Source of the DNA: Pseudomonadota bacterium
GTDB taxonomy: Bacteria > Desulfobacterota > Desulfovibrionia > Desulfovibrionales > Desulfovibrionaceae
NCBI GenBank assembly: GCA_018817515.1
Contig: JAHIUD010000049.1
Location: forward strand, 1 to 40,169
Reading direction: 5' to 3'
Length of the DNA: 40,169 nucleotides
Part shown: piece by piece, positions 1-40,169 of the stretch
Position numbering within the stretch: the stretch's first letter is position 1
Layout of the letters: the number at the start of each line of letters is the position of its first letter
Translations under genes and position numbers: made by a program
Notes under the pieces: model-generated
What the model saw: the letters and a program-made list of their open reading frames with translations, nothing else
Told to the model about the DNA's origin: nothing
Database searches by the model: none

Positions 1-979
<979 letters not shown>

Positions 980-1073
980 GAGTGGCCTCACATGTTTCTC
1001 GGGGTTGGTGTCGCACGCGACAGGAATAAATCCTGCCGCCACCATACCCAAGGGGCCTGTTTCAGGCAAATCG

Positions 1074-1436
1074 CTATGAAGCATTGGGTTCATAGCCTTG
1101 GCTGCGCAGTTTTTCGAAAATAAATCCCATGATGAGGGAGAGCCGCTGGTGGGCATGCCCGGCGGCGGCCAGCTCGCCCAGCTCGGCGGCGGCGTAGATC
1201 TCGCGGGCATAGGAGGCCAGGGCCTGCACCGGAACCAGACCGGTGAGGCTGGCCAGGGAATGGGCGGCGTCCATGACCGCGCAGGCGCTTCCGGCGGCAA
1301 GGGCCTGGTCCAGCTCGCGCAGACGCTGCTCCCCGGCAGCCAGGAAAAGCGCGCCCATCTTTGCGGGCAGGCGCAGGGCGGCCTTGTCGAAGTCCACCCC
1401 CCGGCATTCTGCGGGCACAGCGTCCATTCCTGGCAT
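1074..1436 (-). CDS. Hpt-domain histidine phosphotransfer protein
   Basis: 120 residues, the size of a single Hpt four-helix bundle. The phosphorylatable histidine is H59 in the segment AHSLASLTGLV, which fits the Hpt pattern H-x-L-x-S/G, although the lysine common after HxL is replaced by alanine. There is no catalytic kinase domain, signal peptide or membrane segment, so it should be a cytoplasmic shuttle of phosphate between a hybrid kinase and a response regulator. ATG 1436 has GAGGAG nine bases upstream. The next gene downstream is a sigma-54-activating response regulator, its most likely partner. The N-terminus MPGMD resembles a receiver-domain motif but no receiver precedes it. The Hpt call is good; the partner is inferred from neighbourhood. 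Confidence 0.82.
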   Translation of the reverse strand: MPGMDAVPAECRGVDFDKAALRLPAKMGALFLAAGEQRLRELDQALAAGSACAVMDAAHSLASLTGLVPVQALASYAREIYAAAELGELAAAGHAHQRLSLIMGFIFEKLRSQGYEPNAS

Positions 1437-1789
1437 GTTTCAGCGCTCCTCGTTTTGGTCTGGCGTATGCTTCGGCGCTGGGCGCCGGAGAGCATGGCGC
1501 GCCGACAGCCCGAGCCCATCGGCGCGCTATTTGTGCGGTGCCGGAAGTCACCACGCCCCACTCCCTATCAAAAAGCCTGCCAGAAATGGCGGGATGGCAA
1601 CGTACACTAATTACAGAAGATATTTTCCAGCGGTAGTGGATGGAGAGCGATATTCCTAAAACATAGGAGGCATTGTGCAGGAGCGTGCTGCAATTCCTGG
1701 CGCAAAGGTGCAAACGGACGGGTTGTGCAGAGGAAGAAGAAGGAAGGAGGAGGCAGGGAGGAGGAAGCAGGGCGGACCGCCAAAAGCAG
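1437..1789. other. Intergenic region upstream of the Hpt gene
   Basis: No convincing gene on either strand; open frames here lack ribosome sites and recognisable composition. It holds a nearly uninterrupted polypurine run on the + strand (about 1728-1770), a possible weak -24/-12 site at 1567-1582, and the leader of the Hpt gene. Confidence 0.6.
1567..1582 (-). promoter_or_regulatory. Weak candidate sigma-54 promoter for the Hpt/response-regulator pair
   Basis: The minus strand reads TGGCAGGCTTTTTGAT. It keeps the -24 TGGCA and correct spacing to TTG, but the -12 GC is GA and position 6 is G. It lies about 130 nt upstream of the Hpt start. Two mismatches, one at a normally invariant base, make this tentative. 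Confidence 0.22.
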
Positions 1790-1836
1790 GCGGGGCGCAT
1801 CCGGCCATGTCCTCAGACATTCCGGACGCGCCCCGC
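1790..1836 (-). terminator. Intrinsic terminator of serS
   Basis: A 15-bp stem with one G-T pair (1790-1804 with 1822-1836) lies 36 nt past the serS stop. The 17-nt loop contains a further ATGTC/GACAT stem. On the minus strand it is followed by GCTTTTGG. The stem is very strong; the T-run is short. Confidence 0.65.
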
Positions 1837-1871
1837 AGGCAGGACGGCGTAAGGTGGCGCGAGCCCAGGCG

Positions 1872-3149
1872 CTACTTCGCGGTGATGCGCTCCAGGCCCT
1901 TCATGTAGGGGCGCAGGGCTTCGGGCAGGAGCACGGAGCCGTCGGCCTGCTGGCCGTTTTCCAGCACGGCCACCAGCGCCCGGCCCACAGCCAGGGCCGA
2001 GCCGTTGAGCGTGTGCAGATGCTCGCTCTTCTTCGCGCCCTTGGCCTTGAAGCGGATGCCCGCCCGCCGGGCCTGGAAATCCAGGAAGTTCGAGCACGAC
2101 GAGATCTCGCGGTACTTGTCCTGGCCGGGCAGCCAGACCTCGATGTCGTAGGTCTTGGCCGAGGAAAAGCCCAGGTCGCCGCCGCAGAGCTGGATCACGC
2201 GGTAGTGCAGGCCCAGGCGCTTCAAGATCTCCTCGGCGTGGCTGGTCAAAAGCTCCAGGTCGGCCATGGACTTGTCAGGATGGCTGAAGCGCACCAGCTC
2301 GACCTTGTGGAACTGGTGCTGGCGGATGAGGCCCTTGGTGTCCTTGCCGTAGCTCCCGGCCTCGGACCGGAAGCAGGGCGTCAGCGCGCAATAGCCCATG
2401 GGCAGCTGGTCCTCTTCCAGCACCTCGCCGGAATGCAGGTTGGTCACCGGCACCTCGGCCGTGGGGATGAGATAATATTCCTGCCCCTCGATCTTGAACA
2501 GGTCCTCGGCGAACTTGGGCAACTGGCCCGTGCCGGTCATGGCCTGCTTGTTGACCATGAACGGCGTCAGCACCTCGGTGTAGCCGTGCTCGGCGGCGAT
2601 ATCGAGCATGAACGCGCCCAGCGCCCGCTCAAGCTTCGCGGCCCAGCCGAAGCTCACGCAAAAGCGCGAGCCGGTGATTTTCCCCGCGCGCTCAAAATCC
2701 AGCCCGCCCAGCGCCTGGCCCAGCTCCCAGTGCTCCTTGGGCTGGAAATCCAGCACCGGCTTCTCGCCCCAGGTGCGCACCACAGGGTTGTCGTCCTCGC
2801 CAGCGCCGTCCGGCGTGGACTCGTGCGGGATGTTCGGCATCTTGAGCAGCCAATCGGACTCTTGCCCTTCGATGACCGCCAGTTCGGCGTCCAGCTCCTT
2901 GATGCGCTCGCCCATCTTGGACATGGCGGCCATGAGTTCGCTGGCGTCCTGGCCCGCGCGCTTGAGCTTGGCCACCTCGGCCGAGCCCTGGTTGCGCTCG
3001 GCCTTCAGGCCCTCGGCCTCGCGGATCAGCGCGATGCGCGCCTCGTCCAGGCGGGCGAACTCGGCCACGTCGGGCTCGGTCTTGCAGCGTTTCGCCAAAC
3101 CCTGGCGCACGGCGTCCAGGTTCCTTTGCACGAACTTCAGGTCAAGCAT
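1872..3149 (-). CDS. serS: Seryl-tRNA synthetase
   Basis: 425 residues, standard length for bacterial SerRS, which charges tRNA-Ser (and tRNA-Sec) with serine in the cytoplasm. The N-terminal coiled-coil tRNA arm (about 30-100) is followed by the class II catalytic core. The TAE loop is seen in [11 protein letters not shown], motif 2 in [14 protein letters not shown], and motif 3 in the [17 protein letters not shown] segment. ATG 3149 is chosen because GAGGAG lies six bases upstream; the frame extends further but the added residues are low-complexity and non-homologous. The leader (3150-3200) contains a G/C-only palindrome at 3178-3197. A strong hairpin terminator follows. It may be co-transcribed with the small membrane-protein gene upstream. 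Confidence 0.98.
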
Positions 3150-3290
3150 GGTCGTCTCCTCAAAAGATATGGCTGGCGGGGGGGCTCCCCCGGGGGGCGT
3201 CGGTGGATGCTCGGCCTGGGGTTTAGCGCGACTGCCGTCGCTTGACAACCCTTGGCCGTCCTTGGTCCTCCTTGGGCCCCCTTGCGACCC

Positions 3291-3749
3291 TCAGGGCTTG
3301 ATGCCGTCCTCGATGTTTTTGCGGCGCACGTGCAGCAGGTAGGCCGCAACGACCACGATGCCCACCGGGGCGAAGTCCTGCTGCCACAGGAACCAGGCCG
3401 CGAGCGGGGAGCCCAGGCCGAGGAAGGCGATCTGCCGCATTTTGCGGCGGTCCATGGGGCGCGCCAGCCAGGCGCATTCCAGCCCGATGGCTTCTTCCAG
3501 CCAGGGCAGCATGTTTTTGGCGCTGGTCTGGTCCATGGGCGGCAGGGGCAGGGCGAGGCAGCCGACGCCGAGGCCGATGGCGGCCAGGGCCAAAAGCGCG
3601 GGGTTGTGCAGCACCAGGCCGAAGGGCAGAAGGCCCAGGCTGGCGGTCTGGATGCACCAGTTCCAGGGTTCGCGGCGGCGCAGGCGCAGGGTCTGCGCGA
3701 TGTTCGCGGCCCGCTGGCGCAGGCTTGAGGGTGTGGATTCACTCTGCAT
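3291..3749 (-). CDS. Small multi-pass membrane protein, function unknown
   Basis: 152 residues from ATG 3749. A positively charged N-terminus (residues 11-26) precedes hydrophobic segments at about 32-47, 50-69, 111-124 and 128-145. An amphipathic stretch in the middle contains two cysteines or tryptophans but no recognisable catalytic motif. The C-terminus is basic (HVRRKN). The ribosome site is poor; an in-frame TTG three codons upstream is an alternative. It is divergent from cinA (66 nt between starts) and 141 nt upstream of serS on the same strand. I do not recognise the family; an inner-membrane location is the only safe inference. Confidence 0.7.
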   Translation of the reverse strand: MQSESTPSSLRQRAANIAQTLRLRRREPWNWCIQTASLGLLPFGLVLHNPALLALAAIGLGVGCLALPLPPMDQTSAKNMLPWLEEAIGLECAWLARPMDRRKMRQIAFLGLGSPLAAWFLWQQDFAPVGIVVVAAYLLHVRRKNIEDGIKP

Positions 3750-3758
3750 GGCCCACAA

Positions 3759-3787
3759 TTGCCACGCGCGGCCCCATCCTGTAAACA
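3759..3787 (+). promoter_or_regulatory. Candidate sigma-70 promoter of cinA
   Basis: -35 TTGCCA (3759-3764), 17-bp spacer, -10 TAAACA (3782-3787), predicting a start about 22 nt before the cinA ATG. It lies in the short gap between divergent genes. Four of six bases match at -35 and the -10 is imperfect. Confidence 0.35.
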
Positions 3788-3815
3788 GTTGCAAACACAA
3801 GGCGGGGGTGTCGGC

Positions 3816-4349
3816 ATGAAAAAGGTGGATTTCCACTGCCTCATGGAACAGGAGGGCACGGACCGCCTGGGGGCCCTTGCTTCCGAGGTGGCGCGGCACG
3901 TGCGCGGCCAGGGCTGGATGCTGGCCACGGCGGAGTCCTGCACCGGCGGGCTTGTGTCACACACCTTGACCAACATGGACGGCAGCTCGGCCTGGTTCCA
4001 CGGCGGGGTGGTCTGTTATTCCAATGCGCTCAAGACCGGCCTGCTGGGCGTGGAGCAGGCCATATTGGACGAGCACGGCGCTGTGAGCGAGGCCACGGTG
4101 CTGGCCATGGCCCGGGGGGCGCTGCGGCTGCCGGGCATGCCCGAGGACCGGGGGGTGAGCGTGGCCATTTCAGGCATCGCCGGGCCCACCGGCGGCACGC
4201 GGGAAAAACCCGTGGGCACGGTCTGGATGGCCTGGGCTTGGCCGGGCGGGGAGCGCGCCGAGCAGTTCCTGTTCCGCGGCTCGCGGCCTGCGGTGAAGTC
4301 CCAGAGCGCCGCCGGGGCGCTGTTCGGCCTGGCCACGTTTACCCGGTAG
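3816..4349 (+). CDS. pncC: CinA C-terminal domain protein, nicotinamide-nucleotide amidase
   Basis: 177 residues, the free-standing form of the CinA C-terminal domain. It deamidates nicotinamide mononucleotide to nicotinate mononucleotide in the pyridine nucleotide cycle. Family signatures are ATAESCTGGL near the N-terminus (catalytic serine region), FHGGVVCYSNALK, and ISGIAGPTGGT. The N-terminal molybdopterin-binding-like domain of full CinA is absent, so the damage-induction role of long CinA is not implied. The ATG at 3816 follows a G-rich ribosome site (GGCGGGGGTG); an upstream in-frame ATG at 3759 would overlap the candidate promoter. The next gene, thpR, starts within 20 nt, so the two are probably co-transcribed. 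Confidence 0.9.
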   Translation: MKKVDFHCLMEQEGTDRLGALASEVARHVRGQGWMLATAESCTGGLVSHTLTNMDGSSAWFHGGVVCYSNALKTGLLGVEQAILDEHGAVSEATVLAMARGALRLPGMPEDRGVSVAISGIAGPTGGTREKPVGTVWMAWAWPGGERAEQFLFRGSRPAVKSQSAAGALFGLATFTR

Positions 4350-4357
4350 CGCTGGCT

Positions 4358-4945
4358 GTGGCGGGCGTGCGCTGTTTCGTCGGGCTGCCCCTGCCGGAGA
4401 GCTGGCAGGAGGCTCTTGCGCGCGTTGCGCAGCGGCTGGCGGGCGCGCTGTCCTCGCGCATCAGCTGGACCCGGCCCGGCAACGGGCATCTGACGTTGAA
4501 ATTCCTTGGCGACGTGGCGCAGGAGCGCCTCCCGGAGCTGGTGCAGGCCCTGCGCGGCGTCTCCTTTTCGCCCTTTGCCCTGGCCGTGGGCCGGAGCGGC
4601 CCCAGGGCGCTGTGGATCGGCTTGCGCCTGGGCGAGGCGGAGAGCGCAAAGCTGGCCGCCCAGGTCGGGCAGGTGCTTGAGCCGTTGGGGTTCGCGCCGG
4701 AAAAGCGGCCCTTTGCCGCGCATGTGACCCTGGGCCGGGTCAAGGCGCTGGCGCCGGGCGACGATTGGACGCTGGTGGAGCGCTGCGTGGCCGGGGAGCG
4801 CTGGCCCGTGATTGAGGTCGACGGCTTTGTGCTTTGGCGCAGCGTGCTCGGGCCGGGCGGCCCGCAGTATTCCCGGCTGGCGGAGTTCACATCCGGCGGA
4901 GCTCTTGGTCCGGCAGGGCCGGGGCGCGACCGCGCCGCCTGCTGA
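4358..4945 (+). CDS. thpR: RNA 2',3'-cyclic phosphodiesterase (LigT/ThpR, 2H family)
   Basis: About 195 residues. The two HxTx motifs that define the 2H phosphoesterase fold are present: HLTLKFLG in the first half and HVTLGRVK in the second. The early segment RCFVGLPLP is the usual first strand of LigT proteins. The enzyme hydrolyses 2',3'-cyclic phosphate ends of RNA and can join tRNA half-molecules in vitro. The start is uncertain: GTG 4358 or GTG 4367 both give normal N-termini and neither has a strong ribosome site, which fits translational coupling to the preceding cinA stop at 4349. The C-terminus (last about 20 residues) is Gly/Pro/Arg-rich and probably disordered. Confidence 0.88.
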   Translation: MAGVRCFVGLPLPESWQEALARVAQRLAGALSSRISWTRPGNGHLTLKFLGDVAQERLPELVQALRGVSFSPFALAVGRSGPRALWIGLRLGEAESAKLAAQVGQVLEPLGFAPEKRPFAAHVTLGRVKALAPGDDWTLVERCVAGERWPVIEVDGFVLWRSVLGPGGPQYSRLAEFTSGGALGPAGPGRDRAAC

Positions 4946-5262
4946 GTCGCCCGGTGTCCTCGTGTTTCCCGGCTTGACGACGAGGCATCAAATTCTCAGA
5001 TGCGCGCTCATCGTTTGCCTATCAGCAGATCCCGTCAATATTCATGTGTTGTGTATAATGCCTTTGCTATTGCCTTTGTCTGTCGCTCCTACTGGCTACG
5101 CCGATTGAAGTCTCCCGACATCACGATGGCGCCTCTCGCAAGGGTAATGTGTTGCGTTTTATCCGCCGAATATGCTATTGTAATATTGACCAGTTCGATT
5201 TGCCCTGGGACTCACGGTGCCACAGCCCAGGAAGCGTAGAATAAATGGTAACCGGAGGATAT
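4946..5262. other. Intergenic region upstream of the chemoreceptor
   Basis: 317 nt, visibly AT-richer than its neighbours between about 4985 and 5215, with no credible gene. It contains a TATAAT at 5054-5059 without a good -35 and a better-spaced candidate promoter at 5152-5181. The final bases carry the GGAGG ribosome site of the chemoreceptor. Confidence 0.6.
5152..5181 (+). promoter_or_regulatory. Candidate promoter of the chemoreceptor gene
   Basis: -35 TTGCGT (5152-5157), 18-bp spacer, -10 TATTGT (5176-5181). The -35 resembles the TTGCGC seen before hisC and mlaE in this window. A TATAAT at 5054-5059 is an alternative -10. Confidence 0.3.
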
Positions 5263-7578
5263 ATGTTCCGTAAAAGCATCAGCAGCGTGCTCATCGCGTC
5301 CGTGGCCTTGGCCGTTGTCTTGGCTGTGGCCGCCATTATTGTCTATGTTTCGAAGTCCTCGAACAATATGACCCTGGAGTTGGAGCAGCAGTCCATGCAG
5401 CAGTTGTCCGTCGCCACCCAGGCGGCCCTGGACAGCTACATGGACAACACCAAAACTCTGGTGGAGACCCTGGCTGTGCAGAAAGCCATCCAGGAGGCTT
5501 TCGAGGGCGACCCCAAGCGCGCGAAAGATCGCTTGATGGATTACATAACGGCCAACAAGGACTACTGGGCGATCTTCCTGTTTGACGCCAACGGCGTCAT
5601 CCTGGCCGGGTACAATGCCAACAAGGCGGACTTGACCGGGCAGAGCCGCGCCGACCGCGACTACGTCAAGGCCGTGCTCGGCGGGCAGGAGCTGTTTGTG
5701 GCCAAGGAAGTCCTCAAGGCCAAGAGCGGCGAAGGCGACCTGTTCATCTTCTCCCTGGCCAAGGCCGTGAAAAGCAAGGATGGCAAGGTGCTGGGCGGCG
5801 TGGCCGCCTTCCCCAGGTGGGATGCCTTCACCAAGGCCTTTGTCGACCCGCCTCGCTTCGGCGCGCGCGGCTACGCCTTCATGCTCGACGCCAAGGGCCG
5901 CATCATCGCCCATGCCGTGGACAAGAGCCTGATGCTCAAGGACTTGAGCGAGCACGAGTTCATCCGCAAGGCGCTGGAAGTGAAGAACGGCTCCCTGTTC
6001 TACGACTGGAAGGGCGAGCAGAAGTACCTCACCGTGTCCACCGACCCGGACACGGGCTGGGCCCTGTGCATGAGCGCCTACGTCTCGGAAATGACGGCCA
6101 CCTCCACCATGCAGCGCAACATCCTGCTGGGCATCGGTCTGGCGGCGATCCTTGTGCTGGTGGTGGTCATCAGCCTCATCATCAAGCGTCTTGTGGTCAA
6201 CCCCATCACGAACATCGAGGCCTTCACAAGCCGCATCGCCCAGGGCGACTTCAAGGCGGAGCTGGGCACCGGGTTCAAATTTGAACTGTCCAGCCTGGCC
6301 GACAACATCCGCGCCATGGTGGCCGAGATCAAGAACAAGCTCGGCTTCAGCCAGGGCGTGCTCCTGGGCATCCCAACCCCGTGCGGCATCGTGGGCCCGG
6401 ACTTCAAGATGCTCTGGGCCAACCAGCAGATCTGCGACATGCTGGAAAAGACCGGCAAGCCCGCAGATTACATTGGGCAGAAGTCGGGCGAGTTCTACTG
6501 GAACGACCCCAACCGCGAGACCCTGTCCGACAAGGCCATTCGCCAGAACGCCGCGCAGAAGGGCCAGGCATCCTGGAAGGCCAAGACCGGCAGGGAGATG
6601 CATGTGGACGTTGCCACCACGCCGTTCTACGACCTGGACGGGGCCCCGCTCGGAGCCATCTCCTTCTGGCTGGACATCACCGAGATCATGGAAAACCAGA
6701 AGCGCATCGAGCAGCAGAACGAGAAGATCGCCCGCGCCGCAGAGGCCGCCACCAACATCTCCGATCAGGTGGCCTCGGCCTCTGAGGAACTCTCGGCCCA
6801 GATCGAGCAGTCCAGCCGCGGCACCGAGGAGCAGCGCGCCCGCACGGGCGAGGCCGCCACGGCCATGGAGGAGATGAACGCCACGGTGATGGAGGTGGCC
6901 TCCAGCGCCTCTGGCGCGGCGGAACTGGCCGAACAGGCCAAGCGCAAGGCCCAGGAAGGCGCGAAGCTGGTGGACGAAGTCGTGGCCAACATCAACCAGA
7001 TCAACACCCGGGCCGAGGCCCTGAAGGTGGACATGGGCGAGCTGGGCAAGCAGGCCGAGGGCATCGGCGCCATCATGAACGTCATCAGCGACATCGCCGA
7101 CCAGACCAACCTCCTGGCCCTGAACGCCGCCATTGAGGCCGCGCGCGCAGGCGACGCAGGCCGGGGCTTTGCTGTTGTCGCCGATGAAGTCCGCAAGCTG
7201 GCCGAGAAGACCATGACCGCCACCAACGAGGTGGGCGCGTACATCAAGGCCGTGCAGGACAGCGCCAAGAAGAACATCGAGGGCACCGAGGCCACCACCA
7301 AGGCCATCGAGGCCAGCACCGCCACGGCGGGCAAGTCCGGCGAGGCCCTGCGCGAGATCGTGGTCATGGTGGACCGCACGGCCGACCAGGTGCGCTCCAT
7401 CGCCACGGCCTCGGAGGAGCAGTCCGCCGCCAGCGAGGAGATCAGCCACACCACCGAGGACATCAACCGCATCGCCGCGGAGACCGCCCAGGCCATGAAC
7501 GAGTCGGCCCAGGCCGTGTCCGACCTGTCGCGCCTGGCCCAGGAGCTCAAGCGCATCATCCGCAACATGCAGGACTAG
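5263..7578 (+). CDS. Methyl-accepting chemotaxis protein (dCache-HAMP-PAS-signalling domain)
   Basis: 771 residues. TM1 spans about 8-29; a periplasmic dCache-type sensor about 35-280; TM2 about 287-309; HAMP about 308-360; a PAS domain from about 366 ([13 protein letters not shown] onward); then the coiled-coil signalling domain, whose conserved hairpin tip ([19 protein letters not shown]) begins near residue 612. No C-terminal pentapeptide for CheR tethering is present; the protein ends in RNMQD. It should sense a small ligand outside and possibly a cofactor-bound or redox signal through the PAS domain, and control CheA. ATG 5263 has GGAGG at 5254-5258; the ATG six codons upstream lacks one. 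It is transcribed alone and ends at a strong bidirectional terminator. The ligand cannot be read from sequence. Confidence 0.96.
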
Positions 7579-7617
7579 CCGGAGCCCCGGCTTACGGGGC
7601 AGGCGCTTAAAAAAGAC

Positions 7618-7646
7618 AAAGGGCAGGAAGTTGATTCCTGCCCTTT
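7618..7646. terminator. Bidirectional intrinsic terminator
   Basis: A perfect 12-bp stem (AAAGGGCAGGAA with TTCCTGCCCTTT) and 5-nt loop between the convergent chemoreceptor gene (+) and the 165-residue gene (-). The A-run and T-run flanks let it work in both directions. Confidence 0.85.
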
Positions 7647-7683
7647 CTCGTGTGACGGGTTGAGGTTTGCGGCGGGGGCTCTC

Positions 7684-8181
7684 TTAAGAGAGGTAGTCCC
7701 CACGGTTGAACTTGATGCGTTCCGTCACCGCCATGACTTCCAGTTCAGACACCACGCCTTGCAGCGCAGGGGACTGCTGCGCAAGGTTCGGGTTCTCGCC
7801 CTTGATCTGCTGCACTGTTCCGTCGATGTCCTGAAGGACGCCGTAGGCCTCCTTCAAGTTCACCGCTCCGGACCCGCCTTGCAGGTTCTGAGCGTACTGG
7901 TCCCACTTGTCGAGCAGGTTTTCCACCTTGTCCATGATCGCTTTCTCCGCATTTGCCGCCGGGGCGACAGCCTCGACAGTGCCGACGCCCATGAGGGCGC
8001 TCAAGGTGCCGAGCCCGCCCGGTGGGGGCAGGGGAGCGCTGGTCTTGGTGGTCTCCGTGCCCGACTTGGTGACCTCCTGATTCAGGAGATCGCCAAAAGC
8101 GGTGCTGGGCGGCTTGACCCTGTTCGTCTGCGACGCGCTGTCCGGACGAACCCCTTCCAACTGGTCAGGATGGATCTTCAT
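7684..8181 (-). CDS. Conserved-looking 165-residue protein of unknown function, sigma-54 controlled
   Basis: ATG 8181 has a good ribosome site (GAGGAGCAACC). The protein has no signal peptide or membrane segment. Residues 1-60 are polar, with a Pro/Gly-rich linker (PLPPPGGLG, about 51-59). Residues 75-165 look helical and charged and end in ERIKFNRGDYLS. I do not recognise a named family. A near-consensus sigma-54 promoter lies about 35 nt upstream. In Desulfovibrio-type bacteria many flagellar and motility genes use sigma-54, and the gene faces a chemoreceptor, so a role in motility or the cell envelope is a reasonable guess but only that. The disordered N-half plus helical C-half would suit an export substrate or regulator. 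Confidence 0.82.
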   Translation of the reverse strand: MKIHPDQLEGVRPDSASQTNRVKPPSTAFGDLLNQEVTKSGTETTKTSAPLPPPGGLGTLSALMGVGTVEAVAPAANAEKAIMDKVENLLDKWDQYAQNLQGGSGAVNLKEAYGVLQDIDGTVQQIKGENPNLAQQSPALQGVVSELEVMAVTERIKFNRGDYLS

Positions 8182-8214
8182 GGTTGCTCCTCATCCTGTG
8201 ATTTCTTTGTAATG

Positions 8215-8230
8215 TGCAGAGACCATGCCA
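8215..8230 (-). promoter_or_regulatory. Sigma-54 (-24/-12) promoter of the 165-residue gene
   Basis: The minus strand reads TGGCATGGTCTCTGCA. Against TGGCAYG-N4-TTGCW it has one mismatch, with invariant GG and GC correctly spaced. It predicts a start about 22-25 nt upstream of the ATG, leaving just enough room for the ribosome site. The position relative to the gene strengthens the call. Confidence 0.6.
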
Positions 8231-8412
8231 ACGCGTTGTCGACGTAATTCACTGATATCGTTGCATCTTAACACTTGGCCCAGGGGGAAAATCTTGCCTG
8301 TGCCCGGTCCGGGCGGCTTGGCCATGCCCCTATCGGATATCCCATGGCCGGGAGCTTGTCCATCAACCCTGGACCTTCGAACCCTTCGCCGCCTTTTCGG
8401 CGTGTTTTGTCC

Positions 8413-8441
8413 TTGCGTTTATGGAGCCGGGTGATTATTTT
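8413..8441 (+). promoter_or_regulatory. Candidate promoter of the universal stress protein gene
   Basis: -35 TTGCGT (8413-8418), 17-bp spacer, -10 TATTTT (8436-8441). The CRP/FNR-type palindrome at 8430-8445 overlaps its -10. Confidence 0.3.
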
Positions 8442-8445
8442 CACA
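8430..8445 (+). promoter_or_regulatory. CRP/FNR-family-type operator candidate
   Basis: GGTGATTATTTTCACA contains GTGA-N6-TCAC, the symmetric core of CRP-like sites (TGTGA-N6-TCACA), with one half-site base changed. It lies about 67 nt upstream of the stress protein ATG and over a candidate -10, which would suit repression; activation from another start is also possible. Confidence 0.35.
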
Positions 8446-8511
8446 TTGTTACCTCGTCCCTCTTTCCCCCCGGAAGCGGGCAACCAACGCAGACCTTTGA
8501 GGAGGAGAGCC

Positions 8512-8955
8512 ATGCCCCAGATCAAGAAGATCCTTTGCGCAGTGGATTTTTCCGAGCATAGCCCGGTGGTGGCCGAGTACGCGCGGATCATGGCTCAGGG
8601 CCTTGGCGCCAGCGTGGACTGCCTGTACGTCGCCCCCTCGCTCAGCCAGTACGTCGGATTCCATGTGCCGCCGAGCTCCATCGAGAACTTCGTGGGCGAG
8701 ATCGTCACCGGAGCCGAGGCCACCATGAGCGCCTTCTTGAACGAGAACTTCCAGGGCGTCACCGCCGTGGGCCATGTGGTCACCGGCTATGCGGCCGAGG
8801 AGATCTTCGGCATGGCCGCCAAGGAGAACGTGGACCTCATCATCATGGGCACCCACGGCCGCAAGGGCATCGACCGCATCCTGTTCGGCTCCGTGGCCGA
8901 GAAGGTCGTCAAGGGCGCCAAGTGCCCGGTGATGACCATCCGTCCCGGCAAGTAG
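8512..8955 (+). CDS. Universal stress protein (UspA family)
   Basis: 147 residues, one UspA domain. The N-terminus KKILCAVDFSEHS is the typical first strand and ATP-binding loop. The nucleotide-binding signature G-x2-G-x9-G-S appears in GTHGRKGIDRILFGS near residue 105, followed by the final strand CPVMTIRP, so this is the ATP-binding type. Such proteins are cytoplasmic homodimers induced by starvation, oxygen or other stress; exact partners are unknown. ATG 8512 follows GGAGGAG. It is monocistronic in appearance: the next gene, hisC, begins 241 nt later with its own promoter. A CRP/FNR-type palindrome upstream hints at regulation by redox or nitrosative stress. Confidence 0.95.
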   Translation: MPQIKKILCAVDFSEHSPVVAEYARIMAQGLGASVDCLYVAPSLSQYVGFHVPPSSIENFVGEIVTGAEATMSAFLNENFQGVTAVGHVVTGYAAEEIFGMAAKENVDLIIMGTHGRKGIDRILFGSVAEKVVKGAKCPVMTIRPGK

Positions 8956-9035
8956 CCCGGGAGCTTCGCGGCGGCTCGCCGCTCCGGCGCACGACTCCGG
9001 CGCCCGGACGCGCGGGGCGTGATCACGCAGGCGTT

Positions 9036-9070
9036 CCGGCGTGTCCTTCCGGCGTGTCTCCCGGCGTGTC
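9036..9070 (+). repeat. Three direct repeats of CCGGCGTGTC upstream of the hisC promoter
   Basis: The 10-mer CCGGCGTGTC occurs at 9036-9045, 9049-9058 and 9061-9070, spaced 13 and 12 bp. The array ends 18 bp before the candidate -35 of hisC. It may be a regulator-binding array or a local slippage product. Confidence 0.6.
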
Positions 9071-9088
9071 GGTTCGGGGCGGCATTGG

Positions 9089-9117
9089 TTGCGCCAAAAC
9101 GCAAGTCCAGCTATAGG
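9089..9117 (+). promoter_or_regulatory. Sigma-70-type promoter of hisC-cmk
   Basis: -35 TTGCGC (9089-9094), exactly 17 bp spacer, -10 TATAGG (9112-9117), about 75 nt before the hisC ATG. Confidence 0.5.
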
Positions 9118-9196
9118 CATGGCAGATGAGTGCGCACAGGGGACGGCCCCAGGCTGTTTCCTGTGCTTTCGTGTTGAGATCAAGAAGAGGTGCGCC

Positions 9197-10297
9197 ATGC
9201 CAAGCAAGCGAGTCCGACCGGAGGTCCTCACCTTCACGCCGTATGTTCCCGGCCTTTCCATAGATGAAATCAAGGCCCGGTACGGGCTTGAGACGGTCAT
9301 CAAGCTGGCCAGCAACGAGAACCCGCTGGGCGTCTCGCCCATTGTGCAGCAGGTGCTCGCCCATGCCGTGGACCAGGTCTTCCGCTATCCCCAGAACCAC
9401 AGCCCGCGCCTCACCCAGGCCATTGCCAAGGCCATGGGCGTGCCTGCGGAGATGGTCGTGGCGGGCAATGGCTCCGATGAGATCATCGACCTGCTGCTGC
9501 GGGTGGTGGCCCAGCCCGGCCAGGACAACGTGGTCTGCTACGAGCACAGCTTCAGCATGTATGCCATGATGGCCAGAATGTGCGGGGTTGAGTACCGCGA
9601 GGTGCCGCGCGGCGAGGATTTCCGTCTGCCGCTGGAGTCCCTGGCCGAGGCCGTGAACCACAACACCGCGCTCGTCTTCGTCACCAGCCCGGACAACCCC
9701 ACGGGCCTGGCCGCCCGGGCCGAGGAGCTCATGGTGCTCTCCGGCGTGCTGCCCCCGGGCGCGCTTCTGGTGGTGGACGAGGCCTACATGGACTTCACCT
9801 GGCCGCCGGAAGAGTATTCCATGATGAACGCCGCAGCAGAGCTGGGCAATGTCGTGGTCCTGCGCACCTTCTCCAAGGCCTACGGCTTGGCGGGCCTGCG
9901 CCTGGGCTACGGGGTTATGCCCGTGTGGCTGGCCGACCACGTGCGCCGCGCGCGGCCTCCCTTCACCGTGAATCTTCTGGCCGAGGAGGCGGGCATCGCC
10001 GCCCTGGACGACGACACCTTCTACAGTGCAACGCTTGAGGTGGTCTTCACCGGGCGCGAGCGGCTGCTCAAGCGCCTGCCGGAGCTTGGCTGCACCGTGT
10101 GGCCCTCCCAGGCCAACTTCGTCATGTTCCAGCCGCCGCTTTCGGCTGGCGTGGTCTGCGAGGAGCTTTTGAAGCGCGGCATCATCGTGCGCCACCTGAA
10201 GAGCTTCGGCCTGCCGGCGAACATCCGCGTCAATGTGGGCACAGGCCCGGAAACCGAGGCTTTCCTGAAGGCCCTCGAGGAGATTCTCAATGCCTAG
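9197..10297 (+). CDS. hisC: Histidinol-phosphate aminotransferase
   Basis: 366 residues, a fold-type I PLP enzyme of histidine biosynthesis that converts imidazole acetol-phosphate and glutamate to histidinol phosphate and 2-oxoglutarate. Visible signatures: KLASNENPLG at the N-terminus, the PLP-contacting AGNGSDEIIDLL, SPDNPTG, VVDEAYMDF, and the Schiff-base lysine K227 in FSKAYGLAGLRLGY. ATG 9197 follows AAGAAGAGG; the frame is open upstream but the added residues do not resemble the family. The closely related tyrosine/phenylalanine aminotransferases share this fold, so some breadth in substrate is possible. It overlaps cmk by 8 nt and shares its promoter and terminator. Confidence 0.95.
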   Translation: MPSKRVRPEVLTFTPYVPGLSIDEIKARYGLETVIKLASNENPLGVSPIVQQVLAHAVDQVFRYPQNHSPRLTQAIAKAMGVPAEMVVAGNGSDEIIDLLLRVVAQPGQDNVVCYEHSFSMYAMMARMCGVEYREVPRGEDFRLPLESLAEAVNHNTALVFVTSPDNPTGLAARAEELMVLSGVLPPGALLVVDEAYMDFTWPPEEYSMMNAAAELGNVVVLRTFSKAYGLAGLRLGYGVMPVWLADHVRRARPPFTVNLLAEEAGIAALDDDTFYSATLEVVFTGRERLLKRLPELGCTVWPSQANFVMFQPPLSAGVVCEELLKRGIIVRHLKSFGLPANIRVNVGTGPETEAFLKALEEILNA

Positions 10298-10964
10298 CGC
10301 CTCCCCCCTCATCGTCACCCTGGACGGCCCCGCGGGCGTGGGCAAAAGCTCCATCGCCTCGCGCCTGGCCGGGGAGCTGGGCATCGCCTTTCTGGACACC
10401 GGAGCCATGTTCCGCGCCGCCGCCTACACCCTGGGCGAGGGCGCCTGGGACTGGACCCAGGGGATTCTGCAGCAGAAGCTGGGCGATTTTGAGTTCACCC
10501 TGCGCGGCAGCGGCAAGGACACCGAGCTTCTGCTCAACGGCCAGCCCCTGCCGGAGGACATCCGCTCCGAGCAGGTGGGGCAGTGGGCCTCGCAGCTGGC
10601 AGTGGTGCCCTCGGTGCGGGCCTACATGAAGATGGCCCAGATCTTCCTCGGCCAGACCACCCCCCTGGTGGCCGAGGGCCGCGACATGGGCAGCGTGGTC
10701 TTCCCCGGCGCCAAATTCAAGTTCTTCCTCGACGCCGCTCCCGAGGAACGCGCCCGCAGGCGCTTCCGCCAGTTGGAGGCCCTGGGCAAGCCCGCCGACC
10801 TGGAGGCCATCTTGTCCGGCATCAACCAGCGCGACGACCAGGACCGCAACCGCAGCATCGCCCCCATGAAGCCCGCCGAGGGCGCGGTGGTGGTCGACAC
10901 CACGCACATCAGCGAGGGCGAGGTCCTCGCCGAGATCCTGAACACGGTGCGCCCGCCAGCCTAG
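10290..10964 (+). CDS. cmk: Cytidylate kinase
   Basis: 224 residues. It phosphorylates CMP and dCMP with ATP. The P-loop GPAGVGKSS lies at about 13-21 and the family segment FLDTGAMFRAAA follows. AEGRDMGSVVFPGA gives the nucleotide-binding Arg-Asp motif, INQRDDQDRNRSIAPM holds the CMP-contacting RDxxDxxR-type residues, and VVDTT is near the end. The start codon lies inside hisC (ATG 10290, overlap 8 nt), so translation is probably coupled. A strong intrinsic terminator follows. Confidence 0.96.
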   Translation: MPSASPLIVTLDGPAGVGKSSIASRLAGELGIAFLDTGAMFRAAAYTLGEGAWDWTQGILQQKLGDFEFTLRGSGKDTELLLNGQPLPEDIRSEQVGQWASQLAVVPSVRAYMKMAQIFLGQTTPLVAEGRDMGSVVFPGAKFKFFLDAAPEERARRRFRQLEALGKPADLEAILSGINQRDDQDRNRSIAPMKPAEGAVVVDTTHISEGEVLAEILNTVRPPA

Positions 10965-10989
10965 CCGCCAGCCCCGGCGCAACGAGAGA

Positions 10990-11036
10990 CGCCCGCTCCG
11001 GCCACCAATCATTGGGCCGGAGCGGGCGTTTTGTTG
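10990..11036 (+). terminator. Intrinsic terminator of hisC-cmk
   Basis: Perfect 14-bp G/C-rich stem (10990-11003 with 11015-11028), 11-nt loop, then TTTTGTTG. It separates cmk from convergent cobT. Confidence 0.9.
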
Positions 11037-11063
11037 TCCTTTGTCGTTGTCGGGCCGGTTCGG

Positions 11064-12131
11064 CTAGTCCGCCGTGCTGACCCCGGCCGAGGCGAAGGAG
11101 GCCATGTCGTTGTAGATGGCCGCGGCCGAGCGCAGCAGGAACATGGCGATGGCCGCGCCGGTGCCCTCGCCCAGGCGCAGGCCCAGGTCCAGCAGCGGGG
11201 TCTTGCCCATCTTGGCCACCGCGAGCTTGTGCCCCGGCTCCGCCGAGACGTGGGCCAGCACGGTGTAGTCCGCCGAGGCAGGGGCGAGCTTCCAGGCCGC
11301 CACGCAGGCCGCCGTGGAGATGAAGCCGTCCACGCAGACCAGCTGGCGGTTCCTGGCGCCGCCCAGGATCAGGCCCGCCAGGCAGGCGATCTCATAGCCG
11401 CCCAGTGCCGCCAGGATGGCCAGGGGGTCGCCGGAGGCGATGGCCGCGGCATTGGCCGTCAGCCCGCGCTTGATGACCTCGACCTTGCGGCCCACGCCCG
11501 CCTTGTCCAGGCCGGTGCCCGGGCCGGTCATGCCGTCCGGGTCCAGGCCCAGGTAGGCGCAGTAGAGCGCGGTGGAGGGCGTGGTGTTGCCGATGCCCAT
11601 GTCGCCGGTGCCCAGCACGCGCACGCCCTCGGCGTGGGCGCGGTCGGCCAGGTCCACGCCGAGCTGGAGGGCGGCCTCGCACTGCTGGATGCTCATGGCC
11701 GGGCCCACGGCCAGGTTGGCCGTGCCCGGGGCCACCTTGCCCTGGATGAGGTTCGGGTGCTCGTCAAAGGTTCCGCCCAGGCAGCCCGCGTCGACCACGA
11801 ACAGCTCGGCCCCGGTGGTGCGCGCCAGGACGTTGATCCCGGCCCCGCCGCCCACGAAGTTCAGCACCATCTGGCGGGTGACCTCCTGGGGGTACAGGCT
11901 CACGCCTTCGGCCACCACCCCGTGATCCCCGGCCACGGTGTACACGCGGCAGGGATCGGCCTGGGGCTTGGCTCCGCCCTGGATCATGTAGAGCTGCAGG
12001 GCCAGCTCTTCCAGGCGGCCCAGGCTGCCCTGGGGCTTGGTCAGCATGTCCAGGTGGGCCTGGCCAGGGGCGGCCAGGGCGCGGTCCAGCGGAGAAATGG
12101 CCGACAGCACGGCGGAAAGGGATGCGTTCAT
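11064..12131 (-). CDS. cobT: Nicotinate-nucleotide--dimethylbenzimidazole phosphoribosyltransferase
   Basis: 355 residues. CobT makes alpha-ribazole phosphate, the lower-ligand precursor of cobalamin, from nicotinate mononucleotide and dimethylbenzimidazole or a related base. Signatures: TKPQGSLGRLE near the N-terminus, VAGDHGV, GDMGIGNTT, and the catalytic glutamate in LRLGEGTGAA (about E322). ATG 12131 follows AGAGGAG; the frame continues upstream into the riboswitch terminator, which is non-coding. The leader carries a cobalamin riboswitch and terminator, so expression should fall when B12 is abundant. No other cobalamin genes are in the window. Confidence 0.97.
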   Translation of the reverse strand: MNASLSAVLSAISPLDRALAAPGQAHLDMLTKPQGSLGRLEELALQLYMIQGGAKPQADPCRVYTVAGDHGVVAEGVSLYPQEVTRQMVLNFVGGGAGINVLARTTGAELFVVDAGCLGGTFDEHPNLIQGKVAPGTANLAVGPAMSIQQCEAALQLGVDLADRAHAEGVRVLGTGDMGIGNTTPSTALYCAYLGLDPDGMTGPGTGLDKAGVGRKVEVIKRGLTANAAAIASGDPLAILAALGGYEIACLAGLILGGARNRQLVCVDGFISTAACVAAWKLAPASADYTVLAHVSAEPGHKLAVAKMGKTPLLDLGLRLGEGTGAAIAMFLLRSAAAIYNDMASFASAGVSTAD

Positions 12132-12188
12132 GTGAACTCCTCTTGAAATTACAGGCTTGGCGCGGGGTGGGCCCGCCCCGCGAGGGCG

Positions 12189-12234
12189 AAAAAAAGGGTC
12201 CCGGCGGACGCACAAACGCCCGCCGGAACCCTTT
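12189..12234 (-). terminator. Riboswitch-controlled intrinsic terminator before cobT
   Basis: On the minus strand an 18-bp near-perfect stem (12234-12217 with 12210-12193) with a 6-nt loop is followed by seven T. It lies between the cobalamin aptamer and the cobT ribosome site, so it is the expression platform, formed when cobalamin is bound. Confidence 0.88.
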
Positions 12235-12254
12235 GCCATCAGGTTCCAGTCATG

Positions 12255-12426
12255 CCGACGCGGACAGGTCTTCCGGCTTCCGGATCAGCCGGGGGAGACG
12301 GCCTTCCCGCCGGGGTGTGCCCCGACAGTGGCCGGGCCTGCATGGCCCGAAGTCTCTCCCCGTTCCCGGTTACGGCGGCGGGACCGCCACGGAATCGCAC
12401 CGTGTTCCGAGATGTCCGCTCGGTGT
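12255..12426 (-). ncRNA. Cobalamin (B12) riboswitch aptamer
   Basis: Read on the minus strand, the segment at about 12400-12360 has GGTGCGATTCCGTGGCGG followed by CCCGCCGCCGTAACCGG, matching the conserved core GGTGaaAtTCC...GCgGtCCCGCcaCtGTaa. GGCCACTG follows near 12333, and the B12-box-like AGCCGGAAGACCTGTCC lies at about 12279-12263. The order and spacing fit cobalamin riboswitches, and an intrinsic terminator and cobT come directly after. Outer boundaries are approximate. Confidence 0.9.
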
Positions 12427-12432
12427 GCCTGC

Positions 12433-12461
12433 TTGGTAGCCGAATCGGCAACGCATTTCAA
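12433..12461 (-). promoter_or_regulatory. Promoter of the cobT leader RNA
   Basis: -35 TTGAAA (12461-12456), 17-bp spacer, -10 TACCAA (12438-12433) on the minus strand, placing the transcript start right at the beginning of the aptamer. Confidence 0.55.
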
Positions 12462-12518
12462 GGGGCGGCTGCGCCCGCTTTGGCGCGCTCCCGGCACGGG
12501 CATTGCAATGTCGACTGC

Positions 12519-13349
12519 GTGAGCAAGCGCACCGCCATTCTGCACGCCAACTGCCAGGGCCAGCCCCTGGCCGCACAGCTCCTGGCCAGCCCGGAGTTCG
12601 CCCGGAGTTTCACCCCGCGCGTGTACCTGAACTACGCCCGCGAGCCCATCCCCGAGGCAGAGCTGGCTGGCTGCGGCCTGTTTTTGTACCAGCACCTCGG
12701 CCCGGAATGGGGCGAGCTGGCCTCTGACGCGCTTTTGGCGCGGCTCCCGGCGGACTGCCCCAGGCTGTGCATCCCGAACATGTTCTTTCGCGGGCCTTGG
12801 CCGCTGTGGTCCGGCGCACCAGGCTTCGACTACCGCGACGTGTTCCTCGACCGGCTGGTGGAGATGGGCCTGCCGGGCCAGGATATTCTGCATTTGTACC
12901 TGCACATGCCGCTGGAGCGGAAGTACGACTTGGACGCGCTGCTGGCCGAGACCGTGGCCCGCGAGACCGAGCGCCAGGCCCACACCCCGGTGCGGTATCT
13001 GGACTTCGTGCTGGAGCATTGGCGATCGCGCCAGCTGTTCCTCACGGTCAACCACCCCGGACCGGAGCTGTTGCAACTGGCCGCGGCGGGCATCCTGCGC
13101 GAACTCGGCCTGGCTGCGCAAGACCAGGCCCTCGTGCCCCGGCCGGAGAGCCTGGGCAAGGCCTACGGCGACTTCGAGCTGCCCGTGCATCCGCAGGCGG
13201 CAGCCTTCTACAGCCTGAACTATGGCACCGCCGAGCAGGTCTACAAGACCTACGGCAGGCCCAGGACCTTTCTCCAGTACACGGTGGCCTACGTGGGCTG
13301 CCGTATGGCTGGGGTCAACGACTTCATCGCCTACCTGCAACTTCCGTAA
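12519..13349 (+). CDS. WcbI-like polysaccharide biosynthesis protein
   Basis: 276 residues from GTG 12519. The N-terminal strand and motif AILHANCQGQ (NCQG at about 11-14) are the hallmark of the WcbI family, first described in capsule gene clusters and proposed to act as acetyltransferases on polysaccharide; biochemical proof for the family is thin. No signal peptide or membrane segment. The frame is open far upstream, but that part is antisense to the cobalamin riboswitch and is not coding. The ribosome site is weak, so start confidence is modest. A CgeB-like glycosyltransferase begins 2 nt after its stop and the two are surely co-transcribed. Likely role: decoration of a surface or flagellar glycan. 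Confidence 0.78.
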   Translation: MSKRTAILHANCQGQPLAAQLLASPEFARSFTPRVYLNYAREPIPEAELAGCGLFLYQHLGPEWGELASDALLARLPADCPRLCIPNMFFRGPWPLWSGAPGFDYRDVFLDRLVEMGLPGQDILHLYLHMPLERKYDLDALLAETVARETERQAHTPVRYLDFVLEHWRSRQLFLTVNHPGPELLQLAAAGILRELGLAAQDQALVPRPESLGKAYGDFELPVHPQAAAFYSLNYGTAEQVYKTYGRPRTFLQYTVAYVGCRMAGVNDFIAYLQLP

Positions 13350-13351
13350 GG

Positions 13352-14386
13352 GTGGAACTGAACGTGGGCGTAGACAACACACTTCTGGCCTGGGTGGGCG
13401 GCGAGTTCTTCATGCACCACATGGAGGCCGAGGGCTTCCGCGTGGTGCGCCTGCCCATGACCAAGCCCGGCGCGTTTTCCTGGGACGAGATCTGCGCGGC
13501 TTGCGGCCAAGCCCCGGACGCCGTGGTCTACACCGACCGCAGCCTGCCCCCGCCGCTGCTCGGCCTGGAGCGCTACCCGGCGCTCACGGCCTTCTACTGC
13601 ATCGACTCGCACATCCACGGCTGGTACCCGCTCTACGCCGGGGCCTTTGACCTCTGCGCCGTGAGCCTGCGGGACGATGTGGAGCGCTTTGGCGCGGAGC
13701 TTTCGCCCCAGCGCGTGCTCTGGCTGCCGCCCTTTGCCGAGGACCGCTACCAGCCGAGCGTCATGAATAAGGATTTCGACCTGTTGTTCGTGGGCACCGT
13801 GGACCCGGAGACCACGCCGCAGCGCTTCGACTTTTTGAAGCGCTTGGGACGGGCGTTCCCGGGCCTGGCGTCGCGCCGGGGCGACTTTACCGAACTCTTG
13901 CCGCGCGCGCGGGTGGCGCTGAACATCGCCGAGCGCGGCGACCTGAATTTCCGGGTCTTCGAGGCCCTGGCCTGCGGGGCCTGCCTGCTCACGCCTAGAA
14001 TCGCCAACGGCCAGGACGAGTTGTTCGAGGACGGGGTCCATTTCGTGACCTATGAGCCTGACGACGAGCACGACGCAGCGGACAAGACCCGTTCGCTCCT
14101 GGCCAACGGCCCCCGGCGCGAGGCCTATGGCCGGGCCGGGTTCGCCCGCGTGGACGGGGCGCATCGGCCCCGGCACCGGGCAGCTGCCTTGGCCGCGCTC
14201 CTGCGCCAAGGATTTGACGAAGGCCTGGCGGGCAGGCGCCTGGCAAGCCCGGATCGCGCCAGAATCTCGGCCCTGCGCCTCTTGTTTCTGCACTGGGCCG
14301 ACAACTGCGCGGGGGATGGCGATGGGGTGGAGCTGTCCGTCCGCTACCTCGCGGAGGCCCGCAGGCTGGCGCTTTTCGGCCGCTGA
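13352..14386 (+). CDS. CgeB-like glycosyltransferase (GT-B fold)
   Basis: 344 residues from GTG 13352; GTG 13364, with AGGGTGG eight bases upstream, is an equally good start. The C-terminal half (about 190-250) has the nucleotide-sugar-binding pattern of Glyco_trans_1_2/CgeB proteins: ARVALNIAERGDLNFRVFEA, then ACGACLLTPRI and the acidic NGQDELFEDG. The N-terminal half has a Rossmann-like DAVVYTDRSLPPP segment and FYCIDSHIHGW. Cytoplasmic, without signal or membrane segments. The acceptor is unknown; flagellin or a surface polysaccharide are the usual targets of such genes in related bacteria. Coupled to the WcbI-like gene. A sigma-54 promoter for the next gene begins 32 nt after its stop. 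Confidence 0.82.
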   Translation: MELNVGVDNTLLAWVGGEFFMHHMEAEGFRVVRLPMTKPGAFSWDEICAACGQAPDAVVYTDRSLPPPLLGLERYPALTAFYCIDSHIHGWYPLYAGAFDLCAVSLRDDVERFGAELSPQRVLWLPPFAEDRYQPSVMNKDFDLLFVGTVDPETTPQRFDFLKRLGRAFPGLASRRGDFTELLPRARVALNIAERGDLNFRVFEALACGACLLTPRIANGQDELFEDGVHFVTYEPDDEHDAADKTRSLLANGPRREAYGRAGFARVDGAHRPRHRAAALAALLRQGFDEGLAGRRLASPDRARISALRLLFLHWADNCAGDGDGVELSVRYLAEARRLALFGR

Positions 14387-14417
14387 GGCGCTCCCGCCCC
14401 GGCAGTCCGGCAGGTTT

Positions 14418-14433
14418 TGGCACGGGTCATGCT
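14418..14433 (+). promoter_or_regulatory. Sigma-54 (-24/-12) promoter upstream of the lytic transglycosylase
   Basis: TGGCACGGGTCATGCT matches TGGCACG-N4-TTGCW at all but one position, with a perfect -24 element and the invariant GC at -12. The predicted start is near 14445, giving a leader of about 165 nt before the ATG at 14612. Confidence 0.6.
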
Positions 14434-14503
14434 ACCGTATCAGTACCCTGGACGACAGGTGAGAGCCAGAACGGCATCGGGAACCAACACCTAAGAATGT
14501 GAA

Positions 14504-14562
14504 GGGCAGTGCCCATTAACACAGGGGTTCCGATCCACTGCCCACGGTCAACTGGGGTTTTT
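14504..14562 (+). other. Leader inverted repeat followed by a T-run
   Basis: GGGCAGTG (14504-14511) pairs with CACTGCCC (14536-14543) across a 24-nt loop. A weak CCCA/TGGG stem and TTTTTT follow (to 14562). It lies inside the predicted sigma-54 leader; it might attenuate the transglycosylase transcript or end a short RNA. Confidence 0.35.
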
Positions 14563-14611
14563 TATCGCCCGGCGTCCGGCCTTTGAGGCCCGGAGCGCAA
14601 GGAGGCCGCCT

Positions 14612-15832
14612 ATGCGAGCGTTTTCCAGATTCCTGTCCAGCTTCTTGATCCGGTATTGCTTCCGGCGCCGCGCCCTTGCGCCGATTTTCCTCCTGTTTCT
14701 CCTGGCGCTGCTTACCCTCTCCTGCACAGCCTCCGACGCCGTGAACCTGGCCCGCGTGGCCACGGGCGACACCACCGCCGCCATCAGGATGGCGAGCGGC
14801 AAGGCCGTGCATTACGTCACCCACCCCAGCGCCATCGAGGCCGACTACAAGCGCTTCAAGCGGCTGGTCACCAGCTTCCGTCGCGCCGTGGGCGGCACCT
14901 GGGGCGAGCACGACGCGCGCGAGCCCGAGCCCAAGCGCTACGTCAAGTACACCCAGAACTATCTGTCCCGCGCCAGCGTGGACTTCGAGCGCGGCCAGAT
15001 CCTGGTGGAGACCCTGGACCAGGACACCCCGCACGCCAGCCTGCGCGCGGCCATCGCCACCACGCTCTTGACCCCGTATGACCCGCGCGCCGTGGATCTC
15101 TATTCCGCCGGGGCCGTGACCCTGGGCGGCAGGCCCTTCCTCTTGGGCGAAGTCAAGGACGCGGCAGGCCGCGACATCGCCACCGAGGCCCAGGCCGAGG
15201 CGTTCGCCCGTCAGATCGTGGCGATCAGCGTGCAGGAGCGCCCCTCCGAGAGCCCGGGCAAGACGGTGCGCTTCGTGGTCATCCCCATGACCGCCGACCA
15301 CATGCAGGTGCGCGCCGCCAAGTTCCGCCCGCTGGTGGAGCAGGCCTCCGCCCGCTTCCACGTCAGCCGCAACCTCGTCTACGCCATCATCCGCGTGGAG
15401 AGCGACTTCAACCCCTACGCCATCAACGCCATCCCTGCCGTGGGGCTCATGCAGGTGGTGCCGCAGACCGCCGGGGCCGATGTGCAGGCCTACCTCACCG
15501 GCAAGTCCGGCGAGCCGAGCAAGAGCTACCTCTTCGAGCCCGCGCACAACATCACCTATGGCACGGCCTACCTGCACCTGCTGGCCACGCGCTTTTTGTC
15601 CGGCGTGGGCGACGACCTCTCGCGCGAGTACTGCGTCATCGCCTCCTACAACGGCGGCGCGGGCGCATTGCTCAAGACCTTCAACCGCGACAAGGGCCGG
15701 GCCGTCAAGGCCATTAATAGCCGCCCGCCGCTGGCCGTGTACGAGACCATTGTGGAGCGCCACGCCGCCAAGGAGACGCGCGACTACCTGAAAAAGGTGC
15801 TGGCCGCCAAGAAGGACTTTGTTGGCATGTAG
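14612..15832 (+). CDS. MltC-like membrane-bound lytic murein transglycosylase
   Basis: 406 residues. A basic N-terminus and hydrophobic segment (about 21-37) end in LTLSC; C38 is a plausible but non-ideal lipidation site. The middle part (about 45-230) resembles the MltC N-terminal domain. The C-terminal SLT domain has catalytic glutamate E263 in RVESDFNPYAI, followed by the family motifs GLMQVVPQTAG and ASYNGGAG. The enzyme cleaves peptidoglycan strands to 1,6-anhydro-muropeptides in the periplasm. ATG 14612 has a perfect AGGAGG seven bases upstream. A sigma-54 promoter about 180 nt upstream suggests production tied to a programme such as flagellum building or envelope stress; this is inference. 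The distance from the glycosyltransferase stop supports its own promoter. Confidence 0.93.
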   Translation: MRAFSRFLSSFLIRYCFRRRALAPIFLLFLLALLTLSCTASDAVNLARVATGDTTAAIRMASGKAVHYVTHPSAIEADYKRFKRLVTSFRRAVGGTWGEHDAREPEPKRYVKYTQNYLSRASVDFERGQILVETLDQDTPHASLRAAIATTLLTPYDPRAVDLYSAGAVTLGGRPFLLGEVKDAAGRDIATEAQAEAFARQIVAISVQERPSESPGKTVRFVVIPMTADHMQVRAAKFRPLVEQASARFHVSRNLVYAIIRVESDFNPYAINAIPAVGLMQVVPQTAGADVQAYLTGKSGEPSKSYLFEPAHNITYGTAYLHLLATRFLSGVGDDLSREYCVIASYNGGAGALLKTFNRDKGRAVKAINSRPPLAVYETIVERHAAKETRDYLKKVLAAKKDFVGM

Positions 15833-15964
15833 GGTGCATTATTCAACAACAGCGGGTGCGGGCATGAGGCGACACACCATGCCTTGCACGAAGACTCTTG
15901 TGCTATGCGCCACGTCATGCTGGCTGAATAGGAAAAATATTTACTGGAACCTGGGAGAACACAG

Positions 15965-16285
15965 ATGCAGGCTGGATATGGTCTGGAACAATTGACGAGC
16001 GCTGTCTTTACGATTGCGGAGAGCCGCGAGACTCTGCAGCAGCGTTTGATAAGCGCATGTTTCTACGATATTCTCAACATCAACGCCGAAAGAGATCTTC
16101 CGCCTGAAATGCGGGGAAAGTTTGATGCGCTCTGTCAACTGTTGAATTGCACGCCAGGCACAGCTGAACCAGGCAGCATTCAGGAAACCGTCTCTGCGAT
16201 GAATGACGATGAGGCACGCCGCCACATCGACACAATCGCCCAGCTGTACCGCGAACTCTCAGAGTACCTGGCACTGCGTACGTAG
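15965..16285 (+). CDS. Small low-GC protein of unknown function
   Basis: 106 residues from ATG 15965 with GGGAG eight bases upstream. Predicted mostly helical and acidic, with no signal peptide, membrane segment or metal motif; three cysteines (about 32, 57, 62) are not paired in a recognisable way. Base composition is close to half G+C, clearly lower than its neighbours, which suggests recent acquisition. It is followed after 32 nt by a convergent amidohydrolase gene. I do not recognise the family. The ribosome site and codon pattern make it a credible gene. Confidence 0.65.
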   Translation: MQAGYGLEQLTSAVFTIAESRETLQQRLISACFYDILNINAERDLPPEMRGKFDALCQLLNCTPGTAEPGSIQETVSAMNDDEARRHIDTIAQLYRELSEYLALRT

Positions 16286-16317
16286 CAAGTGGTCAGGACA
16301 ACGCGTAAGATAAAACA

Positions 16318-17400
16318 TTACTTCCACTCCTCCCCGCTCATGAGCCGCCAGGCGTTCTTGTAGGCGATGGCCTCGGCTGCGGGCTTGTTGAGCCGCGCCA
16401 GCACCAGCCGCCGGAAGGTCTCGATGACGCGGCTGTACCCGTCGAAACGCCCGGTGTTCACATCCGTGCCGATGACGAAACGCTCCGGGAATTCCTCCAG
16501 CAGGTCCTGCCACTTGGCGTTGAGCTTGGCGTCGGGCTGGTTGTCGCCGCCCTTGCTCGGGTCGCTGTCAAAGAGCACCGAGTCCACCTGGTTGGTGCCC
16601 CGGTGCCGGCTTCCGGGTTTGGCCTGGTTCAGGTCGAAGTACAGGTTCGGATACTTCCGCAAAAACTCGCGCACGCCGTTCGGGGTGGAGAGCTTGATCC
16701 AGGTGCTGCGGTCGCGGTTGCGGCCCACGTGGCACCAGATGAGCTTGGCCTTTGGGTGTGCGGCCAGCATGCGCTCCAGCTCCGGCAACAGCGCGTCCTC
16801 GGCCTCGTGGTGCAGCAGCATGGGCAGGCCGGTCTCCTCGGCGATGCGGAACACCGCCTCGAAGCTTGCCGAGTCCACGGGCAGGTGCACGTCGCGGCTG
16901 TTGGTGCTGGACACGTAGTGCCGGGCCTCGAACTCGCCCAGGGCAAAGTAGTGTCCGCTCCTGGCATCCGCAGCCAGTTCGTCCAGCAGGGTCATGTCGC
17001 GGCCATGCCAGCGAGGGCCGTCGCCGTGGATGGTGGCGGGCACGATGCGGGTGGGGTATTTCGCCGCCTCCAGCAGGGCGTAGGCGCTGCCGCGCTTCTC
17101 GTTCTGGCCCAGCCAGGTCAGGGCCACGCCGTTCTGGTCCATCAGGGCGATGAGGTCCGTGAGCGGCAGCTTGCCGCCCCAGTGGTGCTCCACGTCGATG
17201 ATGGGCAGCTCGCCTGCGGCCAGCACGCGCCGGACCTCGCCCGCGTAGCCGCTGAGCAGGGCGGCGCGGGAGGCGTTGCCGGTGTGGCCGGGCGCCCCGG
17301 CGCTGACCAAGGCTGGCTGGCCGAAGAGCGCCACGAGAGCGAGGGGGAGCGCGGCCAAGAGCCGCAGCCAGAGGAAAGTTCTTGCCGACAGACCTTTCAT
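16318..17400 (-). CDS. Secreted amidohydrolase-family metal-dependent hydrolase
   Basis: 360 residues. Residues 1-34 form a classical signal peptide with cleavage near VSA/GAP, so the enzyme should be periplasmic. The mature part fits the amidohydrolase-2 (PF04909) TIM barrel: a first-strand metal site in IIDVEHHWGG, a histidine in LLHHEAED, CHVGRN, and a late aspartate in VIGTDVNTG. The first motif is DVEHH rather than the usual DxHxH, so metal binding may differ. Substrate unknown. ATG 17400 has GGAGGT six bases upstream. It is the last gene after the Mla operon and phosphoesterase on the same strand, 72 nt from the latter, and may be co-transcribed. Confidence 0.85.
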   Translation of the reverse strand: MKGLSARTFLWLRLLAALPLALVALFGQPALVSAGAPGHTGNASRAALLSGYAGEVRRVLAAGELPIIDVEHHWGGKLPLTDLIALMDQNGVALTWLGQNEKRGSAYALLEAAKYPTRIVPATIHGDGPRWHGRDMTLLDELAADARSGHYFALGEFEARHYVSSTNSRDVHLPVDSASFEAVFRIAEETGLPMLLHHEAEDALLPELERMLAAHPKAKLIWCHVGRNRDRSTWIKLSTPNGVREFLRKYPNLYFDLNQAKPGSRHRGTNQVDSVLFDSDPSKGGDNQPDAKLNAKWQDLLEEFPERFVIGTDVNTGRFDGYSRVIETFRRLVLARLNKPAAEAIAYKNAWRLMSGEEWK

Positions 17401-17472
17401 CACGCCACCTCCAGTCCCAGGGGGACGGCACAGGTTCACGCCAGTCTGGTCGCGGAAAACGGGGGGCTTCGT

Positions 17473-17970
17473 CTACGTCTCTTCGTCCACGTCAATGAAG
17501 CGGCAGGAGGTGATTTCGCCGTCGTCGGCCACGTCGAGGAGGGCCAGCGAGCCCTCGACCAGGCTGCCTGGGTTGAGCAGGTGCGAGCCGTTGTGTTCGG
17601 TCCAGGCGCGGCGGTGGGTGTGCCCGAAGCAGACCAGGTCGTGCCCGGGGAAGAGCTCGGCCACGCGCTGCCAAACAGTGGCGCGTTCGCCCCAGCCGTG
17701 GGCCATGCCGATGGTGAACTTCCGGCCCGAGGGCAGCACAAGCTCGGCGCTCAGCGAGTTGGGCAGGTCGTGGTCGAGGATGAAGTGGTCGCAGTTGCCG
17801 CGCACGGCGAGGAATTTCGGGTGGCGGCACAGGGAATGGTAGAGCGCGGCGCCGACCATGTCGCCGCAATGCAAGAGCGCGTCTGCGCCGGAGAGATGCC
17901 GGTCGTAGACGCGCTCGAAGCGGTCGTCGGGAGTGGACAGGTGCGAATCGGAAATGACGGCCAGACGCAT
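17473..17970 (-). CDS. YfcE/MJ0936-type metallophosphoesterase
   Basis: 165 residues, the full set of calcineurin-like metal ligands: D8 and H10 (SDSH), D37 (GDM), N59 (GNCDH), H91 (AHGWG), H117 and H119 (GHTHR). The subfamily has Mn-dependent phosphodiesterase activity on small substrates; the natural substrate is usually unknown. Cytoplasmic. ATG 17970 lies 26 nt after the mlaA stop; the only good GGAGG overlaps the mlaA end about 20 nt upstream, suggesting translational coupling. A role in lipid head-group or nucleotide metabolism beside the Mla genes is possible but unproven. Confidence 0.9.
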   Translation of the reverse strand: MRLAVISDSHLSTPDDRFERVYDRHLSGADALLHCGDMVGAALYHSLCRHPKFLAVRGNCDHFILDHDLPNSLSAELVLPSGRKFTIGMAHGWGERATVWQRVAELFPGHDLVCFGHTHRRAWTEHNGSHLLNPGSLVEGSLALLDVADDGEITSCRFIDVDEET

Positions 17971-17996
17971 ATCAAGGAGCGGGCCGCCAGGCCCTC

Positions 17997-18836
17997 CTAG
18001 TCGTTTATCTTCTTGAAACGGTTGCGCAGGTAAGCGTCGCGCACGGCCTCGTAGGGGTCGACGGACGCGTCCTTCAGGGTCTCGTAGTCGCCGATGCGCA
18101 TGGAGACCTCGTTGATCTTGTCGTAGCCCTTGGTGGCGATGGACCAGTACCAGGGGTGGATGTAGCTGGTGGGGGTCAGGAAATAGTCGCCCGCATAGCC
18201 CAGGGTGTCGCGCCCGGAGGAGGGGCCGAGGAAAGGCCACACCAGGTACAAGCCGTTGCCGGCGCCCCAGTAGCCGAAGGTCAGGCCCAGGTCCTTTTCG
18301 GTGGAGCCGATGGGCTTGAAGGGCTTGCTGTCGGCGGTGATGTCGGCCAGGCCACCCAGGCCGAAGGCCGTGTTGCCGATGAAGCGCGAGGTCTCCACGG
18401 CGGCGGCGGAGGGCTTGCCCTGAAGCATCAGGCTGACGAAGCGCACGGGGTACATGAGGTTGTGGAAGAAGTTGCCAACCCAGATGCGCGGACGTTCGGG
18501 GATCACGGCTCCGTAGCCCTGGGCCACGGGCTTGAGGGCCCAGAAATAGAGCTTGTCGTTGAAGGTGAACCACATGCGGTTCCAGCCCTCAAGGGGGTCC
18601 GGGGTCTGGGCGGCGATGTCGGACTGGGTCATCTTGTCGCCGCCTGCGGGCTTCTTGATGATCTGGCCGGTCTCGTCCCAGATGTCCACGTCGCCGTAGG
18701 CCAGGAGCATGCTGCTGGCGGCGGGCTTCTCGGTCAGCTTGACCGGGCTGGCGGGATCGGCAGCTGCAAACGCCGCGGCGGTGCAGAGCAGCGTCAGGGC
18801 CAGTGCCGTCAGGAGGGTCCTGGACATATTGTGCAT
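17997..18836 (-). CDS. mlaA: MlaA/VacJ-family phospholipid transport protein
   Basis: 279 residues from ATG 18836, which follows AAGGTGG; ATG 18872 is an alternative. Residues 1-25 form a signal peptide ending AFA/AD; a cysteine is present (TLLC) but does not make a proper lipobox, so lipidation is doubtful. The body carries MlaA family signatures: DPLEGWNRMWFTFNDKLY, then PVAQGYGAVIPERPR and the conserved ending of SSGRDTLGYAGDYFLTP. MlaA sits in the outer membrane and takes misplaced phospholipid from the outer leaflet to MlaC. It lies directly after mlaC, giving the order E-F-D-C-A. Confidence 0.93.
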   Translation of the reverse strand: MHNMSRTLLTALALTLLCTAAAFAAADPASPVKLTEKPAASSMLLAYGDVDIWDETGQIIKKPAGGDKMTQSDIAAQTPDPLEGWNRMWFTFNDKLYFWALKPVAQGYGAVIPERPRIWVGNFFHNLMYPVRFVSLMLQGKPSAAAVETSRFIGNTAFGLGGLADITADSKPFKPIGSTEKDLGLTFGYWGAGNGLYLVWPFLGPSSGRDTLGYAGDYFLTPTSYIHPWYWSIATKGYDKINEVSMRIGDYETLKDASVDPYEAVRDAYLRNRFKKIND

Positions 18837-18882
18837 GCGTGCCACCTTCTCTTGGGTCGTCAGAAGCCTCATGGGTGCTGTC

Positions 18883-19506
18883 CTAGCTGGCCACGTCATC
18901 GACGTTCTTGCCGGCGTCCAGCGACTTGATCTTCTCCTTGATGCGCTGGATGAGAGCATCCGGCGTGTCCTTGGACAAGATCTTGGCGAACTGGGTGCGA
19001 TAGTTCTTGACCAGGCTCACGCCCTCCACCACCACGTCGTAGACCATCCACTTGTCGTGCTTGATCATCACGTAATTGATGGGGATGGTCTTGTCCTTCA
19101 TGGCGACCTGGGTCTTGAGGAAGGCCTGGTTGTCGGCGATCTGCTCGCTCAGGAAGGCAACCTTTTCGTTGTTGTATTTCTCAAGCTTGCGGACATAGGT
19201 CTTCTGCAGCAGCTCGGAAAAGCTGGTGACGAAGTCGTCCTGCTGCTGGGGCGTGAACTTTTTCCAGCCTTCGGCTGCGGCGCGGCGGGAGAGTTCGCGC
19301 CAGTCGAAAAAGCCATCGGCCACGGTGCGCAATTTGGCCTGCCGCTCGGCCCTTTTGGCCGGGCCCTTCAGGGAGGCGTCGGACAAGATGGCGATGACAT
19401 TATCAATGCCGACCTTCAAACGGTCCTGAGGCTCCCCCGCCAGGGCGGTGGAGCAGAAGCACGCGGTCAAGAGCAACGTGCTGAGTATTAAGGCGAATCT
19501 TTTCAT
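18883..19506 (-). CDS. mlaC: MlaC periplasmic phospholipid-binding protein
   Basis: 207 residues from ATG 19506. A signal peptide (about 1-22, ending near ALA/GE) is followed by the MlaC fold; FFDWRELSRRAAAEGWKKFT and FSELLQKTYV are typical family segments. It ferries phospholipid between MlaA in the outer membrane and MlaFED in the inner membrane. Two cysteines occur in the signal peptide (CFC) but not at a proper lipobox. Start lies 37 nt after the mlaD stop; an upstream in-frame ATG at 19563 would overlap mlaD and lacks a signal-like start. Confidence 0.92.
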   Translation of the reverse strand: MKRFALILSTLLLTACFCSTALAGEPQDRLKVGIDNVIAILSDASLKGPAKRAERQAKLRTVADGFFDWRELSRRAAAEGWKKFTPQQQDDFVTSFSELLQKTYVRKLEKYNNEKVAFLSEQIADNQAFLKTQVAMKDKTIPINYVMIKHDKWMVYDVVVEGVSLVKNYRTQFAKILSKDTPDALIQRIKEKIKSLDAGKNVDDVAS

Positions 19507-19543
19507 CTTCAAGTGTACCGCCAATGTGGAATGGGCCACGATT

Positions 19544-19987
19544 TTACACGCCGCCAAAAACATACTTACTGATTAATTCCTCAAGGTCAATAGAGGATTC
19601 AGTGTCTCGCAACACCGCGCCGGCATTGATGGGATCACCGCCGCCGCGAGACAGTTTTACGTACTTGTCGCCGATGAGCCCGCTTGTCTTGACCGAGGCG
19701 ATGGTGTCGTCGGTGAGCTTGATGTCCTTGCGGATGCGCAGGGTCACCGAGGCCATGCCCGTGTCGCTGTCAATGCTGATCTTCGACACGAACCCCATCT
19801 CCACGCCGTACATCTGCACCGGCGCGTTGAGCTTGAGCCCTGTGACGTCGTTGAATTTGGCGATGATGGGGTAGTCGTTCTCGGAGAACAGGTGCACGTT
19901 CCCCAGCTTGATGCTCATGTAGGCGATGGCCAAAAAGCCCAAGAGCACAAAGATGCCCACCATGGTTTCCCGGGAATATTTCTTCAT
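19544..19987 (-). CDS. mlaD: MlaD, MCE-domain substrate-binding subunit
   Basis: 147 residues, ATG 19987 with GGAGG six bases upstream. One N-terminal membrane helix (about 9-27) is followed by a single MCE domain; GLKLNAPVQMYGVEMGFVSK and SGLIGDKYVKLSRGG are typical. MlaD forms a hexameric ring on the periplasmic side of the MlaE permease. It is shorter than the 183-residue E. coli protein and ends soon after the MCE barrel, so the central helical channel is reduced. 89 nt separate it from mlaF. Confidence 0.93.
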   Translation of the reverse strand: MKKYSRETMVGIFVLLGFLAIAYMSIKLGNVHLFSENDYPIIAKFNDVTGLKLNAPVQMYGVEMGFVSKISIDSDTGMASVTLRIRKDIKLTDDTIASVKTSGLIGDKYVKLSRGGGDPINAGAVLRDTESSIDLEELISKYVFGGV

Positions 19988-20076
19988 ATTGCACCTCCAA
20001 TGATCCGGGCGAAAAGCCTGGACGTGGTCCTAGACCTTGCTTGGATGCCGCGCCAGCCCTTGTGCGGGATATGGCG

Positions 20077-20910
20077 CTAGCCCTCTCCCAGATATTTCGA
20101 ACAGTCGCGTTTCATGACCTTGTAATCCAGCGCCGGCATGGTCAGCCGGGGGCTGGTGCGCTCTTCCGCCCTGCGGTCCAGGAAGCGCCGCAGATAGTCG
20201 TCCGTGGTTGTTTCAAGCTCTTCGCGGGTGCCGTTGTAGAGCACCTTGCCAGCGCCCAGCACGATCACGTGGTCGGCGATGGTGCGCATGCTGTCCAGGT
20301 CGTGGCTGACCACCACCATGGTCATGTTGAAACTTTTCTTGAGTTCCAGCAGCAGCTGGTCCAGCTCTACCGCCGTCACCGGGTCCAGGCCGCTGGTGGG
20401 TTCGTCGCAGAACAGCAGCGGCGGGTCCATGACCATGCCCCGGGCCAGCCCGGCGCGCTTGCGCATGCCGCCGGAGAGCTCGTTCGGGTAGTAGTCGTAA
20501 AATTCCTCCAGGCCGACCAGGGCCAGCTTGTCCAGCACGCGCTCGCGGATGGTCTTTTCATCCAGCCGGGTGTGCTCGCGCATGGGCAGGGCCACGTTGT
20601 CGCCCAGGGAGAGCGAGCCCAAAAGCGCGCCGTCCTGGAACAGGACACCCATGCGCTGGCGCAGGCAGTGCTTGCCGCGCCGGTCCAGCTTGTTCAGGTC
20701 GTGGCTGCCGATCATGACGCGCCCGGCCAGCGGTGCGTTGAGCATGAGGATGTTCTTGAGCAGGGTGGACTTGCCGCAGCCGGAGCCGCCCAGGATCACC
20801 GAAATCTTGCCGCCGGGCAGGGTCGCGTCGATGCCGCTGACCACGGCGGTCTTGCCGTAGCCGATGGTCAGCCCTTCGAGGCGGATGTCCGGGGTTTCGT
20901 CATGCACCAT
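20077..20910 (-). CDS. mlaF: MlaF, ABC transporter ATPase of phospholipid transport
   Basis: 277 residues. Walker A GGSGCGKST (41-49), Q-loop in VLFQDGALL, signature LSGGM (145-149), Walker B LLFCDEPTSGLD (from 165), and switch histidine in VVSHDL. The D-G-A-L-F/L pattern after the Q-loop is typical of MlaF. It drives phospholipid movement with MlaE and MlaD. ATG 20910 lies 10 nt after the mlaE stop, with AGGTG upstream. The C-terminal tail of about 40 residues is extended beyond the ABC core. Confidence 0.95.
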   Translation of the reverse strand: MVHDETPDIRLEGLTIGYGKTAVVSGIDATLPGGKISVILGGSGCGKSTLLKNILMLNAPLAGRVMIGSHDLNKLDRRGKHCLRQRMGVLFQDGALLGSLSLGDNVALPMREHTRLDEKTIRERVLDKLALVGLEEFYDYYPNELSGGMRKRAGLARGMVMDPPLLFCDEPTSGLDPVTAVELDQLLLELKKSFNMTMVVVSHDLDSMRTIADHVIVLGAGKVLYNGTREELETTTDDYLRRFLDRRAEERTSPRLTMPALDYKVMKRDCSKYLGEG

Positions 20911-20920
20911 TTCGTTTCAC

Positions 20921-21727
20921 CTAGAACAAGAGCGAGGTCAGGATGTAGTCGGACAACAGGATCAGGATGCAGGAGGTGACCACGCCAGCGGTGGTGGCCT
21001 GGCTCACGGCCTCCGGGCCCACGGCGTCGCGCCGGGTGTGGGTGTAGTAGCCCATGAAGCAGCACACGGTGCAGACCACCACGGCGAAGACCAGGGACTT
21101 GATGAAGCCGCCGGTCACGTCGCTCAGCTTCATGTAGGCCTGGATGCGGTAGGTGTAGGTGCCGCCGTTTCCGCCCAGGAGCAGCACGCCGGTGAGGTAG
21201 CCCCCGGCCATGCCCACGAGGTCGAAGAACGCCGTGAGGATGGGGAAGCAGATGATGCTGGCCGCCAGCTTGGGGCTCACCAGGTAGCCGATGGGATTGA
21301 TGTCCATGACGCGCAGGGCGTCGACCTGCGCGCTGATGCGCATGACGCCGATCTCGGCGGTCATGGACGAGCCCGCCCGGCCGGTGATCATGATGGCGGT
21401 GAGCACGGGCCCGAGCTCGCGCACCAGCGACAGGGCCACGGCCGCGCCGAGGAATCCCTCGGCCCCGAACTTGGCCAGGGCGTAGTGCATCTGCAGGCCG
21501 ATGACCATGCCCGTGAACAGGCCGATCAGGGTGATGACGCTGAGGCTTTTCACGCCGATGAAGTAGATCTGCTGGATGGTCTTGCGGAACTGGCCAAGCG
21601 ACGAGAAGATGCGTCCCGTGGACTCCAGCAGGAACAGGAACATGGCCCCTGTGTCGCCCACAAAGCGCAAGGTCGCGTCGCCCAGGTGGGCGATGGGCGA
21701 AAAATGCTGACGCCTGCTGTTCATCAT
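20921..21727 (-). CDS. mlaE: MlaE, inner-membrane permease of phospholipid transport
   Basis: 268 residues from ATG 21727; an upstream ATG at 21763 would add 12 residues and cannot be excluded. The MlaE/YrbE fold shows an amphipathic N-terminal helix, then about five hydrophobic segments, with the family core LVRELGPVLTAIMITGRAGS and AEIGVMRISAQVDAL. First gene of mlaEFDC-A; no mlaB (STAS protein) is present in the cluster. A TTGCGC-17-TAGTTT promoter lies about 110 nt upstream. Confidence 0.94.
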   Translation of the reverse strand: MMNSRRQHFSPIAHLGDATLRFVGDTGAMFLFLLESTGRIFSSLGQFRKTIQQIYFIGVKSLSVITLIGLFTGMVIGLQMHYALAKFGAEGFLGAAVALSLVRELGPVLTAIMITGRAGSSMTAEIGVMRISAQVDALRVMDINPIGYLVSPKLAASIICFPILTAFFDLVGMAGGYLTGVLLLGGNGGTYTYRIQAYMKLSDVTGGFIKSLVFAVVVCTVCCFMGYYTHTRRDAVGPEAVSQATTAGVVTSCILILLSDYILTSLLF

Positions 21728-21835
21728 TGCTGCGGAGTCCCCCTCTGCGCCTGGTCGGGCCATGCCTGCCAGGCTCCCCCTTGTGTCCGCAAAATGACGC
21801 CGCCGGGCGCACCGTGCCTCCCTGACGACTCCTAC

Positions 21836-21864
21836 AAACTAGCACAAGGCCGCGCCACGCGCAA
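21836..21864 (-). promoter_or_regulatory. Promoter of the mla operon
   Basis: -35 TTGCGC (21864-21859), 17-bp spacer, -10 TAGTTT (21841-21836) on the minus strand. The bases just before the -10, TGTGC, also precede the argJ -10. Confidence 0.45.
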
Positions 21865-21914
21865 TCCCTTGCAGCGCGAGGCCTGACATTTAAAACAAAA
21901 ATGTAACTCGGCGA

Positions 21915-22592
21915 CTATGACGCGCCGCCGCCGCCAGCATCCTCAGACTCCGGGTCGGGGTCTTGCGCCGGGGGCTTTTTCGGGGCCTTGCGCGAGCCGT
22001 TCTTCTTTTCCCACCACGAGGCGTCGGGTCCGAGGAACCACCAGTCGGTGTGGTCCGTCTCCAGGATGGTCTGCGCCAACTGCCTGCCCTCATCCGTGCG
22101 GAAGCGCTGCGCTGCGGCCGCCAGCCACTTGTCGGCGTACTTGTTGCCCAGGTCCGACTGTTCCTTCAGGTTCAGCATCAGGTCGAGCTGGTCGGCGTCT
22201 TGGGCCAGGCGCGACTCCAGGCTCTCGGTCTCCTCCAGCTCGGCCCACAGGGGCAGGAGGTCTTCCGCCAGGCCCGTGCCGGACAACGCGTCATCCAGGG
22301 CGCGGGTGCGCTGGCTGGTGTTGTAGATGTGGGCCACGTAGTTGAAGTCGCCGGTGCGCGCCTCGTGCAGGTCGTGGAACAGGCACATCATGGCCGTGCG
22401 TTCCTTGTCCGCCCCGGCCATCTTGGCCAGCACAAAGCCGATGACCGCCGTGCGGAAGCTGTGCTCGGCCACGTTCTCCTGGCCGGTGCCCAGGAACTGG
22501 TAGCCGGTGCGCGGGGTCTTGCGCAGCATGCCGCACTCGAAGAGGAAGTCGGCCAGGCGCGTCAGGCGCGAACGTTTTTTGAGACGGGACAT
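21915..22592 (-). CDS. HD-domain hydrolase, YfbR-like
   Basis: 225 residues. The metal site is seen as H44 (ENVAEHSFR), H73-D74 (LFHDLHE), and a later aspartate in AQDADQLD, the pattern of HD_3 proteins such as the 5'-deoxynucleotidase YfbR. The likely reaction is removal of phosphate from deoxynucleoside monophosphates, but family members vary. The last 30 residues are Lys/Pro/Glu-rich and disordered, absent in YfbR. ATG 22592 has GGAGG about 11 bases upstream. It lies downstream of argJ on the same strand; two G/C-rich hairpins fill the 75-nt gap. Confidence 0.85.
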   Translation of the reverse strand: MSRLKKRSRLTRLADFLFECGMLRKTPRTGYQFLGTGQENVAEHSFRTAVIGFVLAKMAGADKERTAMMCLFHDLHEARTGDFNYVAHIYNTSQRTRALDDALSGTGLAEDLLPLWAELEETESLESRLAQDADQLDLMLNLKEQSDLGNKYADKWLAAAAQRFRTDEGRQLAQTILETDHTDWWFLGPDASWWEKKNGSRKAPKKPPAQDPDPESEDAGGGGAS

Positions 22593-22613
22593 GGGTGTGT
22601 GTGCCTCCTGCGG

Positions 22614-22651
22614 CCGGGGGGACGAGTCCCCCGGACCCCCTGGTAGGGGGT
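22614..22651. repeat. Two adjacent G/C-only hairpins (REP-like)
   Basis: GGGGGAC-GA-GTCCCCC (22617-22632) is followed directly by ACCCCCT-GGT-AGGGGGT (22635-22651). Both are perfect palindromes between argJ and the HD gene, without a T-run. A related G/C palindrome sits upstream of serS (3178-3197). Confidence 0.55.
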
Positions 22652-22667
22652 GGGTGGGGTGAGAAAT

Positions 22668-23852
22668 CTAGGTGCGGTAGTCTGCGTTGATCTCCACATA
22701 GCGCTTGGTCAAGTCCGAGGCCAAGAGCGTGAAGGTGCCCCGGCCCGGGCCGATGGTAAGCTCTATCTTCACGTCCTGGTGGCGCATGACGGGCGCGAGC
22801 AGGGCGTCCAGGTCCTCCGGCGCGGGCTGGCCCTTCTCGAAAACAAGGATGCCGCCGATCTTCAGCACCACGTCGTCGGGCTCGAACTCCGCGCCGCTGC
22901 GGCCCAGCGCGGCCACGATGCGGCCCCAGTTGGGGTCGCAGCCGAACAGCGCGGTCTTGACCAGCGGCGAGTTGCCGATGGCGCGGGCGGCTGCCTCCGC
23001 CTGGGGGTGGCTCTTGGCGCCGCTCACCGTGATGTGCGCCACCTTGGTGCCGCCCTCGGCGTCCTGCACGATGCGGTAGGAAAGCTCCTGGCAGACCTCG
23101 AGCATGCACTGGCGCAGCAGCTCCAGGTCGGCCTTGGAGTCCGCCCGCACGCGGGAGGCGCCGTTGGCCAGGGCGATGACCGTGTCGTTGGTGCTGGTGT
23201 CGCCGTCAACCGTCAGCGCGTTGAAGGAGCGGTCGGCGCAGAAGGTGAGCATCTCACGCCAGGTCTTGGGCTCGATGTCCACGTCGCAGATGACGAAGCC
23301 GAGCATGGTGGCCATGGTCGGGCAGATCATGCCCGCGCCCTTGCACATGCCGAGCACGCGCACCTCGCCGCCGGAAAGCTGCACACTCTTGGCCACCAGC
23401 TTGGGGAAGGAGTCGGTGGTCATCATGGCCTTGGCCACGTCCATGGGCGTGGCGCGGCCCAGGCACCCGGCGAGTTTCAGCGCGGCGGGCTCCCAGAGGT
23501 CCATCTTGAGCTGCGCGCCGATGACGCCTGTTGAGGCCGGGAGCACCTCCTCAGGCTGCACGCGGGCTGCGCGGGCGATGATCTCCTGGGTGACGCGGCA
23601 GTTGGCCAGGCCCTCCTCGCCGGTGCAGGCGTTGGCCTGGCCGGAGTTGACCACGATGGCGCGGGCCACGGGGCTCTCGGCCAATTGCGCCTTGCACACG
23701 AGCACGGGCGCGGCCTGGAAGCGGTTGGTGGTGAACACGCCTGCGGCCACGGCCGGGCCGATGCTCAGGATCAGGCCGAGGTCGTTGCGGTCGGCCTTCT
23801 TGAAGCCGGCGGCAGCCACAGCGAAACGGTAGCCCTTGGGCACCATGGTCAT
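22668..23852 (-). CDS. argJ: Bifunctional ornithine acetyltransferase / N-acetylglutamate synthase
   Basis: 394 residues. ArgJ transfers the acetyl group of N-acetylornithine to glutamate in arginine biosynthesis. The precursor cleaves itself at the Ala-Thr bond in GMICPTMATMLGF, and the nucleophile is T182; VDGDTSTNDT and the closing CDPNWGRI segment are also present. Whether it is mono- or bifunctional cannot be decided from sequence. ATG 23852 has GAGGTG six bases upstream; the frame is open further but that part contains the promoter. The gene has its own promoter (23911-23939). Confidence 0.96.
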   Translation of the reverse strand: MTMVPKGYRFAVAAAGFKKADRNDLGLILSIGPAVAAGVFTTNRFQAAPVLVCKAQLAESPVARAIVVNSGQANACTGEEGLANCRVTQEIIARAARVQPEEVLPASTGVIGAQLKMDLWEPAALKLAGCLGRATPMDVAKAMMTTDSFPKLVAKSVQLSGGEVRVLGMCKGAGMICPTMATMLGFVICDVDIEPKTWREMLTFCADRSFNALTVDGDTSTNDTVIALANGASRVRADSKADLELLRQCMLEVCQELSYRIVQDAEGGTKVAHITVSGAKSHPQAEAAARAIGNSPLVKTALFGCDPNWGRIVAALGRSGAEFEPDDVVLKIGGILVFEKGQPAPEDLDALLAPVMRHQDVKIELTIGPGRGTFTLLASDLTKRYVEINADYRT

Positions 23853-23910
23853 ACGCGCACCTCGCAAAGATTCGTCGCGGCCAGGGCCGAGCCTGACCAC
23901 GCAGGAAAAA

Positions 23911-23939
23911 TACCTAGCACAGGCCGTGCCGGGATTCAA
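23911..23939 (-). promoter_or_regulatory. Promoter of argJ
   Basis: -35 TTGAAT (23939-23934), 17-bp spacer, -10 TAGGTA (23916-23911) on the minus strand, giving a leader of about 52 nt. TGTGC precedes the -10, as at mlaE. Confidence 0.5.
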
Positions 23940-23972
23940 AGGGGGAATTTTGGGGAGGCTATCTGCACAACT

Positions 23973-24308
23973 CTAGAAAGATAAATCTGCTCGCATCGCC
24001 TTAAGCAGTTCATTCACTGCATCTCGGGGTGAATGTGGTGGGGTGTTTGAGACGATTTCGAGTAGCCGTACGACTTCAAGATTGCCGCATAGCCTGACCC
24101 GCTCTATCGCCGCTGTTCTTGCCCAAAGAGCCTCCTTGGTCGGCATCGTCTGCGATATGGCCGCAACGTTGAGGTAATTAACGTAGGCGTCACGCTTTTC
24201 TTCGAAAACCCTCTTTGTTTTCATCTGTCTGTTGTCAAGATAGGCTTTCACGAACGTTGTGACCACGCCCCCAATCCCAAGCCCACCAACAAGAGTTGAA
24301 TATTCCAT
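23973..24308 (-). CDS. Small membrane-anchored protein of unknown function, low GC
   Basis: 111 residues, ATG 24308 with AGGAGGTGCC immediately upstream, an excellent ribosome site. One N-terminal hydrophobic segment (about 4-20, glycine-rich) is followed by a basic, helical cytoplasmic part containing NRQMKTKRVFEEKRDAYVNY. Base composition is near half G+C, lower than the flanking argJ and the diguanylate cyclase, suggesting transfer. No family recognised. Single-anchor helical proteins of this kind are common near mobile DNA, but no mobile gene is visible here. Confidence 0.7.
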   Translation of the reverse strand: MEYSTLVGGLGIGGVVTTFVKAYLDNRQMKTKRVFEEKRDAYVNYLNVAAISQTMPTKEALWARTAAIERVRLCGNLEVVRLLEIVSNTPPHSPRDAVNELLKAMRADLSF

Positions 24309-24442
24309 GGCACCTCCTGGTTCTGAGGCAAGCGAAATCTTGCAGAAATAGCTACGAAGCTGGGTTGTGCCTCAAGCCCCCATTACCCCACCCCGCCCGC
24401 GCTTTCAAGAACCCGCTATCGCATGCACGAACCCCCGCGCAA

Positions 24443-24474
24443 CAAAAAAGCCCCCGGCGTTTCCGCCAGGGGCC
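24443..24474 (-). terminator. Intrinsic terminator of the diguanylate cyclase gene
   Basis: On the minus strand a 10-bp stem (GCCCCTGGCG with CGCCGGGGGC, one G-T pair) with a 4-nt loop is followed by six T, 31 nt past the stop codon. Confidence 0.88.
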
Positions 24475-24504
24475 TTCCCTTTCCGCCGTGCGCGGGGCTA
24501 CAGC

Positions 24505-25749
24505 CTAGGCCACGGTCACGCGGTTGCGGCCGTCGTTCTTGGACACGTACAGCGCGTCGTCCGCGGCCCTGATCATGGCCTCCAGCCCGTCGAGCGGGCT
24601 GGTGCACAGCCCGATGCTCACGGTGTAGCGGATGATCTGGTCGCCGAAGCGCACCGAGCTCGCCTCGAAGCCCTGGCGCAGGTCCTCGAAGACCCCGCTG
24701 GCGTCGGCGGCGTTCATGTCCATCGCCAGCACGCAGAACTCCTCGCCGCCGAAGCGCGAGACGATGTCCGAGGTGCGGAAGCGCGCGGCCAAAAGCGCGG
24801 ACATCTGGCGCAGCACGGCATCGCCCGCATCGTGGCCAAAGGTGTCGTTGATGCGCTTGAAATGGTCGATGTCGAGCATGGCCACCACCACGCCCTGGCC
24901 CCGGCGCGTCTGGGCGGCCATGAGCTTGGGCCCGGCGGAGAAGACATAGCGCCGGTTGTAGAGCTTGGTCAGGTAGTCCTTCTCGGCCAGCTCCTTGATC
25001 TGCGCGATGTACTCCAGAAGCTCGATGTTCTGGGTCACGCGGGTGTAGAATTCCTCGGTCAAAAAGGGCTTGTGCAGAAAGTCGTTGGCCCCGCTCTTGA
25101 TGAACCTGGCCGAGAGCCCGGCCTCCTGGGTGCCGGAGAGGCCGATGACCGCCAGCAGGTCCTTGGCGTGGTTGCGGCGGATGGTCCGGATGAGCTCCGA
25201 GCCGTCCATGTTCGGCATGTTGTAGTCGGTGATGACGAGGCGCACGTCCGGGTGCTCCTCAAGCACGGCCAGGGCCTGCAGCCCGTCCTCGGCCTCCAGC
25301 ACCTGGTAGCGGTGGGCTTCCAGCAGCTTTCGCACCACAACGCGCGAGGTCAGGGAATCGTCGACAACCAGGACCTTGATGGTCGGGTTGCGGTGCAGGC
25401 GCTCCACCAGGCAGAGCATGTAGGCCACGTTGTCCATGTTCTGCTTGAGGATGTAGTCCACGATGCGCTTGGCCCAGAACTGGTCGCGCAGCTCGTCGTC
25501 CATCTCGCCGGTGAAGACGATGGAGGGGATGTTCTTGGCCAGCACCACATCCACCACCTCGCCAAGCGGCGCGTCGGGCAGGTTCAGGTCCAGCAGGGCC
25601 ACGAAGAAATCCGTGTCCACGGACAGGATGGCCTCGGCCTTGGCCCTGGAGTTGGCCACCACCACCTGGTGGCCCATCTCCTCGGTGATGCGCCGCGAAA
25701 GCAGGGACGAGAAGGTGTGGCTGTCTTCAACCACGAGGACTCTGGACAT
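24505..25749 (-). CDS. Response regulator diguanylate cyclase (REC-REC-GGDEF)
   Basis: 414 residues. REC1 (about 1-120) has D9 and phosphoacceptor D54; REC2 (about 124-240) has the DD pair in VLVVDDS and phosphoacceptor D175 in ITDYNMPNMDG. The GGDEF domain has an active-site GGEEF (334-338) and an intact inhibitory I-site RTSD (325-328), so it should make cyclic di-GMP from GTP and be feedback-inhibited. The layout is that of PleD, although here both receivers have the phosphoacceptor. ATG 25749 has AGGAG seven bases upstream; the longer frame overlaps the secA terminator. Transcribed alone with its own terminator. Its kinase is not in the window. Confidence 0.96.
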   Translation of the reverse strand: MSRVLVVEDSHTFSSLLSRRITEEMGHQVVVANSRAKAEAILSVDTDFFVALLDLNLPDAPLGEVVDVVLAKNIPSIVFTGEMDDELRDQFWAKRIVDYILKQNMDNVAYMLCLVERLHRNPTIKVLVVDDSLTSRVVVRKLLEAHRYQVLEAEDGLQALAVLEEHPDVRLVITDYNMPNMDGSELIRTIRRNHAKDLLAVIGLSGTQEAGLSARFIKSGANDFLHKPFLTEEFYTRVTQNIELLEYIAQIKELAEKDYLTKLYNRRYVFSAGPKLMAAQTRRGQGVVVAMLDIDHFKRINDTFGHDAGDAVLRQMSALLAARFRTSDIVSRFGGEEFCVLAMDMNAADASGVFEDLRQGFEASSVRFGDQIIRYTVSIGLCTSPLDGLEAMIRAADDALYVSKNDGRNRVTVA

Positions 25750-25817
25750 AAAGGCTCCTGTATGTGCGTCGCCTGGGGAGGCGTCTGATGCGCGTGTGTT
25801 CGGTTTTCCTGCAAAAT

Positions 25818-25864
25818 CAAGGGGCGGGGCGGCGAGCATGCACTCTACCACACCCCGCCCCTTG
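25818..25864 (-). terminator. Terminator-like hairpin after secA
   Basis: Perfect 12-bp stem (CAAGGGGCGGGG with CCCCGCCCCTTG) and 23-nt loop starting 41 nt past the secA stop; the minus strand continues ATTTTGC. The T-run is short. Confidence 0.65.
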
Positions 25865-25905
25865 CAGCAATGCTGCTGGCGTGGTTTTTTAACCGCGAGG
25901 CCGGG

Positions 25906-28455
<2,550 letters not shown>

Positions 28456-28712
28456 GGGCGCAGGCTCCTCGATCCGGCCCGGGCTCTTGGCCCTGGCCAG
28501 CGGTATTTCAACATGTCGGCGCGGTCCTTGGAGCATGGCTCCCGGTGGTCCGGCGTCCCTTGGGTTCTGACGGTTTCGGGCGCGGGTTCGGGCATTGGGC
28601 CCTGGCTCGCGCAGCGGTGTTCTCGGACATTTCCGGGGCCGCGTCAAATCCCCGTGGGGGAGATAACGCCTGCTGGCCGTTCGTCAAGCCGCAACAGCCA
28701 TTCTCGGTTGCA

Positions 28713-30146
28713 TTAATCCGTTTTGACGATCTCCAGCCAGTGGCCGACCTGGGCATGCTGCCCGTGGCCTGCGGGCGCGGTGGCGGTCAGCTGCATGACG
28801 CAGCCGCTGCACCCGGTGAGCACGTACGCGCTGACGACCTCCGGCGCGGCAGTGAAGCCCAGGGCTCCATCCAGTCCGTTCCAGCAGGCCTGGCCCACTT
28901 GCGTCGAGAGTTCCGGCGCGGAGAGCTGCATGATGCCGCCGAAGCCGCAGCAGTTGGCCTTGGCCGGGGTGCGCAGCCGTGCGCCCAAGAGGCTGGACAT
29001 GAGCTTGCAGTCCGCGTCGCCGGGGTCGCCAGGAAGGACGGCGTGGCAGGGCCGGTGCCAGCCCACCACCGTGGGCACGCCGCGCCCCACTTTCCCCGCC
29101 GCACCGGAGAGCAGGCCCGAGAGCGGCGTCACGCTGGCGGCCCAGAGCGCTTCCTCGTCGCTGTTTGCGAAAATTCCCGCGCCTGCCCCTGGTGCGGCGT
29201 AATCCGCCAGGCCCTTGCGGCAGGTGGCGCAGTAGGTGACGAGGAGCGGGCGGTCGGCCTTGCGCCAGGCCTCGACATTGGCGCGCCGCGCCGTGAGCTG
29301 GTCCTCGGGCAGCCCGGCCACGCCGAGCGTCGACCCGCAGCAGGAGAATCCGGCTTCGGCGAGGTTCGCGCCCAGGCCGCGCAGCAGAAAGCGCGCCGCC
29401 TGGCCCCAGGCCTTGCGCGGGCCGCTCCCTACGCAGCCGTCGAACAGGACCACCGGGCGCTCGCCGTATTGCTGGCGAAATTCCTCCACCGGAAAGCGCG
29501 TGACGGTCAGCCAGGGCCGGAGCCCATTATCCGGGCGAAGTCCGCGCAGGCCCTTGAGGGCCAGGCCGAGATTCGCGGGAGTCAAGGCTTCGGGGATGAG
29601 TCCCGCGCCCTTGGCCGCCAGGGACCAGCAGGGCTGTAGTTTGGTGACCCACTGCTTCCACAGCCACTGGCGGAAGTCCGGGTGCTCCGCGCGCAGGCGG
29701 GCGACGAGCCGGGGCACGCTGACGCCCTGGGGGCACAGCTTTTCGCACTTGCCGCAGGCCAGGCACAGGCTGGCCAGTTCGGCCACGGCGTCGTCGTCCA
29801 GGGTGGCGGCGGTGAACTTCGACGGCCCGGAGAGCAGGGCCTTGGCGCGCGGGGACAGCTCCTCGCGGTTTGTCGCCGCAAACAGCGGGCACAGTTCCAG
29901 GCAGCAGCCGCAGAGCACGCAGTCGCGCTCCGGCTTGGCGTTGGTTTTGGCGTTGTGGTTGGCGTTGGAATTGTCGTTGGAAGCGACGTTGGAATTGCCG
30001 TTGGAAGCGGCGTCGGGCTTTTCGCCGGAAGCGGCGGCTGGCGCGGCTTTGGCGCCGGGCACGCCGTTGACGTCCTCGTTGTTTTGGGCGTCGAAAGTGT
30101 CGTTGGTCTTGGCGTCGTGTGTATCGTCGTGTTTCACGTTGGGCAC
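28713..30146 (-). CDS. glcF: Fe-S subunit of glycolate/D-lactate-type oxidase (GlcF-like)
   Basis: 477 residues from GTG 30146. After an unusual 75-residue N-terminal part rich in Asn, Asp, Ala and Lys there are two [4Fe-4S] motifs (C76-C86, CVLCGCCLELCP; and CLACGKCEKLCP near 128) and two CCG domains, seen as SCCGSTLG and NCCGFGG, which bind further iron-sulfur or haem-linked cofactors. It passes electrons from the FAD subunit, encoded directly upstream, to the quinone pool or another carrier. The stop of glcD (30153) and this GTG are 6 nt apart. An internal GTG (about residue 29) could give a shorter protein. Substrate: glycolate or D-lactate, as in E. coli GlcDEF; lactate is the likelier fuel in a sulfate reducer. 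Confidence 0.88.
   Translation of the reverse strand: MPNVKHDDTHDAKTNDTFDAQNNEDVNGVPGAKAAPAAASGEKPDAASNGNSNVASNDNSNANHNAKTNAKPERDCVLCGCCLELCPLFAATNREELSPRAKALLSGPSKFTAATLDDDAVAELASLCLACGKCEKLCPQGVSVPRLVARLRAEHPDFRQWLWKQWVTKLQPCWSLAAKGAGLIPEALTPANLGLALKGLRGLRPDNGLRPWLTVTRFPVEEFRQQYGERPVVLFDGCVGSGPRKAWGQAARFLLRGLGANLAEAGFSCCGSTLGVAGLPEDQLTARRANVEAWRKADRPLLVTYCATCRKGLADYAAPGAGAGIFANSDEEALWAASVTPLSGLLSGAAGKVGRGVPTVVGWHRPCHAVLPGDPGDADCKLMSSLLGARLRTPAKANCCGFGGIMQLSAPELSTQVGQACWNGLDGALGFTAAPEVVSAYVLTGCSGCVMQLTATAPAGHGQHAQVGHWLEIVKTD
29964..30011 (-). repeat. 24-bp tandem repeat in glcF coding for an Asn-rich octapeptide
   Basis: Two adjacent 24-bp copies (29964-29987 and 29988-30011) differ at two bases. 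They encode ASNGNSNV and ASNDNSNA, residues 47-62 of GlcF, in frame. Confidence 0.85.
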
Positions 30147-30152
30147 CTGGAC

Positions 30153-31550
30153 CTAGACCCAGCCCTTGCCGGGGTTCAGGATGCCCGAGGGGTCGAAGAC
30201 CTGCTTGATGCCCGCCATGAGTTCGCGCTCGGTCTCGGAGAGCTGCCAGGACACATACGGGGCCTTGGTGATGCCCGTGCCGTGCTCGCCGGATATTGTC
30301 CCGCCGAGCGACAAGGTCAGCCGGAACACGGCCTCCTTGCAGGCCTTGGCCCGCGTACGCTGGCCCTCGTCGGCCGCGTCGTAGATGATGTTCACGTGGA
30401 TGTTGCCGTCGCCCAGGTGCCCGTAGCAGGCCACGTGGGTGTTGTTCTCCGCCCCGATGGCCTGGAAGCCCTCCACGGCCTCCACGGTCTTGCCGCGCGG
30501 CACGGCCACGTCCTCGCCCAGCTTGTCCGGCCCGAGCTGGAAGGCTGCCGGGCTCACCAGGCGGCGGATCTCCCACAGGGGCTCTTCCTCCTTGGGACCG
30601 AGGCCTTTGAGCAGGCAGGAAGGGTTGGCCCGGGACAGCGCCTGCTCCAGCCGGATGATGTCTTCAGCCAGGGCGCTGGCCGAGCCGTCGACCTTGAGCA
30701 GCAGCACGGCCTGGGTGTTGTCCGGCCAGGGCACGTCCTTGATCTGCGCGATGCCCCGGCAGGCCGTGGCGTCCATGAACTCCATGGCCGTGGGCAGGAT
30801 GCCCGCGCGGAACACGCCTTTGGCTCCTTCCAGCGCCGCCACAAGCGAGGGGAAGGCCGCCAGAACAGTGGCCGAGGACTCCGGCAGGGGCAAAAGCTTC
30901 AGCGTCAGCTTGGTGAAAATGCCCAGCGTGCCGCAGGAGCCCACGAACAGGCGCGTGAGGTCCAGGCCCACCACGTTCTTGTGGGTGCGGCCCCCGGCGT
31001 CGCAGATTTTCCCGCCCGGCAGCACCGCGCGCACGCCCAGCACGTAGTCGCGCGTGACGCCGTACTTCACCGCGCGCATGCCGCCCGCGCAGGTGGAGAC
31101 ATTGCCGCCCAGCGTCGAAATCTTGAGGCTGGCCGGGTCCGGCGGGTAGAAGAGCTTCTGCTTTTGCGTCAGCGCCTGGAACTCCGCCGTGACCACGCCG
31201 GGCTCCACCTCGGCGCAGAAGTCGCCCGCGTTGATGTCCAGCACGCGGTTGAGCCACAGGGTCGAGACGACCACGCCCCCAAACGCCGGAACCGCGCCGC
31301 CGCTCATGCCCGTGCCGCGCAGCCGGGGCACCAGCGGCATGCGCTCGGCCTCGGCCCACTTGAGCAGCTCCACGATCTGGTCTTCGGTGCGGGGCCTGAC
31401 GACAGCCCAGGGCAGGGCCGAGCGGCGGCTGGAGTCCGCGCCGAACACGGCCATTTCCTCCGGCTTGGTGACGAGTCCCTCGCCGGGGAAGAGCTGTTCC
31501 AGGAAGCGCAGGTGCGTTGGCGTGAGGGCGGGGGCGAGTGCTGTTGTCAT
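30153..31550 (-). CDS. glcD: FAD-binding glycolate/D-lactate oxidase subunit
   Basis: 465 residues of the FAD_binding_4 / FAD-oxidase_C family. RLRGTGMSGGAVP and the central GTLGIFTKLTLKLLPLP sit in the FAD domain; the substrate domain carries CYGHLGDGNIHVN (from 375) and GGTISGEHGTG (from 416). It oxidises a 2-hydroxyacid, most likely D-lactate or glycolate, with electrons going to the Fe-S subunit encoded next. ATG 31550 has only a weak ribosome site, GGATTC. It lies 40 nt after smpB. In E. coli GlcD works with GlcE and GlcF; no GlcE is here, so the enzyme is a two-gene version. Confidence 0.92.
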   Translation of the reverse strand: MTTALAPALTPTHLRFLEQLFPGEGLVTKPEEMAVFGADSSRRSALPWAVVRPRTEDQIVELLKWAEAERMPLVPRLRGTGMSGGAVPAFGGVVVSTLWLNRVLDINAGDFCAEVEPGVVTAEFQALTQKQKLFYPPDPASLKISTLGGNVSTCAGGMRAVKYGVTRDYVLGVRAVLPGGKICDAGGRTHKNVVGLDLTRLFVGSCGTLGIFTKLTLKLLPLPESSATVLAAFPSLVAALEGAKGVFRAGILPTAMEFMDATACRGIAQIKDVPWPDNTQAVLLLKVDGSASALAEDIIRLEQALSRANPSCLLKGLGPKEEEPLWEIRRLVSPAAFQLGPDKLGEDVAVPRGKTVEAVEGFQAIGAENNTHVACYGHLGDGNIHVNIIYDAADEGQRTRAKACKEAVFRLTLSLGGTISGEHGTGITKAPYVSWQLSETERELMAGIKQVFDPSGILNPGKGWV

Positions 31551-31590
31551 GGCGAATCCAGGGGGAAGGCCGCCGGGTGCTCGGCGGGTG

Positions 31591-32070
31591 TTATTTCCGG
31601 TAGTCCGACAACTGTCGCGCGGTGTCCCGCGCCATGTCCCGGGCCTTGATGTCGTCGCGGCGGTCGTGCACGTTCTTGCCCTTGCCCAGCGCTATTTGCA
31701 GCTTCACGCGGCCGTTCTTGAAGTAAAGCTTGACCGGGATGACGGTGAGGCCCTTTTGCGAGGCCAGGGCCTGCAGCTTGTCGATCTCGCGGCCGTGCAG
31801 CAAGAGCTTGCGCTCGCGGGTGGGTTCGTGCGGGTCCATGCCCGCGTTGGCATAGGGCGCGATGTGCACGCCGGTGAGCCAGGCCTCGTCATTTGTGAAG
31901 CGCACGTAGCCGTCCATGAAGTTCACGCGGCCCTCGCGCAGGCTTTTCAGCTCCGAGCCCATGAGCACGAGGCCTGCCTCGAAGACCTCCAGGAATTCAT
32001 AGAGCCTGCGCGCCTGCTTGTTGGTGGCGATGAGCTTCTCGCCCGCGTGGCGATTGGGATTTTCGGTCAT
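31591..32070 (-). CDS. smpB: SsrA-binding protein SmpB
   Basis: 159 residues, normal length. It binds tmRNA and carries it to stalled ribosomes. [10 protein letters not shown] at the N-terminus, the [15 protein letters not shown] segment, and the C-terminal [18 protein letters not shown] tail, which reaches the decoding centre, are all present. ATG 32070 is 3 nt after the ptsI stop, so it is translationally coupled. No tmRNA gene is in the window. Confidence 0.97.
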
Positions 32071-32073
32071 GGG

Positions 32074-33858
32074 CTAGCCCCCGAGATCGTCGTTGTCCAG
32101 GAGCGAGGCAAAGAATGTGAGCTCTTCCGGGTATTTGTTGAAGATGGTGTCGCGCACCAGACGGTTGATCTTGCCCACGGTGCGGCAGGCCAGAACCTCG
32201 CGCAACAGCGCCTTGCACTCGCTCATGCGGGCCTGGCGGATGATGCGCTTGATGCCGGGAATGGCCTGGGGCGACAGGCTGATGCAGTCGATCTGCATGC
32301 CCATGAGGATGGGCACGCAAAACGGGTCGCTGGCCACCTCGCCGCACAGACTGGCCTCGATGCCGGCCTGGTGCGCGGCGTCGACCACGTGCTTGATGCT
32401 GCGCAAAATGGCCGGGTGCAGCGGCTGGTACAGGTAGCTCACGTGCGGGTTGGTGCGGTCGATGCCCACGCTGTACTGGATAAGGTCGTTGGTGCCGATG
32501 CTGAAGAAGTCGACCTCTTCGGCCAAAAGATTGGCGATCATCACCGCCGCAGGCAGCTCGATCATGATGCCGATGGGCATGTCCTGGTTGAAGCGCTTGC
32601 CCTCGGTGCGCAATTCCTCCTGGGCCTCGCGCAGCTTGGCCTTGGCCCGGCGCACCTCGCGCAGGCCGGAGATCATGGGGAACATGATGCTCACATTGCC
32701 GTAGGCGCTGGCCCGGGCGATGGCTTTCAACTGGGTTTTGAACAATTCCGGGTGCTGCATGCAGAAGCGGATGGCCCGCAGGCCCATGGCCGGGTTGGCC
32801 TCTTCCAGCGCGCCGAAGCTGGCGATGGTCTTGTCCGCGCCGAGGTCCAGCGTGCGGAAGATGACCTTGCGCGGGCTCATGATGGCCGCGAGGTCGGAAT
32901 ACTTGTCGGCCAGCTCGTCTTCCCCGGGCAGGTCGATGCGGTTTAAGTAGCTGTATTCCGTGCGGTACAGGCCGATGCCCTCGCCGCCGTTGTCCAGCAC
33001 CGCGGCCACTTCCTCGATGAGCTCGATGTTGGCCAGGACCTGCACGCGGTAGCCGTCGATGGTCTCCGCCGGGAGCTGGCAGCCCCGGTAGATGCGGCGC
33101 TGGTAGTCCTCGAACTGTGCGCCGAGCTCGTTGAATTCGGCCAGCTCGTCCTCGTCGGGGTCCACCAGGATGCGGCCGCCCACGCCGTCCATGATGACCA
33201 GGTCGCCATCGTTGACCGCGTCTTCCAGGTCGGCCACGCCCACCAGGGCCGGGATGCCCAGCGTGCGGGCCATGATGCCCGTGTGCGAGGTCTTGCCGCC
33301 CTGGGCCGTGGCAAAGCCCATGATCTTGGAGACTTCCAGCGCAACCGTGTCCGCCGGGGTCAGGTCGTGGGCCATGATGATGACCCGGCCCTCCACGGCC
33401 AGAAGCTCGGGCACGGTGCCCAAAAGCCGCGACATGACGCGGTCGCTCATGACGCGCACGTCTTGCAGGCGCTCGCGGATGTAGAGATCGTCGAGCACGC
33501 CGAAGGCCTTCTCCAGCTCGGCCACGGCCTTTTCCAGCGCCCACTCGGCGTTGACGCCCAGTTCGCGGATCAGTTTGGCTGCGGCCCCGGCCAGCTTGGG
33601 GTCTTTTAAAATCATCAGGTGCGAGTCGAGGATGTGCTTGTGTTCCTTGAGCTCGGCCGGGATGCGGTCGCGGGCGGTGGCGAGTTCGGCCTCCACGCTG
33701 GCGAAGGCCTCGCGCAGGCGCGATTCCTCCTCGGCCACCAGGGCGGGCGGAATGGTCTGGCGCGGCAGCTCGGAGCGGTGCCTGCGGTTGACGAACACGG
33801 CCTTGCCGATGGCGAAGCCCGTGGACACCGATATGCCGCGAACGATGACTCTGGCCAC
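32074..33858 (-). CDS. ptsI: PTS enzyme I (phosphoenolpyruvate-protein phosphotransferase)
   Basis: 594 residues. It takes phosphate from phosphoenolpyruvate and gives it to HPr. The phosphorylated histidine is H192 in GGKTSHTGIMAR; the PEP-binding C-domain shows NEEANPAMGLRAIR-like EEANPAMGLRAIR and the catalytic SLCGEVASDP. Start GTG 33858 overlaps the ptsH stop by one base (TAGTG) with GGGGAG five bases upstream. N-terminus MARVIVRGISVSTG is typical. Confidence 0.97.
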   Translation of the reverse strand: MARVIVRGISVSTGFAIGKAVFVNRRHRSELPRQTIPPALVAEEESRLREAFASVEAELATARDRIPAELKEHKHILDSHLMILKDPKLAGAAAKLIRELGVNAEWALEKAVAELEKAFGVLDDLYIRERLQDVRVMSDRVMSRLLGTVPELLAVEGRVIIMAHDLTPADTVALEVSKIMGFATAQGGKTSHTGIMARTLGIPALVGVADLEDAVNDGDLVIMDGVGGRILVDPDEDELAEFNELGAQFEDYQRRIYRGCQLPAETIDGYRVQVLANIELIEEVAAVLDNGGEGIGLYRTEYSYLNRIDLPGEDELADKYSDLAAIMSPRKVIFRTLDLGADKTIASFGALEEANPAMGLRAIRFCMQHPELFKTQLKAIARASAYGNVSIMFPMISGLREVRRAKAKLREAQEELRTEGKRFNQDMPIGIMIELPAAVMIANLLAEEVDFFSIGTNDLIQYSVGIDRTNPHVSYLYQPLHPAILRSIKHVVDAAHQAGIEASLCGEVASDPFCVPILMGMQIDCISLSPQAIPGIKRIIRQARMSECKALLREVLACRTVGKINRLVRDTIFNKYPEELTFFASLLDNDDLGG

Positions 33859-34172
33859 TATTTCTCCCCGAACTTGGCGGCGAAAAGCTCCGTCAGGCGG
33901 TCCACGGCCTGGGGCGCGTCCGCGCCGCAGGCGCGGATCTCAAGGGTGCTGCCCATGCCCGCCGAGAGCGTCAGGATGTCCAGGATGCTTTTGGCGTCCA
34001 CGGTTTGTCCCTGGGCCTCGATGCTGATCTTGGCGACAAAGGCCTGGGCCTCGCGGGCGATCTGGCTGGCCGGGCGTGCGTGCAGGCCGAGCTGGTTGGT
34101 CACCAGCACCTGCCGCACGCTCTGCTCTCCGGCAGAGGCGTCTGAATCCATGTTTGCGCTCGTATCAGACAT
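33858..34172 (-). CDS. ptsH: PTS phosphocarrier protein HPr
   Basis: 104 residues from ATG 34172, with about 16 residues more than E. coli HPr at the N-terminus. Phosphocarrier H31 lies in GLHARPAS; a serine at the regulatory Ser46 position (S62, DAKSILDIL) is present. It relays phosphate from EI to IIA proteins. The ribosome site is weak (GGTTGGACA). A second ATG at 34151 would remove most of the extension. It ends in the one-base TAGTG overlap with ptsI. Confidence 0.93.
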   Translation of the reverse strand: MSDTSANMDSDASAGEQSVRQVLVTNQLGLHARPASQIAREAQAFVAKISIEAQGQTVDAKSILDILTLSAGMGSTLEIRACGADAPQAVDRLTELFAAKFGEK

Positions 34173-34185
34173 TGTCCAACCGTAC

Positions 34186-34998
34186 TTATTGCCCCAGGGG
34201 CGACCAGGGGAGGCCCAGGGGAACGCCGCTGGCGGCGTGTTGCATGAGCCAGGGGATGGCGCACAGCGCCCACAAAACAATCCCGGCGATGATCCACCTG
34301 GGCAGGATGGGACGCAGGGTCAAAACTCCGGCCAGGCCCAGCGCGCCTATGCCCCAGGCCCAGGAGACGAAGTCCTTGGCGGGGAAGAGCTGCGTCCACA
34401 AAACCAGGAGCAGAGCCGCGTTGATGAACTTGATGCGCCTGCCCCAGTTGATGAGATCCCAGTTTCTGAGGGCCCCGAGGAAGCTGAAGCCTCTGCGCAG
34501 GCCCCCAAGAAAAGTGTACACACGAAAGACCTGCAATCCAAGAAAAAAGAAAATGCCCATTCCGAGCGGCAGGGCGCGGTGCCCGGCCAGCAAAAGGCTG
34601 GCGCTGGAAAGCGCCCAGAAGATGAGCAGGCTGCCCGCGAACACGGAGTCGCCGATGGCGGACAAAGTGTAGCTGGTGGTGTTCTTGACCTTTTCCAGTG
34701 CGTCGGGCGGCAGCCTGCGGCCCGCGATGTCCGCCTCCACGGCCAGGAAGATGCCCACCAGGCAGGGCACCCAGAAGGGATGCGAGCTGAAGTGCCGGGC
34801 GTAGCGCTTGAGCGCCTGCTCCCGTGCCTTTGTCTCCTTGTGGATGACCCACAGCCCCGGCTGCATGGCGTAGAGGATGCCCACGCTCATGAGCCCGCGC
34901 GGGTTCATGGACGCGCCCACCAGATACGTGCGCAGAAAGCAGCGCAGGTAGGCCTTGCCGCGCTCGGTCCAGAAGCCGGCCACCTCGGCGGCGGCCAT
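34186..34998 (-). CDS. PTS mannose-family IID membrane subunit
   Basis: 270 residues, full family length. The family segments TYLVGASMNPRGLMSVGILY and FSSHPFWVPCLVGIFLAVE lie in the first half; hydrophobic segments follow in the second. IID pairs with IIC to form the membrane channel of mannose/fructose/sorbose-type PTS systems. ATG 34998 comes 1 nt after the bioB stop, so translation is coupled. No IIA, IIB or IIC gene is in the window; immediately upstream is bioB. It lies 13 nt ahead of ptsH. Confidence 0.93.
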   Translation of the reverse strand: MAAAEVAGFWTERGKAYLRCFLRTYLVGASMNPRGLMSVGILYAMQPGLWVIHKETKAREQALKRYARHFSSHPFWVPCLVGIFLAVEADIAGRRLPPDALEKVKNTTSYTLSAIGDSVFAGSLLIFWALSSASLLLAGHRALPLGMGIFFFLGLQVFRVYTFLGGLRRGFSFLGALRNWDLINWGRRIKFINAALLLVLWTQLFPAKDFVSWAWGIGALGLAGVLTLRPILPRWIIAGIVLWALCAIPWLMQHAASGVPLGLPWSPLGQ

Positions 34999-34999
34999 G

Positions 35000-36079
35000 T
35001 CAGCGGACCTTTCCAGGTGAGCCGCCGGGTCCCGTGGCGGCTCCCGTGCCCGTGGCGGTGGTGAGGCCGGTCATGGAATGAAAGCCCAGCTCGCGCGCCA
35101 GGGCCAGGTCGGCCTCGGCCGGGGAGCCCGCGATGGTCAGGTAGTCGCCGATCATCAGCCCGCTGGCGCCGGAATTGAGCAGCTCGCGCTGGCCCGCGCC
35201 GCCCGGCTCGCCGAACACCGCGCCGCGCCCGCCGCACACGCGCAGGTTGGCGTGGGGCAGCATGAGCCGGAGCAGCGCCAGGATGCCCAACGCCTCCGGT
35301 CGGGGGAGCACCGGCCGGTGCTCCAGGCGCGTGCCCGCGATGGGCACCAGGAAATTCACCGGCACGTTCTTGACGCCCAGGTCAAGGAGCGTTTGGCCCA
35401 GCTCCGCGCGCTGTTCCCAGCTCTCGCCCAGGCCGAAGATGCCGCCGCAGCATACGAAGAGTCCGGCGGCCAGGGCCTGGCGCACGACCTCCACATCGTC
35501 CTCGTAGGCGTGGGTGGTGCAGATCTGCGGGAAGAAGCTTCTGGCCGTCTCCAGGTTGTGGTGCACGCCCGAGAGGCCCGCCTGCGTCAGCCGCGCAAGG
35601 CGCTCCGGGGACAGCAGGCCCACGGACGCGTCGGCCTTGAGCCCGGTCTCGCGCACCAGGCGCACGGCGTCGAGCAGGCGCTTGAAGTCGCTCTCGCTCA
35701 AGGCCAGGCCGCTGGCCACGATGCCGAAGCGCGTGGCCCCGGCTGTGCGCGCGGCAACGGCGGCGCGGGCGATCTTCTTGGGGTCCAGGAAGCCGTGGCG
35801 CGGGCTGGCGGTCTTGTGGCGGCTGGACTGGGCGCAGAAGGCGCAGTCCTCGGAGCAGTTGCCGCTCTTGGCGTTGACGATGGCGCAGAGGTGCAGGTTG
35901 TTGTCGAAATTTCTGCGGCGCACGGAGCGGGCCCCGGCCAGCAGGCGCTCAAAGCCAGCGCCCTCGCCGGAGGCTGCGGCAGAGAGCACGGCTGTCAGCG
36001 CCGCCCCGTCCAGGGGGCGGTCGTCCAGGGCCAGGACGATAGCCCGGTCCAGTTCAGCCGTTGTGCCCGAGCCGCTCAT
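35000..36079 (-). CDS. bioB: Biotin synthase with an atypical auxiliary-cluster ligand set
   Basis: 359 residues. The radical-SAM cluster is bound by C75, C79 and C82 (CSEDCAFC). BioB inserts sulfur into dethiobiotin. By eye-alignment to E. coli BioB, two of the three [2Fe-2S] cysteines are missing: C97 is G119 and C128 is D150, while C188 (C210, VCCGG) and R260 (R285, CGGRG) are kept. Extra cysteines are at C65 (HLCAIVN), C187 (QICTTH), C211 and C282. A variant class with a different auxiliary cluster has been reported in anaerobes, and this protein fits that. ATG 36079 with AAGGA upstream lies inside rsmI (26-nt overlap); the 3' end is 1 nt from the IID gene. Confidence 0.92.
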   Translation of the reverse strand: MSGSGTTAELDRAIVLALDDRPLDGAALTAVLSAAASGEGAGFERLLAGARSVRRRNFDNNLHLCAIVNAKSGNCSEDCAFCAQSSRHKTASPRHGFLDPKKIARAAVAARTAGATRFGIVASGLALSESDFKRLLDAVRLVRETGLKADASVGLLSPERLARLTQAGLSGVHHNLETARSFFPQICTTHAYEDDVEVVRQALAAGLFVCCGGIFGLGESWEQRAELGQTLLDLGVKNVPVNFLVPIAGTRLEHRPVLPRPEALGILALLRLMLPHANLRVCGGRGAVFGEPGGAGQRELLNSGASGLMIGDYLTIAGSPAEADLALARELGFHSMTGLTTATGTGAATGPGGSPGKVR

Positions 36080-36956
36080 AAATTTCCTTCACGCTCATTC
36101 CCGGCACGCGGTCCGCGACGCGCCTGGCCACTTCGCGCGGTTTGCCGCCGCGCGCCTTCTCCTCCGCCATGATCTCGGCCAGAGCCGCTTCCTGGTCCGG
36201 GCCCGCCACGCCCAGACCCGCCGGGTCGCCCACGGGCTGCGGCCCGATGACCACGGTGACCTCGCCCAGCACGTCCAGGCTCGTGTCTGCAAGCCGCCCC
36301 AGACGACCCAGGATAAACTGCTCGTAAACCTTGGTCAATTCCCGGCACAGGGCGAATTCGCGGTCGCCCAGCACTTCCGCCGCCAGGGTTAGGGTGGCCG
36401 TCAGGCGGTCCTTGCGTTCAAAAAAGACAAGGGTTGCGCCGGTTCCCGCATGCCGGGAGAGCAGCTTCCTGGCCTGGCCCTTCTGGCGCGGCAGGAAGCC
36501 GAGAAAAGTGTACGGCGCGGGCGGCAGGCCGCAGGCCGAGAGCGCCACCACCGGGGCCGAGGGGCCGGGCAGGGAGGTCACGTGAAAGCCCGACTCGCGG
36601 CAGGCGCGCGCCAGGCGGTAGCCGGGGTCCGAGACGACCGGGGTCCCGGCATCGCTGATGAGCGCCACGGCCTGGCCCTGGCGGAGCATCTCCAGCACCT
36701 GCGGGATGCGCCCGGTCTCGTTGTGCTCGTGCAGGCTGAAAAAGCCTGGGCGCGCGCGGTCGATCAACAGCCGCCGGAAGAACAGCCCGGCGCGGCGGGT
36801 GTCCTCGGCCAGGATGGCATCGGCGCGGGTGAGCACGTCGCGGGCGCGGGGGGAGAGGTCGGCGTCGTTGCCGATGGGCGTGGCCACCAGGTACAGGCCG
36901 GGCGCAAGCGGGGCCGGGCCCGGCGTGGCGAAAGATTCAAGCGTGGCCGGGGTCAA
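36054..36956 (-). CDS. rsmI: 16S rRNA (cytidine1402-2'-O)-methyltransferase
   Basis: About 300 residues. RsmI methylates the ribose of C1402 in the ribosomal P site using SAM. GLYLVATPIGN, ILAEDTRRAG, SDAGTPVVSDPG and the C-terminal GMSVKEIYERL are family signatures. No ATG or GTG precedes the conserved first strand, so the best start is TTG 36956, which overlaps the stop of the upstream HD gene in the sequence TTGA. The ribosome site is modest (GGCGGA). It overlaps bioB by 26 nt. Confidence 0.92.
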   Translation of the reverse strand: MTPATLESFATPGPAPLAPGLYLVATPIGNDADLSPRARDVLTRADAILAEDTRRAGLFFRRLLIDRARPGFFSLHEHNETGRIPQVLEMLRQGQAVALISDAGTPVVSDPGYRLARACRESGFHVTSLPGPSAPVVALSACGLPPAPYTFLGFLPRQKGQARKLLSRHAGTGATLVFFERKDRLTATLTLAAEVLGDREFALCRELTKVYEQFILGRLGRLADTSLDVLGEVTVVIGPQPVGDPAGLGVAGPDQEAALAEIMAEEKARGGKPREVARRVADRVPGMSVKEIYERLGHNG

Positions 36957-38209
36957 TCGAAGTCCGCCAGAAGCGCGCCCACCTGGATGCCCATGACCTC
37001 GGGCCGATGCTCGTACATCTGCCGGATGCGCCAGCGGGCCTGGTGCAGCTGCTCGTTGTTGATGCCGTTTCTCAGCGCCGTGTCGGCCTCGATGAAGGCG
37101 GCCAGGCGGTCGCACATCTTGAGCAGGGGGCCGTCCTTGGGGTCCAGCTCGTCGACGTTGGCCGCGTTGCGCAGCTCGCCCTCGGTGACGTGGCGCACCT
37201 CGATTCCGTTGGGCCCGCTTTCGCGCACCGTGGCGATGAATTCCGAGCCCACGCTGAGGCCCAGCAGGTAGCTCAGGCGCTCGGAGAGGTCCTCGCAGCC
37301 GCCCGTGCGCAGCGGCACCAGGATGCGCCGCTCCAGCTCCTGGTTCTCGTAGGCCTTGATGAGCTCGCCGATGGCCGCGTCCGAGGACTTGACCGGCGAG
37401 ATGATGTCCCGGGTCAAGAGCTCCGGCAGGTCGTGGAACAGGCCGCAGAAGAAGTTGTTGTGCCTTCTGGCGCGGCAGGCCTCGGCCTCCACGCTGAAGA
37501 ACCAGGCATAGGCCGCCACCAGGAACATGTGGCCCAGCACCGTGGTCTCGGGCACGCGCGGGGTCTGGGACCAGCGTTTCTGGAACCTGAGCTGGCCCGC
37601 GCGCGCGGCGAAGCGGGCGAACTCGTTGTCACCGGCCAGAAGCTCGCTCACCCCTGGGATGTCCGTCAGGCCCTTCAGGCGCGAGACGAAGCTCTCCTCG
37701 ATCTCTGGCATCTCCTCGTCGAGCTCGTTGAAGGGCCGGAGCACCCGGAACTCGGAGTAGCTGGCGTAGAGGTGCGCGGCCATGAGGATGCGCCGGGACA
37801 GGGTCTTCTCCTCGGGCTCCATCATGGCATCGGTCATGCGCTGCCAGAAGGCGTCGCCCAGGGGGGCCAGCCGGGGCTTGAGCTGGGGCAGCACCCATTG
37901 GGTGAGCTTCTGGTAGTCCGCGCGGTTGGCCTTGATCTTGTAAAATACCGGCGGCTTGATGTCGGTGATGACCAGGCGGTAGAAGTAGTCGAAGAGCCCG
38001 CCCTCGATGGTCTCCTCCACCAGGTCCAGGCGCTCCTTCATGCCCATGTCCTTGGTGACGCGGGAGAGCAGCATCCAGGCCACGATCATCTTGTGGGCCT
38101 GCTTGTCCACCTCCATGAGCTCCATGGGCCGCAGCCGGTCGTTCCAGCGCTTCATGAACGCGCCGGAAAACACCAGTTGCAAGAGACTCTTGCGTATAAC
38201 CGTGGCCAT
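36953..38209 (-). CDS. Large HD-domain protein, function unknown
   Basis: 418 residues, ATG 38209 with AGGAG six bases upstream. An HD phosphohydrolase core lies in the second half: ETTVLGHMFLVAAYAW supplies the first histidine, CGLFHDLPELLTRDI the HD pair, and a later CDRLAAFIEAD the distal aspartate. The N-terminal 190 residues are helical, without a named domain. Similar long HD proteins occur in this group of bacteria as conserved unknowns; nucleotide hydrolysis is likely, the substrate unknown. It is coupled to rsmI (TTGA) and is the first gene of the long minus-strand run. Confidence 0.85.
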   Translation of the reverse strand: MATVIRKSLLQLVFSGAFMKRWNDRLRPMELMEVDKQAHKMIVAWMLLSRVTKDMGMKERLDLVEETIEGGLFDYFYRLVITDIKPPVFYKIKANRADYQKLTQWVLPQLKPRLAPLGDAFWQRMTDAMMEPEEKTLSRRILMAAHLYASYSEFRVLRPFNELDEEMPEIEESFVSRLKGLTDIPGVSELLAGDNEFARFAARAGQLRFQKRWSQTPRVPETTVLGHMFLVAAYAWFFSVEAEACRARRHNNFFCGLFHDLPELLTRDIISPVKSSDAAIGELIKAYENQELERRILVPLRTGGCEDLSERLSYLLGLSVGSEFIATVRESGPNGIEVRHVTEGELRNAANVDELDPKDGPLLKMCDRLAAFIEADTALRNGINNEQLHQARWRIRQMYEHRPEVMGIQVGALLADFD

Positions 38210-38310
38210 GCAGGGCTCCTTCGGATCGTCTCAATTGTGCTGCGCTATCGTTGTCCTGTATCGCGCTTGCCCGGCCCTCGGCAAGGGGCGGGGCTGTTCC
38301 CACGCGCAGC

Positions 38311-38946
38311 TCATTGCGGGGCGACGGACTGCATCAACGCAAAGAAGTATTGCGGCTCCTTGAGCGTTTGCAGATTGTACCAGGCTTCCAGGGTCTTCTC
38401 GGAAAAGACGTCGAGGCGTTGGAGTATCAGGCGGGCAAACTCCAGCGGAGCCATGCCGCTCGCGGTGATGAGGCCGCCGCCGGTGACGGCGGGCAGGTCT
38501 TGGTAGAGCCCCTCGCCCTTGTAGCCGGGGCACACCTGCTTCAAAAAGCCGAGGTCGTTGCTTGTGTGCGGGCGCTCGTCCAGCAGCCCGGCCTGTGCCA
38601 GGGCCATGGTGGCGCCGCAGATGGCCGCCACGGGAACGCCAGCGGCCAGGAATTCCCCGGCCTTGGCCAGCACCGGCGCGTGGCTGGGCTCAAGCCAGGT
38701 GTCGCCGCCGGGCAGGAGCAGCAGTGCGGCGTCCTCCAGGCGGATCTGCTCCACCGTCAGGTCTGGCAGAATGCGCAGGCCGCCCATGGTGGTCACGGGT
38801 TCCCTGCTCAGCGCGCAGGTCTTCACCGCCAGTTTGGGAGCGCCTTTCCGGAAAAAGCGCCCGCTGTTCAACTCGGCCGTGACATAGCTCGGCTCCCAGT
38901 CGGCCAGGGTGTCCAGGACATACAGGTAGACGGTCCGCTGCGACAT
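38311..38946 (-). CDS. DJ-1/PfpI-family protein
   Basis: 211 residues, ATG 38946 with GGAGG five bases upstream. The nucleophile elbow is C110 in VAAICGATMAL and the acidic partner is E18; LLLLPGGDTW supplies the loop seen in class-I glutamine-amidotransferase-like proteins such as YoaZ. Such proteins act as deglycase-, hydrolase- or chaperone-like enzymes; this one's activity cannot be told. It follows rlmD by 11 nt and is probably co-transcribed with it. The protein's second half (about 140-211) is longer than in small DJ-1 proteins. Confidence 0.88.
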   Translation of the reverse strand: MSQRTVYLYVLDTLADWEPSYVTAELNSGRFFRKGAPKLAVKTCALSREPVTTMGGLRILPDLTVEQIRLEDAALLLLPGGDTWLEPSHAPVLAKAGEFLAAGVPVAAICGATMALAQAGLLDERPHTSNDLGFLKQVCPGYKGEGLYQDLPAVTGGGLITASGMAPLEFARLILQRLDVFSEKTLEAWYNLQTLKEPQYFFALMQSVAPQ

Positions 38947-38957
38947 CGGAGCCTCCG

Positions 38958-40169
38958 CTAAGCCTTGGGTGTGAACAGGGCCAGGCACTCGGCGTGGGCC
39001 GTGTGCGGGAACAGGTCCACGGCGCGCACCGCAGTCAGCTCGTAGCCAGCGGACAGCAGCCCGGCATCGCGCGCGAGCGTGGCCGGGTTGCACGACACGT
39101 ACACCAGCCGGGGCAGGGGCTTGTTGACGAGCCACTGCACCAGGCCCTGGTCCAGGCCCTCTCGCGGGGGGTCCACCACGGCCACGGCGGGCAGCTCGTA
39201 GTCCTCGGGCAGGCGCAGGGGGATGGGCTCCTGGCCCGAGAGGTCCGCGCGCATGAAACGGCAGTTCGCGATGCCGCCCAGCTTGGCGTTGGCCTCGGCG
39301 TCGGCCACGGCCGAGGGATTCTGCTCCAGGCCCAGCACGCGGCCGCAGGACCCGGCCAAAAACAGCGCGATGCCGCCGCCGCCGGAGTAGAGGTCATAGA
39401 CCGTGTCCGTGGGCGCGAGGTCGGCCAGGTCGCGCAGGGCGGTGTAGAGCGCCTCGGCTCCGGTGGTGCAGGTCTGGAAGAAGGCGTCGGCGCTGATGGA
39501 GTAGCGCACGCCCTCCAAGGCCTCGATGAGCACGGGGGCGCCCAGGGTCAGGCGCGTGCGCTCGGCCTGGGACAGGCCGTCGGCCCGGCCGCGCTCGGAG
39601 TGGACAAAGCCCGTGAGCTTGGGGAAGCGGTTCAGCAGGTCCTGGCCCATGGCCTGCACGGCGCGGCCCTGGCCTTCGGTGGCGGGCGAGGTGATGAGCT
39701 GGGCCAGAAGCGCGTCCTGGTGCACGCTGTGGCGCAGCACCAGGTGGCGCAGGAAGCCCTCGTGGGTGGCGCGGTCGTAGGCGAAGAGCTTGGCGGCCTT
39801 GCAGGCCTCGCGCACGGCGTGGACGATGTCCTCCCCGGCCTCGGGGAAGATGGGGCAGGTGACCAGGTCGAAGACCTTGCCAACGCCGATATTGCCGGGG
39901 GCCTGGCCCGGCAGCCCGGCCTCGTAGAGGCCCAGGCGCAGCGCTTCCCCTTTGCCTTGGAAGGCGAACTCCATCTTGTTGCGGAAGCGCTGGCTCAGGG
40001 GCGCGGCCACGGGCGGCAGAACGGTTTTGGGCTCCACCTTGCCGATGCGCGAGAGGGCGTCCAGGATCTGGCGCTGCTTCCAGGCCAGCTGGCTCTCCGG
40101 GGCCAGGTGCTGCAGCGAGCAGCCCCCGCACAGGCCGAAGTGCTGGCAGAAGGGCGTCACGGCCTCGGG
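38958..40169 (-). CDS. rlmD: 23S rRNA (uracil-C5)-methyltransferase, RlmD/RumA type, N-terminus cut by window edge
   Basis: 404 residues are visible, open through the right edge. The iron-sulfur cysteines CQHFGLCGGC are near the beginning, with a fourth in VTCPIFP. The SAM site shows VYDLYSGGGGIALFLA; the catalytic nucleophile and base lie in YVSCNPATLARD and VVDPPREGLD. An in-frame GTG at 40160 could be a start, but the frame continues upstream and family members normally have a TRAM domain there, so the gene is treated as partial. Whether the target is U1939 or U747 (RlmC) cannot be fixed from this fragment. Confidence 0.92.
   Translation of the reverse strand, partial: PEAVTPFCQHFGLCGGCSLQHLAPESQLAWKQRQILDALSRIGKVEPKTVLPPVAAPLSQRFRNKMEFAFQGKGEALRLGLYEAGLPGQAPGNIGVGKVFDLVTCPIFPEAGEDIVHAVREACKAAKLFAYDRATHEGFLRHLVLRHSVHQDALLAQLITSPATEGQGRAVQAMGQDLLNRFPKLTGFVHSERGRADGLSQAERTRLTLGAPVLIEALEGVRYSISADAFFQTCTTGAEALYTALRDLADLAPTDTVYDLYSGGGGIALFLAGSCGRVLGLEQNPSAVADAEANAKLGGIANCRFMRADLSGQEPIPLRLPEDYELPAVAVVDPPREGLDQGLVQWLVNKPLPRLVYVSCNPATLARDAGLLSAGYELTAVRAVDLFPHTAHAECLALFTPKA

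Follow-up and report, generated by a model that had tools for sequence, protein, structure and literature searches.

The window analysed here, a stretch of 40,169 nucleotides, carries bioB on the minus strand at 35000..36079, an open reading frame assigned to a type II biotin synthase of 359 amino acids from PDB, NCBIfam and Pfam matches; all coordinates below are those of the window, and all codons lie on the same strand. The product (P0001) scores 322 bits against the NCBIfam model TIGR00433 bioB, whose cut-off is 225, which places it in the BioB family, and it contains the Pfam domains Radical_SAM and BATS. Just 5′ of the ATG, an AAGGA resembling a Shine-Dalgarno sequence can be seen by eye. 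The gene shares 26 nt with the end of rsmI; on its other side, after a gap of 1 nt, comes a PTS EIID-like gene, followed by the genes for HPr, PtsI and SmpB. The ORF list of the window holds no small gene between bioB and either neighbour. The EIID-like, HPr and PtsI frames directly 3′ of bioB, and smpB after them, fall at 31591..34998 on the minus strand. The EIID-like protein scores well under the NCBIfam cut-offs and over those of Pfam.

The genome containing the window (3.6 Mb in 114 contigs) yields four matches to the bioB profile, one of them over the cut-off, namely the window BioB. Its bioA and bioD, both over their cut-offs, stand together on another contig and are adjoined by a BioC-like gene that falls below its family cut-off; the dethiobiotin pathway is thus at least partly present. 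Among the matches listed, the named relatives closest to the window bioB include Desulfovibrionales bacterium GWA2_65_9 and Humidesulfovibrio. Each of the 14 same-genus genomes searched (G001–G014) contains a bioB with glycine at position 119 and aspartate at position 150, and these two residues are therefore not a sequencing accident.

According to passages of PMC11099021, Cys97, Cys128, Cys188 and Arg260 ligate the [2Fe-2S] cluster in the E. coli enzyme, and its surroundings include Ser43, Ser218, Arg95 and Tyr149. These positions were related to the window BioB, whose numbering is used throughout, in a MAFFT alignment with E. coli K-12 BioB (b0775) among its rows. The radical-SAM CxxxCxxC motif is intact, with C75, C79 and C82 (35834..35857) at E. 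coli C53, C57 and C60; C210 (35450..35452) corresponds to C188, and R280 (35240..35242) to R260. The original prediction that these features are kept while two classical ligands are replaced is borne out, since G119 (35723..35725) stands at C97 and D150 (35630..35632) at C128, and no cysteine aligns with either E. coli position. The type I set of Cys97, Cys128, Cys188 and Arg260 is represented here by G119, D150, C210 and R280. Four cysteines described as foreign to the E. coli enzyme, C65 (35885..35887), C187 (35519..35521), C211 (35447..35449) and C282 (35234..35236), do align with other residues, S43, I165, S189 and S262; together with C210 and the motif cysteines they make up the eight cysteines of the protein. 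R117 (35729..35731) corresponds to R95. The location of Ser43 and Arg95 around the E. coli cluster (PMC11099021) supports the placement of C65 and position 117 at the pocket.

A phmmer search of the PDB returned three matches at E ≤ 1e-30: 8vcw (4.6e-64), 8vdw (1.8e-62) and E. coli BioB, 1r30 (8.6e-42). Structure-search labels identify 8vcw as B. obeum BioB and 8vdw as V. parvula BioB, both released in January 2024; we take them to be the type II structures of Lachowicz et al. 2024 (JACS). The window BioB is 40.5% identical to 8vdw, 36.6% to 8vcw and 28.7% to the E. coli protein. An AlphaFold2 model built from 48 sequences (pLDDT 92.8, pTM 0.89) gave Z scores of 46.6 against 8vdw, 46.5 against 8vcw and 41.1 against 1r30, and a Foldseek structure search with the window BioB likewise ranked 8vcw and 8vdw ahead of 1r30. 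In a tree of 154 rows, built with the key columns removed, a branch 1.33–1.39 long with SH-aLRT support of 100 separates 151 rows, P0001, 8vcw and 8vdw among them, from the other three, namely E. coli BioB, L034 and L100.

According to passages of PMC11099021, which cites Lachowicz et al. 2024 (JACS), most anaerobic bacteria have BioBs that employ a [4Fe-5S] cluster and are termed type II. PMC11138216, which cites the same work, attributes to the BioBs of obligate anaerobes a [4Fe-5S] cluster that has a ligated sulfide; PMC11089781 cites it too, and its relevant passages only name type II BioB. By sequence, predicted fold and phylogeny, the window protein falls together with the enzymes of B. 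obeum and V. parvula, in agreement with the suggestions that it belongs to this class and that its auxiliary cluster site differs from that of E. coli. It also has the combination of C65, C187 and C210 with no cysteine at the C97 position, a set derived in the present analysis. The sequence identifies the window BioB as a type II biotin synthase of the anaerobe kind, a vitamin-producing enzyme whose sulfur derives from an iron-sulfur cluster. It belongs to a sulfate-reducer branch that has aspartate in place of a fourth cysteine near this cluster. The class itself is already known, having been published in 2024.

Residue frequencies were counted over 307 type II rows, a biased sample drawn from the window's phylum and the best 80 of 586 listed stretches, in which the Bacillota are apparently represented by just the two solved structures. 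By hand tally, and in overlapping sets, the bioB-matched genomes read were 36 of 36, 108 of 139 and 124 of 131. The 31 left out of the second set comprise 30 of genus g22 and G155; those left out of the third are G041–G044, G247, G269 and G293, together with the second matches in G187 and G311, which are broken. From 223 loci with a matching ORF, eight rows classed as partial by a threshold on where the match ends (L088, L120, L122, L131, L137, L154, L187, L195) and eight duplicates (L115, L116, L117, L132, L153, L171, L186, L236) were dropped, and L196 gave no match. All the partial rows except L195 (seven of eight, outside the 307) have C65, C150, C187 and C210 and no C117. One of them, L137, comes from a contig titled Burkholderiales; its BioB is 52% identical to the window's and ranked among the Desulfovibrio matches, possibly reflecting a mislabelled or mixed bin. 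A fresh set of 100 aligned matches was added. L238 and L280 were first set aside from it; L280 was later counted as type II, and L238, on account of its 75.8% identity to L100, was assigned to type I. Both L100 and L238 are type I-like, with cysteines at the 97 and 128 positions, and carry in addition the type II cysteine at 65. A search for viral relatives gave 26 stretches that matched the pattern, of which two code for a short fragment of one, and nothing useful.

The three CxxxCxxC cysteines are present in 307 of 307 type II rows at each position, as is C210; C65 is cysteine in 306 and C187 in 292, and the three residues C65, C187 and C210 occur together in 291. Their near-invariance suggests that all three are likely ligands of the auxiliary cluster, conservation being the sole evidence for C187. 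The C97 position is occupied by glycine in 153 rows, serine in 130, cysteine in 15 and alanine in 9. Within this alignment, then, type II enzymes normally have no counterpart of C97, and of the two losses it is that of the C128 counterpart alone that sets the window BioB apart from 8vcw and 8vdw. The proposal that the extra cysteines form an alternative cluster site is supported for C65 and C187 but not for C211 and C282. C211 is cysteine in 97 of 307 rows, C282 is common but not invariant (Cys in 237, Ala in 63), and the two solved structures have serine and alanine there. Both were rejected as cluster ligands because they vary in the clade and because four rows (L027, L033, L190, L239) combine D150 with just three cysteines among positions 65, 117, 119, 187, 210, 211 and 282. 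A role for R280 as a retained ligand was also rejected, arginine being present in 163 of 307 rows and many other residues in the remainder.

Among the 15 rows that lack C187, cysteine is found at 150 in 13 and at 119 in one; the putative third ligand is thus not invariable. At least three cysteines among positions 65, 117, 119, 150, 187 and 210 are present in 306 of 307 rows. The sole exception, L290, has D150 and two of the six (C65 and C210), and its genome is 66% complete. L280 has lysine at 65 and four pocket cysteines, at 119, 150, 187 and 210. Both may be further variants or assembly problems. From these patterns, three cysteines seem to be required at the auxiliary site, of which two hardly vary, and a fourth is common and may be moved or be replaced by an aspartate accompanied by a base; this suggests that three cysteines suffice and that the fourth can be exchanged.

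The 13 type II rows without C187 that have cysteines at 65, 150 and 210 are L099, L104, L147, L157, L160, L259, L264, L269, L281, L288, L298, L299 and L306, three of them titled Nitrospina. Eight further BioBs (L121, L142, L146, L170, L173, L183, L185, L194), six of them titled Nitrospirae or Nitrospirota, have cysteines at 65, 119, 150, 187 and 210 and thus combine the type I and type II cysteines. Of eight genomes examined for bioD, the window's among them and the majority with variant pockets, six had a match over its cut-off; G066, the source of the Asp150 row L064, gave weak matches only, and G165, the source of L290, gave none.

Position 150 is cysteine in 203 rows, aspartate in 70, serine in 28, alanine in 5 and glycine in 1, so that the C128 equivalent is lost in 104 of 307 rows, among them the window BioB; a fourth pocket cysteine at 150 does not define the class. 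Its state goes with those of positions 117 and 280. Arginine or lysine is found at 280 in 70 of 70 D150 rows versus 116 of 237 others, and C117 in 33 of 33 rows with serine or alanine at 150 versus 0 of 274 others. Predictions of this coupling were written after the first 208 rows and before the 100 fresh matches were read. The fresh rows followed them: R/K280 accompanied D150 in 3 of 3 and C117 accompanied S/A150 in 6 of 6, with C117 in 0 of 89 fresh Cys150 rows and likewise absent from L280; of the 98 rows counted at that stage, 97 had at least three pocket cysteines, L290 being the exception. R117 accompanied D150 in 67 of 67 rows of the first set and in two of three of the fresh set. The S/A150 rows with C117 (for example L080, L082, L086, L094, L127 and L144, and the fresh L243, L249, L250, L312, L315 and L318) come in many cases from Geobacter or Desulfuromonas relatives. 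They look as though strand 3 had given up the fourth pocket cysteine and strand 2 had gained it.

In the 154-row tree, 39 of 41 Asp150 rows fall in one clade of 40 (SH-aLRT 99 in one tree run and 86 in another), the fortieth member, L074, having glycine; the remaining two Asp150 rows, L089 and L190, lie outside it. On a larger tree the state of position 150 changes between aspartate and other residues at least four times, with gains and losses not told apart, and Cys117 needs at least five changes. In a phylogeny-aware comparison, four of four independent pairs on supported branches linked S/A150 with C117 in the same direction, too few for significance (sign test, p = 0.125); the smaller tree gave two pairs (p = 0.5). 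The combination of D150 with R/K280 has arisen independently few times: its pairs, four on all branches and two on supported ones, were mostly uninformative and the sign test was not significant, one of the tests having been made against R280 alone; the association of D150 with R/K280 therefore rests on plain counts.

These observations are probably best explained if the window BioB is a type II enzyme with a three-cysteine, [4Fe-5S]-type auxiliary cluster and an aspartate at 150 that probably pairs with R280. The cluster bound by C75, C79 and C82 would cleave S-adenosylmethionine, and the resulting radical would activate dethiobiotin. The sulfur would then come from the auxiliary cluster, with C65, C187 and C210 as its ligands inside the barrel. 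Its fourth iron would carry an extra sulfide, as in the [4Fe-5S] state described in BioBs of anaerobes; such a state would call for three cysteines and an iron left open. Asp150, at the fourth pocket position on strand 3, would probably make an ion pair with Arg280 next to this open iron.

A different role for the aspartate is conceivable. In a further kind of BioB, Asp150 would itself be the fourth ligand of a three-cysteine, one-aspartate [4Fe-4S] cluster, and a bridging sulfide would be sacrificed, with no free-sulfide [4Fe-5S] state. The residue does stand where E. coli BioB has a ligand (PMC11099021), it hardly varies within the clade of the window BioB (39 of 40 rows), and it recurs outside that clade in L089 and L190, with the changes at 150 already noted. 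We nevertheless judge this unlikely. The serine, alanine or glycine found at 150 in other type II rows (28, 5 and 1) implies that the class has no need of a ligand there, and the arginine or lysine at 280 in every Asp150 row suggests that the carboxylate pairs with a basic residue instead of binding iron.

It is very improbable that the protein is not a biotin synthase at all, as a paralogue without a sulfur-donor cluster or a dead enzyme. Such a reading would account for the missing two of the three classical cysteine ligands, but this is the sole match over the bioB cut-off (one of four) in a genome that also has bioA and bioD, bioB is present in all 14 genus relatives searched, and C65, C187 and C210 are retained together almost throughout the type II rows. 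Most improbable is a type I-like enzyme minus two ligands that depends on an accessory protein, as mycobacterial BioB depends on BsaP: the latter also lacks the C128 equivalent (alanine there), but passages of PMC11099021 give its set as Glu43, Glu218, Glu95 and Arg149 where the window BioB has C65, N238, R117 and G171, the tree places the window BioB with type II, and bioB is packed between rsmI and the EIID-like gene.

The type II reading, with D150 probably paired with R280, is thus preferred, and it allows a wider proposal. A literature search found neither a D150/R280 form nor a switch of the cysteine from 150 to 117; its wording covered the pocket residues barely and position 117 not, and the 2024 primary paper may treat such variation. 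The fourth pocket position might be an evolutionary switch, occupied by Cys150, by the alternative Cys117 of strand 2 with serine or alanine at 150, or by an Asp150–Arg280 pair that dispenses with a fourth cysteine. The pair would take over the role of that cysteine, for example in holding or protonating the sulfide, and would mark a distinct type II subtype. We put this forward tentatively, with the balance of probability somewhat against it.

How biotin synthase supplies sulfur is the subject of a long-standing argument. Natural variants that drop or move pocket cysteines suggest that the type II cluster needs those at 65 and 210 and nearly always that at 187, and that the cysteine at 150 is dispensable. 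If the fifth sulfide is bound to an iron that no protein residue ligates, a type II enzyme of the D150 lineage, with just its three pocket cysteines, should still carry the [4Fe-5S] state.

Among known systems, the window BioB most resembles the two enzymes taken here as type II. V. parvula BioB (8vdw) shares its fold (rmsd 2.0 over 328 residues) together with the equivalents of C65, C187, C210, R117 and R280 and the absence of cysteine at the C97 position; it differs in having Cys150, Ser119, Ser211 and Ala282 in place of aspartate, glycine, cysteine and cysteine. B. obeum BioB (8vcw; rmsd 1.5 over 323 residues) has the equivalents of the same five residues and differs at the same four positions. 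The type I enzyme of E. coli (1r30) belongs to the same family and shares the CxxxCxxC motif and the equivalents of C210 and R280, but the window BioB lacks its C97 and C128 and has the additional pocket cysteines C65 and C187. The thiouracil desulfidase TudS is unrelated to BioB in fold and reaction and is not a radical-SAM enzyme. As a [4Fe-5S] enzyme it offers a mechanistic analogue only: passages of PMC8584467 describe a [4Fe-4S] cluster held by three cysteines, whose fourth iron binds a sulfur atom. The BsaP-dependent BioB of mycobacteria, as described in passages of PMC11099021, is like the window enzyme in having no cysteine at the C128 position, which is D150 here; in place of the Glu43, Glu218, Glu95 and Arg149 of that actinobacterial type, the window BioB has C65, N238, R117 and G171, and it also carries C187, like C65 a potential cluster ligand.
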